Shown here in pieces: positions 1 to 64,000 of a stretch of DNA of 64,000 bases (positions within the stretch are counted from its first letter, which is position 1; each line of letters opens with the position of its first letter). Below the pieces are notes generated by a model. It saw nothing but the letters and a program-made list of their open reading frames with translations, did no database searches and was not told the origin of the DNA. Origin of the DNA: Spinacia oleracea (Eukaryota; Streptophyta; Magnoliopsida; Caryophyllales; Amaranthaceae); contig NC_079491.1 of NCBI RefSeq assembly GCF_020520425.1, positions 2,356,001 through 2,420,000 of the forward strand, in the 5' to 3' direction. A program made the translations under genes and the position numbers.

Positions 1-883
1 AATTCAGTATCAAGGATCTAGGGCAACTTCACTACTTTCTTGGTTTGGAAGTTGGATACACTTCAGAAGGTATCATTTTGAGTCAGAAGAAGTTCACTAA
101 AGATTTGATTGACAATTGTGGTTTTGACACTTCAAAGAGATCAATCACTCCATTGCCTGTCAACATTAAATTATCCAACACAGATGGTGCACTTTACTCT
201 GATATTGAGAAGTACAGGTCACTAATTGGGAAGTTGAATTTCCTAACTCACACCAGACCTGATCTGTCCTATGCAGTTCAAACACTGAGTCAGTTTCTGC
301 ACAGTCCAAGAGAACCTCATGTTATGGCACTTCATCATACTCTAAGTTAAGGTATCTAGCTCACACAGTAGGACAAGGGATATTGTTAAAGGCAGCTGAT
401 ACCATCAGTTTACAAGCTTTTTCTGATTCAGATTGGGCATCTTGCCCAGATTCTAGAAGGTCTATCACAGGGTATATTCTATTACTTGGTGGCTCACCAG
501 TTTCTTGGAAGTCTAAAAAGCAAGGCACAGTTTCTAAGTCTTCTGCAGAAGCAGAATATAGGGCAATGGCAGCAGCAGCTTCTGAAGTTACTTGGCTTGT
601 AAGCTTATTGGAAGATTTGGGAGTGCACAATCTAAAGCCAGTAACATTGCATTGTGATAATCAATCAGCTTTGCACATAGCCAGAAATCCAGTGTTCCAT
701 GAAAGAACAAAGCATATAGAAATCGATTGTCACTTTACTAGAGATAAAGTGTTGGAAGGATTACTTCACCTATCTTACTTACCTACACAGCAGCAATTGG
801 CAGACATCTTTACTAAACCTCTCTCTTCTACACAATTTCAGACATTATTGTCCAAGATTGGAGCTTGTGATGCTCAATCTTGA
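1..883 (+). pseudogene. Copia polyprotein, 3' end (RT tail + RNase H), broken
   Basis: This is the C-terminal part of a Ty1/copia polyprotein that enters from the left edge. Bases 45-350 encode the RT tail, with the conserved IGKLNFLTHTRPDLSYAVQ stretch. Bases 346-883 encode RNase H with DSDWASCPDSRRS, SKSSAEAEYRAM and HCDNQSALHIARN, which supply the acidic catalytic residues, and it ends with the usual IFTKPL tail. The two parts are in different frames: an indel near 340-350 and a stop (TAA) break the frame between the RT tail and RNase H. The element could not make the full protein from this copy. The polypurine tract and LTR follow directly. Confidence 0.93.
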
Positions 884-1167
884 GGGGGGATGTTAGTTAT
901 AGCTTTAGCTTTTATTTCTTTGCTTCATAGAGTTCACGTTGCATGATGTGATGCTGCTTCCATACACACATTCTGTTATTCTCCTCTCCTAGTTTTTAGG
1001 AGTTAGTTATAACAACTTATAGAATAATCTAGAAGCTTTCATTACTATTTATATTCTGCTTTGCTGTAATAATCAGTTAACAAGATTTGCAATAACAAGA
1101 AACACATTGCTTCTCTCTCTTCTTCGTTTCCTCTCAATCTCAGTTCATATTCTTTCATATTTTGTCA
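881..1167 (+). mobile_element. Copia polypurine tract and 3' LTR
   Basis: The purine run TGAGGGGGGA (881-890) overlaps the stop codon region of the copia polyprotein and is followed at 891 by TGTTAG, a normal LTR start. The LTR appears to end near TTTTGTCA at about 1167, where the sequence changes to that of another element. The 5' LTR lies outside the window, so the right end and target duplication cannot be confirmed. A length of about 277 bp is short but normal for copia. Confidence 0.7.
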
Positions 1168-1523
1168 TAAAGGCCCTTATCTTGAGTTTTGTAGTTTCAT
1201 TTTCTTTTTCTTTCTTTTCTATTTTCTTTTCCTATCTTTTTCATTTTTAGATCTTGCCTTTATTCAAATTTTTGGAAGAGTTATGGGTGTTTCTCTTTGG
1301 AAACCCTTGCGAGATCCCACTCGCCCTCATGAGCGATTGTGGGGTTCAAAGAGCTTGTTGCATGTGCTTAAATGCAACCGTGATTCCTACGACAGTGAGT
1401 CAGTGTGCATTCTTGTAGTTCTTATTTTCGTAATTTTGATTTTAAATAATTAAGATCTTTCTCCTCCCCGTTTTTCATTCTAGCTTTGCTTGGGGACAAG
1501 CAAAGGTTTAGCTTGGGGGAGTT
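1168..1523 (+). mobile_element. Ty3/gypsy-like element, 3' internal end with polypurine tract
   Basis: Non-coding sequence leads into GCTTGGGGACAAGC (about 1489-1502) and then AGCTTGGGGGAGTT, ending at 1523. In plant Tat/Athila-type gypsy elements a 'GGGGACAAGC...TTGGGGGAGT' block lies directly before the 3' LTR and contains the polypurine tract. The copia element (1-1167) seems to have inserted into this older element. No coding sequence for the gypsy element is present. Confidence 0.6.
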
Positions 1524-3280
1524 TGATGAGCGACATTTATGTCGCTCTTAGCCTAGGATTTTATTTCATTTTATTAGGATTTTATTATTATTTTACTTAG
1601 TTTTATCATTTTTTAGTTCGGTTATCGCGTTTTTGCATTAATCGAAACATTATCTCGTCTTGCGTATATTTTAGTCGTTTTTTCCCTAAAAGTGTCTTTT
1701 ATGCTCATTTTCATTCCGTAGGGTCATTTGGAGTATTAACGTGTTAAATAATGTGAATTTAGGCTTAGACGATGATTGAAACGATTTACGTTTTGTAAAA
1801 ATGTGATACGAATTAATAATGTGCTTTTCCGAATTAATAACGTACTTTCGAAATTGTCGATGTGCTTTACGATTTTATAATGTGCTAGGCGATTTTCTAA
1901 TGAGCTATACGATGTTGTTTGCGTGCAGCGACGACTTCACGATGGGCAGTGGCAAGCTAAGGGAATGCAGCGACGAATGCTATCCGATGCACCAACCCCA
2001 CAACATTGCAGGCCACGACTCACGAGCAAAGAAGTAGCAGCCTTGGCAGCTGCTGCGCCCACACATTGAACTGCTGCGCCCACACATTGAACCGGTGCGC
2101 TCGCACACCAACTCGTCGCGCCCCACAGCCCTAGAAGCACCTCTTTAGGCTTTTTGCCAATCGCTACTGGTTGTTGGCCAAAGTGAGACTTCCCGTCCTC
2201 CGCGCCCGCACCCACAGACGCCGCGCCCGCACCGGCCACGACTGCACTTCATATTTAAGCAACAACAACAGCGATTTCTGAGTAGTTAGTTTTAGGTTTT
2301 TTTAGGTTTTTCGAAATTAGGTTTTTGTTAGAGCGTCGATTAGAAATTAGAATAGGGTAGCATAGTTAGACTTTCATCAAAGATTCAGAACGAATTGGTA
2401 GAATTAACTCGAATTCCGTTTCGGTTTTTGATTTTGTTCTTCGCATCTGAGTTCTTATTTTTCAGCAGGTTGGTTTCTTCTTTTGTTCGAGCAATAGAAC
2501 ATCAGTGCAGCAGTAGTGAATGGGTAGCAGCACCAGCGAATAGATTAGGGCAGTGTAGAATTCGTAGTTTGAGATTTTTGATTTAGAAATTAATCCCACA
2601 AATTTTCAGATTCTATTTTCTATTTTTTTGGGTTTTTGTTCTTCATTTTCAGAATTTTGTTCTTCATTTTTTTGGGCTTCAATTCAACTTCTAATGGTAT
2701 AATTTCTCTCTTTCGTTCCTTAATTCTCTCTTTAATTATTTTTGTTCCTATTGTTTAATTAGTTATGATTTCGTTGTTTGATTTTAGATTGAATATCTTA
2801 ATTGAGTTTTGTTGGATTTTGGCTTTGAATTTTCATGTTTGATTTAGTTGATTGAATTAGTTCGATTTGCTTGTTTAGTTTCATGATTAGGATTTGTTTT
2901 AGTTTAATCTTAGTTTTAATTATGTTAATTGAGTAGTTCATAGTCCAGAGATTTAGGGTGAAGCCTTGGGATTGAATCTGGGAAAATATAGGGAAATTCA
3001 TGATTGATGTTGTGATTAAATGTGAGTTGATGATAGGATATCCATGACTAATTAAGTAGTAGTTGCAAATGCTAGTTGATTAGAATTGATTGGAATGCAT
3101 AGTTTAGGTTTGGCAAGACATTGTGAACCTCTTTTATGCAAGTGAATAGTAGGTCTTATATGCAAGTGGTCTAGTTTAGGACTATGCGAAAGCTTTTCCA
3201 TAGATTAGATGCTTTGCGTGCTCTATCCGAGAGGTGGCGAGCACGTCATTAGTTTCTATTCCCCTATGCATCAAGTCTTT
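1524..3280 (+). mobile_element. Probable gypsy-type LTR (right end uncertain)
   Basis: The LTR begins with TGATGAGCGACATTT at 1524, directly after the polypurine block. It contains a GC-rich patch with a short tandem repeat of GCTGCGCCCACACATTGAA (about 2048-2090), a possible TATA box in CATATTTAAGC (about 2250), and a long T-rich leader. I could not find a clear CA end or target duplication. Somewhere between 2.7 and 3.3 kb the sequence passes into the hairpin-rich region. No credible protein is encoded. Confidence 0.5.
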
Positions 3281-3488
3281 GCATAATCATGACTGTTTTG
3301 ACCTTGTTCTTCCCGAATTCAATTTCATTGTTGCCCAAGACATTAAAATTGGCAAAAGATCGGAAAGCCAAAACAAATCATGTCAAAGTATAAGGCAGCA
3401 TGAACAAGTCAAAGGATGTGACTTTAATATTGGTGTTGTTCTCAGTTTTTAGTTCTTTATCATCATTGAATCCTATGACTTTAATATC

Positions 3489-3559
3489 CTTCTACCAAAT
3501 GGAATAAGTGACTAACTCAAACAAATGGGAAAGGAAAATCACTCCATTTTGATAGAGGA
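3489..3559 (+). repeat. Foldback hairpin 1
   Basis: The 5' arm (3489-3512, CTTCTACCAAATGG core) pairs with the 3' arm (3536-3559, CCATTTTGATAGAGGA core), with a small bulge. Loop about 23 nt. This is the shortest of the group. Confidence 0.55.
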
Positions 3560-3604
3560 TACTTAAAGTTCAGGAAACTCAGGACATACAAAATCACAAC
3601 TCTA

Positions 3605-3685
3605 AACACATCGGCATCCAAATGGGATGAATGCATATCTCATCATTTTCAGATGGAAAATCATCCCATTTAGACGCCGATGCGT
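3605..3685 (+). repeat. Foldback hairpin 2
   Basis: The arms at 3605-3636 and 3654-3685 pair at about 27 of 30 positions, counted by eye. The central core is AAATGGGATGA against TCATCCCATTT. The loop is about 17 nt. This is the tightest foldback of the cluster and the most precursor-like. Confidence 0.65.
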
Positions 3686-3736
3686 CAACAAAAGCAATAT
3701 TCGATTTAGACAACCATTTCATCATTGAACATAGGC

Positions 3737-3858
3737 AATTTCTAAATGATTAATTACCTCATCACCAATTTACCAAAGGGGATACATGATCACTCAATCA
3801 TGTGAAATGATCTCTATTCCCTTTGGGAAATGGTGATGAAGGACATGTTTAGAAATAA
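3737..3858 (+). repeat. Foldback hairpin 3
   Basis: The arms are about 55 nt (3737-3792 and 3805-3858). Pairing runs from AATTTCTAAA / TTTAGAAAT at the base to CCAAAGGGGAT / ATTCCCTTTGG near the loop, with scattered mismatches. It is related to hairpin 6 (4275-4402). Confidence 0.65.
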
Positions 3859-3889
3859 ACAACACACAAAGATCTCAGAATGTCCCCAA

Positions 3890-3992
3890 GCATCCCTGAC
3901 ACAAACCCCAACCACTAACACTTAGCTCCTGAAAAGCATTATTGAAGCTAATGGCGCATGAGTGTTAATGGAATAAAGGGTTTGAGTCTCAG
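3890..3992 (+). repeat. Foldback hairpin 4
   Basis: The 5' arm with CACTAACACTTAGC pairs with the 3' arm containing GCATGAGTGTTAATGG. Pairing extends outward to CACAAACCC / GGGTTTGAG. It belongs to the same family as the hairpins at 4490-4602 and 4805-4920. Confidence 0.6.
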
Positions 3993-4089
3993 CAAATGAT
4001 GACTCATCATTGATCACACAAAAGCAATAACAAGGCAGCAATGAACAAGGCACAACAAAAGTCAAAGGTAGGTTCATTTACACCACATT

Positions 4090-4215
4090 CAAACATGTTT
4101 TAGTGTTATGGTGGTCCTTCCAAAGGGAATTGACAAATTGTGAACTGTCGCATTGGATAGTTTAACAATCAGTCAATCCTTTTGAAGGACCACCTAATTA
4201 ACAAAAGTCAAACAT
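4090..4215 (+). repeat. Foldback hairpin 5
   Basis: The arms at 4092-4133 and about 4172-4215 share an uninterrupted core GGTGGTCCTTC / GAAGGACCACC. Pairing extends through AATTGAC / GTCAAT on one side and AACATG / CATG on the other. Confidence 0.62.
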
Positions 4216-4274
4216 GCAAGGGAATACACAAGATCAAGTTCAATCTCAGTTAGGTTGAATTACATCATTGACCT

Positions 4275-4402
4275 TGTTTGTTTCTTAATTTTTTCAACCA
4301 CATCACCCTTTCACCAAAGGGAATACATGATCACTTTGTCTTATGAGTAATGACAGTTATCCCCTTTGATGAAAGAGGACGAAGGAATGATTAAGAAACA
4401 AA
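4275..4402 (+). repeat. Foldback hairpin 6
   Basis: The arms are about 55 nt. The base pairs TTTGTTTCTTAAT with ATTAAGAAACAAA and the upper stem pairs CACCAAAGGG with CCCCTTTGATG. Same architecture as hairpin 3 with diverged but still complementary arms. Confidence 0.65.
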
Positions 4403-4489
4403 TATCTCATATCATCAACACTTACATCATAGAACAAACAACAAATGCTGCATTCATGCAAGACAACAATATTCATCTCAGAATGTCCC

Positions 4490-4602
4490 CAAGCATCATT
4501 GAAACAAATTCAACCTACAAACACTTAGCGCCTGAGAAGCATCATAACTGATACTAATGGCAGCACGAGTGGGTGTAGGTAAATGAAAGTGTTTCTCAGC
4601 AT
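4490..4602 (+). repeat. Foldback hairpin 7
   Basis: The 5' arm (CAACCTACAAACACTTAGCG) pairs with the 3' arm (CACGAGTGGGTGTAGG). Pairing continues to GAAACA / TGTTTC at the base. It is a diverged copy of hairpin 4. Confidence 0.6.
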
Positions 4603-4804
4603 ATAAAAGACTCATCATCGATGTTACACAACAAAGGAACTTAAGGGGACAACTAACCTCTAAGTAAACAAGACATGAATTGCCTCTCCGATCTAATGCC
4701 AGTTTATATGTGACGGAATCAATTTAATTGTTTCCAAAGACATTTAAACTGGAAAAAGATCAAAAGGCCAAAACAAATCATGCTCATTTTGTTCTCAGAT
4801 GTCT

Positions 4805-4920
4805 CCAAGCTTCATAGTTACAAATCCAAACTACAAACACTTAGCGCCTGAAAAGTATATCAAAAGACATACTAATGGCAGCATGAGTGGTTGTAGTTAT
4901 TTGGACTTGCTTCTCAGCAT
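4805..4920 (+). repeat. Foldback hairpin 8
   Basis: The 5' arm CAAATCCAAACTACAAACAC (from 4821) pairs with GAGTGGTTGTAGTTATTTGG on the 3' side, with a 3-nt bulge. It is the third copy of the hairpin 4 family. A copy of only its 3' flank recurs at about 5195-5283. Confidence 0.6.
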
Positions 4921-4995
4921 TTAAAAGACTCATCATTGAACAAATATACACAAGGAACATAAAGGGGACAATAAACAACACAACAAACAAGACGT

Positions 4996-5190
4996 TAATT
5001 GATTTTTGATCTTCCCGTTTCTATTTTTGGACATAAATCTTGACCAAAATACCTTATGTGTCCACATAATTACACCAAATACCTTAGAATCTTTTCAAAT
5101 TCAACCCTCAAAATCATCACCTTTCCTTATTTAATTATTTTATCTTTCCCAAAAACCCCACCCACCCCTCCCTTTGTAAACGTCGTTGTG
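4996..5190 (+). repeat. Inverted repeat, left copy (pair with 7467-7690)
   Basis: About 190 bp here are repeated in reverse complement at 7467-7690 with high identity. Shared blocks include TAATTACACCAAATACCTTAG and CCCACCCACCCCTCCC. The right copy has an extra outer end with the Stowaway-like CTCCCTCCGTTTC motif; the left copy lacks it. The pair could be long terminal inverted repeats of one element of about 2.7 kb, or two separate insertions in opposite directions. Confidence 0.75.
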
Positions 5191-5194
5191 TTGC

Positions 5195-5725
5195 TTGCTT
5201 CTCAGCATTTAAAAGACTCATCATTGAATACATATACACAAGGCACATAAAGGGGACAATAAACAAAACAACATACAGGACAAGAATTGCCTCCACGAGA
5301 ATTGACTCATCACAAACCACCATGGACAGATTGCAAACAGGTGCAAATCAACTGAATACAGGGACATATGATCAATAGAGGGACATATTGGCATACCATC
5401 ATATCAGAACTGAATACAGGGACATATGATCAATACAGGGACATATTGGCATACCATCATATCATCATTTGCATACATGGACATATAGTATCATCATTTG
5501 CATACAATCATAAACCAAAACAGGGTCATATCAGCATGAATGAAAACAGAGCATTTTCCAATATTTAAACCCTCCAAACTCCACATGATACAACAAATCC
5601 TCCTTCATCAACAACAACAAATCCAACCCTGCCAGCAAGAGATCACACTTGTTGGCCTACAATTTCAACAGCTGACCATGTTTACTAAATTGCTAATTAA
5701 AATTAAAAGAGGGGACAGACTTATC
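5195..5725. repeat. Non-genic stretch with a two-copy tandem repeat
   Basis: The first ~90 bp repeat the 3' flank of hairpin 8 (4909-4995). At 5354-5466 a unit of about 58 bp with GGGACATATGATCAATA occurs twice in tandem. The rest up to the minus-strand gene has no recognised feature. Confidence 0.6.
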
Positions 5726-7126
5726 TAATCATGATCATCTTGATCATCTGCAACAGTCGTGTCTTTATTCTTTGAATAAGGGAACGCTGATGATTCTTTC
5801 CCAGAGGACACAGCAGAATTGCCATCCTCATTCTCACACTCACCAACGTAATATAGTTCCCACGAGTTAGACCGAGTGGGTTCCTTGCACGCAATAGGGG
5901 ACATAAAATACGGGTCATTAACATCATCAAAAAAACAGAGTCTTTAAAATTACAATGTTTTTTTAACCAACCAATTCATGATTTAATAACCAAAAGATCC
6001 ACGATTTCATGACATGCAACTCAACAAAAACCCACATGCAAATGAATAAAAATCATTTAGATCAACACATTCAACTGAAACCCATTATAACATCAAAAAA
6101 CGAGATAAATTCAAAACATCCCCAAAAATTTCAGGCAAATTCAGATCCACGATTTTATGACATGCAACTCAACAAAAACCCACATGCAAATGAATAAAAA
6201 TAATTTTCATCAACACATTCAACTCAAACCCATTATAACATCAAAAAACGAGATAAATTCAAAAAATCCCCAAATAGTTCAGGCAAATTCAGATCCACTT
6301 TTTTATGACATGCAACTCAAAAAAAACCCACATGCAAATGAATAAAAATCATTTTCATCAACACATTCAACTCAAACCCATTATAACATCAAAAAACGAG
6401 ATAAATTCAAAAAATCCCCAAATAATTCAGGCAAATTCAGATCCACTTTTTATGACATGCAACTCAACAAAAACCCACATGCAAATGAATAAAAATCATT
6501 TTCATCAACACATTCAACTCAAACCCATTATAACATCAAAAAACGAGATAAATTCAAAAAATCCCCAAATAATTCAGGCAAATTCAGATCCACTTTTTAT
6601 GACATGCAACTCAAAAAAAACCCACATGCAAATGAATTCAAATCATTTTCATCAACACATTAAACTAAAACCCAATATAACATCAAAAAACGAGATAAAT
6701 TCAAAAAATCCCCAAATAAATCAGGCAAATTCAGAACCACGATTTTTTGACATGCAACTCAACAAAAACCCTAGTTTTTCAGATCTTAACCATAAATACA
6801 AACAAACACAAGAATTATACCTCATCTTTGTCATCTTCTCCAAAAAAGCGCAGATCTGCGGCCGTGGGCAACCGGTCGTCGTATTTCGATTCGACCTCTT
6901 CACCAGGCTCTACCTCCCAATTCTCGATCCACGCCTTTAGATAGTTACGAGTGCTCGTATTCTCCTTCTGGGCCATCATTCTATTATGCAAAAACTCCGT
7001 CGAATATGAGTGCTCGCCGTTGGGGCACTTACAATTGGGACCCCTGTCACAATTTGGATCTGGAATTTGTTGGCCAGAAGTACCCAACAAATAAGAGGCC
7101 AAACTTTTTGAAGTCGAAGACCCCAT
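5725..7126 (-). CDS. Unrecognised two-exon protein, acidic C-terminus
   Basis: Exon 1 (7126 down to 6821, 102 codons) starts MGSSTSKSLASYLLG. The Gly at position 2 followed by Ser/Lys resembles an N-myristoylation signal. It also carries a Cys-containing DRGPNCKCPNGEHSYS segment and ends ...RFFGEDDKDE at a GAG|GTATAA donor. The last exon (about 5941 down to 5725) ends in an acidic tail with QDDHD before the stop. The intron holds a 148-bp satellite. With the only visible acceptor (AAAG|ACTCTG) the last exon is off by one base relative to exon 1. So either a small exon is missing from view, or a run of seven T has changed length and the gene is broken. I do not recognise the family. It lies inside an inverted-repeat pair and may have been carried by a transposon. 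Confidence 0.45.
5990..6747. repeat. 148-bp tandem satellite, five units
   Basis: Units start with GACATGCAACTCAACAAAAA at about 6010, 6158, 6306, 6453, 6600 and a partial one at 6748, giving a period of 147-148 bp. Copies differ at only a few positions, so the array is recent or homogenised. It fills the intron of the minus-strand gene. The apparent plus-strand frame through it is a by-product of the repeat. Confidence 0.92.
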
Positions 7127-7466
7127 AAAGATCGGAGCAAAAAAAAACCCTAGAAATCTCCGACGAAAACCCGCAAAAAAATTTGGAACAAATCAACTCG
7201 CAACGACAAAAAGGGACGATTATAGGGGACAAATTTATAGGGGATCTGATCGGATCAATATTTGGATCAAAGTTTTTGAAGATTTTCACTCGGAAGCTCT
7301 TCAGATCCGAGAGAGAGGAGGAGAAAATGAGAGAACAGAGGCGGAGATTATTAGGGTTTTCTGAAGAACAGAGGAGAGAGAGAGAGAGAGAGAACAGAGG
7401 AGGTTTCTTAAGAGAGAGAGACGGAAAATGAGAGATGAGGAGGTTGAATGAGGGGAGAGAGAGAGA
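7127..7466 (-). promoter_or_regulatory. Probable 5' UTR / leader of the minus-strand gene
   Basis: Read on the minus strand, this sequence before the ATG at 7126 is rich in CT on its distal side (the GAGAGAGAGA runs at 7375-7470 on the plus strand). CT-rich leaders are common in plant genes. No TATA box could be assigned with confidence. Confidence 0.35.
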
Positions 7467-7698
7467 GACAACGACGTTTAAAAAGGGAGGGGTGGGTGGG
7501 GTTTTTCGGAAAGATAAATAATTAAATAAGGTATGGTGATGATTTTGAGGGTTGAATTTGAAAAGATTCTAAGGTATTTGGTGTAATTATGTGGAAATAT
7601 AAGGGTATTTTGGTCAAATTTTATGTCCAAAAATAGAAACAGGAAGATCAAATAGAAACGACGTAAATAGAAACAGGAAGATAAAAAAGAAACGGAGG
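7467..7698 (-). repeat. Inverted repeat, right copy (pair with 4996-5190)
   Basis: This is the reverse complement of 4996-5190, extended outward by a duplicated AAATAGAAACAGGAAGAT segment and ending ...GAAACGGAGGGAGTA. The GGAGGGAG end is typical of plant Stowaway-type termini. Sequence beyond it is a simple repeat. Confidence 0.75.
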
Positions 7699-7916
7699 GA
7701 GTAATAAATAATAAATAATAAATAATAAATAATAAATAATAAATAATAAGTAATAAATAATAAATAATAAATATTAAATAATAAATAATAAATAATAAAT
7801 AATAAATAAAAAATAATAAATGAAAAATAATAAATAAAAAATAATAAATAAAAAATAATAAATGAAAAATGAAAAATAATAAATAATAAATAATAAATAA
7901 TAAATAATTAATAATT
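7699..7916. repeat. AAT/AATAAATAA microsatellite
   Basis: About 215 bp of AATAAATAAT-type simple repeat with occasional AAAAAT variants, directly after the inverted repeat. Confidence 0.95.
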
Positions 7917-8107
7917 ATTTTGGTGGGTGGAGGGTGGGGTGGGTTTATGAAAATATTTGTTTAATGGTGGGTAGGGTATATTAGAGCATCAATTGTAAGG
8001 TAACTTTTATTTGCTCTCTCTTAGTCCCTTCTCCCATCCACATCATCACCATCTCTTAATAAGAGTTATTCATCAAAAATCAATAAATAGACTATTCTTA
8101 TTTGCTA

Positions 8108-8433
8108 CTCCCTCCGTCCCGGAATACTCGACCCGGTTTGACCGACACAGAGTTTAAGGAACTTGAATTGATTTATTTAATTTAATAGGTAGTAGTTGAT
8201 AGTGGGGTATTATTTTAATGTAGTTAGTGAGAGGTGGTTGGGAGGTGGGGTTGAGGGAGAGTAGGGGTTGAATTTTTAGTTATTTTTTGTATGAAGTAGG
8301 GGTAGATGGGTTAATAGGGGTGGAGTGAGAAATAATATAATATTGTTAGAATATTTCCATTTTTAAAAACATGTCAAGTATTAAGGGACGACCCGATAAG
8401 GAAAACAGGTCAAGTATTATGGGACGGAGGGAG
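8108..8433. mobile_element. Stowaway-type MITE, 326 bp
   Basis: The element starts CTCCCTCCGTCCC and ends GGGACGGAGGGAG, with TA on both sides (8106-8107 and 8434-8435), as expected for Tc1/mariner-derived Stowaway MITEs. The same family occurs at 59176-60450, so it has more than one copy here. It has no coding capacity. Confidence 0.9.
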
Positions 8434-8803
8434 TACCTCTTAACTACCTTTTTACATATTTTTCTTTTTTAAAAAGAAAATAAAAATCACAAAGCAAACA
8501 CAAACCTCCCCCTCAACCTCACTCTTATTTCTAAGAGCTACCTCTTATTTAGAGGATGTCTAAATCAATCTCTAAATAAGAGGGGATAAGAGTTACCACA
8601 TTTTATAGGGGCTAAGAGATGGCTAGTATTGATGCTCTTTAGATGTATTATTTAATTAGATGTGGGGTTGATAAGTTACTAAAAATGACAAATGTATCTC
8701 TTAAATAAATACGGCTGAAAAAGACAAGTGTATCTGTTTAATAAATACAGAGGGAATAATACATGGATAGATAGATAGATCTCACACACTTTCATTTCCT
8801 TCC
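8434..8803. other. Non-genic stretch
   Basis: AT-rich sequence between the MITE and the first possible exon. A short inverted pair CTCTTATTTAGAG / CTCTAAATAAGAG (about 8541-8582) is present. Nothing else was recognised. Confidence 0.5.
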
Positions 8804-9052
8804 ATGGTCAATGCCAACTGCTGGTTTCCGCCGCCCCAAAGCTATATCTCTCCTCCCTTCTTCCTCCTCCTTCATATTCCGCGCCCTTATCTAAATCTTG
8901 TCAATTCTCCACCACTATTTGGTCAATCATATTTCGCTTTCACTCCCCTCAAAACAGACGCTAACTGTTACTCCATAACCAAAATCAAATCACGCCACCG
9001 CCGATTCTCCCACTGCACCGCCTTTCTACTGCAGCTCCACCGATCTCCCTCC
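8804..9052 (+). pseudogene. Possible first exon of unknown gene
   Basis: The ATG at 8804 opens a frame rich in Ser, Pro, Phe and Arg that ends at a good donor (CTCCG|GTGAGC at about 9052). The composition resembles an organelle transit peptide. The next coding pieces downstream come from cohesin and ATG9 genes, so this exon has no obvious partner. I do not recognise it. Confidence 0.3.
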
Positions 9053-9840
9053 GGTGAGCGCCTCCTCTCCAACCGCTTTCATTAATTTTGAGGTTTGCAA
9101 TCCTTTATTTTTGTTTTACAGATTTCTCTCTTCAATCAATGAAATTCTTGTTTAAATTATAAAGTTTAGGGCAATAAGTTTATATTACAACAAAATCAGT
9201 TGAATTACTCTAAATTCAGCCAAATTGTTGTCAAACAAACTTGATGATTTGAGTCCAATTAAACTGTTTTACTTTTAATTTATAGTATGATTTAGGTCGA
9301 ATTTAAAGGAGAAAGAAAGAGGGGGAAGGGAAAATTGGCGGTGTTATCAAATTGCATTTGCCTTCTTAGTTCTCAAATTCAAGTGTCAAGGTTAATATTT
9401 CGTCTCCATTTTAATGCTTGGGTTGTGGCTATTTGGCTGGCTAATTATGCACTTTGTACTCTTGTAGAGTTGTAGGTGATCCTCACTTATCAAATATTCT
9501 CAAATTGCAGTTTGGGAACATTCTTTCTATTGGTCTACATGCAGTGGTTTAAGAGCATCCGTGCATTTAATGTTCATTCATTTTCTTTTAACTTTTTAAA
9601 AAATGGTTGCTATTCATAATTTATTTGAACGTTTCATCATATTTTCATGGGTCTTGGAGATTGTTATTCATAATTAGTTTTAGTGCAAGAAATCGTCTTC
9701 GTTTGATGAATAAAAAAATTATGCTACATTTTCAATTTCTTTTCATGTTCTTTATTGTCTTACATTGAAAGTTCGCTCCTTTTTGTGATCATTTCGAAAA
9801 TTGGTTGCTAGTGATAACTGATTAATTATGTTTTCTACAG
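9053..9840. other. Intron-like non-coding sequence
   Basis: AT-rich sequence between a donor at about 9053 and an acceptor (TTTTCTACAG, ending 9840). No reading frame or repeat was recognised. Confidence 0.4.
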
Positions 9841-10081
9841 GGGATTATCTATCAAGAATTACCTATTGCTCTCAGATTGTCAAGACATATTTTGTTGGGC
9901 ATTGTTCGCATATATTCAAGAAAAGTCGAATACCTTCACCATGATTGCAATGCTCTTTGGTGAGTGTGAAGAACTCTTTCTGTCAATCTAATGTCAATTT
10001 TCCTGAAAATGCTTACCAGTTACCAGAGACCTATGCACTTGATGTTATAGACATAGATATTGATTTATCCCTTGCTGATGG
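9841..10081 (+). pseudogene. Cohesin kleisin RAD21/SYN N-terminal fragment
   Basis: After the acceptor at 9840, the frame encodes PIALRL..HILLGIVRIYSRKVEYLHHDCNAL-type sequence. This matches the conserved segment of the Rad21/Rec8 N-terminal domain that binds SMC3. A second block, NVNFPENAYQLPETYALD, matches the next conserved part of plant SYN (RAD21) proteins but is in another frame, after a TGA at about 9959. The fragment ends at a GATGG|GTGAGC donor. The conserved first residues of the domain and the rest of the kleisin are absent, so it is a dead fragment. The nearest paralogue (SYN4-like) is only a guess. Confidence 0.7.
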
Positions 10082-11097
10082 GTGAGCTTGTTGTTATTTT
10101 ACGTACTTTCGAGCTCATTTTTATGTGGAATTGTTTTACAGCTTTGAATATCTACTAATTTGCTACAATATTAACACTCAAAAGGTTTTCTTTTAGGAGA
10201 CATTAAGGAATAACACTCAGAGGTTGCATTCTTTAAATATTAATGCTCATTATGCACTTGTATTCTTGGAGGCGATCCTCACTTAACAGCTAGGTATTTA
10301 TGTCAAATAGCAGTTCAGGAAAATTCTCTCTATTGGTTACACTGGTTGAATTTTGAGCCTAGGTATTTGTAAGGGTGAACTGCATTTTTGGGAACCTTTT
10401 CTCTATTGATTTACACTAGTTTGACTAGTAGGGTAAGGTTGTAAAGTTGATGTTGTGGAACACTTCTTTAGGCACCACATAAACAGCAGCAGCAGCCTCC
10501 ATCTCCCATAATTTCAGTTGTTGCCAAATTCATCTCCTTCATATCTGGTGGCTTTGCTGCTGTGTTGATCATTATTGCATTTCTGGATGAATCGTTGCTG
10601 GAGGGACATGTAATTTTTATTTTTATTTTTTTACCTTATTCATCTAAAACTCTTCTTATGTTTTTACAGTTGCAAACAATCAATTATTCATCCATATTTA
10701 CATATTTGCTATAATTGTTGTAGCTATTTGGCCGTAATTTGTTTTGGTATTCTGCTGTGTTTGGAACTATTACGGCTATCAGCCGGGCAGCTGTGACAGG
10801 TGAGCTTCTTGTTCTTGACCCAGATGGCACAATGTCCTTGGTGGTTCAGCATACTCATCACATGCCAAAGAGATGGCGTGGTAAAGAAAACACCGGGTTT
10901 GTTCGGATAGAGTTTGAAACTTTATTTCAGGTAATAATTTCATATGCCAAAATATGATTCTGTTTGCAGTGTTCTTTGTTTGACTATTTATAACTTAGTT
11001 TTCTATGCATGCGATGCGTGCTTGTAATTTAAAAACGCACACACGATAATACTTTTTTGGTTAATTACTTTTTGCCCTTTTATGCATAATTTTTGGA

Positions 11098-11388
11098 AAA
11101 AATGACATGAGTAATACCAACTTTCACCTGGCTTCTAAAATTAATCCCAACTTTGGATTATTTTAGAATAATCCTAACTTTAGGGGGTACCTTCTCAAAG
11201 TAATCCGAACTAATTTTCTATATATTATAGACCTAAAACAGATTAGTGTAGGCAAGAAAAGTGATAGTTTGGTTTATTTGACTTTTGAGAAGATCCCCTT
11301 AAAAGTTAGGATTATTTTGGAATAATCCAAAGTTGAGATTATTTCGAGAAGAAAGGTTCACGTTGGGATTATTCATGTCAATTTACCT
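11098..11388. mobile_element. Foldback MITE in ATG9 intron
   Basis: The arms at 11098-11204 and 11283-11388 are complementary over about 105 bp with scattered mismatches. Blocks include AACTTTGGATTATT and ATAATCCTAACTTT. A spacer of about 78 bp separates them. No target duplication was identified. It lies within an intron of the ATG9 pseudogene. Confidence 0.75.
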
Positions 11389-12039
11389 AATTTTTTTTCT
11401 TAGTTATAATTTTTGGTGATTTTTGTAAATATCTTTTAATTTGTGTTTAATTTGTTTTTATTTTTCTGATTTTTGTAAAGGGTAAAATAAGCAATCCACT
11501 ATTTACGCCGCCTCAGGCGTTCCCTTATGTAATAGAGATCAAGGGGATATAGCCTAACAGACTATGCATTTGTGCAGTATACAGCAATGATGTGGCTGGA
11601 GGAGATGGCCTCTATATTCCTCACTCCTTATTTGCTCATATTTGTTGTCCCAAAGGTTGTATCTGTAACTTATTTCATTTAATTACTTCACTCGTGTTTT
11701 AGTCGGTTTGGATTAATTTTTAGCTTATACATTGTTTTTTACTGCAGCAAGTGAATGACATTTTGCAGTTCATCACTGAATTTACGGTATATATTGACGG
11801 AGTTGGTGATGTTTGCAGGTTAATTTTTCTACCAACTTACATTCAATTTAGCTTTTTGAGAAATACTACCTCTTTTGTTTTTTACCTTACTGTATCTCAT
11901 TTTTCCCTTGCAGCTTTAGTGTCTTTGATTTTCAATAGCATGGCAATGGAAATTACACTTCTCCGTACAATTGGCTTCCCACTCAGAGGAGTTCCCAAGG
12001 GAGAATGGAAAAATCTTTTCTGAGGCATGTTTTCTCTTC

Positions 12040-12495
12040 TTGAACTAATTTTCACGATGTCTTTGTTTTGAACTCTATTTTAGTGTTTATTTGCTTTTCA
12101 TGTCAAATCTGACCTAGAGGTGATCAAAATTCGGGCCGGACTGGGCTTTAACACAAAAACTCATGCCCAAAACCATAAATTTGGTGCGGGTTTTTTGGGC
12201 TAAAATGGGTTTTTCGGGCCGGGCTCAGGCTTTGGTCCAAAAATGCGCCTTGAACTAATTTTCACGAGTCTTTGTTTTGAACTCTATTTTAGTGTTATTT
12301 GTTTTTCATGTTAAATCTGAGATGGAGGTCACCAAATTCGGGCCGGCAGGCTCTAGCACAAACTCATGCCCAAACCCATAATTTTGTGCAGGCTTTTCGT
12401 GCCCAAACAGGTTTTTCGGGTCTGGCTCAGGGTTTGGTCCAAGAATGCGTATTTGAGGCTGCCCAAACCCACACTTTTCTCGGGCCGGGCTATAG
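12040..12495. repeat. Two-copy tandem repeat with GGGCCGGGC motifs
   Basis: A unit starting TTGAACTAATTTTCACGA occurs at 12040 and again at 12250. Each copy carries a GC-rich block with CGGGCCGG and GTTTTTCGGG. It sits in the ATG9 intron before the exon at 12541. The GC-rich part resembles the degenerate motif-built hAT-type MITEs seen elsewhere in the window. Confidence 0.7.
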
Positions 12496-13146
12496 TTGAT
12501 CAGGGATAATCTGACCTTTTCCTTTATCTGCTCTCTCTACAGCTTTCAAACCAGCTACCCTTCTTGGCAACCAGACGCTCAAGGGATGCAGTTTCTAACC
12601 ACTTTCAGAACATTCCGGAACAAAAACTTGCGCGGGCCTATTCCTGGGTACTCATATTCACCACCCAGAAGATGGCAGCAGCAGAGTCCACGTTTTAGAG
12701 ATCATATCTCCCGAAACAGCTACTGCAGAAGGGAATCACCCTACAACAGTGAAGCTCCGGGCTGTCACTTGGGCTCTCTTTGGCTCATTGGAACTGACCC
12801 GAAGACCCACCCTTATCTCCTTGATTGGTTTTACGTGTCCGGGGCCCGACATCTTATCGGTAACACTAACGACGTCTCGTCAGTTTCTCTGGACATTGAC
12901 AATGAACAAACAAATGATTTTTGGATGCCGTCCTTAAATAACTAAGACAACAACCAAGGAGAAGAAAGCTGGCCTAATTTCTTAGAGAACCGGTCAAAGA
13001 ACCATCCGGAAGCTTCCACGTCGTCATCTCCCGTCTTCTTTGAGGAGGAAAGTGTTCTTCGGCATAACGACTCCACCAGCACCTGATGCCTTCAGCTAAA
13101 AGCCACTGGTGGAACCGCCGTGGTGGAGGAACCACCAGTGTGGACC

Positions 13147-13500
13147 CTCAACAGGCAGCAAGCTTTCTCGAATTCCCCGAGTTTCACCACCGTGGTGGGC
13201 CACATCAAGCCAGCTTTCTCGAGCCTACTGAGTTTCACCACCGCAGTGGGACCCAACAAGCCAGCTTTCTCGAGCCTCCTATATTCAGACACAGCGGTGG
13301 GCCCCAGCAAGCCAGCTTTCTCGAGCCTACTGAGTTTCAGCACCGTGGTGGGCCCCAACAAGCCGGCTTTCTCGAGCCTACTGAGTTTCAGCACCGCGGT
13401 GGGACCCAACAGACCAGCTTTCTCGAGCCTACTGAGTTTCAGCACCGTGGTGGGCCCCAACAGACCAGCTTTCTCGAGCCTCCTATGTTCAGACACAGTC
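13147..13500 (+). repeat. 51-bp coding minisatellite in ATG9 tail
   Basis: About seven tandem units of 51 bp encode a 17-residue repeat of the form QQASFLEPTEFHHRGGP. The period is a multiple of three, so the frame stays open. Units differ mainly at EF/MF/IF and HH/QH/RH positions. Intact plant ATG9 C-termini, as I remember them, carry only one or a few such FLEPP motifs. Confidence 0.85.
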
Positions 13501-13749
13501 CTGAATTTAACCATCATAATGCTGATAATTACTGTGAAGGCCATTCGGATAGGAGCATAGACGATGAACACGAACAACCTTTGGATTGGGGAAATTACAA
13601 CCAGTTATCTCGAACAACGGATCCAGATGAATTTGGTGGAGAATTTAAGCTCCATTTTGATGATGTTTATAAACCTTCTGAACCTCCCAATATGAATCTA
13701 GACCATGATAAATACGAAGTATCATGTAAGTTGATTTCTTGATCCTGAT

Positions 13750-14470
13750 AAATGGGAGGCTGTTTGGTTGTTAAATTTCATATCTTGGGTCTTTTTGGTA
13801 CATAGTTTTTTAGGGTTATTCTCTTCTTTTTGTTTTGGTACAAGGAGAAGTGAAGAACAGTAAAATCGAAATTCTTTTGTTGTACATAATTCATGGCTTC
13901 AATGAAAAGGCTGCATTTAGAATCGACCTTGCTATTTTCTTTCTGGAAAATGTACAAAGAAAAATAACTTGCAATTTCATTGAATATGCAAATATGCAAT
14001 TTGGTGCTCACTAAATTGGTCATATTGACCCCATATACATTGTTCTTTCATAGTTGGTTAAAGTGAGCTGGTACGAGTCCGTGATAATACATCTTGCTTG
14101 ACGGTTAATAATAAACTGACAAATCAATGATCAAAGGTGACTTATTCGAATGTAAACAATAATTTGGTAAAAGTGAGCTGCCATGAGTTCGTGATAATGC
14201 ATCTTGTTTGACGATCAGTGGATGCATAAAATAAACAAATTGGATCAAACAAATTGGTAAAAGTGAGCTGCCATGAGCTGCCGTGGATGCATAAAATAAA
14301 CAAATTGGATCAAACTCATGTAATAAAAACTTGCTTATTTTCCTCGCTCACACCTTCACAGCCAATCACAGGAAGAGCAACAATCAAGTTCCTCTCTTTC
14401 TCCAAGCTCACACCAATTTCTCGCAACTTAACTACCCAAATCTGTTCAACCCTAGTTTCAACTAACCAAT
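13750..14470. repeat. Intergenic, with three-copy direct repeat
   Basis: The unit GTGAGCTGCCATGAG, or a variant of it, occurs at about 14062, 14171 and 14263. It is followed by GTGATAATGCATCTTG in the first two copies and by GGATGCATAAAATAAAC in the last two. The rest is AT-rich and without recognised content. Confidence 0.6.
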
Positions 14471-14474
14471 CATC

Positions 14475-17339
14475 ATGTACCCATTTGAGTTCTTGCTCCA
14501 ATTCCAAGGGTTTACTCTTTTCACCCCCAAAAACCCACCAATTCCAGTAAAACCCCATCTCAAAATTTCAATACCCAAGTTAAAATCCCCCCTAAATTAC
14601 CTTCTAGGCAGAGGAAAATCAAGGAAAGATCCCAGATTGAAGATGATTTCGAGGCGGCGAAGACAGCAGAGGATATGCTTGAAGCTTTCAAAGAAATGGA
14701 GGCGAATTTCAAAGAAATGAAAACGAGAGAGATCTTGGTTTAGCTTGCTTGAAAATTGGTCTTAAACTTGACCAAGAAGGTGAGGAACCTGAAAAGTTCT
14801 ATCTTATGCAATTAGAGCTTTAGCTGTTTTTGATAGTGAGAATCAAGTTTCTTTACCGGTTGGTATGACTTTACAGCTTTTGGGTTCTTCTAGTTATTGC
14901 TTAAAAAAGTTCAATGATGCTTTAGGGTATCTTAATAGGGCTAATAAGGTTTTGTTGAGGTTAGAGGAAGAGGGTAATTTTAGACCTGAAGATGTGAAAC
15001 CTATTCTTTATGCTGTTCAGTTTGAATTAGCTAATACTAAGACTGCTATGGGTAGGAGAGAGGAGCATTGGAGAATTTGAGGAGGTCAGTTGAGATTAAG
15101 GAGTTTTTGGTTGGGGGAAGATAGGAAAGAAGTTGGTAATGCTTATAGGGATTTGGCGGAGGCGTGTGTTGCGGTTTTGAACTTTAAGGAAGGTTTACCG
15201 TGTTGTTTGAAAGCGTTGGAGTTACACACGAAATTGTTGGGGGATAACTCGGTAGAAGTTGCTCATGATAGGCGGCTTCTCGGGGTGATTTATACAGGGA
15301 TGGAGCAGTATGAGAAGGCATTAGAGCAGAAGCAGTTATCTCAGAAAGTTTTGAAGAATTGGGGTCGAAGCTCTGATTTGCTTCGTGCTGAGATTGATGC
15401 AGCTAATATGCATATTGCTCTTGGTAGGTTTGATGCAGCTATTAACACGTTGAAGAAACTGAAAAGGATAGTGAAAATCGTGCTCTTATTTTTATTACAA
15501 TGGCTAAAGCTTTGGTTAGTCAAGACAAGTTTGCTGATGCAAAGAGGTGTTTAGAGATTGCTTCTGGTATAGTAGTCAAAAAGGAGAAGTCAAAACCTTT
15601 AGAAGCTTCCGAGGCTTATATGGAGACATCAATGCAATATGAGACAATGAATGAATTTGAGACTGCTATATCGTTGTTGAAGAGAGCACAAGCATTGCTT
15701 GAGAAACTTCCTCAAGAACAACACTCTGAAGGAAGTGTTTCTGCTAGGATTGGATGGTTACTGTTATTGACGGGGAAGGTTACACAAGCTATCCCTTATT
15801 TAGAGAGTGCCGCTGAAACTTTGAAAGAGAGCTTTGGTACTAAGCATTTCGGAGTTGGTTATATCTATAACAATTTGGGGGCGGCTTATTTGGAGTTGGA
15901 AAGACATCAGTCAGCTGCACAGATGTTTGCTGTTGCAAAGGATATCATGGATGTCTCACTTGGCCCTCATCATGTTGACTCTATTGAGGCATGTCAAAAC
16001 CTCTCAAAAGCATATGCTGCCATGGAAAGGTACAATGAATATTTGCAGTTTTAAGCTTTCCTTATCTTGAGCAAATACTTTATTTTTAGAAAAAGTAAAT
16101 AAATAAATTAATGTGGAATTCCTTAAAAGAACTGCCATGGAAAGGTACAATGGATAGTGAATTTAGAGTCAGGAGATTTCATGCTCTGTTAATTTGAACC
16201 GTTGCTCATTTTTGGAACTTTGTTGACTTTCCACCATGAACCCCTGCCGTAGATTCTATAAGCTGTTTCAATGTGCCTGTAGCCAAGGGAATGAGCCAAA
16301 TTATGGGGGTAGAATTGTTTGAATATTCTTTAAGTTTCAGAATATTGCTTCATGGATACCTTTTTCATGTTCACCAATATCCTTTCCTAGAGTTACCTAA
16401 TTCACTTCAACTGCCCGTCCCTTACAAGTGTAAGCTCTTTACAATGTAGAATTAATGTAATTGGTGAAAAGGTGACAAAATTTGGTGGGATGGTATGGGA
16501 CTTTGAAGTTAGTGAATGTAATTGAGAAACTATTTTCATTCATTAAATTTTCTAATAAAGGTGAGCCTAGTTGGATAGTACCCTAGAAACCATACATTTG
16601 GAAAATGGTGTACCATGTTCCTTTACCACTTAACAGATGAGAACGAACCATGTTGCAAGTACGCATTAACTAGAAAATAGAGCTGATAAAAATTGCCTGG
16701 TCTTATTCGTGAAGAATTTTATGCTTCAATATGTCACCTCCTGAATGTGTATTTAGACCAAAATTTGCCCACTGCACCCTGGTTCATGATCTGTTCTATA
16801 TGAAATAGACCTATCTTTGAAGAATTTTTTCCTGTCTTAATGTGGGTGACCAAATGCTGAAACTGTTCTTCTCAAGGACATCTGTTGTTCAATTGGAGGA
16901 GCATAAGCTTAATGCTGCAAACTTAAGAATGAGCATACAAAATTGTCAATTGCTATTTCTTTATTGCAAAACTTTGATATACTCATTTAACTTTAGGCAT
17001 TAAGTAGTTGATTTGTGCTGGTATAAGTGAAGTTGTTCAAGTTGGATTGATTTCTGGAAAACTTCCCTCCTTTTTATTCATAGATTGTACCTTTTGAATT
17101 GCAGTTATGCCCTTGCAATAGAATTTCAGCAAAAAGCAGTTGATGCATGGAGTGGTCATGGGGAAAATGCAGAAAATGAGCTTAGAGAAGCGTGCGGAAT
17201 TCTGGACCAGTTGAAGGTTAAAGCGCTCGGTGGCTCCTCCAAATTGTTCCCAATAAAAGCCTTGCCCTTGCCTCACAATAGCAATCCTACTAGAGGCTTG
17301 CAGCCTAGTCACTCCCCGAACACTCGTACAAGGCAATGA
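14475..17339 (+). pseudogene. Kinesin-light-chain-related TPR protein, pseudogene copy 1
   Basis: The sequence matches the plant TPR family of At2g31240 type (kinesin light chain-related). It covers MTLQLLGSSSYCLKKFNDA, EVAHDRRLLGVIYTGMEQYE, LPQEQHSEGSVSARIGWLL, FGVGYIYNNLGAAYLELER, and DIMDVSLGPHHVDSIEACQN. The last exon (17105-17339) starts after a GCAG acceptor with YALAIEFQQKAVDAW and ends with KALPLP. The donor of the long exon is at 16029 (GAAAG|GTACAA). At least four or five single-base indels break the frame (near 14730, 14800, 15065, 15460), so it is a pseudogene. Its intron is retained, so it is not a processed retrocopy. A more decayed copy follows at 18.8-20.3 kb. Confidence 0.85.
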
Positions 17340-17590
17340 GGTGCAGTTCAGATGAATTATAATATTATATTAATTAAGTCAATCTTTTTTGTATTTTCTT
17401 TTTTTCCCCTGTGGTAACGTTAACCGGTGCATCACTTAATATTTTGCAGAAAGATCTGCTTGATGTTTAGTTTAATACTGCCTGGAACTGCATATTAATA
17501 TAGTTTGATAATAATTGAGATATAAATACATTTCAGACACCTTTCTGTTCAAACAATCAATGATTAATCCAACTTTTTGCAACAATCTCA

Positions 17591-18355
17591 GGGGGCGTTT
17601 GGTTGGGGGTAATAATCAAAGGGAATGGGAATGGGAATGAGAGGATATCATTCCCTTTGTTATTGTTTGTTATGCCTATTTCTTCATTCCCTTTACCCCT
17701 TTCATTATTGAGTTCAAAACCTTCTACACTCATTCCCCACCCCCCTGCACTTTCCCATTCCATTCCCCCCTTCACTTCCCCACCCCCTCCCTCCCTCCTT
17801 TAACCCTAGATCTTCAACCCACACAATCAGACCACTATCACCTTTGCCGCCGCCGCAAAACCTTCCACCGCCGCCGCAAAACCTTCTACCGCCGTTTCGG
17901 CTTCCTGCTCCGGAAGGTAGACCAACTCCGTCGCCGGTGGTGTGGTGGGGGAGAACAGGAGACTTCGGCGGGGCGGTGGGTGAGAAGAGGAGACTTCGGC
18001 GGTGCGGTGGGGGAGAAGAGGGGACTTCGGCGGTGCGGTGGGGGAGAAGAGGGGACTTCGGCGTTGCGGTGGGGGAGAAGAGAAGACTTCGGCGTTGCGG
18101 TGGGGGAGAAGAGGGGACTTCGCCGGCGCGGGAGAATAGGCGGATAGGGAGAAGAACCGGCGAGGGAGAAGAGGTGGTGGTGCCGCCGGTTTCTCCTTTG
18201 CTGGGTTTTCCTTCCTCTTGTTTTCTCTCCTCTGTTTTCTTCTCATTCTCTTTGTTCCCCAAACAATATTCTAAATCAAAGGGATTCATTCCCATTCTCT
18301 TTCTTTCCCTTTGTTGATTTCATTCCCTTTACCCTCTGCGAACCAAACGCCCCTT
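17591..18355. mobile_element. TIR element with GC-rich minisatellite core
   Basis: The ends are GGGGCGTTTGGTT (17592) and AACCAAACGCCCC (about 18341-18353). Such ends are common in plant PIF/Harbinger- or hAT-like non-autonomous elements. I found no convincing target duplication. The core (about 17945-18125) repeats GGGGAGAAGAGGGGACTTCG-type units of about 36 bp. The long frames read from this repeat on both strands are not genes. Confidence 0.7.
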
Positions 18356-18784
18356 AGATTAATGCCACATTTGAGTTAACTGGGAATCATTCCCTGTCTT
18401 AATTATGAAAATTGCTGAATAATGTGTCTTTGATCACCTGGGATCTTTATGATAATGTGAGTTGTTTCAATTCTATGATAATATTAGTAATATCACAGAT
18501 TTTGGTTTTTTGGACTTTTCATATTTTAATTTGATTTGGTGGGTTGTTATCAGTTCCCTAAACATTGTAAATTTGGTAATGTATGTTAACTGACTGTGTC
18601 TGTGGTAGCCTGGTAGATCTTGGATAACTTTATAAGCATGTTTAGGTCAGTAGAGGTGGATATAGTGTGTTGTTGTTTGTAGTGGAGCTGGTACGAAATG
18701 GCCTGGAATATGAGTGGTGTGGCGAGTATGGCTGTCGCACCCTCCGTATGGGGTTAGTAACTTGGTATAAACTACTATTACTTG
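18356..18784. other. Non-genic stretch
   Basis: AT-rich spacer between the TIR element and the second TPR pseudogene. Nothing recognised. Confidence 0.4.
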
Positions 18785-20290
18785 ACAGCTTTTGGGTTCT
18801 ACTAGTTATAAAATGAATTATTTTTTGATGTTTCCTAATAAGGCTAATACTATTTTGGGTAGGTTAGAAGAAGGGGCTAGTTTCCATACCAAGGATTTAA
18901 AACCTATTCTTCATGTTGTTCAGCTTAAATTGGCCAATTCTAAGGCTACTATGGATAAGAGAGCTACTATGGCTTTGGATATCTTGAGGAAGTTAGTGGA
19001 AATTTAGGAGTTTTTGTTGGATGAAGATAGAAATAGAAGTTGGAAATGCTTATAGGTGAAAGCTTGTGTTACATTTTTGAACTTCAGGGAAACCTTGGCG
19101 TATTGTTTAACGCGTTGAAGTTGCTCATGAAACTGTTGAGGAATGACTGCTCGTGATAGGCCGTTTTTTGGTGTTATTTATACTGGAATGGAGAGCATGA
19201 AAAGGCATTCAAGCAGAACCTTTTAGCTCAGAAATTTGAAAAATCAGGGCTGTAGCTCTGATTTTCTTTGAGCTGAGATTGATGCTGATTAAACATCTTT
19301 TTCTTGAATGGTTTATAAATTATAAACAAGTTGAAGGGCATTGTTCAGTAGTGCATAGTGAATTTAGGTCTCATTGGTTAGTCTAGAGAAGTTTCTGATG
19401 CAAAGAGGTGTCTAGACTTAGATTGCTTCTGGTATATTAGATGTGAAGGAAAGTTAAGGCCCTTAGAAGTCTCTAAGTGTTACGGTCCGAGTGTTTTGAC
19501 ACCGGATCGTGCGGCGCGCTCTTGCCTATGGGCGGCAAGGGCGCAAGCCTTGTGCGGAAAGTGAATCTCAAGGCTTGAGGCACGAGCGGGTGCTTACTTA
19601 AGAATGGACTCTCTTGCCTATTGGCGACAAGAACGAGGGTCGATCGGGGTGCTTGTGTGCGCAACAGGCACAAGCGGGACCAACGACGAGAATGTATCTG
19701 ATTTGTGTTAACTTTGTTGAGTCCTGAAAAGCATAGAAACATTGGACAACACAATATCTATAAACGCTAAACATGCAAGTAATTAAGCAAATACAACTTC
19801 TGATGAAAGGTATTGGTTCATAGATCATACCCCTCATAGAGGTTTATTTTGAATTAGCTTTAAACTTCCGGTGAACTTAGGATTGATAGAAACATTATAA
19901 TTCTATCTAAAACCTAGAAAACCATTAGAAAGATCCTAGAAAGTAGTATATAAGAAAAATACAAGTAAAGGAAGGTTGGATTCTAACACTAAGGCCTTAT
20001 AGAGTTATCTTTGCAATGTGAGACAATAAATGAATTTGAAACTTGCAAAATCTTTGTTAAAGAGAGTGCATGTTTTGCTTGAGAAGCTGCCTCAAGATCA
20101 GTATTCTGAAGGAAGTCACTCCATTAGTTAATGGGTAAGGTTATGCAGGGCTGTAAGTTATTCCTTACCCAGAGAGTGTTGCAAAGGAAAACCTGCAAAG
20201 ACATATGCTTACATTGGAAGGTACTGTGAATATTTGCACTAATATAAGCATTCCTTTTCTGAGTGACTACTTACTGCTTGCCATTTTGTT
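18785..20290 (+). pseudogene. Kinesin-light-chain-related TPR protein, pseudogene copy 2
   Basis: This is a second, older copy of the gene at 14.5-17.3 kb. Recognisable pieces are RLEEGASFHTKDLKPILHV (about 18860-18920), a GVIYTGME-like piece near 19170, AKRCL near 19400, and LLKRVHVLLEKLPQDQYSE-like sequence near 20055-20120. Many stops and deletions are present. A solo LTR (19478-19988) splits it at the point where copy 1 encodes EASEAYMETS. It is more diverged than copy 1, so the duplication is not recent. Confidence 0.75.
19478..19988 (+). mobile_element. Solo LTR, 511 bp
   Basis: The LTR starts TGTTACGGTCC and ends TTCTAACA, with the 5-bp direct repeat CTAAG on each side (19473-19477 and 19989-19993). 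It lies inside the second TPR pseudogene, whose sequence resumes on both sides. No internal retrotransposon sequence remains, so it arose by LTR-LTR recombination. The GC-rich first 200 bp differ from the host sequence. Confidence 0.85.
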
Positions 20291-20787
20291 GCACTGTGAT
20301 TATTTGCATTTCTGCAGTATATAAGTATTCCTTATCTGAGCTAATACTGTGAATATTTTGCTGCTAGCTCTGCTTAATGCTTAATTACTTGCTATTTTAC
20401 TGCCTAACAATAATGTTATTTTGATAATAATTGATGTAAAATTACATTTCACCCCCTCCCTGTCAACTGCAAAGACTACTGTCAAATCTACCTCAAACCT
20501 GTGCAGACTATCAGGATTTATTTTTATTACCTAATTTTTCTACTCCAGTTTATTTTAACCTTTAAAAAAAAAAGGGGTGAAATGTTTCAAGATTGTTATT
20601 ACTGTGAGTAATGGACCATCTATAAAAAATGCCCAAGTTCTTTTTGCCTCACATGTTAATGGAATGGCCAAAATAAAGGCAATTTCTTTGCTATAAATAC
20701 CTATGTTTATTCTTCTCATTTTCATCTCATATATCCTACTGCTATCATTTTCATCTCATATATCCTACTGCTATTATTTCTTTCCTC
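20291..20787. other. Non-genic stretch
   Basis: AT-rich spacer with a tandem pair of TTTTCATCTCATATATCCTA (about 20721-20767). No gene recognised. Confidence 0.5.
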
Positions 20788-21626
20788 CTATGTTACTCAG
20801 ACACGGGTGTCGGTGTCGTGTCCGACACGGGTGTCGGAGTGTCCGACCCTTCGATCCAAATATTTGCAGACACTCCGACACGGTCAAAGGAGTGTCTTGA
20901 CTTTTTTTTTAGACACGGCTCCCATTCAAAGTGTCGGATAAAAGAAGTGACACTTTATAAAAAGTAAGGTAATAAATGGAAAAAAAAAAAGAAAAAAAAA
21001 AAAAAAAAAAAAGAAAAAGAAAAAAAAAGGGAAAAGATATTGCACGTGGGTTTGCCCCCACTTCCCATGCCTTAATCTATTAAAAATAAAGGTAAAAAAA
21101 AAAAAAAAAAACATGGTAAACTAATAAAGTAAAAAAACCACAGGTCCACCAATCCACAAAGTGACGAAACACAAACCTAGCAAACGACGGGAAAACTCAA
21201 AGAGGGAATGCCAGAATCCATGGCTATGGCATTCTCAAGAAATTAATTTCAACGAAAACGCAAATTGAATAGTGCAATCTACTCGGTTTTTCTTCTGGAA
21301 CAAAAGCCCCAACAATGTTTTTCTTGTTTCTCCTTCCCTGACCTTCAATTTCTAGATCTAGGGTTTTAAACTCTTCAAGATCTAGTGTTTTTGGTTACAG
21401 GTAACATGAATTTTAACACCTTATATATATATCTTCATCTTGAATGGCAAAATTTGAACTTTTTTACTCATTTTTTTCTCCTCCCGATTGATCCCGACAC
21501 TTCATTTCCGATCCTTTTCCGACACCGGTGTCGACACCTTCCCGGACACGTGTCGAGCGTCGTGTCGCGGGTCGGGTCGTGTCGACACCGACACAAGCCG
21601 TCTGATGGAGTGTCGGAGTAACATAG
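20788..21626. mobile_element. hAT-type element, 839 bp, 8-bp TSD
   Basis: The ends are perfect inverted repeats (CTATGTTACTC / GAGTAACATAG) flanked by the 8-bp duplication CTTTCCTC (20780-20787 and 21627-21634). Both termini carry clusters of GACACGGGTGTCGG-type words in opposite directions. The centre is A-rich with poly-A tracts (20975-21115). No transposase frame is present, so it is non-autonomous. Confidence 0.92.
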
Positions 21627-21667
21627 CTTTCCTCTACCAATAATGAACCTATGATTGTTATTACTGT

Positions 21668-21981
21668 GAAGTGTAAAGCATGATGCCGGAAAATATTAAA
21701 AGAGTTGATATTCCTCCTAGCCATCCGAGCTGCGCCGTGGCCCATGCTAAGGAAAGAACTCCAGAACCTATGATTGCTGTTATAATGTGTGCACTTGCTG
21801 ACAACAATTATACGATTAAGTTCTTGATTTTTTACAGGGACTGTATGGACAACAAGTGCACGTATTATACAGCAATCATAGGTTCTGGAGTTCTTTCCTT
21901 AGCATGGGCCACGGCACAGCTCGGATGGCTAGGAGGAATATCAACTCTTTTAATATTTTCCGGCATCATGCTTTACACTTC
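21668..21981. repeat. Inverted duplication of an amino acid permease exon
   Basis: Bases 21668-21798 are the reverse complement of 21853-21981, with a spacer of about 54 bp holding the end of an intron and its TTTTTACAG acceptor. The arms are nearly identical over about 130 bp. The left arm keeps one A (in ATTATAACAGC, read on the minus strand) that the right, coding-sense arm has lost. A transcript through this region would form a long, almost perfect double-stranded stem. Confidence 0.88.
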
Positions 21982-22243
21982 GAACCTCCTTGCAGATTGT
22001 TACCGGGCTCCTGATCCGGTCACCGAGAAGAGAAATTACACATACATGGATGAGGTCCAAGCCAATCTGGGTACATACTTGGTATTAAACAACCAAGACT
22101 GACACAAAGGCACATACTTAATGTTATATTTTGATTGATTATATTTAATTTACATTTTACAGGTAGGTTCAGTTGCATTGCTTGTGGGATACTACAGTAC
22201 GCCAACCAAGTTTTTAAGCTGGGTTGAACTGATACAGATACAG
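21838..22243 (+). pseudogene. Amino acid permease (AAP family) fragment
   Basis: Exon 21838-22070 follows a good acceptor and encodes GTVWTTSAR, then after a one-base deletion AIIGSGVLSLAWATAQLGW, LLADCYRAPDP and RNYTYMDEVQANLG. These are the conserved start of plant AAP proton-coupled amino acid transporters. A second exon (about 22163-22243) keeps a CGILQYAN piece and then has a stop. The deletion near 21870 breaks the frame, and the remaining transmembrane segments are absent. Confidence 0.85.
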
Positions 22244-22289
22244 GTATGGGAAGATATCAATAAAATAATTGCAATGCACCGAATTAAAA

Positions 22290-22580
22290 GAAGCTAGTAC
22301 TAGGTGGGGTGGAAGTTTTGTGTGGTTCTTGTGTATGATGGATAATCTACCTGTTGAAGTTATTGGTAATATATCTGCTACATGCCGAAGATGGCAAGAG
22401 GCTTGGAGGAATCACCTCCATTCTCTTTTGTTCGACTCGAGTGACTGGCAGTTTATTATGACAGTGTTGCGTATTATTTGAAGTGCAAGAGATGATGGTT
22501 CTTATTCATCTGATTCGAATTCAGATTCTGATGATGGGTCTGATTATTCTTCTCCGAGGAGTGGCACTTTCAACTTGTGA
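22290..22580 (+). pseudogene. F-box/LRR protein N-terminal fragment
   Basis: The sequence LPVEVIGNI...SATCRRWQEAWRNHLHSL..DSSDW matches the F-box of the plant F-box/LRR family of At1g67190 type, from memory. About a dozen residues in the middle of the F-box are missing. A serine/aspartate-rich piece follows after a stop at about 22480. F-box proteins are substrate receptors of SCF ubiquitin ligases. This fragment lacks the leucine-rich repeats and cannot act as one. Confidence 0.6.
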
Positions 22581-23546
22581 TGTTGGTCATCAAGTCTAGC
22601 TAAATTATATGAACCAAGTTTGTTGATTACCGATTGATAGCGTGTACATTAACTAATTCGTATTAGAGGGACTGAGGGGTGATTGGTGGTTTGTTTACAT
22701 AAAGATGAAAAACCCCACGCCCTCATAGCTTCATTACTACTCCGTATAATTTTTCGATTTATAAGCAGCAAGAACACAACGGGTGAATTCTGCCGTTTAA
22801 AAGCAGTTTGGGTATTTGGTGCAAATATGTTTACAAAAAGGTGTATATTATGCAATAAGGTTATAAATAGGTGTATTTGGTGAATTATAAACATGACTTA
22901 ACGGACTACTAATGGAAGGTCAAATGAAGGGTATTTGGTGAACAATACGGAAAAAATTGGGGTATATTATGTGATTTAAAATGTGGGTGTATATGACGCA
23001 TTTCGTTAAATTTCTGGGGAATTTCATGAAAATACCGTACATAAAAAGAAAATGAATCAATCGCGCAATATAATATCTAATAGAATATTTCATTCATATT
23101 CATATATTTTGTTAAATTTCTCCTTCATTATACCAATTTGCATCAATTTGAAGATTGATTGATTGATTCCCGAATCCGATCTCACAATGTAAACTCCTAG
23201 CTTTCCTTGTTTCCAAATTCATATATTCCTTTATTGCTTCTCTTTAAGTTAGTATAAATATCCCTACAAAGTCCTTAACCTCCGTCAAGTAGAATTAAGG
23301 ACTTAATTTTATTTTATTTTTGACATAGGCTTAATTTGCAATAAATAAAGAGCTTATAAAACTAAAATACTAGGTCTTTAGAGACCATTACAAAGATTAT
23401 AAAACCAACACAATACATAGGTTCTTCTTTTGCCGGCTCTTGAGTGTTGAAAATGCCTTGTTTACATTGCCAACGAGGCGTAATCGTGCCAAGGTCACTT
23501 AAGGATGTGATTTCCTTATAAAACATGGAGGTGAAGTTGGACCAAG
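22581..23546. other. Non-genic stretch
   Basis: AT-rich sequence. A run of related phrases (GGTGTATTTGGTGAA, GGGTATTTGGTGAA, GGGGTATATTATG) at about 22810-22990 suggests an old short repeat. No gene recognised. Confidence 0.45.
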
Positions 23547-24193
23547 TAGGGATGTCAATGGGGCGGGGCGGATGCGGATGTATGTCCCTCCATCCCCATC
23601 CCCACCTAAAATTTTCATCCCCATCCCCGCCCCATCACCCATGGCGGGTACAAAATTCATCCCCATCCCCGCCCCAACGGGTATAAACTAAAATCCATCC
23701 CCGCCCCACCACCCAACTGGGTATCCATCCCCGTCTTATCCCCGCCCCATACCCACGCCAATATCCGCCTAATTTTTCTTATTAAGCAAACATTTTCCAT
23801 ATGTACGAAGTAATGAAAGTTAACTTTAGAAAAAAAAAACCTTACGACTAAAGAGACACATATAATCGAAAAAATACCCGTCATAACAAAAAAAATCTAA
23901 ACAAAAAACTTAAAATTCTCACCTAAATTCATATTATCACCTAAACATGCACATAAATACAAACTCACCCCATCGCCCATGGCGGGTATGAAGCGGGGCG
24001 AGTGGGGATGGGGCGGGGCGGGCGGGGATGGGGCGGGTTCAACACAAAATCCACACCCGCCCCATCACCCATGGCGGGTACAATTTCTATACCCATCCCC
24101 GCCCCATCACCCGCCAAACCTACCTCCACCCCCGCCTACTTGGGGCGGATGTGGGGCGGGTCTCCCACGAAACCCGCCCCACTGACATCCCTA
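23547..24193. mobile_element. hAT-type MITE built of GGGGCGGG words, 647 bp
   Basis: The ends TAGGGATGTCA and TGACATCCCTA are inverted and flanked by the 8-bp duplication GGACCAAG (23539-23546 and 24194-24201). Both arms are composed of GGGGCGGG / CCCCGCCC and CCATCCCC words. The centre is AT-rich. The long proline- and glycine-rich frames in it are composition effects. Confidence 0.9.
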
Positions 24194-25521
24194 GGACCAA
24201 GTCTCTTTTAATAACTTGTGGAACTTGGATGACAAATGAAGAAGCGAAAGAGTTAAAATTCAAAAGGTTCTTGAAAAGACCTTGTGAAGTGCGCACAAGC
24301 GTCTTGAGTCAATAAACATGACTAGGGTAGCATACTATGAACTCCCAAAAAATGGGGAGCAGCGCTCACATAAAAGATTTTGAAAGCGTCAAGAACAAAT
24401 CTTAACGCTAACCTAAAACGAGGATTAATAAAAGCTAATCCCCACGACCACATAACTAAACCCCGAGAACACCCAACCTTTCTAATACACACTACTCCTC
24501 CCCTCGTCGAACAACCTGACACCTTCAAGCTCCCACCCAATGGAGAAACATTCTTCCAAAGCATACCTATTGAGAAGTCCCAACTTCCATGTTAACTCAA
24601 ACCTCCAAAGAAGACATACCCACACAATATATCTAACCAAAACACACACAAGGAGAAACCACAATTCATTACCACACTTAACATACTCAAAAGAAAACAC
24701 ACCAACAATTTCGAAAAGAACCCATACTACTACAAACCAACACAACTTGTGAAGGCAGAACAAGAAAACTCCTAACAATAAAACAAGGAGACTTAACAAA
24801 TTAAACATTATACCAACACACCAAAGCCACAAAAGTTGCACTAACGAAGGGAGAGAACAAAGTCACCAAACCACAAACTCAGTTACTAACCGAGTAGGTG
24901 GAACATCCACCGGAATTAGTCCAAAATTAATACCAAATTAGAAAACCTAACCTAATCTTTACCTTTACCGTTAAGATTGGCGCAACCAACACTACAAAAC
25001 GACGACGACAAGGAAAGCTTTGGTATTAACTAACTCTAAAATCCCAGAAAATAAGAGGAAACAACCCAAACAGAGGAAATCCTACCCTAAACAAGAATCT
25101 CTTACCCGAACTTTACCTTTACCGGTGAGATTATCAATGGCGGCGTTCGGGTTTCTTTATAGGAGAACCCAAAGGTGATTACCTCAAAGAACTCCTCCCT
25201 ACTTCGAGCAAGGCTGAGGTGAGATACAAGAACTCGCTAACCGGGGAACCACCTACTAGACCGGCTCCGAAAATTACAAGATCCGGCAAGAAGAAGCACA
25301 CACAAAGAGGAGGTAGAAGCTTCCTTTCGAACAAGTTTGACTCCGTCTTCTTCTTCACCACCAGAAACACAAAGACACGAAGCTAATAAGAACGGTAGCA
25401 GGCTCGCCGACGACCTTTTGAAGCTCAGGCCACCAACGAGCCTGCTGAAGGAGGCGATGGCTCTAGGGTTTTGTGGGTTTTTAGGTTTTCTTAGGTAGAG
25501 AGAGAAAAGGAGAGAGTTTTT

Positions 25522-25553
<32 letters not shown>

Positions 25554-25560
25554 CCAAGGA
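24194..25560. other. Non-genic stretch, possibly an old element
   Basis: The sequence is unusually rich in AC on the plus strand. It ends with GGTAGAGAGAGAAAAGGAGAG followed by (TTTA)n and a T run at about 25521-25550. It may be an old retroelement interrupted by the hAT MITE, but no RT, endonuclease or other domain was seen in any frame. Confidence 0.35.
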
Positions 25561-27328
25561 CTTAAAAAAGCATGCTCTATACAAATAAAAATATCAAGTT
25601 ATTTTTTCAAAGCTAGTTTAGGTCGAACACAAGCTCGAGCCCTTGAAAGTCGGATGCTTAACGAACAAAGCTCGAACAGAAAATCGCAAAACTCGATCAA
25701 GCGAAAATCCTTACAAGCTTAGCTCGAACAACAAGATACAAAGCTCGGTCAAGCTAAAATCCTTATCAAGTTTAGTTCGAACAAGGTAAAACTCGAATCG
25801 TCTCGGCTCGTTAATTTGCGGCCCTATTTGCAAATAAGTTTTGGAATTCATGTGCATTGAATAAGATTTGACTTAATTGTTTGTAAGTTTGTATTTTTTT
25901 TTTACGTAAGGTTTGTATATTTAACTGAGCAATATTTTTAATTGGTCGTCCTTTTTTTTTAATACATAATCATAATACCTCGTACTTCTAATAACCAAGT
26001 GATTTAGATATATAGAGCCTGCATAAGTTTTGGAACTCATGGATGATGGATCGAATAAGATTTGATTTGATTGTTTGGTATCCACCAGTTGTTGGATCGT
26101 GCACTAGCGCACACGATCCCCCAATTAAGGTATAAAAAAATTATTTCATAAAAATATTACGTAAAAGACGAGATATATAAATTTATGTTAAATGTTAGGA
26201 AAATAGTGTTGAAGTTGTATTTGCACGTAATTGATAATATGAAATTGATTACATGCGAAGTCTTGCTATAATGGATACTTTTCTACACAACTATTATGCC
26301 TTGTACTATTTACATTACATTGTCTGTAACCACGTAGGGTTGATATCAAATAAAATCTTACTTTAATTCTTAAATAAAAAAATCATAACTATAAATACTT
26401 ATGTTGCCGTATTTGTAGGAGTAGGACATTATATTGAAGCAATGAGAAAGGACTCAAAATGAAAGGGCGGGGAAAGGGTGTAACATCAGATGGAAAGGGA
26501 AGTGACACATAAGATAGTGATGAAAGGGAAGGGATAAAACCATAATCTCATTATTACCAAGGAAATAAACAATTAAGGAAATGAGGGGTATATTCGTAAA
26601 TCCACTGTTACATGAATAGTAAGCAATGTTCAAGCTTTTATATGTGTTAGGATCGGACAAACTACGTACCCACCAGTTCACCACTAATAGAGATTAGAGA
26701 GTAATGAAGAAATCCACTTTAACTTTATTAATTACTTTAATGTTATATTAATAGTAGGGTGCCTACCTAGGTAGATGAAGCAATGTGCCTATTTAACCGA
26801 GATTCTAGCTATTTTCAGTTAGTCATCTTTTAAATACATAATCATAATCCTACTAATAACTTCGTACTTTTGGAGTATGTATGAGTTTGGGAAATCATGT
26901 GCATTTGAACAAGATCTGACTTTATATGGTCTATTTTAACTGAGAGATTATTTAGATCAGGTTTTGATCCCCGTACAATACACGGTTTTTCTTAAAAGTT
27001 TTTTTAAAAAAGGTTTTCATTTAAGTTTGTACGTATCTGGGTGTTGTATTGTTTTTGTTAATACTCCGTAAAAAGGTAAGGTTGTATAGTTTATCAAAAA
27101 AAATTAATCTATAACAGATGAAAATGAAAAATTTAAAAATTAATATGGGACAGAGAGAGTAATTGCAAACTGAAATAACTTATAATTGCACCACGTTAAA
27201 TTTATCATGTACTTGATGAATGTAATGGAAACCATTTTTTTCATTTTGTTGGGGGTAATAAGAAATATTTTATGGAGTATATGACAACTTCTTTTGGTTT
27301 ATCAATTTCTTTCCCATTAATTAACGAC
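25561..27328. other. Non-genic, AT-rich, with AGCTCGA-rich patch
   Basis: At 25610-25830 the words AGCTCGAAC, AGCTCGGTC and CTCGATC recur, as in the other motif-built MITEs of this window, but clear ends were not found. The remaining 1.5 kb is AT-rich with no gene or structured repeat recognised. Confidence 0.45.
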
Positions 27329-27578
27329 AACTTTTGTGTAATACCGCCTTATCGGAAAGACCACTTAGGTTGCTTAACTAATTGGTTTAATTTCTTAACT
27401 AATTGGTTACATTGCTTAATTAATTGATTCAATTGCTTAACTAATTAATTCATTTGCTTAACTAATTGGTTTCAGTGCTTAACTAATTAGTTCAAGTGCT
27501 TAACTAATTGGTTATATTGCTTAACTTATATGATACCAAGGTGGTCTTTTGTGTAAGACCGCCCTATGTAAAAGTTGG
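27329..27578. mobile_element. Small MITE with eight-copy 21-bp core repeat
   Basis: The ends (CAACTTTTGTGTAATACCGCC and GGTCTTTTGTGTAAGACCGCC...AAAGTTGG) are imperfect inverted repeats. Between them, TTGCTTAACTAATTGGTT-type units of about 21-22 bp repeat some eight times (about 27371-27530). No target duplication was fixed. Confidence 0.7.
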
Positions 27579-27794
27579 TAATTAATTAATACAAAACTAT
27601 CATCTTTTCTGAAGTTATAGTTTATTGTTATACAAACTCATACTTTTTTCTTATCTCAAACTCTACATATTTATCGATCTATTTTAGTTATGATTAAAGA
27701 CTTTAAATATTGAGGTAAAGATTTATATTCGATCCAAATCACGTAGTACTATTAGATGTCATTATCAGGTTGCACAAATTCTTATTTATAATGG

Positions 27795-28044
27795 GTGTAC
27801 AATAAATATTATACACCGGAGTAAAAGTTAACTCAAAATGCTTAAAAGTTAAGCTTATATATGTAAAAGTTAAGTGATAAAAAAATTTATTTTAGTAAAA
27901 CTTATTTCTTCAAAATCACTAATAATGTATAAAATTAATAATTTAACCAATTAAAATAATTATTTATCAATTTTTTTTACTAATATAAAGTTACAAAAAA
28001 GATGGTTAAAGTTATCTTGGTGTACAATAAATTTATTGTACACC
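27795..28044. mobile_element. Short TIR element with GGTGTACAATAAAT ends
   Basis: GGTGTACAATAAAT occurs near the left end and its inverse near the right (ATTTATTGTACACC). Each end also folds on itself. Length about 250 bp, AT-rich core, no coding capacity. The boundaries are approximate. Confidence 0.55.
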
Positions 28045-29800
28045 TTGTGCGCGCAAGACCTTTTGATCATGTTGAGTACCTATTTAGTTAATTTTCTATA
28101 CATGGTAAATTTTATCTTTATTAAACTATTAATTAATTATCCTCTTTAATATAGAGTAGTTTGTTGCCTAATTTTTATACTTTTAAATATTAATATTATG
28201 ATACTCTGAGTATTCCCCTGATCTTCCATTAACAAAACAAAAACATAGGGAGTAATAATTATTTCCCTAATCTTATTTATAGTAACATTGTATTTTATTA
28301 TCTTTTACTAATTTTTCATCAATTCTTTGATGATTTAACTATTTTAATAAGATAAAATTTACAATTACACTATAATTTTTCTTTTTGTAAAATTTATTAC
28401 TTTTGTAGGTAGATTGATGCAAAGTGCGCGCAATACTTTATGTACTTAGTATAACCACCCGTCAAAAAAAAAGTTATTTAATAGAAAGTATCCTACCCCT
28501 TTAAAAAGTAAGGAGTGCCTTCTCAACTTCCCTTAAGAATAGTGAAATTACCTCCACACCCTTAAATTCATTCATTATTTACCTGCCCTGTCATTCCCTT
28601 TTCCTTGCACGCATGATCGGCCAGCTGACTATGTTTCAACAAACGTACCTCTGCTCATCCGCCTCCCATCTCTTCCGCCCCCATTTTCTCTCTCTTCACA
28701 ATTCTTCTTTCTCTCACCTTCTCACTCCTTCTCTACGGCTTTCAGAATGCTTCCCATCTCTTCTTTGTTATTGCTCTTGTTCAGGGTTTCATCGCGGCAA
28801 GAACGGTGAGATCTATTACAATCCTTACATATCAATTCTACAAATTCGAGCGGCGACTTTCTTCCTCATAATGTTGATGCATTGCTGGTTGTGGCAATTC
28901 TCTAGCAAATTTAGGCGCTAGCTAATAGCTATGGCGATTTCAAATTTTGAATCCCTTTAGGCTCTAGCTATGGCGATGTTCAAGTTCCGAAGGTAAATTT
29001 CTGAATTCCTGACCATTTTACAATACTCTCGTCAATTTTGTGTGCGTGCGTGAAATCTAGGGTTTCAGTGTTTTTTTGTTTACATTGGATTTACTAAAGC
29101 TTGGAACGTCTGACGAACGCGAGATGGTATGAAATGTTTCAAATTTAGAGGTTATTTCCATTTTTCGGAAAAAATTGTGCTCTATTTAGTAAATTTTAGG
29201 GTTCTGGTGATTTTTTCATGATTTATTAGTATTTCTTATGGAGTCAAATCGCCTATTTTTAGTAATATTGATAAATTTGTCCCTCGATAATATGCAATGT
29301 TCGATTAGAATGTACAATGTGAGACACAAGTTGAAGCCTTTTTCACTAATGTCTGATGATTTGAATCATATAATTCACAGTAAGCTATGGCACATCTGGG
29401 CTATATCTTTATAGATTAAATTTTTTTATTATGAGAGTTGTACACCAATGCGTAGTGGATTTTGGGGCACTTCTTTGTTTTTTTTAAGAAAAACAGTGGA
29501 ATTAGGGGTACTTAGCAAATATTTAGTAATTGATGGTTTATCTTATAACTAAAATTGATTTGTTTCCGTGATATGGTTGAAACACTAAAAAATATGGTCA
29601 TGTTTTGTGTAAATCATGTGAATATTATGTTAGAAATAATTGAAAAACGGTGACTGACTAATATACGTTAGAACATGAAATGTAGCTAGATTGATTAATA
29701 TATCTATGGTAAATGTTGTGAGCTTCGATCTCGAAGAATCGCTGGGGAATCCCCTCGTCAATATTCATTATCTAGACTAATGAGCTACCTTTTATTTTAG
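28045..29800. other. Non-coding; possible remains of a gene 5' end
   Basis: A CT-rich stretch (28660-28790), a possible donor at about 28806 (GAACG|GTGAGA) and a short ATGGCGATGTTC frame ending CCGAAG|GTAAAT (about 28972-28993) look like an old leader and first exon. They cannot be tied to a known gene. The rest is AT-rich. Confidence 0.3.
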
Positions 29801-30048
29801 TTTCTTACCGGTTATCTGACTGGATGGGGAAAGCACAACAAAGTTGTTGGTGATGGAGCACTGAATGGATGCTCAGTGGCATTGGGGTTCCTTCTCATTT
29901 GGTGGAGACCTACCTCGGGAGATTTATATCGCAGGGAAACAATCTCTACTTGTTTAAAAAAATCTGGGACCTTTCAGGTACTGCTACTTCTGAATGTTAA
30001 AACTCAACCCGAGAACCGAAGATTTGATCAAAGACCTAAATTGCACCC
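29801..30048 (+). pseudogene. PPR-SMR protein (GUN1-like) C-terminal fragment
   Basis: After a TTTTAG acceptor, the sequence reads LTGYLTGWGKHNKVVGDGAL, then in another frame MLSGIGVPSHLVETYLGRF, then in the first frame again KKSGTFQVLLLLNV and PENRRFDQ. This order matches the small MutS-related (SMR) domain and tail of GUN1-type PPR-SMR proteins, which act in chloroplast gene expression and signalling. Two frameshifts inside about 110 bp and the absence of all PPR repeats show it is a dead fragment. Confidence 0.65.
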
Positions 30049-30128
30049 CCCCCCCCCCCTTGTGGTAGCTATTGAATATGCATATCACGCATCTTATTTT
30101 TCCAATCTATGTTTTATTATCACAAAAT

Positions 30129-30200
30129 ACTCCTTGGTCTTGTGGTAAGAGCTTTGCCTTTTGACTGATAGTTCACAGAGTTGATTCCCACTAGGAGTTG
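30129..30200 (+). repeat. Possible tRNA-derived SINE head
   Basis: TTGGTCTTGTGGTAAGAGC resembles a pol III box A region. About 40 bp later, AGAGTTGATTCCCAC resembles box B (GGTTCGANNCC) with mismatches. A run of C (30046-30059) lies before it. No SINE tail or target duplication was found. Confidence 0.3.
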
Positions 30201-30261
30201 TTGGGGTCGGTCTCGTGGTTTGAGGCTGGGAGTTTGATGGTTCTCCTTTGTGTTTTCCTAG

Positions 30262-30640
30262 AAGCTCAAGTAAATGGTTTTATTGATCCGCATATATCAT
30301 ATCAGTGGTGTAGTACCTCGCAATCTCTTCCTGAACATCACCATGATTTTCTAAGTCAATTTGTGCAATTGTTGCTAGACCTTTGCCTTTAGTACGTCCA
30401 CACATTGCTCTTAAATTCTGTTGGATAACCATGTAACTTCCAACAGTTATAAATTGAGTGTCCAAATCTGTTGCAGTTATTGTAGAATAGAGCTGATGCA
30501 AGTCTTTTTTTTTTCTTGTAACGACTCTTGCTGTTATTATTCTGAGAACTTATCTTGGTGTAAGGTCTCGATGCTTTATATCCTCTTAGTTGATCATTGA
30601 ACTTTCTTCCTGCAGAAAATTTCATGGTACTTTGAGTAAG
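30262..30640 (-). pseudogene. Copia gag remnant with zinc knuckle
   Basis: Read on the minus strand, CNRFGHSIYNCWKLHGYP is the typical end of a copia gag CCHC knuckle, but the first Cys of the motif is missing (YNNC). A second frame adds NLRAMCGRTKGKGLATIAQID downstream. The two parts are out of frame. No LTR or pol was seen nearby. Confidence 0.6.
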
Positions 30641-33600
30641 AATAGTGCTTATATCTCTGTGCCTCTCTTCTTGGATCCAAATTATTTATGCCTGGCAAAG
30701 AGTTCAAGATGTTACTCATTTGTTCCAGTCGTAAGGTATTTAATCCTTTTGATTCTTCTTACTTCTTTTGAAAATTTTATTATGAAGTTTGAATTTTCAA
30801 TGCAATATTTGTGTTCTTTTTGCATTAAGTATTGCCCAAATTATATTTTGCAGCATTGTTTAAGGCCAAAGTAGGTGGTTGAAGATCCACCTTCTCCAAT
30901 CACGTACTTTTTTCCCAATTTTCCTTAAACTTTCCTTTACTATTCCGACAATACTTCCCCCATTTTCCTTCTTATTTTATAACGACGCAAGAGGGATTTG
31001 TTGAAGCTAATTGAAATCACAAGCTAAGTCTGTTTTGATGCATATTTTTACAATGCCTATTTTTCTTATAAGTATTCATATAATATTTTATTTATGTTCC
31101 AATCTCGGGCAAGCGTGTGATCCAAATCTTATAAGTTATAACTTATAGTCTACTTCATCTGAAACAACTAATTATAATATTAATAAATCAATCTTTATTT
31201 ATATGGTTATGTTAATCGTATTCTCTAATGAAGTTTAGAATCAATACTCTATGTTGTTTAACTCTTCGACTGACATTCATTTTTAAGTGTTAGATAAACC
31301 AGCCCCCTAATGAGTTATTCAAAATATATTTGGTTTCTTCTTTCTTGGAATCTTGAAAGATATCTGTTGTTGCTACAAATATTGTTCATGATAACCATTC
31401 ATGACTTTTGAGTTTTCTGTAGTATACTTGGGAGTTTGGCATTGTTGCTTATGTTTTGAGGGATCAACTATGGAGTTGGTGTTATGCTGCTTAGGTTCTT
31501 TTAGATATATGTTTTAAGTTCCCTTCTATACGGGGGCATAGTGCTTTGATTGTGGTTGTACTGGTAGTGTGCTGGGAAAAGATAATAGTGGAACAATTTA
31601 AGGATCTAAGCCATTGTTGATGCTGTGATTTGAGTATTTTGTGTGTATATGACCATGTTGCAGCAATTTCTATGAATGTCCACCTGTATGTCACTTTTAC
31701 TTGTTTATTTTTCATTGAGCAATGTATAAGGACTTGGATTTCAGTAATTCTCTTTCTATTTTTTTAGGCACTAGCTTCTTCACTTTGTCAATTCACAATC
31801 AATTGCTTTACATATAAATTTGTCATTAAGACCATATTTTATTAGGAAATTTGGAGAATTTAATGTGTTGGATACTGGTATTTATTAGTTTCCTTGCTAT
31901 TGTAGTTTGAAAGGGCTTTGTTTCTGGTTGCGATTAGTTGTTCAGAAGATGAAAAAGACAAGGGTATTGTACTGTTAAAGCAAGGTGCCAAAGCTGTAAG
32001 TGATTTTTGTTCTCAATTATTTTTTCTAGAATAATTTCTTGTGAGAGATGGTCGTGACCATCATGTTCAGGGAAAAATTGTATCTTTCTAATCTTAGTGC
32101 CTTCTCCTGCTTATAATTTTTGTAATAAATGGATATTTTTCTTATCTGTTCTTGAGAACCTGTTCAAAAATTTTGTATCTATATGCTAAAATTGTGGAAA
32201 GAGAGATAGAAGAGAGATGAAAGTCAACTTAAATTGTGGAAAGAGAGATAGAAGATATGTTTGATATCTGTGTTGGATGGATGTTTGTCTCTTTTGTTCT
32301 TAAGAACTTGGTCAAATATTCGGTGTCCATATTTGGTCTCCTTGTTTCTTTTGGCACGGATCTGGACGTGAACCATTTTAGGATAAATTAAATAGCTTAT
32401 TTTTTTCCAGTAAGACCTGGGTGTACTTGAAAGCAACATACAGAGATAATGGAATAGGAAGTTGTGCTTGGTATTATGAAAATCATAGAAACAGATCGCC
32501 CTTGTGGACTTGCTTGCCATCTGAGGTCATATGAATATATGATGCAATTAGAAATTTTAGGACTTCTAATTCAAAATAATCTTTATTGCATTATTTGTAT
32601 ATTCTCCAAATAGGCTTGAGGTCAGGTCTAGGCCTCTAGGTCTCTGGGCTCTAACTATAAGCTGGTGGCTAATGCTTAATCAGTGACTAATATATCTAAT
32701 GTGCATTTGTTTAAGATTGGTTGAGATGGGTGGTTAGATAGATAGTGTGTTTGATTGTGTAGAATTTAGGGAAATATATATGCACAAGGGTTTGGCTAAA
32801 TCTCTCTAAAAAACTACAAAGGAAGGCGAAAAACTTTAGACTACTACATCTCTACTCTCCAGGAAAGGATTATAGTGAATTTTACTAACAAGTAACAACA
32901 CATTGAATTACATACTTCCTTAAACATTTCATATCCTTACTAATCTTGGCAATCGGACATATTACACATAAGAAAACCATTTGTTTCTAAAGACCAGTTT
33001 TGCTTATGTCTAGAGATTCCCATCTAATAAATCTCATTTATTGTTTCTCCACGTGTTGCTTATGCCTTACTCATATGGACTGTAATCAACTTTATTTTCC
33101 AACTAATATTGTGTGTCGTGTTTAGGCTGTGTACTCCCGAGTCCTGAATACAATATGTATGAAGATGACCCGTTTTCTCTGTAGATGGAGGATCATGGTA
33201 GTAACCTATAATTCTAATGTTCGTTATTATTGGAAGTGATAACAAATGTATATGCAAGCACCTTAGCCTAAGATTGTTTCCTCAGTTATGTGATATTGAT
33301 TGTGTTATTGATATAAACAACAAACAAGAGAGTTTATATATGTTGGTTGCTGCAGTATCTCGTTTAGAGGGATCGAAGCATTTAGAAAAGGAACACAAAG
33401 TGTTTGTTGTTGCCAACATAGATGGATGGATGTCTTTCAGGTTCCATTAATGCTACAGACATATTTATTTAGAAGAAAGTGTTCATAAAACTCTGGTAGC
33501 CAGAGGCAGGAATGGACATAGAGCCTTTTAATGGTCGAGCTCAAGACAAAGTAGAGACAATCATCTTATAAGTTAATTGGTCACTTATGTATAATTACTG

Positions 33601-35204
33601 AAATGAGTTCATTCTTTTCAAGGTGATGAATTGATGAACCTTGTTTTCCAAATTGTAATTTTTTTGTTAAGTCCCATTAAAAGTTTACTAATTAAGTGTG
33701 TTGTTTTTGTTCATGCAGTATATATACGGCTCTAAATGAAGAGCCTTATTATTCATACACCTTTTGGCTTGCTATTTTGCCTCCGAACATCATTTGCACC
33801 TACATTGTAAACATATTTTTATTTGGTATTGTCTAATATATGCAATTTCAACTTTAACATACACTTTTTAGCATTTATCATGAAATTGTAAATGTCTGTT
33901 TTTTAACATACTATTTTTACAAAATAAATTTTTATACCTTGGGGAACCGTGCACGGTCTAACAACTAGTCAGTTTTAAAATTACATCAAAGTAACTAACT
34001 AAGATTCATCTTCTTATGATAATGAATACATATACATACTTCAAAAAAATTGTATTACTTCACATACTCCTAAATTTAAGTGAAGATTTCATACCAGTCT
34101 TACTGGATTCCAAATATAGTTTGTCTTCCGGCTAATTGAGATTATAGTTAAAACGTGATTTCATTATATGAACCATATATATAATTCTTAATGACTCAAT
34201 TAATGGTGTTTTTATCGTCATATATTGGATCCATGGAACACAAAAAAACGCATCATTGCTTAATTAACACTGGACAAATTAAATATATACAATATAGTAA
34301 TTAATTATAAAATATATACGTGACACCTAATTATTTATCTACTTGACACTCGACTTTTTTAATTTAAAAATAATTTCGAAATCTTATTTTTCATCGGCCG
34401 AAACCATTAGATTTCCTACGTGGCACATTAGTTTCATTGGCCAAAATATATACGTGTTGTACGTTTTTTGTCTTCAGCTTTAAACCAGTGGAACACGAGC
34501 CACATCAGGTTGTTGGTTCATTACAAGCAGGGATAAGAGTATTATATATCTATGATTGAGGAACACATAATCAAAACTGGAACTGGAAATGAGCATTGCA
34601 ATGGCATGGTTGATCTTTTAGGTTGAGTTGGGTTGATAAACGAAGCTGATAATTTGATTAAAAAAAAGTCGAGTGTTTGATAGAAAAAGTTGAATGCATG
34701 GAACTTGGTGTACCCTTATCTGAATGTAGGGAACTTGGTGTAGGTGATAGTGAATGCAGGGAACTTGGTGTACCTTATCTCCAAATGCTAGTCTCCCCTT
34801 AAATCCTCACCACATAAAAAATATTTGCACTACACTTACACACATAACTCTTTATAGTAGCCAATACAAGCTAGAAAAGGTAATAGTTATTATTCTAAAA
34901 GAGAATTTGCATTTACACACTCACACATAATTTTTTTAAGTAGCAAATACAAGAAAAGATAATAGGTATTGTTCTAAAAGAGAATTTGATCAACTATAGA
35001 CAACAAAAAATTGTGTGATTAAAACAACTTATATGAAACTCTCCTCATGTTGTATTTAATTTCCTTCATGCATTTGGTTTCCGACTTATTATGTACTTAT
35101 TACATTTTGTATTTTTCTTTGAATGTCGTCCAACGTGATAAGGTGCAAAACCAAAATTAAGGCCAAGACACTCAAGCTTCGTATGAGCTACTACTATCGA
35201 TCAT
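30641..35204. other. Long non-genic region with a few exon-like pieces
   Basis: Two short plus-strand stretches have splice-like ends and open frames: about 31905-31996 (ERALFLVAISCSEDEKDKG, acceptor TTGTAG, donor GCT|GTAAGT) and about 33719-33810 (EEPYYSYTFWLAILPPN, acceptor ATGCAG). I do not recognise either. Small tandem repeats occur at 34689-34770 (GGAACTTGGTGTA, three times) and 34835-34990 (two copies of about 80 bp with TTCTAAAAGAGAATTTG). The rest is AT-rich. Confidence 0.35.
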
Positions 35205-35475
35205 CTATATATAGTAGATACTGGTTAGTTTTTCTAGGTTTTAGTTAATTGGGGTTGATTTATGATGTTGTTTTGGACTATTTGGTTAGGATTTTTGTTA
35301 GTAGTATGCATGGATGTATGTTTGGATTCTAGTTAGTAACATAAATGTACGTACTATGGATTTTAACTACTTTAAGTTTTGTAAGTTAATTTTAATGTTA
35401 ATTGAAGACCAGTTATTCACAATTCAGGTTTTATTGATCTTGGGTTGCTTTAATTTCACAATTATAATATATAAT
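35205..35475 (+). repeat. Dispersed direct repeat, copy 1
   Basis: About 265 bp here recur at 42403-42665 in the same direction, with only scattered differences (for example ACATAAATGTACG against ACATACATGTACG). The two copies flank the AVT1 gene region. Confidence 0.85.
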
Positions 35476-35514
35476 AAACATTATTCATCAGAATAGGTGG
35501 AAAAAAAGCTTATA

Positions 35515-36002
35515 AAATTAATCTGGACGCTTTCTGGGGTTGTGTTATCGTGACCAGTTAGATCTAAAATACCCGCCAACAAAATTTTATGGACGCTTTT
35601 AGGTGTCAAAACATTAAATAGATAGTGTTGGACGAAGCGCGAAAAATGATATTCTTCACACCAATATCAATATCTGGACGCTTAAGAGCGTCGGAATTCT
35701 CAAACCAATCAAATAAGTGGACAACATTCTCTTCGCTTTTAGGCGCCGACAATTACTTGACGCCTTTAGTGCCGAGAAATGGCTAAATAGCGACCCTAAA
35801 ACACGGGATTTGTTTTTTTTTCTTCTTGACATTGGCTAAAAGGGCAAAAAACTAAAACTAAGTCCATCCTTCATGCATGTGTTGGCTATTTGGTGCGCAA
35901 TTTTCACTTCAGTCATGTCCTTCTTCATGATTGTGTATATCACAAAAGTTTCAGAAGTTCTTTTGATCTCCTGTATAAACAAACACGGGATTTGTTGTAG
36001 TG
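35515..36002. mobile_element. CACTA-type element fragment
   Basis: TTGTTGTAGTG at about 35992-36002 is the inverse of the CACTACAA start typical of CACTA (En/Spm) elements. Upstream there are repeated GACGCTTTTAGGCGTC-like words and a second ACACGGGATTTG at about 35801. The left terminus was not found. Confidence 0.5.
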
Positions 36003-36741
36003 ATAGAAAGAGTTATATCTATATATAATTTATTAAGAAGCATTGAAAAAAATAATTAGTACCATAAACTTTTAATATTCGATTAATCACTCGTTATAAA
36101 GGAAACCATACAATCATATATACCTTGAGGCTTGACCGGTCATTCTTAATTAATTGTATCTTAATGTCCTAGACAATGCATACCAATTAAAGTATTAAGT
36201 ATTGAAAAAGTAACCAAATAATAACTCGAGTTACTATTGATTAAACAAATTCATTCAACAAAATACAAACCACACTTCGCACTACTCGTGCATAATTATA
36301 CTACTGATTAAAGAAATCATAAAGTATAGAAGTCATACATAATTAAGAACAACCAAAATATTTCCATCAAAAAAAAGAATCAAAATAAATAAATAAAAAG
36401 GAACTCCAAAAACAAAAGGAAAATTTTAAGTCATTAAACGTTGGGGGTGGGGTGACAATTAGCTACCAAAATATCAATTAATTCTCAATATCTCAAGGGT
36501 TTACATAGACCTTGTATGGAGTAATATGTGATACAAAAATGAGGTGTATTAGACTATTAGGTTAAGAACTATTAGACTATTTGCTACTCTTATTTGATTT
36601 GTTGACTGATTGTTCTTCTACTCTTGTCTAAACTGGTGAATTCTAAAAACTTGGATTATACTATTTTGAAGGTTCTAGCTTTCTAGGTACTAAATCTCTC
36701 CCTTTTGCGTCAAAAAATAAAAAGCAATTAAATTTTTTCTT
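36003..36741. other. Non-genic stretch
   Basis: AT-rich sequence with no recognised gene or repeat. Confidence 0.4.
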
Positions 36742-36930
36742 TTGTTAAAGAAGGTTTATAAGTCCGGGTACCCTGTGACTCGACCCGGGTTAATTGGGTA
36801 CCCGATAACCGGGTACCCGGTTTTAGCGGGTCGGGTCATGGGCCGACTTTTCTACTACCCGCAAATTCGGGTACCCGTATTTTCGGGTACCCGATTAGCC
36901 GGGTACCCGCTAATGAACACCCCTATATTT
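36742..36930. mobile_element. Motif-built MITE of GGGTACCCG words
   Basis: GGGTACCC, a palindrome, occurs many times within about 190 bp (for example CGGGTACCCG at 36771 and 36820). AACACCCCTAT at the right side resembles hAT-type MITE ends. The target duplication was not resolved. Confidence 0.55.
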
Positions 36931-37841
36931 TATAACTGATAGATTTCCAACTTGAAACTATTTCCCTATTATCTTATAAATGATCTTATATCCAATTTCA
37001 AACAATTTTCCTATTCTCTTGATATCCTAAGTGACAAATATATATAACATCCATGAAAAAGTTTCTTTTATATCTAGATTCTTAAGCTCTGACCATCCCT
37101 ACTTGATAAGCCAAAATCGATCTTAATTCAGTAGTGACTTCAATCACAAGTATGAAGATATTGATATTTGAGTTGTAGGAATTGAATGATAAATTGATAA
37201 TACATATAGAAAAGGATAGTTAAATGATAAAACTTATCACATAATTATATGCAAGCTCAAGTATTTTCAAAAGAACTTCTAAGCCACTATTAAAAGACTG
37301 ATCAAACTAAAGCATCAAGCAAATTAAATTAAATCATGCATTAAAGGTTGCGTCAAAAAAGATGAATGCATGCAAAATAATAGCATATACAATCGACATG
37401 TTTTTGAATGAAATCATCCATCCATCTAAGGTAGCGTCAAAAAAGATGAAGGGCTGCAAGAGAATAGCATAAGTTATCGGCATGTATATGGTGTTTAATA
37501 AAGGAAGAAGAATTAGGAAAAGATGAATGAAATGATGCAGAATTCTTTAATGTTTTAACGAGAGAAAAGCTAGGATGATTATGGCATTTCTTGGATGCTT
37601 AAGAGCTAGAAGAAAGGAGTAATTAATAGTCCACTGATTATATTAAGGTAGCATACGTAGTATATAATAGTGGACTTAATTAGAGCTTATATTATTTGTC
37701 ACAAAATTTACACAAAATTCCTCTAAAGAACTCATATTTTTCACAAATTTAAAAATTTACCAAAAAAGGACCTCATATTTGTTACAAATTTGTCACAAAT
37801 TTATAAAAAAATCCTCTTAAAAAAAACCCTAGTAGATTTTC
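36931..37841. other. Upstream region of the AVT1-like gene
   Basis: At 37345-37490 two copies of a unit of about 87 bp (GCGTCAAAAAAGATGAA core) lie in tandem. Near 37690-37800 the phrase CACAAATTT recurs. No promoter element could be assigned with confidence. Confidence 0.4.
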
Positions 37842-39686
37842 ATGGAGGTGAATGTAAACATGGAGGTGAATGCAAACATTAGATCGTCAAATGAAGGTCA
37901 AACTTCATTCTTCAAGACGATATTCAATGCCCTCAATATAATCATAGGTATTCTTATATTCTCCCACTACAAGAATTTGTATCTTTAACGACAACCTAAT
38001 TACGACGGGTCAAAAATTTCGTCGCAAAAAACAACAACCAAACAAAGACGAGAACAACCGTCGCAAATGTCTTTTACGACGGGTTAACGACGGGATTTTC
38101 CATTAACGACAACCCCTTTTATGACGGGTTCGCGGTAGGAAATCCCGTCATTAATCAACGATTATTGGCCTTTAGCGACGAGATTTCTCGTCGTTAATGG
38201 TACAATTTTTTATAATGTCCGTCACATAAAATAACACTCGTGTATATATGGACATACACTCGAGTCAATCTTACATCTAAAAATTGAGTATCACAAAACA
38301 GAATACTCAAAACATTTGTTATTACTCACATATATTTTACCCTAAGCCTAATTATAAAATTTTCACTGATTTTGTTCAATCATTTTCATGTAGGAGTGGG
38401 TATACTATCAATGCCTTATGCCCTAGCTTCGGGAGGATGGTTGAGCTTAATCATTCTCTTCTCCATCTCCGGCGCAGCGTGCTACTCCGGCTTACTGACA
38501 AAACGATGCATGGATGCGAATCCTAGCATCAAGTCTTATGCTGAAATTGGAGAGTTTGCATTCGGAGTACTCGGAAAAAGAGTATTATCAGTAGTATTAT
38601 ACTTAGACCTTTACACGGCATTAACTGGTTACTTAATTTTAGAAGGGGATAACCTACATGATCTTTTCCCTAATGTTAAGACTAACTTTCATGGGATTAG
38701 TATTGGTGGGAATCAAACCTTTGTGATGATTATTGCTGTTGCTTTTTTACCAACAGTTTGGTTAGAAGATCTAAGTGTTCTTGCTTACATCTCGGCCACC
38801 GGTGTTATTTCTGGTGTTGTTATCCTTGCTTCCGTCTTATGGGTTGGAGTATTTGATGGGGTTGGTTTTCATTGTAAAGGTGAATTAATCAACTGGAAAG
38901 GTATTACAACCGCTATGAGTTTATACATGTTTTCTTATAGCGCAAACCCGGTTTTTCCTACCTTGTACACTTCCATCAAGAAGAAACATCAATTCTCCAA
39001 GGTACATATTCATAGATAATTATGCTCTGTTCTCTTCATTTGTTATAGTATTATTTTTCTAGTTTATGGTTTGATTTTTCTAGTTTCTGATTTGGTGTAT
39101 AATTTGAATAGTTCGAATGTGCTAATGATGTTGGTGGAACTTTTTTTCATGGAAGGTATTACTCATTGGATTTTTGTGTGCAACAATATGCTACGCATCA
39201 ATGGCAATACTTGGATATATGATGTTTGGTTCAGCGTTACAGTCTCAGGTAACATTGAATCTTCCAACCCATAGGTTAAGCTCGAAAATTGCGATATATA
39301 CAGCATGGATAAGTCCATTATCAAAATATGCATTGTTGATGGAGCCACTTGCAACAACTACCGAGAGTTGGTTTCCTAACTACCGGAACAAAAAGTGGTT
39401 CAAAATGTTGCTAAGAACATCCTTGGTTGTTTCACAAGTAGTCATTGCGTTGACGGTTCCGTTCTTCGGAAGTCTCATGTCACTTGCTGGAGCATTAATG
39501 GGTGCAACATCTTCGATCACGATTCCATGCTTATGTTATCTTAAGATTTCGAGGAATAATCAGAGAACGGCTGAACGGGTATTCATCAAGTTGCTTGCAC
39601 TTATGAGTATTGTCGTTGTAGTACTAGGTACTTATACATCATTGAGAAATATAATTAAGGAAAGTATTAGGCAACATAAGGTATAA
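37842..39686 (+). CDS. Vacuolar amino acid transporter, AVT1 family
   Basis: Three exons join in frame: 37842-37947, 38394-39001 and 39156-39686, giving 414 residues. All junctions have GT..AG ends (ATAG|GTATTC, CAAG|GTACAT, acceptors ATGTAG and GGAAG). AVT1 proteins belong to the AAAP superfamily and exchange amino acids and protons across the vacuolar membrane. The hallmark start of the transport core, GVGILSMPYALASGGW, spans the first junction. About ten hydrophobic segments follow, with the FSISGAACYSG, ASMAILGYMMFG and LSKYALLMEPLA stretches usual for the family. The hydrophilic N-terminus is only about 35 residues, short for AVT1 but seen in some members. The ATG at 37842 was chosen as the first in frame; a second lies six codons on. 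No stop or frameshift was found. Both introns are short, and the first holds a transposon fragment. Confidence 0.88.
37968..38215. mobile_element. CACTA-type fragment in AVT1 intron 1
   Basis: CACTACAAGAA at about 37968 is a CACTA terminus. It is followed by TTTAACGACAACC and repeated CGACGGG / CGTCGTTAA words in both directions. No right terminus (TTCTTGTAGTG) was found before the exon. Confidence 0.6.
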
Positions 39687-40631
39687 GAATATAATCTTTA
39701 TGTACTTCAAGTTTTGGATTTTTGGCAATTTAATTTGCAAATTGTTGTTTAATTAAGTTCAAGCAAACTTTATAGAATAGCCGGGAAAAACTGAGCAATG
39801 TCATAGAATAGATAAATATGAGAGAATAGTTATCATTTCCTTTCCTCTTCTTCATCTCTTTCCAAATATCTAAAACAACATAAAAAAAATATTGCGATTA
39901 CAAATCTATAATCAAACTGTGAATGAAAAGGCAATTTTTTAAAACTTCATTAGTGTAAGTGATTAATTATAAGCCCAGGTCGAAAACAAACCTGAAAGAT
40001 CGATCAATGAGGATGATATCTGAAAAATTAAGGAACTTTAAATTGGAAGATGGGAGGTCAAGTAAACAGGAAGAAATAAAATGGTTAGGATTTTGGTGAG
40101 AGAAGTTGAAATCAATTGTTTCAAATTCTCTATGGCTTGAATTCCGGAGAAAGAGCGTCATGAATGTAAGAGGAGGACATGCGTCTTGCAAACTTCCCTG
40201 TTATATTAAATAAATATTAGAATCGATTTGAATGTTAAACTTGAAATATTACACACACTTAATAGTCAATTTAGAGTATGATAATTTGAAATTGTACCTT
40301 GATTATATAACAAACCATATCATTTTCGACGACATACCTTCGACGCTCCTAGAGAGGTGTTGGAAGGAAGTCGAGTTCCGCATTTTCCCTCGACATCATC
40401 CCACGTCCTCCTTTATTTTCGTCTAACATAAGCGTCCAGAATATCAAAACGCAGTCACATGTTTCGCACGTGGATTTACTAAGCACAACTTTAATATTTT
40501 GGAAAACAAAAACTTTTGTGTGCCCCCGATCTACGGTATTTAATTTTACTGTACATCCAAATATAAAAGTGAACCAGACCAAAGATATAAGTGACTTCGT
40601 GGACTAAAGTTACCTTATTCAAGGATAAATG
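39687..40631. other. Downstream region of the AVT1-like gene
   Basis: AT-rich 3' flank with no recognised gene, repeat or clear polyadenylation signal. Confidence 0.4.
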
Positions 40632-41164
40632 TAGACCTGTCAAAAATCGACCCGACCCGAACCCGACCCGAAAATACTGGGTCCACAAGATTTTGTGACC
40701 CGTAACCCGATTTTATCCGAACCCGAGCAACCCGAAAAGTAATGGGTCAAAACCCGACCGAACCCGTTTTGGACCCGACCGATTGAAAATCATTGTATTT
40801 ATACTAAAAAATGAGATTATGAGAAAATTTAAGCATAATAAACACGTTGTTTTTACTATTGTTGTGTGCAATATGATTTTAATTTGAATTATACGTCATT
40901 TTATGGTTGAATTTGACTAAATATAAACTTGTGTAGGAAAATTTGTTAATTTATGCTCATATTTTGTATATTTAATACCTAAACTAATGAAAATATAATG
41001 CGCGTTTTAAAATCTCTCAACCCGTTGGGTCGACCCGAACCCGAAAGTTCTGGGTCTTGAACAAGCATTTATAAACCCGAACCCGAAAGTGACCGACCCG
41101 ATTCAACCCGAAAACGAAAATAATTTTTTACAACCCGACCCGACCGACCCGTTTGACAGGTCTA
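40632..41164. mobile_element. hAT-type MITE built of ACCCGACCCG words, 533 bp
   Basis: The ends TAGACCTGTCAAA and TTTGACAGGTCTA are perfect inverted repeats. The 8-bp duplication GATAAATG flanks them (40624-40631 and 41165-41172). Both arms consist of CCCGACCCGAACCCG words around an AT-rich centre. There is no coding capacity. Confidence 0.92.
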
Positions 41165-41321
41165 GATAAATGTGACCCTAATCAATGAAAAATGCGACCC
41201 TAACAATAAACAATGAAGTGACCATGATCAAAAGTGATATGCTTGTTACAAGTTATAACTATGACCAATACAACACTAACAATGAAAATATACATCAATA
41301 CACAAGTGTAATATAGGTAGT

Positions 41322-41392
41322 AGGCTACGTGGAGCTTGACCCCACACCATGTACAATATTGTACATTGCTCTACCATTTGAGCTAATATCCT
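41322..41392 (-). other. tRNA-like sequence 1 (decayed)
   Basis: On the minus strand this reads TAGCTCAAATGGTAGAGC (D arm), then ATGTACAATATTGTACAT (a self-complementary stem in place of the anticodon arm), then a T arm around GTCAAGC. The acceptor strands (AGGATAT and GTAGCCT) pair only partly. It is the most decayed of the full-length copies in this window. Confidence 0.6.
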
Positions 41393-41629
41393 TGAAAATA
41401 AGGTAACTTATAACTAAAATAAAGAAAACTTATAACATCAATAAGGGTAACTAAAAGAACAGAACATGTGCGGAAAACCTTCATCTTTTAGGCCGCCACA
41501 CAATAAATTATCGTAGATCGGCCTTTCTGAAAAGTTTGTGTTTGGGAAATACCTTTTCCGTAAAACTCATCACTTAACCTTATCCGTCGTCGCACTATTA
41601 CTCATCTTTTCTCCCTTCACTATTCTATA

Positions 41630-42307
41630 TAGGGGTGAGCACGGATCGGATATCCGAATCCGAAAATTGTGAAATTTGATATTTCTATATGATCTGAAAT
41701 TTTTCGGATATCCAATATTCGAAACCCGAAAATTTTCGGATCGGGTATCTCGGATATCCGATTTCCAATTTCTCAATGTTTTTTTTTAAAATTTAACTTT
41801 GTTTTCCATCGGTTTCTCACTTTTACTTGTAATCTCACCGTTCACTATCCAAAACAAAGAAATAAAGTTTCTTATTATGAAATGGAGATCTATAATTTAG
41901 GAATACATAAATTCTTACTTTTTATAAAAAAAACAAGTACAAGTGCTAAAATCTTCGAAAAATTTATATTAATCGACGATTTCAAACAAACAACTAATTG
42001 TTCCCAAGTGTTAAACAAGCTCCTAATGTTCTTACTTTTAACATGTTACGGAGCATATACTTCATAAATTGTTCACATTATAAAAATTAAAAATAAATTG
42101 CATTAGATTTTATTTTTATTTCGGATATTTTTCGGATGTCGGATATCCGAAATAATGAAAATCATCCAAATAGGTATTTGGTATTTGAATTTTCAGATCG
42201 GATATCTGATCCGAATTCAATTTTCAGATCGGATATCCAAAAAATCGGATCATATACGAATCGGATTATCGGATATTCGGATTTTCATATAGTTTTTCTC
42301 AGCCCTA
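41630..42307. mobile_element. hAT-type MITE built of GGATATCCGA words, 678 bp
   Basis: The ends TAGGGGTGAG and CTCAGCCCTA are imperfect inverted repeats, flanked by the 8-bp duplication ATTCTATA (41622-41629 and 42308-42315). Both arms repeat CGGATATCCGA-type words. The centre is AT-rich with no gene. Confidence 0.88.
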
Positions 42308-42396
42308 ATTCTATAAACTGCCAACCGATCAAAGATCACAATCCATAGTTTGTTCTCAGCCCTAATTCTATAAACCGCCAACCGATCAAAGATCTC
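42297..42396. repeat. Two-copy tandem repeat at the hAT right end
   Basis: CTCAGCCCTAATTCTATAAA followed by CCAACCGATCAAAGATC occurs at about 42298 and again at about 42355. It duplicates the element end together with its flank, including the target duplication sequence. Confidence 0.8.
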
Positions 42397-42402
42397 ATAG
42401 TA

Positions 42403-42665
42403 TATAGTAGTAGATCCTAGTTAGTTTTTCTAGATTTTAGTTTTTCTTGGGTTTAATTTGATTTTTGATGTTGTTTTGGACTATTTGGTTAAGATTTCAG
42501 TTAGTAATATGCATGCATGTATGTTTAGATTCTAGTTAGTAACATACATGTACGTACTCTGGATTTTAACAACTTTAAGTTTTGTAAGTTAATTTTAATG
42601 TTAATTGAAGACCAGTTATTCACAATTCAGGTTTCATTAATCATGGGTTGCTTTAATTTCACAAT
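42403..42665 (+). repeat. Dispersed direct repeat, copy 2
   Basis: Second copy of the ~265-bp repeat at 35205-35475, same direction. Shared blocks include GATGTTGTTTTGGACTATTT and TAATTGAAGACCAGTTATTC. Confidence 0.85.
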
Positions 42666-42692
42666 CATATACGGAGTGTATATATATATATA

Positions 42693-42861
42693 CTTCCTCC
42701 GTCTTTTAATACTCGCAACGTTTGGACTTTTCACACTATTCACATAATCTACTTTGATTATTGTTGGTGTTTTATTTATAACATAAAACATAATAATCAA
42801 AGTAGATTATGTGAATAGTGTAAAAAATTCAAACGTTGCGGGTATTAAAAGACGGAGGAAG
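42693..42861. mobile_element. Palindromic Stowaway-type MITE, 169 bp
   Basis: The element starts CTTCCTCCGTCTTTTAATAC and ends with its complement, with TA on both sides (42691-42692 and 42862-42863). The arms of about 75 nt pair almost perfectly around a short loop near 42765-42785. Confidence 0.92.
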
Positions 42862-42868
42862 TATATAT

Positions 42869-43123
<255 letters not shown>

Positions 43124-45537
43124 GGGGAGGGATCATGTGAAAATACCTCCTTATGTGAGTATACTAATATATATGAGAATGAATCTAATCCATAGGATTA
43201 GATTCAATCTAATGGCTAGGATTAAATAAGAAAACCCATCCAACTTCCAATTAAAACCAATCACTTTTTCATTAAACCCACGTAACTTTCTCTCTCCAGA
43301 CCCTCCTCTTCACTCTTTCCCTCTCACGCGATTTTGAACTCCCTGTTATCCCCTCAATTTTCTCTCTCCTCTGAAGAAAACCGCCATCGCAGCCTCCAAA
43401 ACGGCAAATCCGCTCCGTCGTCGCAACTCCAATTTTTGATTTAAGGTAAATTCGAGTTCAATTGTTCTTCATTTCTTCTCGCCTTCTACAATTTTTCCTA
43501 ATTTTAACCTAATATTTTCAATTGAAGATGATTGGAGTAGAAAAACAATACGAACGACTAAGGTAAGCAAATTTGTAGCCTAATTTCGAATTCGTTGTTT
43601 TTAACATTTATTGAAGATAATTTTTGTTAAATTTTGATTTTCAGCAAAAACAAACACAACAAACCAGCAAAAAATCCAGACGATACTGAAGAGTAAGAAT
43701 TCGGTGGTTTAATTGTAGCGAAATTTATTTATTAATTTCGAAATTTTTGTAATTATTTTCGGAAATTTTCAAAATTTATTTTTGTAATTATTTGGTTTGC
43801 AAATATTTGGATGTTTCTAGCGATTTTGAAATTTTTATATTCCTTATATTTGATGTTTGATGCAATTATAGATGTTCTGAATTTTATGAATTTTTAGTAT
43901 TTTTAATTAGAATTTAATTTGTGATTTTTTGAATTGTTTTTAGAATTGAGAATTTTAAGATATTTTCGTCATTTTAAGATATTTTTTGAATGTTCTGAAC
44001 GACTTCATGAATAATTTAGAGTAATATTTTATACTCTCAATACTTTAGAACATGAAGCTTAAGAATCTAGAACATCATAAATCACTGTGTAGAACATCAT
44101 AAATCACTGTGTAGAACATCATAATTGCATATGTTCTAATTACAAGTGCACATGTTCTGAATTTGAAAGCTATCTAGTGAAATTAATTATATGTTGTCTT
44201 ATCTGACGTTTGACAGTTTTACTAGTTGATATTATCTGCTTCCATCTATTAGTTTAGGTGTTTGAGTTTCCCTGATGGTATGTTCCTATGTTGATATTAC
44301 ATTGTTCACGTGTTGTTGGTTTGGTTTGTAGTTCCATGCCTTAAGTTGTTTTGACAGGTTTAAGAATCAATGTGAATATGTGATATGTTCATCTTCACTT
44401 ACTTATTGTTCACTTCCCGAGATTCTTATCAAACTAAACTGATTATTACTGATTCCTATTGACTAAATTTGTATTAGAGCTCGAGTCGTTTTTCCTGGTG
44501 TATCAAAGTGTGTTTAGGTGTGAATTTGATCACTATGTTTTGAATTTGACAGTTGCTCCAGAGGTAAAGATAAATGTATCATAGAATTTGTGAACCTTTG
44601 TAGGGATAATATGTGCGATGGCAGTTTGATTATTTTGGTGCAAAATGTAGAACCCAGAGGGCAAGTTGCCTAATTTTCTGGTTGATGATTGATGATTCAT
44701 GAGTGCAGTCCCATAATATATTCTTGAAGTGTCTCCAACTTTGAGTAGTTTATCCTTGGTTTTCAACCTTCCCAAGCTTGCTAAACATGATTTGAAACCA
44801 ACTTTCTAAGTGAAATTGAGCCGGCCAACTCTCATCTATGTGCTTATATTATATTTCAACATTAAGAATTCAGAAACAAGTCATAATCCATATAACTGGT
44901 GCCTTTGAGCTCCTTCCTTGATATCTTTTTCAGAATTCTCTATTTGAGCGAGCTACATTACCCCTGATGTGCTTTTTGTTCAAATTCGCTAAATTTCAGA
45001 TTCCTCTTCCCGTCTCTGCAGTAGACAGACAATTCCAACAAATTATAAGTAATTGACATCTACTTATCTACGCATAAAAATTCAGAATGGGAAGTGTCAA
45101 CACAGTCCGTTAGTTGCCCACCTGCCTCAATGTGTTCAATCTGTAGAGGTTTCTGCCCTTAATTAGAAGGAGATTGTCATTTTCAATGTTTTCATGTGTT
45201 GTTGTTACGTTGTTCCTATATTGTTGTTTTGGTTTGTAGTTCCATGCCTTAAGTTGTTTTGCCAAGTTTAATCCAAAATAAAATCTCTCAAATATAAAAT
45301 TATATCTCTCTAATATCTCTAAACATCATATCTTAGAACATACAGATTAACTGCTTAGAACATGTAGCTTAACTGTTAGAACATATAGGAATAATGTACA
45401 GAACATATAGCTTCACTTGTTAGAACATATATACATTGTTTATAACAGAACTAAATTTGTTTCATGCGATGCAGGGTAATCGAAACTCACAACAATAGAG
45501 AACTGAAGCTAACCTCAATGAAGAAACCGATGTTAAT
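43124..45537 (+). other. Left arm of element A: leader, introns, AGAACAT motifs
   Basis: The CT-rich leader (43270-43440) is followed by possible short exons at about 43528-43561 (GACTAAG|GTAAGC) and about 43645-43692. AGAACAT or its inverse occurs repeatedly at 44040-44165 and 45330-45440, including a tandem AGAACATCATAAATCACTGT pair at 44066-44112. No long reading frame is present. Confidence 0.5.
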
Positions 45538-45762
45538 GTGAACAAAGAACAAGAGGAAGTGAATAAGAAACATAACAAACTAAGGAAACATGTTGCAAAG
45601 AGGAAAGAGAGTACAAAAATTGTTGTTAGAGATGTCAAGAAGCACAAGTCTATAGTTGAGGTGCGTTCGGGGTCACAAGACTGCGTAAAAGTGGATAACA
45701 ATTCAAGGTCGGTGAAGAAGAAGAAGGAAAGACTTTTGATCCAAAGAATACCAGCAAATTGG
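45496..45762 (+). pseudogene. Element A protein, 5' part (Lys-rich), split by copia
   Basis: A frame rich in Lys, Glu and Val (NKEQEEVNKKHNKLRKHVAK and so on) runs up to the copia insertion point, where the inserted LTR provides a TGA. The frame continues without a shift on the other side of the copia element after one copy of the duplicated ATTGG. The lysine-rich start would be compatible with a nuclear protein. Confidence 0.6.
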
Positions 45763-47095
45763 TGAAGGAAATAATGCCCTTGGTCCAAGTATGCATTCTA
45801 TGTTAAGTCTAATAAATGCGGTTCAGTATTAATTAACAAGTTAATAATTCAGTGAGATCAAGTGAGCTGAATGCCTAGCTAGAGGCCGCTTCAGTTCAAG
45901 TGGAATTAATGATATTAATCCACAGCTTACTCTTGACTGAACCCGTAGGGTCACACAAATAGTACGTAAACGGATCAAGTATTTAATGGTATTAAATACT
46001 CCATCTATGAATATTCGGAACCGACGGATCTTGGTTTCAGTGGGAGCTAAGATCGTCACAGGCAAGAAATGAATACTCCGGAAACGATGATATTGCCGGA
46101 AACGGAAATATGGATCGTATCGGAAATATAAATATTATCCAAGTCGTAGATGTTGCCGGAAACGGAAACATGGTACGTATCGGAAAATATTATTGGAAAT
46201 GGAAATATTGCCAGAATCGGAAATATTGCCGGAAACGGAAATATTGTCAGAATCGGAAATATTACCGGAATCGGAAAATAATTCCGAAAACGGAAATATT
46301 AAATATTTGTTCGAAACGGAAATTAATTCCGGAATCGGAAATATTAAATATTGTTCGTATCGGAAATGAATTCCGGAATCGAAAAATTTAATCGGAAGCG
46401 CATCGTACGAATAAGCATTGGACGAGGCCTGCCGGACGAGGCCCAGCACGAAGCCAGGCCCTCGCCCAGCAAACCAAGCGCGCCGCACAAACAGCGCGCA
46501 CAGCGTGCGCTGCGTGGGCTGCTGCTCGCGCGCACGCATGGGGGCCCATCGTGGCTGCCGTGCGTGTGTGTGCAAGTGTTTGTGTTCGTGCACGTTTCCT
46601 AAAACATGCAGAGTTCGGTTAATGATTAAATTCTAATTCTAATTGATAAATTAATTAAATTAGAGTTCTTGTAGAATTCTAGGTTTAATTAATTTGTATC
46701 TGAATAGGATTTCGATTCCCTTTCCATACCCCTATAAATATGAGGCTAGGGCTCACAATTTATAACAAGTTTCAAAGTATTCAAAGTGAGTTTTTGAGAG
46801 AAAAATTCAGTCACACATTTGCCTATAAAGTGCCGAAAATAATAGTACCTTAAGGGCGATTCTAGTTGGTCAATCTTAAGGCGGATCCGGACGTGCTGTG
46901 GACTATCTACGGAGGGACGACACTTGGAGTCCTAAAGACTTGTTCTTGTTCGGTTCGGGCGCAGCTAGGGAAGGCACGCAACAAAGAGTATGCATCTAAA
47001 TTATGCTATATGATTATGTGTAAATAATATGTTGTCCTGGGTTAATGGTTGTTTCCGCATGATCTATGTAATGTCATATGTATCATAACCTAACA
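45763..47095 (+). mobile_element. Copia 5' LTR, 1333 bp
   Basis: It starts TGAAGGAAATAATGCCC and ends CCTAACA. Inside are a cluster of GGAAATATTGCCGGAA-type short repeats (46085-46390), a GC-rich block (46425-46600), a probable TATA box (CTATAAATATGAGG at about 46731) and a conserved stretch after it, which probably holds the transcript start. Confidence 0.95.
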
Positions 47096-47096
47096 G

Positions 47097-47110
47097 TGGT
47101 ATCACGAGCC
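47097..47110 (+). other. Primer binding site, tRNA-iMet type
   Basis: TGGTATCACGAGCC begins two bases after the LTR end. The usual copia primer site is TGGTATCAGAGCC, complementary to initiator tRNA-Met. Here one extra base (CACGAG for CAGAG) interrupts the match. Confidence 0.85.
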
Positions 47111-49866
47111 CCTTATTATTTTCATAATCTAAATTGCATGAACATGGTTAAATATTACAAATTTGCAAGAATTAAAAGGGGTGATTAATTTTCGTAATTG
47201 TTAATTAATTGCAAATTGCGTTTATTTAATTATACGTACGCAGTTTTTCGTCAGTTTCTTCGTTACTCATCCGAATTGAGTGATTTTTGTGTCAATTCCG
47301 CATGTAAAAGGCATTCTAAAATTTTGACAAAAATAGTATTTTTCTGCCGAACCCAGAATTCTCAAATTCGAAGCTTAACTATGACTTTTCGAAGGTTTTA
47401 GTTTTTCGAATGCAAAATTTCGTAAATTTAAGATGTTAAATTAAATATTTGCGATTCTTGTTGATAAATCTTGAATTTTTGATTGACCTACTGCATATGT
47501 TTAACAAGTTTGAATGCCTAGTCTTGTTAATTATGCAATCTAATTTGTAATTATGATTAATTTGTTGAAAATTAGAATAATTTAGAATTAATTTGATTTT
47601 CATAATTAATTGTAATTTAATTAGAAACCTATGATTAAAAACCACCATAAAAATTGTAAATTTATGATAAATTTTAAATTTTTATGACCTAGACTTGAAT
47701 CCATAACAATCGGAAATCAATTGGATAATAAATTTTCGATTTTTCGCCCTAAAATTATGAAATTAATATTATTTATTAATTTGTCATTAATTTTAAATAT
47801 AAATTTTAAATTTTTATGCGATTCGTTCATAAAACTTGCACGCACGAAGCAATGGACGCTTCGTGTTACCCTTAAGGGGTGTTGTATAATGCGGGCATGC
47901 GACGACGAGCAAGGGAGCTCGTCGCCCGTGCGGCACGAATGCAATGAGCAAAGGCGTAGTGCACGAGCACAAGGCAGCAGCCCTGCCTTGTGTCGTGTGC
48001 CACGAGCGATGGACGAATGGGCATGGGCGAAGGGCGAGCCAAGGCAGTCGCGTGTGGGCAGCAAGCGAGCTGCGCCACAACGCGCGCTGCCTCGCGCAAG
48101 AGCGCGCAGCGAGCGCAAGCTCGCGTGCCACGAGCGCTGCGCCCAGCATTGCTCGCGCGCACAGCGAGCGAGGGCTCATGCGCACAGCGAGCAATTGCTC
48201 GCGCGCACAGCGAGCGGTGCAACGCGCGCAGCGAGCGCTGGCGAGCGCGCATTGCGAGCGAAAGCTCGCATGCGATGAGCGCTGGCGCGCGCAGGGAGCA
48301 CCAATGCGTGCGGAGGCTTGCGATGGATGCAGCAGCTATGCGACGAGCGCATGGGCTGCGCGCACATGGCCAGCAATGGCTGTGTGCGTGCGGCCCATGG
48401 GCGTGCAATGCGTAGGGTGTTTGCGTTACGATTAGATCGTTTTGAATGTTTAATTTGAAAATTTCAATTCGCGTAATTTTAATTAATTTTAAAATTAATA
48501 ATTTAAATTATTTTCTTGGATTTTAATTTTGAATATTATAATTATAATAAATGTTATTTATTCTAATTATTTTACTAAAATTAAAATCATGAATTAATTT
48601 AAATAACGACTGAAATTAAATCAAACTTTTTGGATTCAATTATAAATTTATATGAGCTTTAAATTTTAATTAAATTTGTATGTTTCCGGTTAGACTAGAA
48701 ATACATTTTTATGTTTAAAATTAGTAAAGCATATGAATTTATTGGTTTAAGTGGGAGCGCTTTTTAGTCATAAACTCTTGATTAGGTCTACAAATCCTTA
48801 AGGTTAAAACAACTTGATTAGAATTAATAAGGACTGAATAATTGGTAGATTATTGGTGCCCTTGATTAATTGCTGCAAATGTTTACGTGATGCATAATGT
48901 GTTTTACTAACCAGCTATGTGGGCCATTCATGATAATGAATGGGTGAATGGTATATATTGTATATGTACTGTTTTGCAGGTTATGAAGTGACTAGTATGG
49001 CCCAAATAGGATAGAAAATATGGTCTGCGTACCATTAATTTGAATGTAATTGGTCTAAAGTACCAAAGTTATTTTTCAATTCAAATATGGTCTGCGTACC
49101 ATCAAATAGTTGTAATTAGTTATAGCTTATCCTATTTGAAGAAAATGGTGCCTCCCACGGAGATTTTCAAGACGGACTTTGAAGTCAAAGCTTCAAGATG
49201 AAGTCGGGCCATACTAGATCACATTTATCTTATGCATGCTTTAAGTTATTTATTGTTTTAAATATGTCTTAAAATGCATGAGATCAAAAGCTTGATTATG
49301 TTGCATGATTAAGGATTTTAGTTCACTTAAAATCTAACCAACATAGTAAGAGCCTTAAGTTCCAAACTTAAAAATTGAGTTAAAAGGTGCCATGCCAAAA
49401 TATACACTTGCTTGGATATCCTTTACATCAATCTAGTAATAGTTTTCGCTCAGCGAGGTGTTATTTATTGGTCCTAAAGGGGCAAGGTACACAAATAATT
49501 GTGAGTACATGTTAGTTTTGGTGAAACTCAACGATATAAGTAAGGAGTCCTTTTATGTCGTGGCAAATTCGATAGGTTTACCTAATAAGTTCTTAGACGT
49601 ACCTATCAACCAAGAATAGTTTCTAGACTATTAGCAAAAGGCTTTTGCTTACCTAAGATGTTCTAGGATTAAGTCGACAAACTGTGCTTAGTTCTTCAAT
49701 GATTTTAGGATCTTGGAATCATTTTATTCACACCTGCCGGAACACATAACTTGAATAAAATGCTTAATAAACATTGAATTATGCATGTATGCTAGAATTT
49801 AAGTTTATTAAGAGAAACTGTGAATGGTTATTTATTTGTTTATTCTTTTCAATTGTAGTTTTTAAT
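47111..49866 (+). other. Copia leader of 2.7 kb with GC-rich island
   Basis: The stretch between primer site and gag is unusually long. It is AT-rich except for an island at about 47880-48415 made of GCGCACAGCGAGC-type words, very close to the GC block in the LTR. Long frames in the island on both strands are composition effects. The 3' part (48760-49800) is AT-rich with no recognised frame. Confidence 0.6.
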
Positions 49867-52800
49867 ATGGCAAACAACAATTCATTCAACATTCGATCAA
49901 TTCTCGAAAAGGAGAAGTTGAACGGGAAAAACTTCCTTGACTGGCAAAGGAACTTGCAAATAGTTCTTATGCAGGAAGAAAAGGAGTATGTCCTGGATGA
50001 GGCGATGCCCGAAGCTGCAGGCGACGGGGTCACTCAGGCAGCCCTCAATCGTTGGATTGATGCCAACAAGGATGTGAAATGTCTAATGCTCGCCACCATG
50101 AGTGCGGATCTGCAGAAAACGTTCATCAACTCAGATGCTTTCACAATCATCAGTGAGTTGAAGAACATGTTCCAAGATCTGGCTCGAGTCGAAAGATTCG
50201 AGACTCATAGGCAAATTCTTGAGACCAAGCTTAAGAAAGGCGAGCCCGTAAGTCCACATGTTCTCAAAATGATTGGACTCATTGAGAATATGAGTCGGCT
50301 GGATCAGCAATTTTCTCAGGAAATGGCTATAGACACCATCCTCCATTCTCTTCATAGCGGGTATGATCAGTTCAAACTGAACTACAGTATGAATAGTCTG
50401 GACAAAACGCTCACTGAGCTTCACGGTATGCTGAAGACCGCTGAAAAGACGCTCAAAAGTGATAAGCAGGATGTGCTTATGGTGCGTGGGGGCAAGTTCA
50501 AGAAATCTGGAAAGAAGAGGAATGCTAAGAAAGGTGGCAACAAGGCCAGCCCAACTAAGCAAACTGGCGCCAAATCTGCAAAGAGGAAGGTCAGTCAACC
50601 CACTTCTGAATCCGAATGCTTCTACTGCAAGAAGAAGGGGCATTGGAAGAGAGATTGCTTGAAGCTAAAGGAAGATCAGAAGAACGGAACAGTCGTTCCA
50701 TCTTCAGGTATTTTCGTTATAGACTGTATACTTGCTAATTCAACTTCTTGGGTATTAGATACAGGTTGTGGCTCACACTTATGTTCCAATCCACAGGGAC
50801 TAAGAAGAAGTAGAAAGTTAAGCAAGGGTGAAGTCGACCTACGAGTGGGAAATGGAGCACGGATTGCTGCATTAGCTGTAGGAACTTACTATTTGTCGTT
50901 GCCCTCCGGGCTAGTTTTGGAACTGGAAGAATGTTTCCATGTTCCAAGTCTTACTAAAAACATCATTTCAGTTTCTTGCTTAGATGCCAAGGGATTTTCC
51001 TTTATAATAAAAGACAATAGTTGTTCGTTTTATTTTAAAGAGATGTTTTATGGATCTGCTAGATTAGTCAATGGACTTTATTTATTAGATCACGACAAAC
51101 AAGTATATAACATAAATACCAAAAGGGCCAAAAAGGATGATTCAGATCTCACCTATCTGTGGCATTGTCGATTAGGCCATATAAACTTGAAACGCTTAGA
51201 AAGACTTCAAAAGGAAGGAATTCTAGAGCCATTTGACTTAGAGGATTATGGTAAATGCGAATCATGTTTACTTGGCAAAATGACAAAGCAACCTTTCTCT
51301 AAAGTTGGAGAAAGAGCAAATGAACTATTGGGTTTAATCCATACAGATGTATGTGGACCAATGAGTACAAATGCTAGAGGTGGTTTCAGCTACTTTATCA
51401 CTTTCACTGATGACTTCAGTAGGTATGGTTATGTCTACCTAATGAAGCATAAGTCTGAATCCTTTGACAAATTCAAGGAATTTCAGAGTGAAGTAGAGAA
51501 TCAATTAGGCAAGAAGATTAAGGCACTGCGGTCTGATAGAGGCGGTGAATATCTGAGCTATGAATTTGATGACCATCTGAAAGAATGTGGAATTCGATCA
51601 GAATTGACTCCTCCTGGAACACCACAATGGAACGGTGTGTCAGAACGGAGGAACAGAACCTTGCTAGACATGGTCAGGTCAATGATGGGTCAGGCCGAAC
51701 TTCCATTAGAATTTTGGGGACATGCACTAAATACAGCTGCACTCACTATAAATAGAGCTCCGTCTAAAGCTGTCGAAAAGACTCCATACGACTTATGGTT
51801 TGGAAAGCCTCCAAATGTGTCTTTTCTTAAGATTTGGGGATGTGAAGTATACGTCAAACGATTAATTTCAGACAAACTTCATCCAAAATCTGACAAATGT
51901 ATCCTTGTGGGTTATCCAAAGGAAACAAAGGGGTATTACTTCTACAATACATCTGAGAACAAAGTGTTTGTTGCTCGAGATGGTGTCTTTTTGGAGAAGG
52001 ATCACATTTCCAAAATGACAAGTGGGAGAAAAGTAGACCTCGAAGAAATTCGAGTCGAACAACAAACTCTAGAGAATGCTCAAGATGACATTCAGGATGA
52101 AACTCAGAGATCTTTAGAAGAATCTGGTGAGAATCATGGTCAATCTAGAAATGTTACCCCGCGTAGATCGCAAAGATATAGATCTCAACCGGAAAGGTAC
52201 TTAGGTATTTTGACGAACGAGAGCTATGACGTTCTATTACTTGAAAGTGATGAACCTGCGACTTACAAGCAAGCTATGACGAGCCCTAGCTCCAAGCAGT
52301 GGCAAGAAGCCATGCAATCTGAATTAGACTCCATGTCTGAAAACCAAGTATGGGATTTGGTCGATTTGCCAGATGGCTACCAAGCCATTGGAAGCAAATG
52401 GGTTTTCAAACTGAAAAAGGACAAGGATGGGAAACTTGAAGTTTTCAAAGCTAGATTGGTTGCAAAAGGTTACAGGCAAGTCCACGGTGTGGATTACGAT
52501 GAAACCTTTTCACCAGTTGCAATGCTAAAGTCTATTCGGATAATGTTAGCAATCGCTGCATATTACGATTACGAAATATGGCAGATGGATGTCAAAACTG
52601 CTTTCTTAAACGGCGTTTTAACAGAAACTGTGTTTATGACACAGCCTGAAGGTTTTGAGGATCCAAAGAATGCTAAAAAGGTATGCAAGCTAAAGAAGTC
52701 AATCTACGGATTGAAGCAGGCATCCAGGAGCTGGAATATACGTTTTGATGAAGCAGTCAGTGACTTTGGTTTCATCAAGAACGCAGACGAATCTTGTGTA

Positions 52801-53833
52801 TACAAGAAGGTCAGTGGGAGCAAAATTGCTTTCCTAGTATTATATGTCGACGACATATTACTTATCGGAAATGACATTCCTATGTTGAACTCTGTCAAGA
52901 TTTGGCTTGGGAAATGTTTTTTCGATGAAAGATCTAGGAGAAGCACAGTACATATTGGGCATCAAGATTTACAGAGATAGATCTAAAAGGATGATTGGAC
53001 TTAGTCAAAGCACTTATATCAATAAGGTGCTTGATAGGTTCAAGATGGCGGACTCCAAGCGAGGCTACCTACCCATGTCTCATGGAATGACTCTAAGCAA
53101 GACTCAGTGCCCAAAAACACTTGATGAGCGTAGACGAATGAATGGGATTCCATATGCATCATTGATTGGTTCAATAATGTATGCTATGATATGTACACGC
53201 CCGGATGTTGCGTACGCACTCAGTGCTACGAGCAGATACCAGTCAGACCCAGGAGAGGCGCATTGGACTGCTGCCAAGAACATTCTGAAGTACCTGAAAA
53301 GGCACAAAGATGACTTCCTGGTCTATGGTGGAGATGATGAATTAATTGTTAAAGGCTATACGGACGCAAGTTTCCAAACCGACAAAGATGATTTCAGATC
53401 ACAGTCTGGGTTTGTCTTCTGCCTCAACGGAGGAGCAGTAAGCTGGAAAAGTGCTAAGCAAAGCACCATTGCGGATTCTACAACTGAAGCGGAGTACATT
53501 GCTGCACATGAAGCAGCAAAGGAAGCTATATGGCTAAGGAAGTTCATAGGAGAACTTGGTGTAGTCCCCTCCATTAAAGGACCAATAGCCCTGTATTGTG
53601 ATAATAACGGAGCTATTGCACAGGCAAAAGAGCCTAGACACCACCAGAGAGTCAAGCATGTACTTCGTAGATTTCACCTTCTACGAGAGTTCGTTGAAAG
53701 AAAGGAAGTCGAGATAAGCAAAATTGGAACTGATGACAACATATCAGATCCATTAACTAAACCTCTGCCGCAGGCGAAGCACAACTCGCACACTGCAGCT
53801 ATGGGAATCAAGCATATTGGGGAATGGCTTTGA
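49867..53833 (+). pseudogene. Copia gag-pol polyprotein, one frameshift
   Basis: The start ATG at 49867 (MANNNSFNIRSILEKEKL) was chosen because gag homology begins there; an upstream in-frame ATG at 49774 adds 31 residues of unlikely sequence. Order by residue from 49867: gag; CCHC knuckle CFYCKKKGHWKRDC near 249; protease LDTGCGSHLCSN near 296; pre-integrase zinc region HCRLGHINLKRL near 432; integrase with HTDVCGPM (491), SDRGGEY (555) and NGVSERRNR (588); reverse transcriptase with FKARLVAKGYRQ (861) and YVDD (about 992); RNase H with YTDASF, TEAEYIAAHEA and CDNNGAIA. A one-base insertion in the GGGAAATGTTTTTT stretch (52908-52922) shifts the frame just after YVDD. The second part, to 53833, reads on in the other frame. 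All catalytic motifs are otherwise intact. Confidence 0.95.
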
Positions 53834-54697
53834 TGTCTCTGTTTAATGTTTTAAAGTTTTAGAGTTTAAATCTTTGAAAAACATTATTGGTTAATCATTC
53901 ACAATAAATGAAATGAATTCATTTTTCCATTTAATTTGTGGTTTATTAAATGATGAGTCCCTTCAATTTGACAATATATTCAAGATAGACTGTCAGGACC
54001 AGTCCTGTGACTAAGAAATGTCTATCAAGTGAACTTGAATGTCAAAGGTTGAAAATGGTCCCTAGTCGGAGTTTTCTATAAAATTGGACGCATAGAAAAC
54101 GTTAGACGATTAGAATGCAAGATGACTAGTAGTTCTGTTTCTTGAACTATGTGGACATGGCAATGTCATAATCATTTGCATAGATACTTACTTTGGGAAG
54201 ACTAGTATCGGACAAGACCTATGAAACTTTACTGTAAGAGATGAAAGTCTGTCATAAGTAAATTTCATTAAGTTATTAGACACTAAATCCTCAATACCTG
54301 AGTGATTTGAGATTACTTGTTTGAGAACTGATTGCTTTGACGTTGACCAACCGTCGCACCGTAAAAGGAGGCTATAAAGGCAACGCTCAGGTAATCACCT
54401 ATCAAACGAAGTCTAATCTCAAGATCGCAAGATTGGGATTGTCCTCCCATAAATCGGGATGAGATGCTTAAAAGTTGTACAAGGCCACTCGGAGAGCTAG
54501 AAACTGTGAAATGCATGGCCGTGCTCGGATGAATCATAGGCTATGATTATCTGTTTATTTGATCAGTTGAACTCTGAAACCGAGGAACACCTCTGGACGT
54601 AATAAGGATGACAACTCTTACCTTATGTTCAAGAGCAAGCATCGAGCGACAAAGGAATTAGGAAATGCACACTTGTCCCTAAGGACAAGTGGGAGAC
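53834..54697 (+). other. Copia 3' untranslated region and polypurine tract
   Basis: AT-rich 3' region ending in AAGGACAAGTGGGAGAC directly before the 3' LTR. The GTGGGAGA part is the likely polypurine tract. No frame of note. Confidence 0.8.
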
Positions 54698-56074
54698 TGA
54701 AGGAAATAATGCCCTTGGTCCAAGTATGCATTCTATGTTAAGTCTAATAAATGCGGTTCAGTATTAATTAACAAGTTAATAATTCAGTGAGATCAAGTGA
54801 GCTGAATGCCTAGCTAGAGGCCGCTTCAGTTCAAGTGGAATTAATGATATTAATCCACAGCTTACTCTTGACTGAACCCGTAGGGTCACACAAATAGTAC
54901 GTAAACGGATCAAGTATTTAATGGTATTAAATACTCCATCTATGAATATTCGGAACCGACGGATCTTGGTTTCAGTGGGAGCTAAGATCGTCACAGGCAA
55001 GAAATGAATACTCCGGAAACGATGATATTGCCGGAAACGGAAATATGGATCGTATCGGAAATATAAATATTATCCAAGTCGTAGATGTTGCCGGAAACGG
55101 AAACATGGTACGTATCGGAAAATATTATTGGAAATGGAAATATTGCCAGAATCGGAAATATTGCCGGAAACGGAAATATTGTCAGAATCGGAAATATTAC
55201 CGGAATCGGAAAATAATTCCGGAAACGGAAATATTAAATATTTGTTCGAAACGGAAATTAATTCCGGAATCGGAAATATTAAATATTGTTCGTATCGGAA
55301 ATGAATTCCGGAATCGGAAAATTTAATCGGAAGCGCATCGTACGAATAAGCATCGGACGAGGCCTGCCGGACGAGGCCCAGCACGAAGCCAGGCCCTCGC
55401 CCAGCAAACCAAGCGCGCCGCACAAACAGCGCGCACAGCGTGCGCAGCGCGCACAGCGCGCGCAAGCACGCGCAGCGCGCGCGGGCGCTGCGTGGGCTGC
55501 TGCTCGCGCGCACGCATGGGGGCCCATCGTGGCTGTCGTGCGTGTGTGTGCAAGTGTTTGTGTTCGTGCACGTTTCCTAAAACATGCAGAGTTCGGTTAA
55601 TGATTAAATTCCTAATTCTAATTGATAAATTAATTAAATTAGAGTTCTTGTAGAATTCTAGGTTTAATTAATTTGTATCTGAATAGGATTTCGATTCCCT
55701 TTCCATACCCCTATAAATATGAGGCTAGGGCTCACAATTTATAACAAGTTTCAAAGTATTCAAAGTGAGTTTTTGAGAGAAAAATTCAGTCACACATTTG
55801 CCTATAAAGTGCCGAAAATAATAGTACCTTAAGGGCGATTCTAGTTGGTCAATCTTAAGGCGGATCCGGACGTGCTGTGGACTATCTACGGAGGGACGAC
55901 ACTTGGAGTCCTAAAGACTTGTTCTTGTTCGGTTCGGGCGCAGCTAGGGAAGGCACGCAACAAAGAGTATGCATCTAAATTATGCTATATGATTATGTGT
56001 AAATAATATGTTGTCCTGGGTTAATGGTTGTTTCCGCATGATCTATGTAATGTCATATGTATCATAACCTAACA
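54698..56074 (+). mobile_element. Copia 3' LTR, 1377 bp
   Basis: Nearly identical to the 5' LTR. The main difference is about 43 extra bases of GCGCACAGCGCGC-type repeat at about 55440-55490. Confidence 0.95.
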
Positions 56075-56319
56075 ATTGGTTCATGGCACTTATTCCTAAA
56101 ATTCCCAGACAACACATAGCTGCCATTAGGAAGATAGGCTTTGGTGCCTTCCTTGATTTGCATATTGGTGCCCATAAGTCAAAGTTTTCTGTTGAACTTG
56201 TAACAAGCTTAGACACCAACAGAGTTACTTTGGTCATGTATAGCAAAGAAGAAATAGATATTGAGTTGGATGACATACACCTTGTCTTATGTTCTAAACT
56301 AGCATTGCATATGTTCTGA
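56075..56319 (+). pseudogene. Element A protein, 3' part, Ulp1/C48-associated type
   Basis: This continues the frame cut at 45762. It contains IPRQHIAAIRKIGFGAFLDL, FSVELVTSLDTNRVTLVM and EIDIELDDIHLVL. That pattern is the N-terminal domain found in plant transposon-borne proteins that often carry a C-terminal Ulp1-like (C48) cysteine protease, as in many Mutator-like elements. Here it stops soon after, with no protease domain, so the protein was truncated even before the copia insertion or uses a splice site not recognised. Confidence 0.6.
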
Positions 56320-56474
56320 ATTAACATTGCATATGTTCTAAACTAATGTTGCTTATGCTATAAATTAACATTGCTTATGTTCTAAAGGTTTACATGTGTG
56401 TTTTGGGCTTCCATTTTTGTTTCTTTACATAACTATTTGTCAACAATGAATAACTTGTTTGAATATTTTTTTAA

Positions 56475-56545
56475 AACCTATTAGCTCAAATGGTAGAGCA
56501 ATGTGCCATTGCACATGGATGTAGGTTCAAATCCTACATAGGTTG
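56475..56545 (+). other. tRNA-like sequence 2
   Basis: It folds as a cloverleaf. The acceptor AACCTAT / ATAGGTT is perfect over 7 bp, then TA. The D arm is GCTC-AAATGGTA-GAGC, and the T arm is GTAGG-TTCAAAT-CCTAC. In place of a 5-bp anticodon stem with a 7-base loop there is ATGTG-CCATTG-CACAT, in effect 6 bp with the 4-base loop CATT. No CCA is encoded, as normal for nuclear genes. Without a standard anticodon loop it is not an ordinary decoding tRNA. Confidence 0.8.
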
Positions 56546-56579
56546 TTCTATATAAGTTAAATACATTTAAAGCCTTTTC

Positions 56580-56788
56580 GTCCGTGTTCTAAAAAGTTAA
56601 GTCTCGTGTTCTAAATACTTTTTCATATGTTCAAGAATTTAAGAGAAATGATCATTCACATTTCAATAGTAATAATAATAATAGCTAGAGGAGTGGGGGG
56701 CCAGATTGTATCTCGGCTCCTCTCCAACTTCTTGTAGTTCACTTGATCTTTGTAGCTTGTTAAGCTTGTAACGTTTTGGTGTTTTTCC

Positions 56789-56864
<76 letters not shown>

Positions 56865-57060
56865 TCAATGTGTAATCTATTAACCTCTTTTATTTTAAAA
56901 GATGAAATATATATAATGAAATTCAATATTTTAAAATACGTGTTGCTTATGTTCTAAATGTTTGTGACTTCATGTTCTAAATACAAAAGCTAATGTTCCA
57001 AAAACTGATACTTATGTTCTAAATTAAATAGAACTGGTTCACAAAGTAAATAGAAGTGAT
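56580..57060. repeat. ATGTTCTAA motif array and (TAA)n
   Basis: ATGTTCTAA and variants recur from 56290 to 57060. A (TAA)n microsatellite lies at about 56788-56858. The motif is the same as in the left arm of element A, as expected of subterminal protein-binding sites. Confidence 0.7.
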
Positions 57061-57116
57061 TCAAAAGTAAAGAATCATCAAATACGAGTTAATGCCATAA
57101 ACGGAATACAAAGAAT

Positions 57117-57186
57117 TACCTATGTAGGATTCGAACCTACATCATTGTGCAAGCGCACAAAGATCTACCAATTGAGCTAATAGGCA
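57117..57186 (-). other. tRNA-like sequence 3
   Basis: On the minus strand: acceptor TGCCTAT / ATAGGTA (7 bp with one G-T pair), D arm GCTC-AATTGGTA-GATC, central arm TTGTG-CGCTTG-CACAA (6 bp with loop GCTT), and T arm GTAGG-TTCGAAT-CCTAC. It faces copy 2 at a distance of about 570 bp. Confidence 0.8.
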
Positions 57187-59175
57187 TCACTTGACCAACA
57201 AACTTACAGCAGCAGAAGGCCAACATCAACAACAATAAGAATCAACTAGGCAGAAAGTCATCATCACTGGTCTCAGTTGACAAAGCACAACAATAAGGTC
57301 TTACCTCGTCTTCCTTGCATCCCCCAAAAAGCTTATTATACGATTCTTCTGTTGGAAATCTATGATAATGTCAAATAGGAGCATAAAGATATGCAATTCT
57401 ACGAGAGATAAAATAACTAAAGGCCAACCTTATGGGGCTGCTTGATTTTTTTCTAGCAAAACCAGACCTTCGGGTTGCTGCCTGTGGCCCTGTGCTACCA
57501 GATACGATTTGATGGCTGACACGTGACTTCTCTTCTTCCTGCTTTTCTGCATTGGGGTCAAAGTTGCTGATTTGTATCAAGTAAAGCATTTAGACAATTG
57601 ATAAGCCATTGTTAATCTTGATCAATATCAATCATGTTCCCATTGAAATTCACCTCCAGCAAATTGTTCATAAACCATTTCAACAGTAACAAAAAGTCAT
57701 ATGTTCTAAAAAGCCATAGAAAATGTTCTAAAAAACCATAGCAAATGTTCTAAAAGCCATAGAAAATGTTATAAACCTTAACCCATATGTTCTGAAAACC
57801 ATAGCAAATGTTCTAAAACTCAAATCATATGTTTTAAAACTTTAACCATATGTTCGAAAAATATGGAAAATGCTCTATAAACCAAAAATATGCATCAAAA
57901 GATTTTTTTTTTACGAACGATTACAGACATATAAGATATTTATGCAACTAGTATGGCTGCATGAGGATTCATATTCTAATCTCGTTGTAACAACTAGTAT
58001 GGGTGCATGAGGATTCATAATCTAATCCGATAGAACATTATGTTAAACTTTCAGAACATGTAAAGCAATAATTCAGAATATCAAAAACAATGTCACATGA
58101 AAATAGAAACAACTATACAAAAAACTAGAATCAAGTATTCAAAACAAAAATACTATCACTCGGAACATTAATTGGAACGATTATTCAGAACATGTAATGC
58201 AATCATTCAGAACATGAAGAACCATTTCTCAGAAAAATGAGAGAAAATATACAGAAAACTGGAAACAACTGTACAGAACATAAATCACTATTATTCAGAA
58301 CATTTAAAACGATTATTCAGAACATTACATATAAGACACATTAATAAGAAAACTCACTGGATTTCGTCAATGATGACGTCGGACTAGGATGAAGTTCTGA
58401 TGACATTGTTAAATCTGTAAATAAGAATTTGAACACAGAAATTAAAATACGAACTAAGCAGAACAATTCGATAATAAAAAAATATAAACAACAACAAATC
58501 CAAAAATCAAAAAAATAAATCAAAAAAAATTAGGAAATCAAAAAACTAAATCAAAAACAAATCAGGAAATCAAAACTAAATCAAAAAATCAAAAGAAAAA
58601 TAGATCAATAACAAAATCAGAATTCAGTAATCAAAAACAAATTTAAAAACACAGCTCAATAATCACGTAATCAACAAAATTTTAAAGCGCAAATCGACAA
58701 TTTAATAATCACGTAATCAGCAAAATTTAAAAAGGTAGCTAAATCATCACGCAATAAGCAATTAGATAATCAACAATTCAATAATTTTGATAAAAAGAAT
58801 AATTACGGATCAGATGTAAAATTAGGTCGAAAATCAGCAAATAATAATTTAAATATGAAAAACAAAATTGCGAAACTGATAAAATACCTTTAAATAAGCA
58901 ATTAGATGAATGTATTCGAGAATATGATTGAATTCTAAAGAAAATTTGAAGATCAAATCGACCTTGATTGAGGTCCTACAATGGCGGCATGGTGAAGAGA
59001 GAGAAGAGAGAAAACAAGGAGAAAGGAGAGTTTAGAGAGAGAAAGAAATCAGCGTGAGAAGGAAAAAAAATCAGATGGGTATATATTCAAAGAATTTACA
59101 AAAATGCCATTAGTAATCCCTTGATTTTCAGCGGTTAGATTAGAAACGATCCAAAGGTCGAGAATTATTCTCATA
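57187..59175 (-). other. Right arm of element A, remains of a minus-strand gene
   Basis: Two exon-like pieces have good splice signals: 58406 down to 58358 (MSSELHPSPTSSLTKS, donor CCA|GTGAGT) and 57566 down to 57429 (NFDPNAEKQEEEKSRVSHQI, acceptor ATCAG, donor AAG|GTTGGC). They do not join in frame directly. AGAACAT motifs are dense at 57695-58330. A CT-rich leader (58980-59070, read on the minus strand) precedes the first piece. I do not recognise the protein. Confidence 0.4.
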
Positions 59176-60450
59176 CTCCCTCCGTCCCGGAATACTCGAC
59201 CCGGTTTGACCGGCACAGAGTTTAAGGGACTTGAATTGACTTATTTAATTTAATAGGTAGTAATTGATAGTGGGGTATTATTTTAAGGCAAAATTGTCAA
59301 AAAGTACCTTCTTTTTATCTCACTTTGTGAACTAGTACCTTATTTGTCCAGTTTTGTCAAATAATACCTTGAATTAAAAAGTTGCATTAAAAATGGCACC
59401 TTAGAGAAACAATCCGGCCAAATTGTCAACTTTCCGGCAATTGACTCATGCTTCCCTCCAAAATATTGTGCGTGTGAAACAAACAAACCAAAAAATCACG
59501 CGCCTCTCGAACTCTTTTAAGAAAAACACTACCAACCAACAATCTCATATCCATCTCAAGTTTTTTGCAGGAAAATAAACTGGTTTTTTTTGGTGGGAAC
59601 AACACTACCAACCAACAATATCATAAAAACAATACTAACAACCAGCAATCTCATAAGAACAACAATACCAACCAATAATCTCATATCCCACTCCTTCAGA
59701 GCTTCAGCAAAAGAGCTATTGGTAATCTGATTTCTCGGATGAAGGATCAGTCTATTTCTCGTGTTAAGGAGATTTTGCAAATGGAAATGTATTCTGGTTA
59801 TTACCTATCTGTTTGGAATCGTCTTTTGTTGAATCATGACAAGTTTATCAATATTGTGAAAGGAAAATCAGAATGAAAGAGATAAATTGTAGAGTTGAGG
59901 TTTTATTTTTAATGAAAATGGTGGTTGAGTGAAGTAATGAGAGCAGTGTAGTAAATGGGAAGAAGAAAGAGCGTTGGAATTCTCAACCAAAATTTTGAAT
60001 GTGGTTAATTGCTGAGAGAGTGTTCACACGCGTATTTTTCCCACTCAAAGTGTGCCAACAAACGGAGTAAATGGCCGGAAAGTTGACAATTTGGCCGGAT
60101 TGTTACTCTAAGGTGCCATTTTTAATACAGTTTTTTAATTCAAGGTACTATTTGACAAAACTGAACAAATAAGGTACTAGTTCACAAAGTGAGGTAAAAA
60201 GAAGGTACTTTTTGACAATTTTGCCTTATTTTAATGTAGTTAGTGGGAGGTGGGTTAAGAGGTGGGGTTGGGGAGAGTAGGGGTTGAATTTTTAATTATT
60301 TTTTGTATGGAGTAGGGGGTAGGTAGTTTAATAGGGGTGGAGTGAGAAATAATATAATATTGTTAGAATATTTCCATTTTTAGAAACAGGTCAAGTATTA
60401 AGGGACGGCCCGATAAGGAAAACAGGTTAAGTATTCCGGGACGGAGGGAG
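59176..60450. mobile_element. Stowaway-type MITE split by a nested element
   Basis: The outer parts (59176-59286 and 60226-60450) match the MITE at 8108-8433, including CTCCCTCCGTCCC and GGGACGGAGGGAG ends and flanking TA (59174-59175, 60451-60452). The centre is a later insertion. Confidence 0.92.
59287..60225. mobile_element. Non-autonomous MULE, 939 bp, 9-bp TSD
   Basis: Inverted ends of about 160 bp start GGCAAAATTGTCAAAAAGTA. The 9-bp duplication TTATTTTAA flanks it (59278-59286 and 60226-60234), which is diagnostic for Mutator-like elements. The core (59450-60060) has a tandem-like CAACACTACCAACCAACAAT repeat and no transposase. Confidence 0.95.
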
Positions 60451-62362
60451 TATAAGATTGTGTTCTCACATAGAAAGGGTGTTCTCACATGAGTCTTCCT
60501 CTCTCTATATATATATATATATATAATCGCGATCTGGTGAGAACCACCCCTTAAGATGAGAACTGAGAACTAATCTCAGCCCTCAATCAATCCAATCCAA
60601 TGATCCACATCTCACCCGATCAAATAAAAAAATAAGGGTAATGTGGTAATATCGCATTGTTGAATGACCTCCTCCCCTCAACCTGATTTTCAGATTTCTT
60701 TTCTCTCTCTTCCCCCGTTTTCTCTCTCCTCCTGCAAATTCCCTCTCCTCTGCGATTCACCTTCAACCGGTTCATAGCTTTGTACTTATTACATTCGCAT
60801 CTTCTCTCATTCATCAAGTTTTCGCAAAAGTAAGTAATTTTGTTTATTATCGTTTTATTATTTTCTGATTTTATTCAAGTGTTAGCGATGCTAATTGTTG
60901 AAATTAGGGTTTATAAATTTTTATTTTCCAGTATTTTCCGTTTTGTTTGCTCATATTAGGGTTTCAGTTAAGTTTTTGCGATTTGGTTTGCTAAAATTGG
61001 GGTTTATTCATTTCAGTTTTTTCGATTTTGATTGTTGAAATTAGGTGTTACAGTTTTGTATATGCAAGCTCTATTCGTTTTTGCAGTGCAGAGATGCTCG
61101 TCAATTAGATATTAACTGGGTGATCCTTGGTCAATCAGAGAGAAGACCCTATCAGATATTAACGGAGGAATTAGACTTTTGGTTTTAACTGGGTGATCCA
61201 GTTTGTTGATGTGATTTGGTAGTTTGGTGATCCAGTTTGTTGATGTGATTTGGTAGTTTGGTGCCATTTGCTCATTGATTTTGTACACCAAGGTGTTTAG
61301 CAGCATCAAATGGTTGATATACCTTTTTATCATCCAAGCTTCACGACTGTGCTGTGAACATCATTCTGACATCATTCTTGTTCTGGCATGTATATGGCAT
61401 CAACCTAGACTTCAACAATGCCAAAACTGTCATCATCTCAGCTTTTAAAGTGGAAAGCTTGTGACAGAACAAACTTCTGTAGAACTATCGGGACTTTGAA
61501 TGAACCGCAATGCAATTGCCAGACTGTTATGAAGTCATGAACATAAGTCATGAACATACTGCTTTAAAATGTAGTGTAACAGACTGTCAATCCTTCCTCC
61601 ACATCTCATCCAGGCTTCCTTTGTTAGCTTCTATTTTTGTGTTTACTTAAGATTAGTGCTTTTTTGTTCATGAAATACAAAAATACGATATGTTAGGCAT
61701 CCAAGGTTACAACTTACAAGTGTTGCTACAACTGAGCCCTTTTTGGGACTTTAGGTAACTGATCTTAGTAGTCTTCTCTTCTTAGCTGTTGAACTTAGGT
61801 GACTAGGAGGATTTGTTGTATCGTTTGGTTGCAATGATGGGTTATATGCGGTGGTTAGTCTGTTGTGCTAAGATAGGTTCCTGAATGATGAATTCGTTTT
61901 GTGGCCTCTGTTGGAGTTTCTTAGCATCACATCCTTTAAACCATCACAACTCACAAGGCTGCATACAACATATAAAGCAGACCTCTTTGTTATAGTGCAT
62001 GTAATAAATTTTCTTATTTGATTATCTTTACTTTTGAATCGAATATATTTACTTTTACGAGTCTTCTATCTACTTTTAAATTGAACAAAAGGAAAATATG
62101 TGAATGCATTCTAATTACTGAGCTAATTTGGCTGCTGCTTTATTGGACTAGGTTGCACCATGTTGCCTTCCCTAGATAACTTTGATATTGCTGATTGTTG
62201 TTAGTTGGTGCCAGTAGTTATTGGTTGTTTAATAAACAGAAATATGTTGGTTCCATTGCTTGGGATGGAAAAGGCGGGAGCGATGAGTGACATTCTAAGA
62301 AAAATGTAACGTTATTATAGTATTGATGGAATTCCTGATGTTGATCTTGTTTGGTTTTGCAG

Positions 62363-62543
62363 TAAGTCGGAATATGTAATCTAGAAACTGAAGGAGATGG
62401 GAAAGGTTTCAGATAAACACATTCTACTGATATGCAAGAAGTTCGATCAGCTGGATGCTGGCAGCTGTGGAAAAATTACACTAGCAGATCTTATGCACAA
62501 TCACCACCGGATTTATTTTAGTTATCAGTTGCTTTCAATCTAA
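62363..62543 (+). pseudogene. Two-pore K+ channel (TPK) last exon, captured
   Basis: After a TTTTGCAG acceptor the frame reads SEYVI, a TAG stop, then KLKEMGKVSDKHILLICKKF and DQLDAGSCGKITLADLMHNH, ending at TAA (62541-62543). This is the C-terminal EF-hand region of plant TPK channels, which respond to Ca2+ at the vacuolar membrane. Where TPKs usually have Tyr in YVIYKLKEMGK, this copy has the stop. Only this exon is present, inside a transposon, so it is a captured, dead fragment. Confidence 0.75.
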
Positions 62544-62825
62544 ATATTGGCAGAGTAATGTTATGTCGTAGGGCTCAGAAGGTGAAAGGTGTTGGTCTTT
62601 TATCTGTAAATACACACCAGCTGTTCTGCTTTATTTGGCTGCTGCTTTATATTCTGCATTTAGTTGTTCTGGTTCCTTCAGTCTCTAATCGATGATTACT
62701 TACTTTCAAATTATTTCTATTTACTTAAACAAGTTATATATCTACATTTTAAATTGAACAAAATGCAAAGTGTATGATAGTGTTAGACCTATTCGTATTG
62801 CATGGTAAGATACCAAGAAACCATT

Positions 62826-62896
62826 AGCCTACTAGCTCAATTGGTAGAGCATTGTGCAAATGCACAAAAGATGTGGGTTCGAATTCCACGTAGGTT
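62826..62896 (+). other. tRNA-like sequence 4
   Basis: Acceptor AGCCTAC / GTAGGTT (7 bp with one G-T pair), D arm GCTC-AATTGGTA-GAGC, central arm TTGTG-CAAATG-CACAA (6 bp with loop AAAT), and T arm GTGGG-TTCGAAT-TCCAC with a compensated terminal pair. It lies in element B. Confidence 0.8.
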
Positions 62897-62989
62897 CATC
62901 TTTACTTTTTATATTGTTTTATTTACTTTTAATGTGAAAACCTTTACTTTGAATTATTTCGATTTACTTTTTTTGGTTTTTACTTTACT

Positions 62990-63048
62990 TTATTTAACTC
63001 AATTGGTACAGGATCAAAAGACGTGAGTTTGAATCCCACATAGATTCA
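62990..63048 (+). other. tRNA-like sequence 5 (internal deletion)
   Basis: ACTCAATTGGTA and GTGAGTTTGAATCCCAC match the D arm and T arm of copy 4, but the central arm is lost and the acceptor is decayed. Confidence 0.5.
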
Positions 63049-63611
63049 TGTTTACTTTTGTATTATTTTATTTACTTTTAATTGAAAAACCTTTACTTTA
63101 ACCTATATACTTCAATAATCGGTGTTTTCTAGTTTTTTATTTTTATTTACTTTTAAGTTGAAAACCTTTACTTTGACAATCGACTATATATTTCTTTCTT
63201 ATAGTTTGTTTCATATTGTAGAGAGATGAAAGTCAATGACTATTTACTCTAGTTTGAACTATTTGATTGTAATAAGTTTTTGAGATTTTCTGATTTACTT
63301 CTAAGAATTTTAGTTTACTTTTGAGTTTAAATTATTTACTTTTGAGTTTTTTGTTTACTTTTTGAATACTTGTTATTAATAATGCAACGAAAGTCACATA
63401 TATTCATAAAGGTCTGACGTTTAATAGATCAGGTAGTAATAAGGGCAATCAACTTTGAACAGTTTGCATCACGCTTTCAATGAAATATTTTGATTTACTT
63501 TGGAATTTTTATGAGATACTTTTGAGTTATAGATTTACTTTTGAGATACTTTGATTTACTTTTGAGTTTCTTTTATTTACTTTTGAGTTTTTTTAATGAA
63601 CTTTTAGAGAA

Positions 63612-63682
63612 AACCTATGTAGGAATCGAACCTACATTCCCTATGCATTTGCATAGTGCTCTACCATTTGAGCTAATAGGTT
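63612..63682 (-). other. tRNA-like sequence 6
   Basis: On the minus strand: acceptor AACCTAT / ATAGGTT (perfect 7 bp), D arm GCTC-AAATGGTA-GAGC, central arm CTATG-CAAATG-CATAG (6 bp with loop AAAT), and T arm GTAGG-TTCGATT-CCTAC. It faces copy 4 at a distance of about 715 bp, as copy 3 faces copy 2. Confidence 0.8.
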
Positions 63683-64000
63683 TAAGAAAATCAATAAAAA
63701 TTTCAATCATGGCAAGAAGAGAAGAACAGGAAATGAGAGTTGAACAAATACTACTAATAATAACTTACAGAGTTACAGTTCAGTGGCAAATACTACTAAT
63801 AATAACCTGAAGACAAAGGGTAATGGTATTAGATCTCATCCATACATCAATTTCTTCCCATGAGGAGAGCTCCATGTCGGATGAAAGAAGAAGGAAAAAT
63901 ATCACTTTCAGCAATCAATTTAAATAAATGAAATAAAGAGAACAAATGCACACAAAGCTTTAACAAGTAAAGGCCACACAAAGCTTACATCACTGAAACT
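63683..64000. other. Non-genic end of the window
   Basis: AT-rich sequence within element B. A short tandem of AATACTACTAATAATAAC (63749 and 63788) is present. No gene recognised. Confidence 0.4.

Follow-up and report, generated by a model that had tools for sequence, protein, structure and literature searches.

The locus studied here, a window of 64,000 nucleotides of the spinach (Spinacia oleracea) genome (contig NC_079491.1, positions 2,356,001 to 2,420,000), raises the question of why DNA transposons should carry tRNA cloverleaves from which the anticodon is gone. A preliminary description had placed four intact copies of such tRNA-like structures (TLS) in this window, and all four, referred to here as A to D, were found again by ARAGORN, which calls them tRNA-???, by the Rfam tRNA model RF00005, in which they score as tRNA with 44.6-54.1 bits, and by R1, a covariance model built from these four copies, with scores of 91-98 bits that are high by construction. 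The unfiltered scan of the window with R1 also recovered both copies thought to be decayed, although the one at 41.3 kb (copy E) is less decayed than claimed and forms nearly all of its pairs. The central arm of A-D consists of a 6-bp stem and, as had been claimed, a 4-nt loop in place of the anticodon loop; the loop of copy E has 6 nt. According to the model-match coordinates, 570 nt separate A from B and 713 nt separate C from D. Table 1 gives an overview of the features.

Table 1. TLS copies and host elements in the window (R1, covariance model from copies A-D).
Feature	Position	Strand	Remarks
TLS copy A, class I	56475..56545	+	Rfam tRNA 54.1 bits; R1 94.6 bits
TLS copy B, class II	57116..57186	-	Rfam tRNA 44.6 bits; R1 90.9 bits
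TLS copy C, class II	62826..62897	+	Rfam tRNA 46.3 bits; R1 95.7 bits
TLS copy D, class I	63611..63682	-	Rfam tRNA 52.5 bits; R1 97.8 bits
Decayed class II-like second copy, tandem to C	62987..63047	+	R1 23.5 bits, E 0.0003
TLS copy E, resembling class I, in neither element 1 nor element 2, own element not delimited	41321..41392	-	R1 55.6 bits; 21/22 pairs
Element 1, DNA transposon, imperfect inverted ends in (TA)n	43124..60505	.	ends located; relatives L034, L036, L038
copia element interrupting element 1	45763..56074		TSD ATTGG
Element 2, Pack-type DNA transposon	60526..64000	.	C-end at 60526, right end about 65732, beyond window

In the five good window copies, 108 of the 110 stem pairs form and both sides have changed in 8 of the 22 pairs, while random substitutions in the stems of the same copies broke 20.9 pairs on average and never fewer than 11 (20,000 trials). 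A hairpin between A and B was also considered and is not favoured, because the differences between the two preserve each cloverleaf. No close tRNA ancestor of the TLS was found among 19 genuine tRNAs, the best of which scored 47 over some 72 positions.

The assignment of the copies to two transposons was right; element 1 is split by the copia element and element 2 extends past the window, its C-end being common to nine other loci. Inverted ends in TA microsatellites were located on both sides in eight elements, in addition to element 1, and the (TA)n masks the target site duplication, which is about 9-10 bp in TA-targeting MULEs. We reject the suggestion that the TLS are simply terminal repeats of small insertions, because they sit 1.3-2.9 kb inside the ends of DNA elements of 5.0-6.6 kb inserted in (TA)n. 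The cargo is mostly unrelated between elements that keep the TLS. Captured gene fragments were recognised by Pfam in three of ten ORFs scanned (NAF, Endonuclease_1 and RVT_3); the NAF fragment, in L039, lies antisense to the TLS and the other two lie between TLS copies. The RVT_3 cargo may derive from a repeat. Among ten frames of the window itself, Pfam gave three weak matches, the best being a sub-threshold DUF7699. The stretch at 56095-56316 (+), which resembles the N-terminus of a Ulp1-like protein, has no Pfam match, and the fragment at 62385-62540 (+), which resembles a TPK channel, has none either and reached only an E value of 0.67 in a PDB search. A short minus-strand open frame in element 1 stops 55 nt upstream of B. 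The host elements are of the Pack type and are probably relatives of the TA-targeting MULEs.

Beyond the window, an 18-mer from the D arm has 715 exact matches in the same assembly (894 Mb), compared with none for the control, and the TLS model fits all 50 genomic places examined. Exact searches with TLS patterns gave no match in viral contigs or in bacterial and archaeal genome contigs. The loop between the six stem columns, where an ordinary 7-nt anticodon loop would leave 5 nt, has 4 nt in 56 of 68 copies and 5 nt in a single one (L031:4252), whose stem is mismatched; a 7-base loop with an anticodon, as in a functional tRNA gene, is therefore not what most members carry. The central arm is missing from some copies, and the model matches include several without a full one (L032, 49 nt; L035:4567, 59 nt; L027, 65 nt; L090, 60 nt). 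The cloverleaf includes the tertiary residues of the D and T loops, those of the D arm being partly ascertained by the search pattern: T54, T55, C56, R57, A58 and T48 are each retained by 39-42 of the 42 copies parsed out of 49, five being set aside for length and two lacking the central stem from position 27.

Selection on the cloverleaf, proposed earlier from covariation in a few copies, is supported and extends to many. In an alignment of 68 copies, which was fitted to the model and so leans towards pairing, 96.7% of the 1408 stem cells are paired and both sides have changed in 10 of 22 pairs; shifted-pairing controls (slides) reached at most 50.6% and seven double-changed pairs. On the tree, 10 compensatory branches were counted, as opposed to one or two for the slides; random re-pairing gave 0.97 on average and never more than 5 (300 trials). 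Internal branches carry 12 pair-keeping and 5 pair-breaking changes, terminal branches 29 kept pairs and 38 breaks, the frequency of the latter indicating that many copies are decaying. The central loop is the fastest-changing part per column.

These terminal mismatches and the loss of the central arm in some copies are what would be expected if an ancient captured tRNA pair were carried along as functionless passengers. We consider this highly improbable, as compensatory changes occur on internal and terminal branches alike, the TLS are retained amid unrelated cargo, and they are conserved above the element ends, with identities of 0.92 and 0.91 versus 0.79 and 0.75 (L035 left out of the C comparison). 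In the border analysis of 38 of the 49 copies, weak and near-locus-edge copies being excluded, identity drops sharply at the 5' border of the TLS and also past its 3' side, where only B and D still have about 100 nt of flank partly in common.

A strand-specific wobble would be expected if RNA were the selected molecule. The raw cells contain 47 GT versus 19 AC, largely owing to one pair (2-103), and on the tree the bias is not significant (23 changes to GT, 19 to AC, p 0.32), which is compatible with a fold acting in DNA, where the transposase or an element protein would bind the cloverleaf in single-stranded or cruciform form. The retention of the pairs despite unrelated cargo would likewise suit such a cis-acting site. 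However, transposase sites are expected at the element ends rather than at the TLS, and tRNA enzymes read the very residues that are conserved in the elbow and the T loop, so that we regard the DNA fold as quite improbable.

The copies also have a fixed arrangement. Among 100 listed places, neighbours at most 3 kb apart were oriented +- in 14 cases and -- in one, never -+ or ++, and each of the 14 convergent neighbours joins the two sequence classes; a second set gave 11 of 11 convergent neighbours among the matches listed, two of which also occur in the first. All + copies lie to the left of the - copies in the 16 multi-copy loci among 24 loci. The pairing of class I with class II fails in L041, and in L031 and L042 a class call was not possible. 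In each of ten elements, the C-type TLS adjoins the C-end. When a tandem array of C-ends is taken as one count, an exact-match TLS lies no more than 6 kb away on the inward side for 14 of the 39 exact C-ends and on the outward side for one of 39, leaving 25 of 39 with none inward. The convergent pairing inside transposons reported for the window thus holds in many further members: the family carries an internal convergent TLS pair, usually of class I (A/D) with class II (B/C). The idea that the TLS are decayed descendants of a single nuclear tRNA in random places conflicts with this fixed arrangement and with the compensatory changes.

With very high confidence, we therefore describe a large plant DNA-transposon family with inverted ends in (TA)n, varied captured cargo and an internal convergent TLS pair, usually class I plus class II, in which the cloverleaf and the elbow residues are kept partly by compensation and the anticodon is gone. 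The family has thereby multiplied, hundreds of times over, a tRNA fold that is under selection although it has no decoding role. Its preservation without an anticodon suggests that the element uses the tRNA machinery for a job of its own.

One such job would be transcription of the TLS as Pol III genes for two small tRNA-shaped RNAs serving the element. Scored with our own patterns, the A box is present in 47 and the B box in 40 of 49 copies, and 15 of 18 class C copies have TTTT within 24 nt downstream. However, this T-run of class C belongs to a repeated TTTACTTTT motif, and in classes A, B and D the proportion is 8 of 31, which is close to background (0.20), as opposed to 15 of 19 among real tRNA genes (a subset of 63 listed genes). 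Of the Pol III signals proposed in the preliminary description, the boxes are therefore largely intact, whereas a terminator just downstream is common in class C but close to background in the other classes, and we consider Pol III genes unlikely. The retained boxes and the position of the convergent pair in mid-element could also reflect a chromatin boundary made by TFIIIC between the two arms, but boxes alone need no compensation in the acceptor and central stems, and this explanation appears very improbable. RNA processing or fold-based recognition is the preferred reading of the role of the TLS.

In the mechanism that we tentatively propose, the best of those considered although less likely than not, each TLS would be a strand-specific signal in the form of a tRNA fold that closes the transcript from its own end by RNase P/Z cleavage and thereby keeps convergent transcripts from overlapping. 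Transcription would enter from each element end, where MULEs are known to have promoters. Each inward transcript would meet its own TLS first in sense, where the RNA would fold as a tRNA and be cut by RNase P and/or tRNase Z, and the cut would end or trim the transcript before the opposite arm is reached. Read-through into that arm would yield double-stranded RNA and silencing, which cleavage would avert. Because antisense TLS score merely 15-23 bits with the model, each would act on one strand only; two convergent TLS would therefore be needed, and inversion of the centre would be harmless. The more far-reaching reading, that the pair are element-encoded strand-specific terminators which, as anticodon-less tRNA mimics, recruit host RNase P/Z, cut inward transcripts whatever the cargo and so prevent double-stranded RNA and silencing, is doubtful.

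Points counting against cleavage are the cargo that is not in sense, the wobble, the breaks on terminal branches, the C-ends without TLS, L041 and a knock-down result from plant mitochondria, where the available part of the source reports that a tRNA-like t-element did not respond to knock-down of RNase P (PMC4368725). The sense orientation from each end would also fit 3' tags that act without cleavage, through tRNA-binding proteins, and confer mobility, export or stability on the transcripts of the element or its cargo. Mobile mRNAs of plants are reported, in the part of the source available, to have an excess of tRNA-related sequences in their 3' UTRs, which speaks for such tags, although in one graft study cited there most TLS-bearing mRNAs were immobile and 11 of 174 moved (PMC8047152). 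On balance, 3' tags are rather unlikely.

A tRNA fold without a decoding role near transcript termini is known from the animal tRNA-like 3' processing signals of the mascRNA type. The same holds for the plant mitochondrial t-elements, as far as the excerpted source goes (PMC4368725). In contrast to both, the TLS described here occur in nuclear DNA transposons and in convergent pairs, and their function is putative. The TA-microsatellite-targeting MULEs MuTAnT (PMC4486113) and SaTar (PMC5907723) share with our elements imperfect inverted ends, (TA)n insertion, abutting arrays and non-autonomous members, but their main texts make no mention of tRNA. Autonomous TA-targeting MULEs have a mudrA-like transposase; among the 20 ORFs scanned with Pfam here, none was seen. 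Gene fragments as cargo are shared with Pack-MULE and Pack-TYPE elements, in the available portions of whose literature a conserved internal TLS pair was not found described. The tRNA-derived SINEs are likewise repeats related to tRNAs, including A and B boxes, but according to the part of the source available they retain these boxes as promoters while the cloverleaf is often lost (PMC8450103), whereas here the cloverleaf is kept, no tRNA head is fused to a long shared 3' body, and the copies lie inside DNA elements. Short one-orientation motifs recur in noncoding parts of our elements and of VANDAL elements with VANC-binding 9-mers alike; the text on the latter, in the portion available, is without tRNA (PMC5735166), and an anti-silencing gene such as theirs is not shown for our elements. 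Our literature searches found no report of convergent anticodon-less TLS pairs in transposons.

At the least, the family may account for a group of predicted tRNAs labelled "undetermined" in the spinach genome, and it offers a natural series of variants for probing the requirements of RNase P and tRNase Z. If the TLS do direct RNA cleavage, they would correspond, in the nucleus and on a transposon, to t-elements and mascRNA, and would provide a route past RNA silencing.

The four tRNA-like cloverleaves claimed for the window in the preliminary description are real: the tRNA-like structures (TLS) score 44.6–54.1 bits against the Rfam tRNA model and are labelled 'tRNA-???' by ARAGORN. A covariance model built from these four copies and run on the window matched a fifth good copy and a weak one (see table), and the five good copies together retain 108 of 110 stem pairs, as opposed to an average of 89 expected with an equal number of substitutions placed randomly. 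Four sequence types are distinguished, of which A and D form class I and B and C form class II. In the window's own assembly (894 Mb, 242 contigs), the D-arm pattern TAGCTCAAWTGGTAGAGC gave 715 exact matches and its reversed control none, and a central and T arm pattern for types C and D gave 295 matches, with a control of 0. The D-arm matches worked on were the first 100 listed of the 715; 50 of those (30 + 20) were examined, and all 50 matched the TLS model at whole length with E 1e-9 or better, which places the family far beyond the window. The central arm is wholly or partly gone in a few examined copies (loci L002/L032, L005, L027 and L090).

The covariation alignment contained 68 TLS copies, 65 of them distinct. 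Across it, 96.7% of stem cells are paired, compared with at most 50.6% in the slides, and double changes occur at 10 stem pairs (slides at most 7); one of 500 shuffles equalled this count and none of 500 equalled any of the other four measures. No pair of the D stem has a double change in the 68 copies, this arm being largely fixed by the search pattern, unlike the T loop and T48, which lie outside it. Using a FastTree topology and parsimony, compensatory changes were placed on 10 branches, as opposed to 1–2 in the slides; in 300 random re-pairings of the same columns the average was 0.97 and the highest count 5. Pair-keeping changes outnumber pair-breaking ones on internal branches (12 versus 5), and breaks are in surplus on terminal branches (38 versus 29 kept), the pattern that decay of inserted copies would produce. 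The highest change rate per column is found in the central loop and the lowest on internal branches in the D loop. The earlier proposal that covariation reflects selection on the fold is supported, and the sequence comparison indicates that the fold is selected and an anticodon is not, which makes a decoding role very unlikely. That the TLS are Pol III genes is a less likely reading: terminators are near background in three of the four TLS classes. Promoter boxes alone would not require covariation in the acceptor and central stems.

Convergent pairing likewise recurs in other family members. At least two TLS copies are present in 16 of the 24 loci sampled around TLS matches (L027–L050; L026 is the same site as L050), and in all 16 every plus-strand copy lies left of every minus-strand copy. 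Class I stands opposite class II in 13 of them; in the exception, L041, both copies belong to class II and are separated by 4 kb, and the copies of L031 and L042 are not classable as I or II. Among the 100 listed D-arm places on contig C1, neighbours less than 3 kb apart are convergent in 14 cases, tandem in one and divergent in none, and all 14 convergent pairs combine one AAATGG with one AATTGG. In the central/T-arm list (100 listed of 295; C1, C2 and part of C3), 11 of 11 neighbours are convergent, two pairs being common to both lists. A different arrangement was observed at C1:66718527-66737243, where seven class I matches lie on one strand at a spacing of about 3.1 kb; part of one element seems to have been turned into a tandem array.

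Both ends were located in eight elements (L036, L039, L040, L044, L046, L048, L049 and element 2 of the window, whose right end was found in L051), which measure about 5.0–6.6 kb and have (TA)n at their borders. TA-targeting MULEs and Pack-type elements are already known kinds, according to parts of PMC4486113 and PMC5907723. Spinach repeats were surveyed in PMC6337768, where, in the part of the text covered, 'tRNA' appears only in the PBS-prediction method and one reference (three uses). Literature searches on sequences resembling or derived from tRNA in MULEs or in plant transposons, and on neighbouring topics, gave no report of TLS in MULEs among the titles and abstract openings listed; as a sign of absence this is weak.

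Imperfect inverted repeats form the element ends, those of the C/D type beginning GGTGAGAACC. The C-type TLS adjoins the C-end in 10 of 10 elements (L030, L035, L039, L040, L044, L045, L046, L048, L049 and element 2). C/D-type elements are alike mainly at their ends (about 240 nt) and in the TLS with flanks, with a few interior stretches also in common, such as 500 nt with L035; relatives of element 1 have more in common, up to 1.1 kb with L036. The interior cargo is mostly unrelated between elements, and fragments of Pfam NAF, Endonuclease_1 and RVT_3 were found in 3 of 10 ORFs scanned from element interiors. Mean identity between elements is 0.92 for class II TLS (9 elements) and 0.91 for class I (7), above that of the C-ends (0.79) and D-ends (0.75). 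Identity drops sharply at the 5' border of the TLS, and about 100 nt on the 3' side are partly common in B and D. Near 39 exact C-ends (C1, C2 and part of C3, with TLS on C2 and C3 taken from the central/T-arm list alone), an exact-match TLS lies within 6 kb inward in 14 and outward in one. Four C-ends at C1:22220866-22228578, on one strand at a spacing of about 2.55 kb, form another tandem array with no exact-match TLS near.

In element 1, the A–B centre (56475-57186) is inverted relative to the ends when compared with L034, L036 and L038, the TLS pair still being convergent. The MITE in the window is presumably Stowaway-like, and the DUF7699-like stretch is possibly captured cargo. Nine-base motifs, TGTTCTRAA in element 1 and TTTACTTTT in element 2, occur mostly in one orientation and often at a spacing of about 21–22 bp; their arrays resemble the VANC-target motif arrays of VANDAL elements as presented in part of PMC5735166.

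Features of the window's elements and TLS copies
Feature	Position	Strand	Remarks
TLS copy	41321-41392	-	fifth good copy; match to model of four copies
TLS copy	62987-63047	+	weak; match to model of four copies
DUF7699 match	45113-45325	-	sub-threshold Pfam match; E 9.9e-05, 23.3 bits, cut-off 27
Copia element	45763-56074		inside element 1; LTRs ~95% identical, TSD ATTGG
MITE	59169-60457		second inverted-repeat insertion inside, arms 59277-59447 and 60065-60235
Nine-base motif array	56290-57809		element 1
Nine-base motif array	62027-63576		element 2

The acceptor-T stack and the elbow are recognised by RNase P, tRNase Z and other readers of the tRNA fold, and these are the parts preserved in the TLS. 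Mobility tags on RNA are a rather doubtful explanation, and action of the fold in DNA is quite improbable. A role in processing or termination of transcripts has points against it, namely the mixed orientation of the cargo, a wobble asymmetry between strands that is not significant, and C-ends without detectable TLS. It is suggested by the kept acceptor-T stack and elbow combined with the convergent arrangement, through which transcripts entering from each element end would meet a strand-specific TLS signal leading to processing or termination. As the most economical reading, we infer that the TLS would serve these elements as strand-specific processing or termination signals for transcripts from each end.
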